Assembly: GCA_943704415.1 (NCBI GenBank)
Contig: CALSCO010002020.1
Span: 1-43,829 of the forward strand
Direction of reading: 5' to 3'
Source of the DNA: Parvularia atlantis
Lineage: Eukaryota > Opisthokonta > Rotosphaerida
DNA: 43,829 nt
Position 1 is the first letter of the stretch. Each line of letters starts with the position of its first letter. Shown in pieces: positions 1 through 43,829 of the stretch. A program made the translations under genes and the position numbers. The notes under the pieces were generated by a model. The model was not told the origin of the DNA. It made no database searches and worked only from the letters and a program-made list of their open reading frames with translations.

Positions 1-86
1 CCCTGCCCGTTCCTCTTTTGTTGTTGTTGCTGCTGCTGTACCTGCCCGCCCCTCTCTCTGCCCCACCCCGTCCACACGACAGACGA
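1..86. other. Left edge, presumed 3' flank of the NAT9-like gene
   Basis: These bases lie downstream of the NAT9-like stop codon, because that gene reads right to left. They hold short TTG/CTG-rich runs and C-rich sequence and no recognisable gene. They are probably 3' UTR and spacer. Confidence 0.5.
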
Positions 87-822
87 TCAGCTGACTCTGC
101 TGCTGCCGTCGTCGTCGTCGTCGCCAAAGACGTCGGCCCACGTCGCACGCGTCGCCGGCGGCAGGTCGCGCCACGGTCCGTCGTCGCGATCAGCCGCGCG
201 CAGCTCGAGCGTCGCCTCGCGGAAGACGTCGACGCGGGCGACCTCGGCGAAGCCGAGCCGGTTAAACAGGCGCCTCGACGGCGCGTTGTCGTAGCCGATC
301 TTGGCGACGAAGCGGCGCAGCGCGAGTGGCGGCGCGGCCGCGAAGCGCAGCAGTTGCAGCAGCGCCTCGCGCCCCACGCCGCGTCCGCGCGCCGCCGGCT
401 CGGCGACCATCACCTCGACCTCTGCCGCGGCCGCGTCGTCCGGGTCGTTGAGGAAGAGGTTGACGTCGCCGACCATCCCTGCGGCCGGCGCGCCGCGCCG
501 CACGAGCGCTCGGTCGTAGACGATGAACGTGAGCTTGTCGGCGTCGTCGTGCCACGCGCGCTGCATCGCGTACTCCTCGTCGAGGCTGAGCGGCTCTGCT
601 GGTCGATCAGCACTACAACAGCAGCAGCAGATCGACGCACCCGACGCCGTCGTCGACAGCAGGAACGGGCTCTGCATCCACCCGTGGTACGTCGGCACGT
701 GCACCGCGCGGTACGGCGCCAACACGACCTGCTCGCCGACCTGCCAGCGTCGCGCTCTGCTTGGGCTGTGCACGTCGCGCTCAGGTGTCACGCACCAGCA
801 CCAGATCCTCGTTGAGCCGCAT
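87..822 (-). CDS. NAT9: NAT9-like GNAT N-acetyltransferase, 3 exons
   Basis: A GCN5-related acetyltransferase of the NAT9 family, 211 residues (human NAT9 has 207). Inferred exons are 822-796, 740-641 and 595-87. The 27-nt first exon encodes MRLNEDLVL and splices to VGEQVVLAPY, matching the human start MRLNQNTLLLGKKVVLVPY. Removing a 45-nt intron (640-596) restores TASEPLSLDEEYAMQ, another NAT9 hallmark. That intron has no stop and a length divisible by three, so an intron-blind reading would keep it. Conserved later blocks are MVGDVNLFLND, the acetyl-CoA loop around EPAARGRGVG, and the closing NAPSRRLFNRLGF. The family is a putative protein acetyltransferase with a role linked to microtubules, which is known from family work and not visible here. 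Only 56 bp separate its start from the eIF3c stop upstream on the same strand. Confidence 0.93.
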
Positions 823-878
823 CCCTTTCTTCTCCAGCGACAAACAGCTCTCTCTGCTCTCTCTCTCTCTCTCTGCGA
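823..878. repeat. 56-bp spacer with a CT microsatellite between eIF3c and NAT9
   Basis: The whole gap between the eIF3c stop and the NAT9 start is 56 bp and about half of it is (CT)n. It must hold both the eIF3c 3' end signal and the NAT9 promoter/5' UTR, unless the two genes are co-transcribed or their transcripts overlap. Confidence 0.7.
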
Positions 879-911
879 TCAGTACCGCGCCCCCTGCCCG
901 CGCGGGCCGCC

Positions 912-942
<31 letters not shown>

Positions 943-3900
943 CCGCCACCGCCGCTGCTGCCGCCGGGGCCGCCGCTGCCGCCCGTCGTGCCTGTTGACG
1001 CGCGCGGGCCGTCCCGCAGGCGCTGCCGGTCGCCGTAATTGCGCGGCTCGTAGTTGCGCGGCTCGTAGTTGCGCGGCTCACGGTCGCCGCGGTCGCCGCG
1101 CTGCTCGCGGTCGCCACGATCACTCCGGTGCTCGCGATCGCCACGGTCGCCGCGCTGCTCGCGCTGCTCGCGGTCACCACGGTCGCCGCGCTGCTCGCGG
1201 TCGCCGCCGTAGCGCCGCTCGCCGTCGCGGCCCTGGCCGCCGCGCCCGTCTGTCCGGCCGCCGCGCTTAGGGTCGCGCCGCTGGTCGTCCTTGGCGTAGC
1301 CCGTGCGGTGGTCAAACGTGCGCTCGTTGTTCTCGACCAGCGACCCGATCTTCTCGGCGTACTGCAGCGAGAGGTACTGCAGCCGGCTCGGCTCGACGCG
1401 GTGCAGCTTGACCACGCCCGCGACCTGGTCCAGCGACGCGTGCAGCTCCTCCGACATGATCATTTTGGAGATGATGCTGTGCACGGCCGCCGGCGTCATC
1501 TTGAACATGCTGCACACAACGCGTCAGCGAGCGCGACGGTGCGGCGGCACAGCGGGGCGCGACGCACGTGGCAAGGTGTCCGAGGCTGAGTGACTCGTAA
1601 AAGTTGTTGTACGTAAACAGGTACGTGCGCAGGCCCTCCTCCTGGATCCGCCTGCGTCGCCGCGTCAGCCGAGCGCAGGCACGCACGCGCGCGCACACAC
1701 ACCGCGAGACCATATCGAGGATCGCGTCCTTGTTGGCCAAGAAGTCCCACGTCTTGATTGAGCGGATGATGTCGCGGCACTTTTCCCAGTCGCTCACCAT
1801 GAGCGCGCGCGCGGCCTGGAGCACGTGTTCGCGGACGTTCTCGGGCGGGCCTGCGCTAGCGCGTGTGAGCGGCCGGCCAGCTATGCGCACGACACCGCAG
1901 ACGCACCGGTGAACGGTTGCCGGTCCATGTGGTCCAGCAGTTTCCGGAACGGCCTACTGATGACGCGCTTGCGCGAGTCAAACTGGCTGTTGGCCATGCT
2001 CGGGATCTGTTGCGTGCGCGCGCGCACGCCCCGTCAGCGGCAGACCAGATGCACGGACGGCACGCACCTCGAGGCACATCGCGCTCGTGTAGTAGATGCA
2101 GTCGAGCAGGTCGATGTTGATGTGCATGTGGAACGGGAGTTGGCGCTGGCGCTCGCTTTGCTCCTGCTCGGCCGTCTTCTCGCCAAAGCGCAGGCTCTGG
2201 ATGCCCTGCGCGAGCAGCTCCTTGATTTTGCCCGTGTTGAAGATCTCCTGCAGCGCCGCCTGGGCCTCGCGGATCATGCCGTGGCGGAAGGCGCACATGC
2301 CGATCTGGACCATCGTGCGGTTGTACAGGATCTGCATCAGCACGTCCGTCTGCTGGATCGTCTCCTGCAGATGGCTCATGAGCAGCATGTCGCGCGCCTG
2401 TGCCGACCGTCAGCTCACGTGCAGCGCAAGCACGCGCGCGCACGCACCTTGTAGTAGCGGTCCTGCAGCGCATGATGGTATACGTGGCACAGCAGCGCGC
2501 GTGTGCGGATGCGCTGGTTCGAGTGCTGGTACAGGAACGTGCACAGCGTCTGCAGCAGGTCGCTCGTCTGCGTTCCGTCCGCGCAGGGTCAGCGCCGTGG
2601 TGCGCCGTGGGCAGGGAGGCGCGCGCACCGTGCCCGTGAAAGTCACGCCGAGCTTGGCCGCGACGGCCTGCTCGAGCGGGTCGTTGAGCGCGTCGCTCTT
2701 GAAGTAGATGTGCTCGACGCGCCGCTGCATCGCGCGGCACTGCGGGTCCACGCGGTCGATGCGCTCGTAGTAGCGCTGCGTCTGCACGATCAGCTCGTAC
2801 AGCAGCCTGGCGGACGCGGTCGTCAGCAAGCGCGAGACAGCGTCTGCCACACGCACTTCTCGTCGCGCAGCCGGTCGATGTAGTCGATCGTGTGCGCGTC
2901 CATCTGCAGCAGCGACTTGCTGAACTCGTCGTCGAGGCGCTCGATGATTGAGACAATCGAGCCCGTGATGTACTGCATGTTGGGGTTGTCGCCCGTCTTC
3001 TTGCTGCTCGCGAGCATCTGGCGGCCGGGCGTCAGCGGTGAGCACGCGCGCGAGGGCAAGACGCCAAGCGCACCTTCTTCTTGTTGGCCGCGACGGGCTT
3101 GGGCGTGAGGCCCTTGATCTTGGCGCCGGGCTCGCCGTCCTCGTTTTCGCCGTCGTCGTTCTCGTTGGCGCCGTCGAGCAGCTGTGTGTGTGAGGCTGTG
3201 AGGGGGAAGCGGCAAGAACGCGCGCGCAAGGGCGCGCGCACCTCGTCCTCGTCGTCCGACAGCTCGTCCGACTGGTCCTCGCGTACGACGATTGTCTGGT
3301 GCTGCGCGAGCAGCTCAAACAGCTTTTGAACGTCCTGCGCGGTGCTGCGAGGCAGTCAGCACGGACAAAGGTGCGGGCCTGCGCAAGCGTCGCACCTGCG
3401 CCACAGCTCGGCGTTCATCGCGTTGACCATCGACAGGTTCTGGTCGAGCTGCACGGCGATGAGCGCGAGCATGACGCGCGCGCGTATCGCGGCCGTGTCG
3501 GCGAGCTCGACGAGCTGACGCAGGAGCTCCATTTGCTTCTTGCGGTCGGTGTTCTTGCGCCCGCGCGAGCTGATGACGTCGCCCAGCAGCTCCTCCACAT
3601 TCTCGGGCTTGAGCGCCTTGGCGTCGATCGGCTCATCCTTGGCCTTCTTCTTGCCGCCCTCGTCGCCGCTCTCGGCGTCGTCGTCCTCGGCCCCGTCCTC
3701 GACGTACTCGTCTTCGGTCTCCCACGGCGCCTGCAATGCGATGCGTGAGCCGCAGATGCGCACGCGCGCGCGGGGGGCTGGGCAAAAACACGGCGCACCG
3801 CGTTGAAGATGTCGAGCTCTTTGGCGATATCCTGCTTCTGCTTGCGCAGCTTCTGCTTGACCGACGTGAGCGCCTTCTGGACAATGCCGCCCATCTTGCC

Positions 3901-4437
3901 GCGCGTCTCCTTGTCGCCCCAGACTTTGTCCAGCGCCTTGTCGAGGTCGGCGTAGAGCTTGATCAGGTTGCGCGAGGCCGGGTCGTTGACCGAGACGACC
4001 TTGACCTTTGTCAGCTTCTCGAACTCTGCGCACGCGCGCGTCAGGCCATCTCGTCGAACGGCGACGACGACTTGCCCTTGAGCACGGCCGTCCAGTCGCC
4101 GATCTTGAGCGCGTTCTTGAGCGCGTTGCTGCAGCTCGCGACAAAGTCGAAGCGCTTGCTGTTCTGGCTGCGCACGATGCGGCGTTGCTGCACGCCGTCG
4201 AGGGCTCAGCGGGGGGGGGGGGCGGCGGGACGTGGCGCGCGCGGCCGGCACCTGGTCGTCCTCGTCGTCCTCGTCCACGTCGAAGAGGCCCTTCTTTGGC
4301 TTGGCCACCTGCACGTCATCGCCCTCCTCGCCCTCCGAGCCACTCTCCTGCGTCTCGTCGCCGCTCGACCGCTGCTCCTCGTCGTCGTCGTCGTCCGTGT
4401 CGGACCCGGACGACGCCGTGCCCCAGAAGCGCGACAT
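879..4437 (-). CDS. EIF3C: Translation initiation factor eIF3 subunit C, 14 exons
   Basis: A core scaffold subunit of eIF3, which binds the 40S ribosome and other initiation factors in the cytosol. Predicted length is 940 residues against 913 in human. Exons: 4437-4252, 4187-4076, 4025-3799, 3730-3396, 3344-3242, 3181-3074, 3017-2857, 2806-2629, 2567-2448, 2397-2068, 2006-1907, 1850-1703, 1651-1568, 1509-879. The start [13 protein letters not shown] matches the family start (MSRFF plus an acidic stretch). The middle holds the helical repeats, with [18 protein letters not shown]. The C-terminal PCI domain holds [14 protein letters not shown] and [17 protein letters not shown]. The tail is unusual, with many imperfect RGD/RGDRE repeats followed by a poly-Gly run. 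Intron 2 (4075-4026, 50 nt) fits only a GC donor (GCAAGT), which restores [10 protein letters not shown] opposite human LEEFELLGKA. Confidence 0.95.
4026..4075 (-). other. GC-AG intron in eIF3c
   Basis: This 50-nt intron starts GCAAGT, has CTGAC about 16 nt from its end and finishes GCGCAG. No GT in the interval gives the right phase. The GC donor restores the conserved eIF3c segment exactly. GCAAGT is the classic strong GC donor. Confidence 0.85.
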
Positions 4438-4743
4438 TCGCGAGGGCGGCGGCGCGGCGCAGTAGAGACAAGGCGAAAGTGCCAGCGACACATGGCGCGA
4501 CTTCCAGCCACGCGACACCGATGGCCGCGAAGCATGACACGTTCGCGGGCATCATGCGGAGTGCCTAGCTGTGGTTCGCGCGCTCTGCACGCTCGCCAAC
4601 CTCAGCAACGGTGCTCGAGCGGGCGCTGGCCGTCCCTTGAGCAAGCGCACCCGCAGCACAAGTTCACGCCGCAGTCGGCATTAGCATACGCATAAGTTGT
4701 GAATCAGTTGCATGATATTGACATTGGTTCATACACGGGTAGG
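4438..4743. promoter_or_regulatory. Divergent promoter region, eIF3c / DGAT1
   Basis: This 306-bp gap lies between two divergently read starts. I see no RNA gene or repeat in it. The right half is clearly more A/T-rich than the surroundings. If translation of DGAT1 starts at the upstream in-frame ATG (4699), the gap shortens by 45 bp. Confidence 0.5.
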
Positions 4744-7066
4744 ATGAACACGAAGAAGAAGAAGTCGTTCTTCGTGGGCGACGGCTCGGCCACGCTCGGC
4801 GGCGGTGGTGGCGGCGGCGGCGGCGGTGCGGGCGGCGGCAGCGGTGGTAGCAGCCCGACCGAATCGCAGCAGGATGTGACGCGGGCCGGCGTCAAGCACG
4901 CGCACCCGCACCACCACGTCAGCCCACACGTCCCTGCCGACCGCGACTCGCTGCTGCACAATGTGAGCAGCCTGCCCGAGACGACGTTCCAGGGCCTGGC
5001 CAACCTGGGCGGCATCATCCTGTTCTCGGCCACGGCGCAGCTGATCATCTACAACTTCAACCACCGCGGCTTCCTCGTCGACGTCGCGCCGTTGCGCTGC
5101 ATCGCCGAGGACGCCGTCGTCGGCTTTGCCGTCTACGCCGCCTTGTGCGCGCTCAGCTACGCCGTGTTTGTCGCGCAGCTGGCCTACGCCAAGAGTGTGT
5201 GCGCGTGCGCATGTGCGCAGCGTGCGATCGGCTCACGCCCGCGCGCAGACTGCATCAGCCACCTCGCGCTCATGGGCGTGTACGTGCTCGTGCAGACGCT
5301 CATCGCCACGGTCAACGTGCGCACAGCGTTCGTCAGCCGACTCAGCCCACTCGCGTCGATGGGTGTGCGCAGGGACGAGGCGCACCGGGCCTGCGCCTGA
5401 CGCTGCAAACGCAGTGCTCACGCTGTTTGTGCTCGTGCTGCACCTCAAGCTGCACTCGTACGTCTTTACCAACACGGTCCTGCAGAGGCTGAGCACGCAG
5501 AAACACACGCGGTGCGCGCCGCCCGCGCCCGGCACGCCGCGACCAACGCGAGGCGGCGCGTCACAGGTCGCAGTCGGAGAACCTGCGGCGCCTGCTCCGG
5601 CGCAACAGCTCGGGCTCGTTCACCAGCCCGGACGGCGCGCCGCTGGACGACGACGCGGTCGACCAGGAGCGCCTTGACGCGTACCCGGACAACATGACGC
5701 TGCGCGGTACGCGCGCCCGCCGGTGCCCACTGGCGTGGTCAACCGCGCGCTCCACCGGCAGACTTTATGTACTTTCTGTGCGTGCCGTCGCTCGTGTACG
5801 AGCCGCGCTTCCCGAGACGATCGAGCGTGCGGTGCGTGCGCATGCATGCGCGCGGGGCTTGTGACGTGCCCTGCGCAGCGTCTTGTACGCGCTCAAGGAG
5901 CTGGTTGCATTCCTGCTGTGCGCGCTGTGCATCTACGTCCTCGGCATGCAGTACATCATCCCCGCGCTGCGCGACGACACGGCCCTGTACACGCGCCAGG
6001 TGCAGCAGCTCAAGGGCGAGCAGCCCGTCATGGTTGACAGCGACGAGGCCAACGTGACCATCACGCTCTCGAGCGCGTACCTCACCCACACCGTCAAGCT
6101 CCTGGCCAAGTCGGTCTTTGAGGTGCTTCACCTGAGCGTGCCGTCGATCGTCATGTGCGTCGCGCCCTGCGCAGCCTGCGCCCCGTGCGGTCCACCTGAC
6201 CCGCGTCGCGCAGGTGGCTCACGGGCTTTTACGCGCTCTTCCACTGCTGGTGCGCCGTGCGCGCAGCGGCTGCCTGCGCCGTCGCCCACGCCCTTGCGCG
6301 CATGGCAGGCTCAACTTTCTGTCCGAGATCACCTGCTACGCCGACCGTGAGTTTTACCGCGACTGGTGGAACGCTGCCACGCTGGACGAGTTCTGGCGCA
6401 AGTGGAACCTCATGACGCATGAGTGGCTCCACCGGCACATCTTCCTCGAGAGCCTGCGCGTGCGTGCCACCTCCTGCGCCTGCGCCTGCGCCTGCGCCTG
6501 CGCCTATGCCTGCTCACGCGCTCGTGCGCATCGGCAGTACGGCCGCAGCAAGATCCGCGCCACGCTCCTCACCTTCCTTGTCTCGGCCGTGCTGCACGAG
6601 TACCTCTTCACGCTCAGCTTCAAGTCGGTCGAGATCTTTTTCGCCGTCGCCATGGTCGTCCAAGGTCTGCCCCGCCCGCGCTGCGCTTCCTGTCGCTCGC
6701 TGACCGCCGCCCACGGCCGCGCGCAGTGCCGCTCATCCTCCTCTCGCGCGTCGTCCACAACCAGCGCTGGGGCAACGTCCTCATGTGGCTCTCGCTCTTC
6801 ACCGTGCGCGCCACGCGGGCTGTGCTGTGCTGTGCTGTGCTGTGCTGACGCTGACGCTCGCGCAGGGACAGCCCATGCTCGAGTGCGCCACCGCACACGC
6901 ACATGCACGCGCACTCACACGCACGCGCAGGCTGCTCTACATGCGCCAGTACGCGCTCGAGCACCCCGGCTGCCTCGACTTTGCCGCGGGACAGTGCGCA
7001 CCGGCGGACGGCGCGAGCGCGATCGCCAGGGTTGTGGCGGCGTTCACCCCAACGGGGGTGCAGTGA
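4744..7066 (+). CDS. DGAT1: DGAT1-type diacylglycerol O-acyltransferase (MBOAT), 12 exons
   Basis: A membrane-bound O-acyltransferase of the ER that acylates diacylglycerol with acyl-CoA to make triacylglycerol. Length is 563 residues. Exons: 4744-5194, 5249-5362, 5415-5511, 5567-5706, 5762-5831, 5879-6154, 6214-6249, 6309-6459, 6538-6664, 6727-6803, 6866-6882, 6931-7066. Key motifs are the acyl-CoA-binding FYRDWWN (about residues 410-416) and the catalytic His in LHEYLFTL (about residue 465). It also shows YPDNMTLRDFMYFLCVPSLVYE and GQPMLELLYMRQY, as in animal DGAT1. The N-terminus has a Gly-rich stretch and several His. Exons 7 and 11 are only 36 and 17 nt. The start is placed at 4744 (MNTKKKKSFF), and an in-frame ATG lies at 4699. 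Intron 8 contains a (GCCTGC)n run. A sterol acyltransferase is possible but the motif fit is better to DGAT1. Confidence 0.92.
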
Positions 7067-7290
7067 GCGTGCCGCGGCCCAGTGGAGAAGTTCACGCAAA
7101 CGAGGTGAGGCTGCTGGCACACAACGGCGAACGACAAGGTTGACACTCGCCCACATGCTGCATCGCGCCGAGATGTCGGTGCGAGCGTTCCTTTTGCCGT
7201 GTAGCGCACTGCTACTGCTGTCACCGTTGGAGCCTGAACTGAAATCTGGCATGACACTGATCCGAGTTCTTCTCGCTAAATAAGTCGACG
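7067..7290. other. Convergent spacer, DGAT1 / Njmu-R1
   Basis: This 224-bp tail-to-tail gap presumably holds the 3' UTRs of both genes. It contains nothing else I can recognise. Confidence 0.4.
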
Positions 7291-8821
7291 TCACCGCACG
7301 GGCAACCTTGCGAGCGTGCGTGGCCTGGTCGCGCCGGTGCGGAGGAGCTCACGGATGAGGAGGAGCACCTGGCGGGTCTCGGCGCTTGGCTGGAGGAGCG
7401 TGGTCTCGCGCAGCATGAGCAGGAGGAGGACGTCGCGGTTGTTGTGCTCCTCGAGCTGGCGAAAGCAGCTGAAGTGGGCGTAGTGGTCGACCTCGGCCTT
7501 GCGGACCATGCGTCGGACCATCGTGAGCTCCTGGATCGCCTGTGCGCGCGTGTGAGCGCGGTTGCGATCGGTGGGCAGGCAAGCACAAGCCTTGGTCTTG
7601 TACGTCTCAAGCAGGCGTCGGAGGTGCAGCGACGGGTAGGTGTAGCTGGTCTGGTCGGCCGCGTTGAGCTGCTCGATGGTGACGTAGGTCGCGTAGAGTT
7701 TGCCGGCCCAGGCCTCGCAAAAGTCCGAGTGGAGCACGTCGTCCGGGTCGCACCCCTCGAGCCGGCACGTGTCGGTGTCGAGCGTGAGGCGCAGGGGCCG
7801 GCGCCACGTCTGCATGAGCTGCTCGAGCTCGGCGGCCTCGGACGGGAGCACGTCCTGCGGCGGCTCGAGCGGGAGGAGGGCGGCGGCGAGGGCGGTGCCT
7901 TCCCCGGGCTCGATCTGGCGGTAGACGGCGGCGAGGTCGCGCTCGGGGGCGCTGGCATCGCTGGTCTGCATGAGCGAGAGGATCGACGCAGCCTCGCAGA
8001 ACCTGTGTGGCCACGGCAGGGCATGAGCGCACGCGCGTGTGTGCGGGCAGGGCGCACTTGGCCGCGTCCAGCGCGACGTCGGCGGGTGTGTCGAACAGCA
8101 CGGAGCGCCCCTGCAGCACGGCGCACAGCAGCGCCTGCAGCGCGTCGCCGAGCCGCCGGAGCACGCGCGGGACGTAGTCGAGCTGCGGCGCCCGCGCTGT
8201 GAGCACGCACAACCGCCAAGCCCGAGACACGCACGCAGACGGTCTGCCACTGCGCGATATGCGTGACGAGCGCGTCGTCGCTGCTGCCGGCGGCTGCGTC
8301 GGGCGCGAAGAGCAGCGGGTGCAGCGCGCGGCAGAACGCGTCCAGCTCGGGCTTGAACAGGTCGAGGTCGTCGGCCTCGGCCGGGTCGCAGCGGTGGACG
8401 AAGCACGCGATGTACTCCTGCGAGTAGTACGGCGGCGTCTCGCCGGTGGCGGTGGCGGCGGGCGGCTCTGCGGGCGCGTCGGGCCGGAGCAGGCAGTAGT
8501 AACACACGGTACCGCGGTCGAGCGGCGCGGTCTGCCCGGCGCCGGCGTAGACAGCGCCCTTGGTCATGCGCTGGTCGATGAACGCCTGCAGCTCGAGCAC
8601 GGCGTCGGCGGGCAGGTCCGAGCAGCGCACCGACATGATGAACTGGCGCGGGCGTCGCGAGCGACCGTGAGCGATGGGCAGCGCGCAATGTGCAGCGGGC
8701 AATGCAGACGGCGCACATCCTCGTCGGCCGCGGCCTGCATCGTCAGAAACTCGTTCACGCTCGTGTGCTGCCGCGGCGTGGCGGGCGCGGGCGGCGTGGA
8801 CGGCACCGCCGACGCTGCCAT
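7291..8821 (-). CDS. Njmu-R1 / C17orf75-like protein, WDR11-complex subunit, 5 exons
   Basis: Homologue of human C17orf75 (Njmu-R1). In animals this protein binds WDR11 and FAM91A1 in a complex that captures endosome-derived vesicles at the trans-Golgi network. Length is 432 residues against about 396 in human. Exons: 8821-8717, 8642-8235, 8182-8058, 8002-7591, 7539-7291. Diagnostic blocks are AFIDQRMTKGAVYAG (human SFIAKRLSKGAVFEG), GTVCYYCLLR (human RVGCYYCLFQ), and RKAEVDHYAHFSCFRQLEE (human RQAEMNHYALFKCYMFLKN). The 35-residue first exon (MAASAVPST...) is less certain than the rest. Intron 4 (7590-7540) is best read as GC-AG with donor GCTTGT, giving YKTKAIQEL opposite human FKLKAIQDT. 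It is 51 nt with no stop, so it could also be retained. The gene is divergent from PRMT7, with 141 bp between starts. Confidence 0.88.
7540..7590 (-). other. Probable GC-AG intron in the Njmu-R1 gene
   Basis: This 51-nt insert relative to the animal protein starts GCTTGT and ends CACAG. No GT donor gives the right frame. Because it is stop-free and divisible by three, intron retention would still give a protein with 17 extra residues. Confidence 0.65.
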
Positions 8822-8962
8822 CGCCGCAGCCGCCGGTACGCGTCGCACGAGGGGCGATGCCGCGGGTGACGGCGCCGGCCGCCGGTGCACCTGGTATGAG
8901 AAGAGGCAGTGTGGCATTCTTCTGCTTGGAAGTTCGCGGGCATGTTTGTGTGACACACGGCC
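8822..8962. promoter_or_regulatory. Bidirectional promoter region, Njmu-R1 / PRMT7
   Basis: Two genes start within 141 bp of each other on opposite strands, so this stretch must drive both. I see no clear TATA box. Confidence 0.5.
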
Positions 8963-10987
8963 ATGCTCGTCTCGCGGCGGTCCGTGACGAGCGGCGCGGT
9001 CGAGTGGGTCGTGCGCGGCGCGGCGCCGACGGCCGGCGGACCGACCGAGGACGGCGGCGACGGGCCGATCGCGGACGCGGACGAGGCCGAGGCGTCGATG
9101 CACCTCGACATGCTCAATGACGACGCGCGCAACGCCGCGTACGAGGCCGCGCTCGCCGCCGTCGTGCGCCAGCACCACCACGTTCTCGACATCGGCACGG
9201 GCAGCGGCCTGCTCGCGCTGCTGGCGGCGCGGGCGGGCGCGCGGCGCGTCACGGCGTGCGAGGTCTTCCCGCCCGTGGCCTGTGCCGCACGGCGCGTCGT
9301 CGCGGCCAACGTCGACCAGGGCGGCGCGCGCGTCGAGGTCGTCGCGAGCCGCTCGGATGCGATCAGCCTGGCGCCGGACGAGCGCGCCGACGTGCTCGTG
9401 ACCGAGATCTTCGATTCGGACCTGCTCGGCGAGGGCGTCCTGCCGACGCTGCGCCACGCCCTGCGCGACCTGCTCAAACCCGGCGCCGTGCTCGTGCCGG
9501 CCCGCGCCGTCGTGCGCGCGCAGCTCGTCAGCAGCCCGGCCATGTGGCGCGCACACGACCTCGCACACTGCCGCACGCCCGGTGGCGCGTACCCGCTCGT
9601 GGACCTGGAGGCCGCGGCGGCATGTCGCGGCGCGGCGTCGGCGCTGACCGTGCAGGCCGCGACGCTCTGGGACCGCTTTGTGCCGCGCAGCGCGCCGTTT
9701 GACGCGCTCGAGGTGGACTTTGCGCGGCCAGACGGCACGCCGCGCCGGCGGGAGGTGCTCGTCGACGTGCTGCTGCCGGGCGAGGAAGGGCCACTGGCCG
9801 TACTGCACTGGTGGGACCTGCACCTGGCCGAGGGCGTGGTGCTGTCGACGTCACCGCACGCGCCGGCCTGGCGCGACCACTGGTTGCAGTCGATGACGTT
9901 CCTGGGGCGCTGCGATGTGGCGAGCGGGCGGGCGACCGTCGTGGCGCGGCACGACGACTACACGGTCTGGTTTGCGACGCCTGAGGACGACGCGCGCAAC
10001 GCGCAGCCGCCCAGCTGCACGTGCCTCAACCACGCGCTGCTGCTGCCCGAGCGCGTGCGCGCGCTGAACGACGAGGCGCGCTGGCGGACCCTCGCGACGG
10101 CGCTGCGGCACGTGGACGGCGGCGCGCAACCGATCCGCGCGGTGCAGGTTGACGACAGCCTGCCGCTGAGCCTCGTGCTGCTTGAGACGCACCCGAGCGC
10201 GACGTGCGTGGCCGTCGAGGCGACGTCGATTGCCGCGCTGCGCCTGAACCAGCGGCTCGTCGCCGTCACGCGCACTGGCGACCGGCTGCGCTGCGTCGAG
10301 GCGGCGTCGGAGGCGGACTGCGCGACCGCGACGCTCGTGCTCGCCGAGCCCTTTTATCGCGCATTCCAGCGCGACCTGCCGTGGCGCGCCGTGCTGCACT
10401 ACTGGTGCGTGCGCCGCGTGCGTCGGCTGCTGCGCGCGCGCTGACACGTCGCCGTGCTCAAAAGGCACACCCTCGCGCAGCTCGCGTTTGCGCCGTCGGC
10501 CGTGCGGCTAGTGCAGCGCGCCGAGGTGCGGTGTGCGGCCGTGCGGTTCGAGCACCTGCACCGCAGCCACACGCGTGTCGACCGCGTGCGCGGCCTAGAT
10601 CTGGCGCCGTTCAACGGCGTGTGCGGCGGCGTGGACGCGACGCGGCGTGCGACGCTGTGCATGCCCTGCACCGTCGCGCAGTACGCGTTCGAGTGGACGA
10701 GCGAGCCCGTGACGCTGCTGGATCTGGCGCTGCCAGGTGGGCCGTCCGGGCCGAGTGCCGAGGCGCTCGCGGGCGCGCTCACGCTGCGGCCGGCGGGCGA
10801 GAGCAACGCGGTGGTGGTGTGGGTCGACGTGCACTACCTGGGCGGGCCGGTGCTGTCAGGCGCGCCATCACTGGACACGGCCCAGGTGCAGGGCGTGGTC
10901 TTCCTGTATCCGACGCGCAGTACCGTGCGCGTCCTCGCCGCCTCCACCGCCGACGGCGACCTCTCCGTGACCTGTTGTGATGTTTAG
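8963..10987 (+). CDS. PRMT7: Protein arginine N-methyltransferase 7, 2 exons
   Basis: Type III PRMT that makes monomethyl-arginine using S-adenosylmethionine. Known targets include histones and Sm proteins. Length is 654 residues against 692 in human. Exons are 8963-10404 and 10465-10987, with a 60-nt intron holding a CTGAC branch point. The N-terminal methyltransferase shows motif I VLDIGTGSG (residues 74-82) and the double-E loop TEIFDSDLLGEG (residues 147-158). The lead-in SGAVEWVVRG matches human TGSVEWLEED. The second PRMT module is present, with HYWHTLAQLAF across the splice and AVVVWVDVHYLGGPVLSG near the end (human AAVLWMEYHLTPECTLSTG). The tandem double module is the mark of PRMT7. 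A reading as two separate genes fails because the stop in exon 1's frame lies inside the intron. Confidence 0.94.
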
Positions 10988-10993
10988 ATGGTG

Positions 10994-11091
10994 TGCGGTG
11001 CTTTGAGCGGTGCTTTGTGCGGTGCTTTGTGCGGTGCTTTGAGCGGCGCTTTGTGCGGCGCTTTGTGCGGTGCTTTGAGCGGTGCTGTGTA
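10994..11091. repeat. 12-bp minisatellite upstream of the TMEM68-like gene
   Basis: About eight copies of a 12-bp unit, roughly GCGGTGCTTTGT with T/A and T/C variants, fill half of the gap after the PRMT7 stop. It lies in the promoter or 5' UTR of the next gene. Confidence 0.85.
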
Positions 11092-11180
11092 CTTCGCAAA
11101 AGTTTGTCGACACGTCACGCCGCGGCAGTACCACACGCGCTGCACATCTGAAACGCGGCGTCGCAGCCACAGTGTCGCAG

Positions 11181-12270
11181 ATGTCGCAGATGCCGCACGT
11201 GGCGCTGCGCCTGGCGCGGTGCGCGCTCGACTGGGCGCACGCGCTGATGACGCTGCTGCTGCTGCCGCTGCTGCCGTGTGCGTCGCCAACCCCGGGGGTG
11301 CCTCGCGATCCTGACCTGTCTGCCGCAGACTGCATCGGCCTGCTCGCGCTCGCGTGGAACCGCCTCGAGCAGCGCGGGCGCGACGGAACGCTGGCGCGGC
11401 GCGTGGCCGACGCGCAGTTTGCGGACCAGGTCGAACCGTGGACGGTGCCGCCGCTGGCGACGATGGAGAGCCTGTTCTTTGCGTACGGTGCGTGCAGCTC
11501 GCCTACGATCAACACTCACGTGCACTGCAGAGCTCGCAGTGCAGCCGCGCTACATCGGGCTCGAGCGCGTGCCGCGGACGGCGCCAGCCGGCAAGCGGCT
11601 TATGTTTGTGGCCAACCACGCGACGCTGGCGCTGGAGCTGCCGTTGCTGCTGCTGGGGCTGCAGCGGCACTGCGACGGGCTGATACCGCGCGGCGTGGCC
11701 GACTGGGGCCACAAGTACATGCCCTATTGGCCCATGTTTGCGCACGTGGGCGCGTTCCACGGCACGCGCGACAACTGTGAGGCCGTCATGCGCATGGGCC
11801 ATCCGCTCGTGCGTACGCGTTCAAGTCGTGCGTTTTTTGTTGTGCTGATCGACGTCGTCGCGTCGCAGCTCATCTTCCCGGGCGGCGCGCGCGAGGTGCT
11901 GCGACGCCGCGGCGACGCGCGCTACGCGCTGTTTTGGCACAACCGGCTGGGCTTTGCACGCCTCGCGATCAAGCACGGGTACACGATCGTCCCGACGGCG
12001 TCGTACGGGAGCGAGCACATGGTCGACGTCGTCGCCAGCGTCGACATCTCGGCGCTGCTCGGGCGGCACGACGTGCACGTCCCGCTCGTCGTCCCGCGCG
12101 TCTGGGAGCGGCACCGCGTCCTGTTCCAGTTCATGGAGCCGATCTTGACCGAGGCGCTCGCGGGCCGGGCCGACGACGTCGTCGCGCTCCGCGAGCTGCG
12201 CGATCGCGTCCAGCGCGCCGTGCTCCACGGCATGAACGATCTCAAGCTCGTGTGGGAGGCTGACTGCTGA
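11181..12270 (+). CDS. TMEM68/DGAT2-like lysophospholipid acyltransferase-fold protein, 4 exons
   Basis: An LPLAT-superfamily acyltransferase close to TMEM68, an ER enzyme that makes triacylglycerol and ether lipids without DGAT1/2, and to plant phytyl ester synthases. Length is 311 residues (TMEM68 has 324). Exons: 11181-11277, 11329-11487, 11531-11808, 11869-12270. Removing intron 1 joins a hydrophobic anchor (LMTLLLLPLLPYCIGLLALAW). The acyltransferase core follows as FVANHATLALELP, then FHGTRDNCEAVM (TMEM68 has LHGPREKC), then FPGGAREVL and NRLGFARLAIKHGYTIVP. The catalytic block reads H-X5-E where TMEM68 has H-X5-D. The start is set at MSQMPHVALRL (11181). An in-frame ATG at 11082 abuts the minisatellite. 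The exact acyl donor and acceptor cannot be told from sequence. Confidence 0.82.
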
Positions 12271-12570
12271 GCAGTATCGTGTGGTGCATGTACGTGAGCT
12301 GGCCGAGCATGGTCGTATGGCGCGCAAGCACCGTCCGAAAGAGAGCTAAGCACGGTGGCGAGCAAGCTCAGGCTGGCTGAGCAAGGTCCGACGGAAAGAG
12401 AGCTGGCTGAGCACGGTGGTACAAAGTTTGCGAGAAAGCTCAAGCTGGATGAGCAGTACACAACAGAAGCAAGTAAGCGCTGGCTTCGGCGCCACGCACC
12501 AGCAGCACACTGGCACCGCCACCACGCGCGAGCAGCGCACTGGTCCTCGCCGCCGCGCGGCGCAAAAATA
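12271..12570. repeat. Convergent spacer with a degenerate tandem duplication
   Basis: This 300-bp tail-to-tail gap contains two diverged copies of a segment of about 50-70 bp (roughly 12333-12384 and 12385-12456). Shared blocks are GTCCGA..GAAAGAGAGCT, GAGCACGGTGG and AAGCTCA(G/A)GCTGG(C/A)TGAGCA. No gene is visible. The remainder is presumably the two 3' UTRs. Confidence 0.7.
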
Positions 12571-14625
12571 TTACTGAGAGGGCGAGGTCGGCGTGGCGAG
12601 GAGGACGCCGTCGGTGCCGCGCGGGATCTCGTACGACGTGTTGGCCTCGTACAGGTCGCCGTAGATCTCGATGCCCGAGAGCGCGAGAAAGTTGCGGTCG
12701 GACGAGTTGTGGCCCTTTTGGAGGATGCGGAAGAAGCGGTACGCGGTCGGGTTGTCGGACGGGACGGCCCACGACTTGCTCGCAAAGGGCTCGTTCAGCG
12801 CCGTGTCGCCGCTGTGCCGGCTCAGCGCCACCCACGTCTGCCCGTCCTGCGAGCCCTTGAACTCCCAGTTGCGCAGGCTGTCGGCCTTGTAGTTGCCGCC
12901 GTGCCGCAGCGTGTAGTACGTAACGGCGGCCTTGCGCGACGGGCCGAGGTCGAGCTGGAACCACGACGCGGGGATGTCCTTGGTCCAGCACTCGCGCTGC
13001 TCCTTGAAGTCGGCTAGGTACGCCGGGTCGCCCTTCTCGATCGAGCTCGCGGTCATCTTGATGCGCCCGCACACGGCCGGGTTCTCCCACGGGTCCTGCC
13101 CGCCGTTGGTGCCGATGTAGTGCAGGATCTGCTCGCGTGGGGCGCGGGTGAGCGCAGGCGCATGGCCGCCCGCACAGCGAACGCACGCACTCCTCGCTGG
13201 TCAAAGTCGTGGTGGTAGATGAACGACAGGCCGTACGACTCGCGCGGCGTCAGGCGGATCGAGTCGAGTGCGACCTCCTCGGCCGGGGTCTCCATCTTTT
13301 TCAGCCGCACCATCAGGCCCTCGATGATCAGGTGGCGCGGCACGAGCGTGTTTTGCTGGGCCTTTTCGAGCTGCTTGATCGTCAGGAACGGGAACCTTGA
13401 GGGGGGGCGGGGCGGGGCGAGAATGAGTGGTGTGCGTGGCGGGTGCGCCAGCTTGATGGCAGGTGCAGTGGTGCGACATTGCGCAAAGCCACGACCACCA
13501 CGGCATCGGTGCGGCACCGTGCAAAGCCATGGCCAACCAGCACCAACCAGTCCCACACCAGGTACCAATAAGCCCCAACCCTCAGGGCGCACCGGACGGC
13601 TTCAAAGATCGCGCTGACGTCGGCCCCGTCCGCCTGGCGCGTCTCGAGGTACTTGCACGCGGCGGTGTAGACGGTAAACTCATTCTTGACGGCGAGCATC
13701 GGGTGTTGCACTGCGTGTGCGCGGCGTGCGCGGCGTCAAGGGCTCGCACAGCATAAAGCACAGGCGCAACGCACGCAGCCGCTGCATGATCGGCACGGGC
13801 ACAAACGAAAAGTCGCTCCCGACGAGAAAGTGAAAGTGCCGCGCGATCACCCGCAGGCACTTGTCTTGCACCTGCGCGCGGCCACGTCAGCACAGCCGCG
13901 GGTGTTGCGCCACGCACGTCCTCCATGCTCAGGTCGATCGCCTGCTTGAGCAGCGGCAGAGCCGAGTCGCGGGTGATCTTGGTCTCGACGTAGTCCAGGC
14001 ACTGCGAGCGCAGCTGCTCGACGAGAAACTGCGCGGCCCATCGACGTCAGTCCACCCGCCCGCCCACCAAAGCGGCGGCGGCGCACGTGATCGGCCATCG
14101 CCAGCAGCGGCACGACCGTGCTCTCGTTGATGTCGATCGCGCCCTCGTACAGGTACTTGAGGAAGAGCGGGAAGACCTTGGTCGTGTCTGTGCGCGCGCC
14201 GTGAGCGCCGGGCCATGCGCCGTGCGCGGATGCACGCACGCACCCTCGTACTTGAGCTCGATGCGCGCCGCGTCGCGCTCGCGAAAGTCGCCGCCGAGCA
14301 GGCTGCGGAAGTAGTCCGAGGCGTAGGTGATGATGCTGCGATGCACACGGTACTCCTTGCCGTCGACCACGAGCGTCAGGTCCGAGTAGATGCCGCTCGC
14401 GAGCAGGTGCGGGAAGCCGCCGCTGAACAGGCCCGTCCGATGCGCTGCGCCGCCGCGGGTGGCTGCTGCCGTCGGATGCATCGCCGGCGCCGCTGTCGCG
14501 GGCGGATGCGCCCCGCCGGCCGACAGCGGCGTCGCGGTCCCACTGCGGCTCGGCGTCGTCGCGCGCCGATGCAGCGGCAAGCTGCCCGAGCTGCTCCCCG
14601 GCGACGCGTCGTCGGCCTCGTCCAT
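12571..14625 (-). CDS. BTB-BACK protein with C-terminal F5/8 type C (discoidin-like) domain, 7 exons
   Basis: Domain order suggests a Cullin-3 substrate adaptor or related scaffold of the BTBD9 type. Length is 523 residues. Exons: 14625-14244, 14187-14087, 14028-13918, 13871-13775, 13710-13593, 13395-13191, 13128-12571. After a Ser/Pro/Ala-rich lead, the BTB fold runs from GIYSDLTLVVDGKEYRVHR (about residue 80) through YASDYFRSLLGGDF to YLYEGAIDI and MADHFLVEQLRSQC. BACK follows, with IMQRLLQHPMLAVKN spliced to FEAVRFPFLTIKQLEK. The last exon carries YIGTNGGQDPWENP, WFQLDLGP, YYTLRHGGNYKADSLRNW and IEIYGDL, typical of a galactose-binding-like F5/8C fold. Intron 5 (197 nt) is among the longest here and contains a poly-G/C run. 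The start at MDEADDASPG is not certain. Its start lies only 79 bp from the divergent acyltransferase gene. Confidence 0.85.
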
Positions 14626-14704
14626 CTCCGGCAGATCGGTGACGCAAGCAGAAATCGTGTCACGCAACCGCCGCCACGCCTGTCGCCGTTTCCAGCTTGA
14701 CCGG
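14626..14704. promoter_or_regulatory. 79-bp divergent promoter, BTB gene / serine acyltransferase
   Basis: The two inferred start codons face away from each other across only 79 bp. Either the promoter elements overlap coding sequence or one start lies further in than I have placed it. Confidence 0.45.
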
Positions 14705-16209
14705 ATGTGGCGGATCACGTGCCGCACCTTGCTGACGCAGCGGCCGACGGCGGCGTCGCTGTCGCGCGTGCGGCCGACGGTGGCCGGGGCGGTGCGGCGC
14801 GCGTGGCTGTCGGGCGGCGGCGGCGGCGCGAGTGGCGGCGGCGATGACCTGCCCGAGGTGCGCCTGCCCGAGAAGGAGCTGGACACGATGGCCTTCCCGT
14901 GCCTGGACAGCGTCGACGAGCTGTCGGTGGTGCGCGCCGTGCTGCGGCTGCTGCTGCTGCTGCTGCTGCGTGCATGTTCCGCATCGCTGACGGCGCGCAG
15001 GACGGCGGGCCCGAGCCGATGTATGACCGCGTCGTGGCCGGGTACCAGACGTACACGCACGAGCGCCCGTTCCGGTTCTTCTACGGCGGGCAGCTGCCCG
15101 GGTTCACGTTGGCGTACGAGACATGGGGCCGGCTGAGCGCGCAGCGCGACAACGTGGTGCTGATCCACACGGGCCTGTCGGCGTCGTCGCACGCGCGCTC
15201 GCACGCCGACAACCCCAAGCCGGGCTGGTGGGAGAGGTTTATCGGGCCGGGCCTGTCGATCGACACGGACCGGTTCTTTGTCGTGTGCACCAATGTGCTG
15301 GGCGGGTGCTACGGCTCGACCGGCCCGTCGTCGGTCAACCCGCGCACGGGGCGGCCGTACGGCACGACCTTCCCGATCCTGTCGGTGTTTGACATGGTTC
15401 GGGCGCAGTTCCACCTGCTCGACCACCTGGACGTGGCGCGGCTGCACGCGTCCGTGGGCTCGTCGCTGGGCGGGATGCAGTCACTGACGGCAGCGGCGCT
15501 GTTCCCCGAGCGCGTGGGGCGGCTGGTGTCGATCTCGGGCGCGGCCCGGTCGATCCCGTATTCCATCGCGCTGCGGTACACGCAGCGGCGCGTGCTCATG
15601 AACGACCCGCACTTCAACCGGGGCCACTACTATGATGGCAAGTTCCCGTTTGTGGGCATGCGCCTGGCGCGCGAGATCGCAACGATCTCGTACCGGAGCG
15701 GGCCCGAGTGGGAGCAGCGGTTTGGGCGGCGGCGCGCGACGGCCGAGGCGCGGCCCTCGTTCTGCCCCGACTTTCTGATCGAGACGTACCTGGACCACCA
15801 GAGCGAGCGGTTCAGCCTGCAGTACGACCCCAACTCGCTCCTGTACATCTCCAAGGCAATGGACCTGTTTGACCTGTCGCTGTCGGCGTCGCAGCCGATG
15901 GCGGCGCAGGACCCGGCCGCACCGGCGATGGGCGCGCCGGCCGACCTCGAGGCCGGGCTGCGGCGAATCCAGGCGCCGGCGCTGATCATCGGCGTGCAGT
16001 CGGACCTGCTCTTCCCCGTGACGCAGCAGCGCGAAGTGGCCGCGATCCTGCGCAAGAACGGCAATCGGATCGTGCGCTACTACGAGCTCGACACGCTGTA
16101 CGGGCACGACACGTTCCTGATCGACGTCGACACGGTCGGCACCGTGCTCAAGGGCCACCTCGAGGACGATCTGCGCGCGCTCACTGCCGAGCGGCCCTCT
16201 GCCTACTGA
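14705..16209 (+). CDS. Serine O-acetyl/succinyltransferase of the fungal Cys2/CysA type, probably mitochondrial, 2 exons
   Basis: An alpha/beta-hydrolase enzyme of the MetX superfamily. Its closest look is to fungal Cys2/CysA, which activates L-serine for cysteine synthesis. Length is 477 residues. Exons are 14705-14929 and 15001-16209. The N-terminus ([20 protein letters not shown]) is Arg-rich with no early acidic residues, like a mitochondrial presequence, and leads to [10 protein letters not shown], a block shared with the fungal enzymes. The nucleophile is Ser230 in GSSLGGMQ, the acid is Asp410 in [10 protein letters not shown], and the base is His444 in [41 protein letters not shown] and [12 protein letters not shown] are near-identical to the fungal serine-type family. 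A homoserine acetyltransferase role is possible but less likely. It converges on the START-like gene 156 bp downstream. Confidence 0.9.
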
Positions 16210-16300
16210 TCCAGGGAAAGAGCAATGCTTGTTCGTGTTGTGGTGGCGATGATGCAGTGTGCGCGCACACGGGGCACTTCACTGTCACCACGGTGGGTGG

Positions 16301-16406
16301 GGCGACGTCGCCCGGCGAGGTAGCGCGCGAGGTTGTGCTGTAGCGGTGAGCACAAGACTGGTTCACTAGGCGAGGCGACGTCGCCCGGCGAGGTAGCGCG
16401 CGAGGT
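16301..16406. repeat. 33-bp perfect direct repeat, 73 bp apart, over the end of the START-like gene
   Basis: Copies at 16301-16333 and 16374-16406 share GGCGACGTCGCCCGGCGAGG plus 13 more bases. The right copy encodes part of the last exon of the START-like gene (ARYLAGRR). The left copy lies past its stop codon. This looks like a recent short tandem duplication of the gene's 3' end. Confidence 0.85.
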
Positions 16407-16608
16407 GCACCGAGGCGATGATGTAGACCTGGGGCGGCACGTGCGGCACGTCAGCAACCACGAGCAGAAAGCAGGTGCACGGCGACGGACCACGGCGATG
16501 ATGAATGGGCGCGCCCACTGCAGCCCCGCGCGCGCCACGTCCACCGCGCGCCGTAGCGTCTCGAGGGGAGGCGCCACGGCCGCATTGACCACAGCCACAG
16601 CCGGTGTA

Positions 16609-16639
<31 letters not shown>

Positions 16640-17616
16640 ACGCAAACACTTCTTGCATATCCGGCGTCCACCGCGGCGCCTTGACCAGCAGCTGCGCACG
16701 CATCAGCACCGCACCATGTACAGCAGCAGTGCACCTTGTTGACCACGCGCACAGCCACCGGCGCCACCTGTGGCACGATCATGCGCACGAGCGACGCCGG
16801 CACCCACGCCTTCGGGTCCACCTCGACCACCCAGAACACGGCGCAGCCCTCGTCCGCCGCGCCACTCGCCAGGCCGAGCCCGTCCAGCCACGCGCGCTCG
16901 CTCTCGGTCAGCGCGCGCGGCACGATCAGCGCCGACGCGTGATGCACGTCCACCCGTGTTACACCCGCCCCCAGCGGCACGAGCGCCTCAGCACCCGCCG
17001 GCGAGAACGCCGCCACGGCCAACGTCCCGTCCGGCAGGCGGCGGCGGCACACGGCCACGACGACGTCGCGCGCGCCCAGGAACATGAACGGGTCGATCTG
17101 CGCGTGCAGCAACGCGCCGTCCGGCCCGCGCGCCGCCACTCGCCTCACGGATCGCAGCGGCGTCGGGCGCCCGTCGCCCTTGGCCGCAATGGCGTGCGTC
17201 ACGGCGTGCGAGGTCCACGTGCGCTCGTCCGTCAGCAGGCGCAGCGCGTGCGCCGGCCCGCACGACAGCTGCGCCTCTATCGCGAAGCGCAGACGCGCCC
17301 GGCGGTCCTGCAGCACGCGCAGCCCGCGCCGCACGTCGTCCACCACCGGCGCCCAGCTCGCCGCGCCCGCCCGCACCTCGGCCGCGAACGCGTGCAGCGC
17401 CGCCAGCTCGCGCTCGGCCTCTTCGTCCTCAGGTGGCGATGGGGATGACAGGGACAGACCGGCCTCGTCACGCATCGATGCAGGCGCAGGAGGCGTGGGA
17501 GACGGCGGAGCACGACGATGCCGCTGGCGCTTGCCGGGCAGCGCCACCGCCGCGGCAGCGCGCCACAGCGCCAGCGCGATCACGGCGAAGAGAAGCGCGA
17601 CGTGGAGCCAGTCCAT
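16366..17616 (-). CDS. START-domain-like membrane-anchored protein, 3 exons
   Basis: Predicted 381 residues. Exons: 17616-16735, 16691-16491, 16428-16366. The start MDWLHVALLFAVIALALW is a signal anchor or membrane segment. After a basic/Pro linker comes a region resembling a START lipid-binding fold, with FMFLGARDVVVAVCRRRLPDG, VDVHHASALIVPRA, and the typical closing strand and helix CAVFWVVEVDPKAWVPASLV. The third exon restores a second hydrophobic segment (PFIIAVVYIIASVHLARYLAG), so the protein may be anchored at both ends. The family shuttles or senses sterols, ceramides or phospholipids, but the ligand cannot be told. Intron donors are GTGCAC and GTCCGT. A further in-frame ATG lies upstream at 17694. 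The last exon overlaps a 33-bp direct repeat. Confidence 0.6.
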
Positions 17617-17933
17617 CGGACAGAGTGCGATCACAGCAAAGAGGGGCCAGCGCCTCGCTTGCGACTGAGTCACTTGAGGGCTACGCCGGACCAAAGGCGT
17701 TCGTGCTGGCGCCGCTGCGCAAGCTCCGTCTGGCGACCGTGACCATCGTCTTCGACAAGCAGGGGCTGCGCCGAGGTCAACTCGGACGCCGACCGACTTC
17801 GAACTCTCTCTCCGACTTCTACATCAAACCTGCGCTGATGCCGCTTGCCTCGCAGCCCGCAGTGTCCACAGCGCTGTGGCGTCCAAATGAAAAAGAAAAG
17901 CGGTCCATCAGCGGACGCCAAACAAAAAAAAGT
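17617..17933. promoter_or_regulatory. Spacer between the START-like gene and tRNA-Met
   Basis: This 317-bp stretch contains the presumed promoter and 5' UTR of the START-like gene and the T-run (about eight T on the minus strand, next to 17932) that would end Pol III transcription of the tRNA. No other gene is visible. It is more A/T-rich near the tRNA. Confidence 0.5.
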
Positions 17934-17969
17934 TGCGGGCAGTGAGAATCGAACTCACGACCTTGGGAT

Positions 17970-18021
17970 ACCACATCCCGTCCCTCATGTCGTCACGACA
18001 ATGACGCAAAATGGTGGCGCT
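17970..18021 (-). other. Canonical 37/38 anticodon-loop intron of tRNA-Met
   Basis: A 52-nt intron one base 3' of the CAT anticodon. It contains a near-perfect hairpin (CATTGTCG/CGACATG), and its two ends can pair through CCAC/GTGG. Confidence 0.85.
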
Positions 18022-18038
18022 TATGAGACCCACGCTCT

Positions 18039-18082
18039 AATTTCGAACAGTGACACCTCATGAAGGGAGGGTGCACACTGTC
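18039..18082 (-). other. Non-canonical D-loop intron of tRNA-Met
   Basis: This 44-nt insert sits between GGTT and AGAGC of the D-loop. It folds on itself: ACAGTG pairs with CACTGT, and inside that CAC.CTC pairs with GAGGTG around a CCTTCAT loop. The flanking 4-bp TCGG/TCGA helix and 3-nt TTG bulge match what a tRNA splicing endonuclease recognises. Confidence 0.8.
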
Positions 18083-18106
18083 AACCGACTGAGCCATGCC
18101 CGCTAC

Positions 18107-18198
18107 ATGATCCGTGACGGAGAATTCCATATATTCTTGTTTCAATGTGGCGTCCTTCCGCCGCACTGCTTCCGGAACATTCTGCTGTCACGGATCAT
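18107..18198. promoter_or_regulatory. 12-bp inverted repeat in the tRNA-Met / VPS15 divergent region
   Basis: ATGATCCGTGAC at 18107-18118 is the exact reverse complement of GTCACGGATCAT at 18187-18198, with 68 bp between. The enclosed A/T-richer segment includes the ATATAT expected for the tRNA. The right arm ends 14 bp before the VPS15 start. Confidence 0.7.
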
Positions 18199-18212
18199 CC
18201 CGCCGTCGTGCG

Positions 18213-21183
18213 ATGGGCAACGCGGTGTCGGGCACGGCGAGCGCGCCGCTGATGGGCACGCCGGAGCAGTACGCGTCGGAGCTGGGGGACCTGCGCAACC
18301 TCGAGTCGGTGGGCAACACGCGGTGCGTGCGCGATGTGGCCGCGCGCGATCAGTCGCTGACGGCTGACGTGCGCTCGTTCGCAGGTTCTTCAAGACGATG
18401 CGCGCGGACCACGCCGAGGGGCGCGTGATCGTCAAGATGTTTGTGAAGCCGCAGTCGTCGTTCTCGCTGGCGGAGCGGCGGAAGCATCTCGAGGTGCGCG
18501 CCCTCGTCTGCGCCCGACGCGCCCCGCTGCTGCTGATCGCGCTCGTAGGATGTGCGCGATGCGCTGCGCGGGTGCGCCAACGTGCTGCCGCCGCGGCGGA
18601 TGGAGGAGACGGACAAGGCCGGGTTCATCGTGCGGCCAGAGTGCTACCTGTCGCTGTACGACCGCATCAGCACGCGCCCGTTCCTGAGCGCAATCGAGAA
18701 GCGGTGGATCACGTACCAGCTGCTCAACGCGCTCGTCGAGAGGTGCGTGCGCGTGTGCGCGCACGGTCGCTGAGCCGCGCGTGCGTGCGCGCAGCCACGG
18801 CAAGAGCGTGTGCCACGGCGACATCAAGGCGCAGAACGTGCTTGTGACGACGTGGAACTGGGTCTACTTGACCGACTATGCGACAACGTACAAGGTGCGC
18901 GCGTGGCATGCCTCAGCCGCGGTCGCCGGCGCACCGACCCCTTGCGTGCGCACGCAGCCCGTGACGCTGATCGAGGACTACCCGGCCGACTTTTCATACT
19001 TTTTCGACACGACCGGGCGGCGCACGTGCTACATCGCGCCCGAGCGCTTCTGCCGCTCGGAGGGGGCCGTGCGCGACATGGTGCTCACGCCCGAGATGGA
19101 CATCTTCTCAGCGGGCTGCGTCATCGCCGAGCTGTTTCTCGAGGGCCAGCAGCTGTTCAACCTGTCGCAGCTGCTGAGCTATCGTGGCGGCGAGTACGAC
19201 CCGCGGCCGGCCGTGGACAAGATCGAGGACGAGCACGTACGGAGCCTGGTGCTCGAGATGATCGCGCTCGACCCGCGCGCCCGCCTGCCGGCGCAGGCGT
19301 ACCTGGACAAGTGCACTGCTGTGCGGCTTGCTGCTGCTCGAGCTGACGCAGGCGGCCCGCGCAGGTACCGCGGGCTCGTCTTCCCGTCGTACTTCACGCA
19401 GTTCCTGCACTCGTACACGCAGCTGCTCACGGACCCGCACTCGCCCGGGACCGACGCCGATAGCCGCGTCGACCGCATGTTCCACTCGTTTGTGCTCATG
19501 GGCGTGGCGATCGGCATGATTCAGGTCGACGGCCCGACGGCCCGCGCGCCCGCGCCCTCGCCCGCCGTCACGCACGCCCCGCCGCCCGCGGCGCTCGCGC
19601 TCGACATCGTCCTCAGCATCCCCGAGTACACGTTCTCGCCCGTCCCCGTCCGGCCCGACTACGACGAAGGCGCGCTCATGTTTGTCTCGCTGGTCTGCTC
19701 GTCCTTGCGCTCGCTCGCCCGTCCCTCGTCGCGCCTCAAGGCCCTGGACCTGCTCCTTGCCTTTGGTGCGTACCGGCTGGGTGTTGGCTGAGTGCTCGTG
19801 CGCTGGACACGGGTGCGCTGGGTGCGGGTGCGCTGGGTGCGGTTTGTGCGCTGTGTGTGGGTGTGCGGGTGTGCTGGTTGCGCCTGCCTGTTCACTGCTG
19901 TCTATCAGCACATGCCTGCGCTCTTGCCTGCGCACCGTGCTCTTGCCACATCTCGCCGCCCACCCTGCCTCGCCCCGCCCCAATCAACTCACACCACGCA
20001 ACCGCACGCCGCAACAGGCGCACACATCTCGGACTTTCACAAGCTCGAGCGCATCGCGCCCTACGTCGTGATGCTGCTGCTGGACCGCGTGCCCCTCGTT
20101 CGCGCCCAGGCCCTGCGCACGCTCACGCAGCTGCTTGGCCTCGTGCGCACCCTCACCCAGGCCGACACCGAGATCTTCTCGTCGTACCTCCTCCCGTACC
20201 TGACCCGCCTCGGCGGCGACCGCGACGTGCTCGTCCGCACCACCTACGCCACTTGCCTGCCCACGCTCTGTGCCATCGCCCAGCGCTTCCTCGAGACCTC
20301 GTTTGCCCTCGTCCACGAGCACGACGCACGCGCCGCCGCCGCCGCCGAGGACACCGCTAGCGCTCTCGCCAGCGCCAACGCCGACGCCACCCCGGCCACC
20401 GCCACCGCCACGGCCACCCCGAGCGACTTTGTCGTCGCCGCCGCCGCGACCGAGACGTTTGATGCGGCGCTGGTGCAGCTGCGCGAGACGATGCGCGGCG
20501 AGGTCATCAACATGCTCGGCGACCGCGAGCCCAGCGTCAACCGGGCCATGCTCGCGGGCATGGGCGACCTCGCCGCCTTCTTCGGCCACGACAAGCCCGA
20601 CATGCTCCTGCCCTACCTCACCACGTTCCTCAACAAGGACGACTGGCACCTGCGCGCGGCCTTCTTCGACGCGACCATCAACCTGAGCGTGTTTGTGGGC
20701 CTGCATCGGTTCGAGAGCTTCATCCTCCCGCTCATGACCGAGTCGCTCGCGGACGAGGACGAGTCGGTCGTCGCGCACTCGCTCGCCGCCCTCGCCGCCC
20801 TCGCCACAAAGGGCCTCTTCCCCAAGGGCACCCTGCGCAGCCTCGCCGCGCGCATCGCCCCGCTCCTGTGCCATCCGGGCGCGGGCGTGCGCTTTGGCGC
20901 GATCGCCGTCGTCACGACCGTTGCCAGCCTCTTCGCCCCGTCCGACGCCTTCTGCCTTCTTCTCCCGCTCGTCCGTCCGTTCCTCACCCACCCGATCGTC
21001 GCCATCGACGAGACGTCGCTCCTGCGCGCCCTCCAGCCGCCGCTCTCCCGGCCCATGCTCGACCAGGCCCGCGTCTTTGCCCAGCGCCTCGCCGTCCTGC
21101 AGCAGCAGCGGCTGCAGCAGCAACAGCAGCTGCTACAACAGCAGCTCCAGCTACTCCAGCAACAGCAACAGCAGCAGCAGCAA

Positions 21184-21223
<40 letters not shown>

Positions 21224-23598
21224 GTGGCGGGACGGGCGACGCCGCCGCCGTCGTGGGCTCGCCCACCCCCGTCTCCAACGTCACCGCGGCGGCCACTGCC
21301 GCAGCCGCCGCAGCAGCAGCAACCGCCGCAGCCGCAGCCGCCGAGGCCGTTGTGCCTGAGGAAGAGTTCCGCAAGAACGTGCGCAACCTCGGCCTGAACG
21401 AGCTCGACGAGACCAAGCTGCTGGCGATGCAGCACCTCATCGTGCGTCGCCGCGCCGCCGCCGCGCGCCCGTCTGCCGCGCCCATCACGCGCGAGCTCTC
21501 GACCGCGAGCTTCGTGATCACGTCCAACAGCAGCGCCAACGGCCCGCCCGACGACGCGCCCGTTTCGCTGCGTGGCATGGGCCTGCCCGTGCGCCGCACC
21601 GCGCCCTTCCCGCTCTCGTCCGCGCGCCGCGTCCCGCAGCAGGCGCCGTCGCAGCCGCGCCGGAGCGAGAGCATCTACGGCACGTCGCCGCCCGCCGGCG
21701 AGCTGCGCGTGCCCACGCCGCGCCGGCCCTCGCTCAGCCAGCCGCGCCAGTCGGCCGCGTCGGCCGCGCTCACGACCGTCATGGCCTCGACCGGCATCGC
21801 CACGCCATCCTCGCCCGTGCACCAGCCCCTCCAGGCCCTGACCAGCGTCCAGCCTCTGTCCGGCAGTGCGCCCGCCGACGACGCCGTCCTCCCGCTCACG
21901 CACGACGATCCGGCCTGTCCCGTCGAGGAGCTCTGGACCGCGCCCGTTGTCTCGCGCAAGGGCAGCATGCACCGGCGCGCCAACTCGCGCTCGGGCCTCG
22001 CCGTGCCCGACAGCGTGCTCAACGGCAGCGCGGGCGCCAGCGGCGCGGCAAGCGGCGGCCCGGCTGGCTCGGCCGCGTCGCTCGGCGTCGGCGCGGGCTC
22101 AGCGGGCGGCGGCGGCGGCGGCAGCAGCAGCAGTACAGGGACAGGCGCGGGCTCAGCAAGCACGGGCGGCAGCGCGGCAACACCCACTGGCGGTGGCGGT
22201 GGCGGCGGCGGCGGCGGCGGCACCGCGGTCGGCAGCGGCGGCAGCAGCGGCAGCACGGCGTACGCGCCACTTTATCAGTGGCGGCCCGAGGGCACGCTCG
22301 TGCTCAACCTGCACGAGCACCAGGAGGCGATCGTGTGCATCCGCGCCGCGCCCGACGGCTCATTCTTCGTTACGGCCTCGGCCGACTCGTTTGTGCGCCT
22401 GTGGGACCTGCAGCGGCTGGACCGGCACTCGCACCGGTCGCGCGACCGCGTGTCGATCTCGAGCCTGACCAGCGGCAAGATCGCGACGGTCGCCTTTGTC
22501 GACAACTCGCTCATGTTTCTCGTCGCGTGCACGGACGGCACGATCCTGCTCTACCGCGTTGAGCATGATGTGAGCACGTCGCGCATGATCCTCGTGCGGC
22601 GGCTGCGCGTGCGCGCGGGCCACGCCGTGTGGATGGAGCACTACTACCAGGGCGAGAGCTCCGTGCTGGCCTACGCCACGACGGCCGGGCGGCTGGCCGC
22701 GGTAGACCTGCTGACGGGCGAGCTTTTGTGGTCGCTCGAGCACCCGGCGCGGCACGGGACCGTCTCATCTGTGGTGATGGACCGGAGGCGGCTGTGGCTC
22801 GTCGCCGGGACCAACTACGGCACGCTTTCGTTCTACGACCTGCGCTTCCAGACGTGCGTCAAGGCGTGGGTGGTGCCGCAGCGCGCGGCCGTGACGCAAC
22901 TCTCGCTCCACCCGCGCCACCCGACCTGGGTTGTCGCGGCGACGGCGCGCGCGGCCGAGGTGATCGTGTGGAACCTCGAGACGTGGCACTTTGCCCAGGT
23001 GCTCAACACGGCCGAACGCGGCGTGCGCACGTGGTGGGCCGAGGTCAGCACGTTCCAGATGCACGACACCGTCGGCGAGATCCTCACGCCCAAGGTCGCC
23101 GTGCCGCCGCAAGAGCAGGCCGTGCGCGCCCTCGTCGCCCCGTCCGACACGGGCTTCCTCGTCACGGCGGGCACGGACCGGCGCATCGTCTTCTGGGACC
23201 TGCAGGAGGGGTCGCGTTCGTTTGTGGTGAGCACGGGCGGACCGCCGCCGAGCAGCATCGCGCCGCCTGCGCCGGGCCAGTTCAAGACCGAGGACTGCCA
23301 GGGCATCACGTTCTGGTACGAGACCAAGCCGCCCGACGCGCAGCGCAACGCGTCGGCCACCGCGACGGCGAGCGCGGGCGTGGCGGGCGCGGCGGCGGCG
23401 GCGGCCAACGTGTCGGCGGCGATGCAGGGCACGTCGTCGATCGCGCTCAGCAGCAGCGTCATCGGCCAGGCCGCATTCCGGCGCCAGCGGCAGCTCCACG
23501 CGGGTCACAAGGACTGCATCACCGCGCTCGAGCTGGTCGAGCACCCCAACATGCTCATCAGCGGCTCGCGCGACGGCGCAATCAAGGTGTGGAAGTGA
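18213..23598 (+). CDS. VPS15: VPS15 / PIK3R4, regulatory subunit of class III PI3-kinase, 7 exons
   Basis: A myristoylated pseudokinase-like scaffold that recruits and activates VPS34 to make PI3P in endocytosis and autophagy. Length is 1615 residues against 1358 in human. Exons: 18213-18322, 18385-18493, 18549-18742, 18795-18894, 18958-19310, 19365-19765, 20018-23598. The start MGNAVSG is an N-myristoylation signal. The kinase part shows YDRISTRPFL, EKRWITYQLLNAL, CHGDIKAQNV and FFDTTGRRTCYIAPERF, close to human, with TDYA in place of DFG. HEAT repeats follow (about 420-730), then a poly-Q tract (about 783-824), poly-A, Ser/Pro-rich and poly-G/S linkers, and a WD40 propeller (about 1175-1615) ending SGSRDGAIKVWK. 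Intron 6 (19766-20017, 252 nt) is the longest in the window and is built of GGTGCG-type repeats. Confidence 0.96.
21099..21223 (+). repeat. CAG/CAA tract encoding poly-Gln in VPS15
   Basis: Mixed CAG and CAA codons, interrupted by Leu codons early on, encode the poly-Q stretch between the HEAT and linker regions of VPS15. It is followed by a GCC/GCA poly-Ala run. The codon mix suggests selection for Gln, not pure slippage. Confidence 0.9.
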
Positions 23599-23905
23599 GC
23601 GGCATTTGTTCTGTCCGCGGCGGCAACCGTGGCAGCGCAGACCGAAGTGTCGATGGTCGCGGCGACGGCGACGGCGGCCGCGGTGACCGCCGAGCGCGGG
23701 CTGGCCGGTGGCGCTCGGCCAGGACGCGTTCCCAGAGTGCGCGCGTACCAGCAGCTGGAGGAGTTTTGTGGGATGCGAGTGCACCCGCCCGCTCCCTGCT
23801 GCGGTTGCATGGTTGCCAGCAGAAGCGGACAGCGTTCGTGACGGCATGACCCGCCGCGTTGCGCGGTTGCATGGTCGCCAGCAGAAGCGCACACACATGC
23901 CACAC
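23599..23905. repeat. Convergent spacer VPS15 / sideroflexin with a direct repeat of about 28 bp
   Basis: This 307-bp tail-to-tail gap holds two near-identical copies (about 23801-23828 and 23863-23890) of GCGGTTGCATGG followed by T/C, then GCCAGCAGAAGCG. They lie 62 bp apart. No gene is evident. Confidence 0.75.
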
Positions 23906-25085
23906 TCACAGGCCCTTGTTGTACACGGCGGTTGTGACGGCGTGGCCGGCCGCGTCGCGCTTGCCGTGCAGCTCCGGCTCGAGCTCGCCCACGTCGATTT
24001 GGCCGTACTGCGGGAACAGGCTGATGGCCAGGGGCAGCGCAAAGCCAAACGCGGCCGTGCACACGACCGCCTGAACCGGCAGGCGTAGGTACGGCCGCGC
24101 GGTCAGGAGCGACGTGCGCTCGGCCCAGGACATGATGAGCGGCGGGAGGATGAGGATTGGCATGGGCAGGATGATGCGCGTGAGGGCGGTCTCGCGCAGG
24201 GCCTGGCGGGCGGCCACGCGCGAGGGGCCGAGCTCGGTGCCGTCGGGCGCGGTCACGACGATGCCCTGGGAGAGCTCGTTCATGCGCATGAGCATGACGT
24301 TGCACACGTTGGCCGTGGCCGTGGCCGGGAAGGGTACGAAGCGGACGAGGAGCGATTTGGCGCCGGCGCTGAGCATGCCCGTACGCTGGATCATCGTCGT
24401 GAGGCCGCCGGCGACGGTCATGGCCGAGGTGACGGCGCCGACGTAGCCCGCGACGAAGAGCGAGGTGGGGGTTGGCTTGGTCGCGTTGCGGTTGCACTGC
24501 GTGGTTGAGCGAGCGGAGGGTGAGGCAGGGCGATGCGGCGAGCGGTGCAGCCAAGGTGCGGCCAAGGTGCGGCCCAAGGTGCAGCGCGGTGTGCGCATGC
24601 CACCAACCACACCAGCCATCACCACCACCCACGCCCACCACCCATGCTCACCGCGCCCCACGACCCGGACGCACGTAGTTGACGGCGGCGTTGTGCGACT
24701 GATTCATCCACTGCCAGAAGAGCGTGCGGGCGACGGTCTGGTTGGGCAGGAGCATGCCGATGACGATGGGGGTGCCAAAGGGCACAAAGCCGCTCATGCG
24801 GAACGGCATGGGCACGACCTCGCCCGTGTCCGGGTGCAGGATCGCCTCCTTGACCTTGCGCGCGCGCCACAGGTCGGCGTCGGCCACGCCGGGCGGGATC
24901 GACCCGCGGCGGAAGTCGTCGAGCAGGTGCACGGCCTGCTTGAGCTCGGCGTCGCTCGTGAGCAGCGTGCGCGGGTCGATCACGTCGAGCATGCGCCGGT
25001 ACCGCCCTGCGAACGTGCTCTGGTCGTACCGCGGCTGCGTCAGCGAGAACGGCGGCACCGCCGTCGTCACGCTCGTTTCGGCCAT
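23906..25085 (-). CDS. SFXN: Sideroflexin, mitochondrial inner-membrane serine/amino-acid carrier, 2 exons
   Basis: A five-helix inner mitochondrial membrane transporter. Family members carry serine for one-carbon metabolism. Length is 333 residues (human SFXN1 has 322). Exons are 25085-24675 and 24496-23906, with a 178-nt intron. Landmarks are PRYDQSTFAGRYRRMLDVIDP, the hallmark HPDTGE, FWQWMNQSHNAAVNY just before the splice, RFVPFPATATANVCNVMLMR, ILPPLIMSWAER, FALPLAISLFPQ and the closing LEPEL...YNKGL. All match the animal family in order. It diverges from pICln. Which paralogue it equals cannot be said. Confidence 0.95.
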
Positions 25086-25375
25086 CTGCTCGCGCCTGCG
25101 CTGCTCTTTGACGGTGATGTGAGGTGCCGCATCGATACGGTGCGAGCACGAGCAGCAGCAAGTAGCACGCGAGCATGATGAGCCGCGAGCATGACGAGCA
25201 CGAGCAGCAACGAGCAGCAGCAGCAGCAGCACGATCATAAGCAGCAACGACAAGCAAGCCAACGACAAGCGAGCAAGCAGCAGCAGCAACGACAAGCGAG
25301 CCATCGACGACAAGCGAGCCATCGACGACAAGCAAGCCATCAGCCACGCCAATCGCGTCATACTATCGAACCTCG
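25086..25375. repeat. Divergent promoter, sideroflexin / pICln, with 18-bp tandem repeats
   Basis: Three copies of an 18-bp unit, GACAAGCGAGCCATCGAC, lie at 25291-25343 with one A/G variant. They are preceded by looser CAACGACAAGC and AGCAGCAGC runs from about 25175. They sit 33 bp before the pICln start codon. Confidence 0.8.
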
Positions 25376-25930
25376 ATGGCCACGCGCATCGCAGCCGCCC
25401 CGGCCATCGCGGGCGCGCCGGCGTCGCCCGTGCCCGTGCCGTACGAGGAGCTGGCGGCGGCCCTGCGCGCCGATCCCGACGGCGAGCGCCTGTGCTGGGC
25501 CGTGCGCCTGGCCACGCTCGTCCTCGGCGACGGCAAGGACGATCTCGGCCCCGGCGCGATCCTCGTCGGCGCACAGCGCCTGTATTGGTGGAGCGACGCC
25601 CGCGCCGCCGGCTTCGCCTTCGCCTACCGCGCCATCATGATCCACGCCGTCGCGCGCGACGCCAGCACGTTCCCGCGCCCGTGCGTGTACCTCCAGCTGG
25701 ACGCGCCCACAAGCGGCGACGACGATGCCGACGGCGGCGCATCGCACGCCAACGGCGCCGGCGACGTGCTGATGGACGTGAGCGAGGTGCGGCTGGTGCC
25801 CGAGGACGCGGCGCTCGGTGCGGTTGGCTCGCGTGCGGTCTGCGCGCTGGAGGCTGACGTTACAGGCGCAGTCGACACGCTGTACGACGCCGTCTCAATC
25901 GGCCAGATGCTCCACCCGGATCCGGACGAG

Positions 25931-25961
<31 letters not shown>

Positions 25962-26149
25962 ACGACGAGGACGGGATGGGCGTGAGCGCGCACCGGCGCG
26001 GCATCCTCGACCACCTCGACAGCATCCTTGACACAAGCGCGCTGGACGCGGCGGCGGCGGCGGCTGAGCCGGCGAGCAAGCGCGCGCGCGGCAGCGGCGG
26101 CGGCCAGATGGACGACGCGCCAGCGGACGAGGGCGACATGGCCAGTTAG
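25376..26149 (+). CDS. CLNS1A: pICln / methylosome subunit, single exon
   Basis: An Sm-protein assembly chaperone that delivers Sm proteins to PRMT5 for arginine methylation and blocks early snRNP assembly. Length is 257 residues, in the family range. The PH-like fold is seen as LGPGAILVGAQRLYWWSD (human GTGTLYIAESRLSWLDG), AFAYRAIMIHAVARD (human LEYPTISLHALSRD), CVYLQLD, then VSEVRLVPED and ALHPDP-like MLHPDPDED. Acidic stretches follow the fold (poly-Asp at about 185-197) and a short acidic tail closes the protein. No intron is needed, unlike most neighbours. PRMT7, also an Sm methyltransferase, is in the same window but 14 kb away, so the link is functional only. Confidence 0.88.
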
Positions 26150-26290
26150 CCCTGTTTTGTGTGCGTGCCCGTGCGGGATCGCGCGCGATCCCGTCCCGAT
26201 CCCCGATCCCCGATGCCATCACCCGCCTCCCACGCCGTGAACGTCTCCGTTGCTACCCGCTTTGCGCGTGCTCGCCGCGCGGCGTGCAAG

Positions 26291-26350
<60 letters not shown>

Positions 26351-26567
26351 ACACGAGCCGCACCACTCGGCAGCGTTCAGCAGAGGCCATGATCGTGGAC
26401 TGATCAGCTCAAAAAAAGATCCGCCGTGACGTCAGCCCCGCGTGGTCAAGGCGATCGGCGCGCAGCATCAGGTGCGCCACCTCACCAACCGCCTCCCAGC
26501 ACTTTCCTCTCTTCCCGCCCGCGCCCGCACCGCACCCACCCGCGCCCACCACCACCACCGACCACCC
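26150..26567. repeat. 418-bp spacer with (CT)n/(CG)n microsatellite and a TGACGTCA palindrome
   Basis: The spacer holds (CT)n followed by (CG)n at about 26291-26350. The perfect CRE/ATF-type palindrome TGACGTCA is at 26427-26434, about 134 bp before the next gene's start. No RNA gene or ORF with support is present. The left part would be the pICln 3' UTR. Confidence 0.75.
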
Positions 26568-27179
26568 ATGCCGGCACTGCGCGGCAGCCTCGTGCTCCAG
26601 CTCGACATGGACATGGAGACCAACCCCGACCTGCCCCTGCCCGTGGCGCCCGGCGCGGCCGGCGAGGAGCAGTTCTCGAGCGTGCAGCTGCTGACCGAGC
26701 TCTTCCAACACGAGGCGCAGCGCAGCGCCCTCCGCGCCTTCGCCGCCAACGACTTTGCGGAGGAAGTGCGATGAACGCCTGCTTCGCGTGTAACGGCCGG
26801 TTTTCCTCACGACGCGCGACGCGCAGAACGTCGCCTTTGTGGAGGAGGTGCTCGAGATGAAGCAGCTCAACGACGGGCCGCGCGTGCGCGACCTCTACGC
26901 CGAGTACATCAGGTGCCGTTCGCGCGTGGGCGCCGCCCCCTTTCCGCCGTCGCATCACCTCATCACGCGCGCGCCCACGTCAGGAACGGCTCGCCGCTGC
27001 AGGTCAACATTGAGGGCAACACCCGCGCCGAGATCACGCGCAGGATCGTCGACGACAAGTACAACGGCACCGACGTGTTTGACGCGGCCCTGCGCGAGAT
27101 CCTCCTGCTCCTCGCCACAAACACCTTCCCAAAGTTTCGCGCCGAGATCAACAAGCGCGCGCAGATCGTCTCCCAGTGC

Positions 27180-27260
<81 letters not shown>

Positions 27261-28680
27261 CACCGTGCTCACGCGCCGTGCGCGCGCAGATCGCTGCCCA
27301 GCGGCGTCCGGCGCGTCGTCATCCTCGGCGGCGGGTTCACGGGGTCGTGGGTCGCGCACGTACTCGCCGCGATGCCGCGCTTCGCCGTCACCCTCGTCGA
27401 CTCGAAGACGTACTTTGAGGTGCGCGCGCGCGCCCGGCTCCCCTCGTTCGCACACTCACCTCGTGCACGCACGCGCGCAGTACACCCCCGGCATGATCGC
27501 CGCGCTCTGCGACCCCACCGTCAGCGAGTCGTATCGCCTCGCCTACAGCGACATCGCGCCCCAGGCGCGCATCATCACGGGCACGTGCACTCAAGTCAAC
27601 GACCGCCACGTTCTCGTCGACGGCGAGCGCGTGCCGTACGACTACCTCGTCATCAGTACGGGCTCGTCCTACACCTCGCAGATCAAGGGGCGCAACGTCA
27701 GCACCTCGTACCGCTCCAAGAAGATCCTGTCTGAGTACGCCGACCTGCTCTCGGCCAAGCGCGTGCTCGTCATCGGCGGTGGCCTCGTCGGCGTCGAGCT
27801 CGCGAGCGAGATCAAGACGCGCTTCGCCGACAAGCACGTCATCCTCGTCGACGCCAACGGCACCGTGCTCAAGCGCATGCTGCCCAAGGTCCAAAAGATC
27901 GCCCTCGACAGCTTGCGCAGCCGCGGCGTCGAGGTCATGCTCAACAAGCGCGTCACCTCGTTCGACCTGTTCAACAAGGTCTTCATCACCGAGCACGGCG
28001 AGCGCATCGCCTGCGACAAGGTCTACCTGGCCACGGGCCCGCGGCCCAACACCGTCTTCCTCCGCAGCAACCACCGCGCATGGCTCTCGCCCGAGGGCCT
28101 CGTCAAGGTCAACAAGAAGCTCCAGGTCGAGGGCACGCAGAACGTGTTCGCGGGCGGCGACGTCGCCGACCTCCCCGTCGAGAAGCTCGCGATGGCCGCC
28201 ATCCAGCACGGCGTGACCATCGCCCGCAACATCTGCCGCCTCGAGAAGGACATGCCCCCGTACAACTCGGGCGAGAAGGGTACGATGAAGCTCGCCAACC
28301 CGCCCAAGGCCATGATCGTCTCGCTCGCCAACGAGGCCATCACCGTGCTCTGGGGCAAGCTCGTCTACAAGAGCAAGGCCTGGCTCGACTTCAAGATCCG
28401 CTACGAGCACCAGGTCATCCAGATGTTTGTCGGGCGAGTAAAGCCCCACGCCGACTTTGGGCGCTTCCCGTCCGTGCTCCAGCGACACAAGACCCTCGGC
28501 CGGCCCAAGTCGCTGCAGAGCCTAGGCTCAAGCGAGACGGCTGACACCAGCTCCAAGGGCAGCTCCTCCGACAAGGCCGACGACACACCCACACCCTCGC
28601 CCTCGCCCAGCAAGATCTTCTCGACCGAGGCGTCGCAGGACGATGTGCTGGCACTGGCGGCCACCCACACCGAGCTCTGA
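26568..28680 (+). CDS. RGS domain fused to an FSP1/AIFM2-like NAD(P)H oxidoreductase, 5 exons
   Basis: Predicted 601 residues. Exons: 26568-26765, 26827-26912, 26984-27175, 27290-27419, 27481-28680. Residues about 18-140 form an RGS domain. The splice 1 product NDFAEENVAFVEEVLEM matches the EEN.xFW.E core. RVRDLYAEYI, VNIEGNTRAEI and VFDAALREILLLLATNTFPKF follow in family order. The rest is a two-dinucleotide-fold flavoprotein. It has VVILGGGFTGSW (about 168-179), ISTGSSY, VLVIGGGLVGVELASEIKT (about 297-315) and VFAGGDVADL, close to FSP1/AIFM2 and NDH-2 enzymes that reduce quinones. The domains are joined inside the intron 3 splice, which contains a CT run of about 75 nt. The C-terminus is Ser-rich. 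An RGS domain normally speeds GTP hydrolysis on G-alpha. The combined role is unknown. Confidence 0.85.
27182..27259 (+). repeat. (CT)n microsatellite inside intron 3 of the RGS-FSP1 gene
   Basis: About 75 nt of uninterrupted CT fill most of a 114-nt intron, directly after the donor GTGCGTCCT. The run is a pyrimidine tract of extreme length and probably varies between strains. Confidence 0.95.
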
Positions 28681-28843
28681 GCTCCAAGCTCCAAGTATTC
28701 CCTCCATTCGCCCCCTTTCGTGTGTTTCAGTCGCGACTTTTTTTTTTTTTGCAGAGTAGTACACGCAGAGTGGGTGCAACGTGGCACAGCACGGCGCACA
28801 GGGCACAGCGCACAGCGCACAGCGCACAGGGCACAGCACACTC
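28681..28843. repeat. Convergent spacer with poly-T and (GCACAG)n runs
   Basis: This 163-bp tail-to-tail gap includes a run of about 11-12 T (near 28739-28751) and a stretch of GCACAG/GGCACAGC repeats (about 28786-28842) reaching the neighbouring stop codon. Confidence 0.8.
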
Positions 28844-30161
28844 TCAGAAGTCGAGGCTGGGCTGCGACGCGACGTAGTCAAACAGCCCGCCATCGTCGTC
28901 CTCATCCTCGTCCCCGTCCGACGAGCTCGCGCGGCGCAGGAACGAGATGCGCGCGCCCGCCTTGCTCGGCGGCGGCTTGGTGGGCTTGCTCGCGCCGGGC
29001 TTGGTCGCAGGCTTGAGCGCCTTGGCCCGCGGCGCAGGCGGCGGCTGCGCAACAGGAGCGGCGGGAGGAGGAGGGGGCGCAGGCGGCGCCGCGGCCGCAG
29101 TGGCGACGGCAGCTGCGGTCGCCGCAGCAGCAGCCGTCGCGGCCGCCGACGCAGCCGCAGACGCCGCGCTCGCGTAGAACGTCTGCGCACGCAAACACCG
29201 TGAGCAAACGAGAGACGTGCACAAGGCCGCACGCACGTCGATCTGCGCGCACTGCTGTGCAAAGCGCCCGGCCGCCGCGTCGAGGGCGCCGCGAAGCTCG
29301 GCCAGCTGCGCGTGCAGACGGCGCGTGCGCAGGCGCTCGGCGAGGGCCTTGGGCGTGGCTGACGGCTTGGGCTGGTTCGTGATCGTGCGCAGGACGACGC
29401 GCAGCGCCGCCGCGTCCCGCCCGTGCGCCGCCTGCTCCTCCGCGAGCGTCCTGCCGCGCGCCTCGTCGCGTCGCCCCTGCGCCGTGAGCCGCGCGGCGAC
29501 GTCCGTGAACGCGGCCGTGTCGATCTGCACCGCGTCGAGCACGTCGGCGCGTGCCCGCAGCTGCTCGACCCGCGCCGCGACGCCGGCCAGCGCGAGCTCG
29601 GTCGTGGCCAAATCGCGGTGCGCCTTGTCGGCCTCGGCGACGACGCGGGCAATGCGCTCGAGCGACAGCGTCGTCTTGGGCTCGTCGTGCTCGGCCGCCA
29701 CGACCTCACCAGCGTCTGCGCCCACGTCCGCGACGACCGGGGCCACGTCCACGGCCTCTGCCGGCTTAGTTAAGCGCAGCAGCTCGACGCGTGCGTGGTT
29801 GTCGGCGACCGTCTGAAGCCCGCGCGCGTGCGCCGCGTCCAGCCGCGCGACCTCGGCGCGGCGCAGCTCGACGGCAGCAGCCAGCGATCGTGTGGCGGCG
29901 ACGAGCTGCTTGCACCGCGTCTGCGCCGCGCCCAGTAGCCCGTCGACGTGCCGCGCCGCCTCGCGAACCGCCGCTGCGCTGCCGCCGCCTCGTCGCACGC
30001 CGCGGCGCGGTGCCGCCGTCACGGCCGCCACGATCGCCGCCACGTCGTCCATCGCCGCGGCCACGGCAGCGTCCTGCGCGAGCGCGGCGACGTTCGTCAA
30101 CGTGTGCGCCGCATCGGCCAGCAGCAGCGACACGCACCAGATCGGCGAGCGACATCGTCAT
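28844..30161 (-). CDS. Ala-rich coiled-coil protein of unknown function, 3 exons
   Basis: I do not recognise this gene. It encodes 399 predicted residues. Exons: 30161-30138 (24 nt, MTMSLADL), 30073-29237 and 29182-28844. The first two thirds are Ala-rich with heptad-like spacing (for example EKTLAEEQAA- and LRTRRLHAQLAELRGAL-type stretches), consistent with long coiled coils. The last third is low complexity: poly-Ala, then Pro-rich, then a basic Lys/Pro segment, then an acidic run, ending FDYVASQPSLDF. Splice motifs are normal (GTGCGTGTCG and GTGCGTGCGG donors). No membrane segment or enzyme motif is visible. It could be a structural, nucleoporin-like or trafficking coiled-coil protein, but nothing decides it. 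Confidence 0.6.

Positions 30162-43829: not shown

Follow-up and report, generated by a model that had tools for sequence, protein, structure and literature searches.

On the minus strand of the window (the whole stretch of DNA that was analysed, 43,829 nucleotides, which is one whole contig of an assembly of 16,251,876 bases in 616 contigs) lies an interrupted tRNA-Met(CAU) gene of 170 nt in three blocks (17934-18103). Exon 1 (18103-18083) provides the 5' strands of the acceptor and D-stem and the D-loop to position 20a. Exon 2 (18038-18022) continues with A21, the D-stem 3' strand, the anticodon stem 5' strand and the loop CTCATA, and exon 3 (17969-17934) completes the molecule with A38, the anticodon stem 3' strand, the variable loop AGGTC, the T-arm, the acceptor 3' strand and the discriminator A; CCA is not encoded. 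The exons are separated by intron 1, 44 nt in the D-loop at 20a/21 (18082-18039), and by intron 2, 52 nt at the canonical 37/38 position (18021-17970). Joined, they form a tRNA of 74 nt that ARAGORN calls as tRNA-Met(cat), as a sequence-only reading of this DNA had proposed; its addition that every stem is intact fails at one place, U31.U39, the sole unpaired opposition. This opposition is also found in plant elongator tRNA-Met. T54 is consistent with an elongator.

The accompanying signals, all on the minus strand, are those that had been described. An A-box-like motif, TGGCTCAGTCGG (18085..18096), is unbroken and ends 2 bases ahead of the start of intron 1, and the T-arm motif GTTCGATTC (17946..17954) is the B-box core. 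A T8 run (17924..17931) behind the gene probably acts as the RNA polymerase III terminator, and TATATGG at -30 (18127..18133) is a putative TATA-like upstream element. With a CAU cloverleaf, T54, no encoded CCA and a T-run behind it, the locus is a nuclear elongator tRNA-Met gene. Judged from its sequence, it contains an ectopic intron, that is, one outside 37/38, whose removal would restore a standard tRNA.

Routine tools pass over this gene. ARAGORN found no genes in the unspliced window, and an Rfam search of the window at the gathering threshold with fast filters gave no matches. With lax filters, the gene scored 43.9 bits against RF00005 (cut-off 29; E 3.2e-6), and the alignment shows extra nucleotides in the D-loop and after the anticodon, at both intron sites. 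Elsewhere in the window, a CTG-type repeat (21090-21223) has Rfam matches that are below their cut-offs.

The nuclear origin of the gene, also claimed earlier, is borne out by its surroundings. Eukaryotic proteins matched in the window are VPS15-like, FYVE, BTB, sideroflexin and eIF3c, and GC content in 2-kb bins is 65-74% up to 38 kb and 56-58% beyond, against 23-33% at the loci of the mitochondrial contigs (C3, C242 and C530). Those contigs have matches to nad1, ccmC and ribosomal proteins, and nad4, nad6 and cox2 were recognised by eye in translations. Of the 120 nad1 matches listed, five were named to organism, at 67-70% identity: four belong to non-cyanidialean red algae and one to Ancoracysta. 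Another of the matches listed reaches 95% identity, and none of them bears the name Picozoa. A VPS15 search returned 11 matches, none close, and a search for elongation factors gave four fragments, in which the mitochondrial type was recognised and cytosolic EF2 was not. Several features of these genes are of separate interest. On the mitochondrial contigs rps3, rps7, rps8 and rps11 lie in strongly extended reading frames (L009, L011 and L013), with the rps7 domain within an ORF of 1139 aa, and ccmC is mitochondrially encoded. In the VPS15-like gene, a stop codon at 19789-19791 parts the same-frame ORFs 18688-19791 and 19792-23598, perhaps marking an intron.

Junction and fold of the D-loop intron

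The D-loop had been described as split by 44 nt between GGTT and AGAGC. Site and length stand; because TT occurs at both ends of intron 1, the cut can slide by 1 or 2 nt, and its exact place is uncertain within that range. Cutting at GGT^T...AAT^T would restore a 9-nt D-loop. At this register, and under strict geometry, a bulge-helix-bulge has three of the four central pairs and all three inner pairs; at the register tested, at least 3 of 4 central pairs were reached by about 24% of intron shuffles. Folded freely, the region is predicted to form the D-stem, a central UCG:CGA helix, a GUU bulge and, as the inner helix, GACAGUG:CACUGUU with 7 bp. The energy of this D-arm fold has a z of -2.3, a moderate gain over shuffles (6 of 200 equally good), and intron 1 alone is predicted to be a hairpin with a z of -2.6 against dinucleotide shuffles (1 of 200 equally good).

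The central helix first proposed for intron 1, TCGG/TCGA, was rejected: its strict register would leave an 11-nt D-loop, and UCG:CGA of the free fold takes its place. The proposal that intron 1 can fold into a bulge-helix-bulge is retained in a relaxed version with a central helix of 3 bp, and by these models the motif is the weakest among the ectopic introns described here.

Nuclear tRNA genes of the assembly

We found 33 nuclear tRNA genes with 33 different anticodons, a number that is a lower bound. Rfam, run for tRNAs over the whole genome, matched 48 places, of which 25 lie on mitochondrial contigs and 23 are nuclear; the tRNA-Met gene is not among them. Ten more genes came from motif searches and inspection: the window gene, Arg(CCU), Val(UAC), Arg(CCG), Thr(UGU), Leu(UAA) and four permuted genes. 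Read by eye, the 33 comprise 15 uninterrupted genes, nine with a 37/38 intron alone, five with ectopic introns and four permuted. ARAGORN called the spliced forms of all nine 37/38-only genes as read, and the joined tRNAs of all nine ectopic and permuted genes with the expected anticodon. In intron mode the same program misnamed intron-bearing genes (L032, L033, L035, L036, L043 and L044); we read their anticodons with the junctions, 37/38 or ectopic, as the guide, and spliced L032, L035, L036, L043 and L044 were then called as assigned. The gene at L033 (1169-1271), tRNA-Leu(UAG), has a variable region of 34 nt. A test for a hidden intron there found no junction that restores a normal arm; as it stands the gene has no ARAGORN call and an Rfam score of 48.8 bits, and was provisionally counted as uninterrupted.

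The pattern searches differed in yield and in how far their matches were followed. A T-arm-plus-terminator pattern gave 51 rows, of which 41 were assigned. Of these, 26 stand for 24 genes, that of the window and the 23 from Rfam, two genes being listed twice; five are new tRNA genes, five are mitochondrial, and five are places that were fetched and have no tRNA. A D-arm pattern matched 69 places, 15 of them known, and 37 of the other 54 were fetched, yielding four permuted tRNAs and 33 places with none by scanner and eye. Two further patterns matched 49 places (five known; 10 of the 44 others fetched, no tRNA) and 12 places (two known; all 10 others fetched, no tRNA). For initiator tRNA-Met, one pattern gave a single place with no tRNA there and another gave 27 rows, inspected as rows. 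A pattern with 1,127 matches was too degenerate and was dropped.

A scanner for acceptor, D-arm, T-arm and T-run with gaps allowed made 26 matches in 102 nuclear loci (196,275 bases, some overlapping), including the window. All 26 are among the 29 linear tRNA genes, the three missed being Ala(AGC), Trp and Leu(UAA), and 20 first-order Markov sequences of 196,275 bases each gave no match on either strand.

An upstream element resembling TRRGYGTTT precedes nuclear tRNA genes, for example at L024, L027, L035, L040 and L059. GCGTTT lies within -60 to -10 of eight of the 33 genes against 0.17 expected, and matches to the upstream motif set start at -29 or -30 in seven tRNA genes and elsewhere in others.

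No second elongator tRNA-Met turned up when the 16.25-Mb assembly was searched by motif, and the window gene alone among the 33 has the anticodon CAU. An apparent Met(cat) at L035, an ARAGORN intron-mode reading, was discarded as Leu(CAA) once the 37/38 intron was removed. Genes for iMet, Cys, Phe, Tyr and Ile(AAU) were not found in the census, which means that it or the assembly has gaps; a second elongator gene may be among what is missing.

Ectopic introns and permuted genes

Five of the 33 genes have ectopic introns, and Thr(UGU) is the one other gene among the 33 with an intron in the D-loop. The Thr(UGU) intron, of 19 nt, has a central helix AGTG:CACT with 4/4 pairs (inner 2/3), a score that is not fully independent since we chose the point within the D-loop. 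Elsewhere in the tRNA, Val(UAC) has 28 nt at 27/28, with a central helix TCAC:GTGA (4/4; inner 3/3) and a junction fixed by anticodon-stem pairing alone. In Ile(UAU), 37 nt in the variable loop have the central helix CGTG:CGCG (4/4; inner 3/3) and their removal leaves the 5-nt loop AGATC; in Leu(UAA), 57 nt in the T-loop have GTTC:GAAC (4/4; inner 3/3) and leave TTCGAAC, and for both genes we set the junctions with an eye on the motif, so that these 4/4 scores are not fully independent. Shuffled introns reach 4/4 central pairs in 6.4% (Thr), 1.0% (Val), 3.8% (Ile) and 4.3% (Leu) of cases. The lowest-energy folds of the Thr and Val regions include the proposed central helices, and these folds are no more stable than those of shuffled regions, of which 110 (Thr) and 149 (Val) of 200 did equally well. 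Three of the genes also have a second intron: 13 nt at 37/38 in Val(UAC) with 3/4 central pairs, 56 nt at 37/38 in Ile(UAU) with 2/4, and 25 nt in Leu(UAA) that split the anticodon (34/35 or 35/36) with 3/4.

The distribution of these inserts bears on whether intron 1 might be retained, giving a product whose D-loop would measure 53 nt, or whether the locus might be silent. We know of no working tRNA with a D-loop of that length, and the inserts in the anticodon stem and T-loop of other genes could hardly work unspliced; we find retention or silence scarcely credible. The four additional ectopic-intron genes back the suggestion that the endonuclease of this lineage would accept introns outside the anticodon loop.

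Permuted nuclear genes, with the 3' half first, number four, all with the junction at 37/38. They are Pro(CGG) with a spacer of 10 nt (central 4/4, inner 0/3), Gly(GCC) with 3 nt (3/4 and 1/3), Glu(UUC) with 9 nt (4/4 and 2/3) and Ser(UGA) with 14 nt (4/4 and 1/3), the inner pairs being poor at the strict place. In three of these genes a promoter-like element, similar to the upstream element of the other tRNA genes, starts 40-68 nt ahead of the 3' half. The scan for permuted genes made eight matches, these four and four on mitochondrial loci that were excluded from the count; four in 196,275 bases compares with one in total in 20 Markov sequences of equal size.

Could the window gene be a decaying tRNA-Met pseudogene with a 44-bp insertion, with a normal gene elsewhere supplying the tRNA? 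In eukaryotes, insertions in the D- and T-arms mostly affect a single gene among many synonymous ones, and such genes are regarded as pseudogenes (PMC4090602). Gaps in the assembly or in the search may have hidden a normal copy here, as only part of the pattern matches was fetched. Yet the stems are intact apart from U31.U39, the terminator and upstream element are in place, no second copy of the elongator gene was found, and among the remaining tRNA genes found, too, each anticodon has a single gene. Decay of a single copy, moreover, does not explain eight more genes that are disrupted outside 37/38 or permuted. Because these other disrupted genes exist, we set decay aside as unlikely, in agreement with the earlier argument against a pseudogene.

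The splicing endonuclease

Inspection of the SEN genes, suggested with the first reading, indicates that SEN2, SEN34 and SEN54 are encoded. The PF01974 profile matches two genes of the assembly. With exons joined at splice sites that we chose, the SEN34 catalytic domain matches chain 6z9u_A (E 8.8e-32), that of SEN2 matches SEN2 chains (best 8iss_B, E 1.1e-30), and both joined forms match PF01974. In both proteins the stretches with a tyrosine, a histidine and a lysine, which we take to be the catalytic residues, align well. The SEN54 N-terminal domain was found with E 3.7e-14, and a SEN54 piece with 2e-14. SEN34 and SEN2 (L088 and L089) have apparent spliceosomal introns of the form GTGCG...CAG.

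Removal of intron 1 by some route other than these enzymes and a bulge-helix-bulge, as is conceivable for the very short introns of nucleomorphs, has some points in its favour: the motif of the elongator gene is relaxed, the mode of removal of 3-nt introns in the Guillardia theta nucleomorph is unknown (PMC4090602, in part), and many ectopic introns of that nucleomorph are without a defined motif (PMC3978253, likewise). Nevertheless, four other ectopic introns of this genome reach 4/4 central pairs under strict geometry, and SEN2, SEN34 and SEN54 are present, so we judge such a route very unlikely.

Discussion

We consider it highly probable, from the sequence evidence, that the window holds a functional, apparently single-copy nuclear elongator tRNA-Met gene, from which the SEN2/SEN34 endonuclease removes both introns. 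We infer the following course of transcription, cleavage, order of removal and ligation. RNA polymerase III would transcribe the gene through to the T8 run, aided by the TATA-like element at -30. The endonuclease would cut intron 2 at the usual anticodon site, and it would be able to remove intron 1 because this intron and the flanking D-loop fold into a relaxed bulge-helix-bulge, with the D-stem, UCG:CGA as the central and GACAGUG:CACUGUU as the inner helix. A tRNA ligase would then join the exons. The same endonuclease would also deal with the remaining ectopic introns and open the precursors of the permuted tRNAs, accepting the motif at many places in the tRNA as in the red alga Cyanidioschyzon merolae.

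Taken together, the disrupted genes suggest that the elongator tRNA-Met is one member of a genome-wide pattern of tRNA disruption of the Cyanidioschyzon merolae kind. The comparisons that follow draw on excerpts of the cited papers. In C. merolae 11 of 43 tRNA genes are permuted, introns are scattered, and SEN2, SEN34 and SEN54 are present with no apparent SEN15 (PMC3978253). The two genomes resemble each other in a nuclear size of about 16 Mb, in permuted tRNA genes together with D, anticodon and T region introns that have bulge-helix-bulge motifs, in an upstream TATA-like element and in the SEN2, SEN34 and SEN54 genes found. They differ in that all four permuted genes here have the junction at 37/38, one intron lies in a variable loop, GC is about 70%, and the SEN2 and SEN34 genes have GTGCG...CAG introns. 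The C. merolae Ile(UAU) gene has D-, anticodon- and T-arm introns, the anticodon (37/38) one being thought the last to leave (PMC9602550, in part); its D-arm intron, at 12/13, is a further difference.

Other systems share parts of the pattern. Prasinophytes also have permuted genes, there nearly all with the junction at 37/38 (Maruyama 2010 via PMC3978253), and the 27/28 intron of Ostreococcus lucimarinus Ser(TGA) is at the site of the Val(UAC) intron. Green algae, as excerpted in PMC3978253, combine permuted genes with almost no tRNA genes that have atypical introns, in contrast to the several found here. Permuted genes are also reported in parts of papers on Auxenochlorella (PMC12633428) and chlorarachniophyte nucleomorphs (PMC4494063). 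The Guillardia theta nucleomorph, like this genome, has D- and T-arm introns, three introns being in its elongator tRNA-Met (Kawach 2005 via PMC4090602 and PMC3978253), but that genome is a nucleomorph and not a nucleus, and its non-canonical inserts range in length from 3 to 24 nt, and many of them lack a defined motif. In archaea (Crenarchaeota and others) the bulge-helix-bulge is transplantable and 20/21 is among the known sites (PMC4090602, in excerpt); unlike here, both enzyme and host are archaeal.

Non-canonical tRNA introns are otherwise held to be rare in eukaryotes (excerpt of PMC4090602), and in the part of PMC4033280 available the table of tRNA genes with multiple introns names C. 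merolae as the sole eukaryote. This literature, as excerpted, agrees with the sequence-only reading that ectopic introns are rare in nuclear genomes, with C. merolae as the nuclear case. We found no further nuclear genome of this kind in the literature, among the matches listed. The kind of disruption is already known; the host appears to be new for it, with no close named relative in searches with three of its proteins (nad1, VPS15 and ccmC), which brought up metagenome relatives or distant named ones.

In such genomes, essential genes are missed by standard searches, the whole-genome Rfam tRNA search having recovered 23 of the 33 nuclear ones found here. The endonuclease of eukaryotes is said to locate position 37/38 by measuring; in the papers covered here, C. 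merolae and, where permuted genes are concerned, certain green algae stand as the exceptions among nuclear genomes. The chances seem to us evenly balanced that a eukaryotic lineage beyond the algal cases already known, perhaps non-photosynthetic, has independently evolved or anciently kept archaea-like, position-independent tRNA splicing, with introns in the D-loop, anticodon stem, variable loop and T-loop alongside permuted genes and with an endonuclease that still includes SEN54. A second nuclear genome that has tRNA introns in multiple regions together with SEN2, SEN34 and SEN54 would allow a comparison that tests what frees the enzyme from its ruler.
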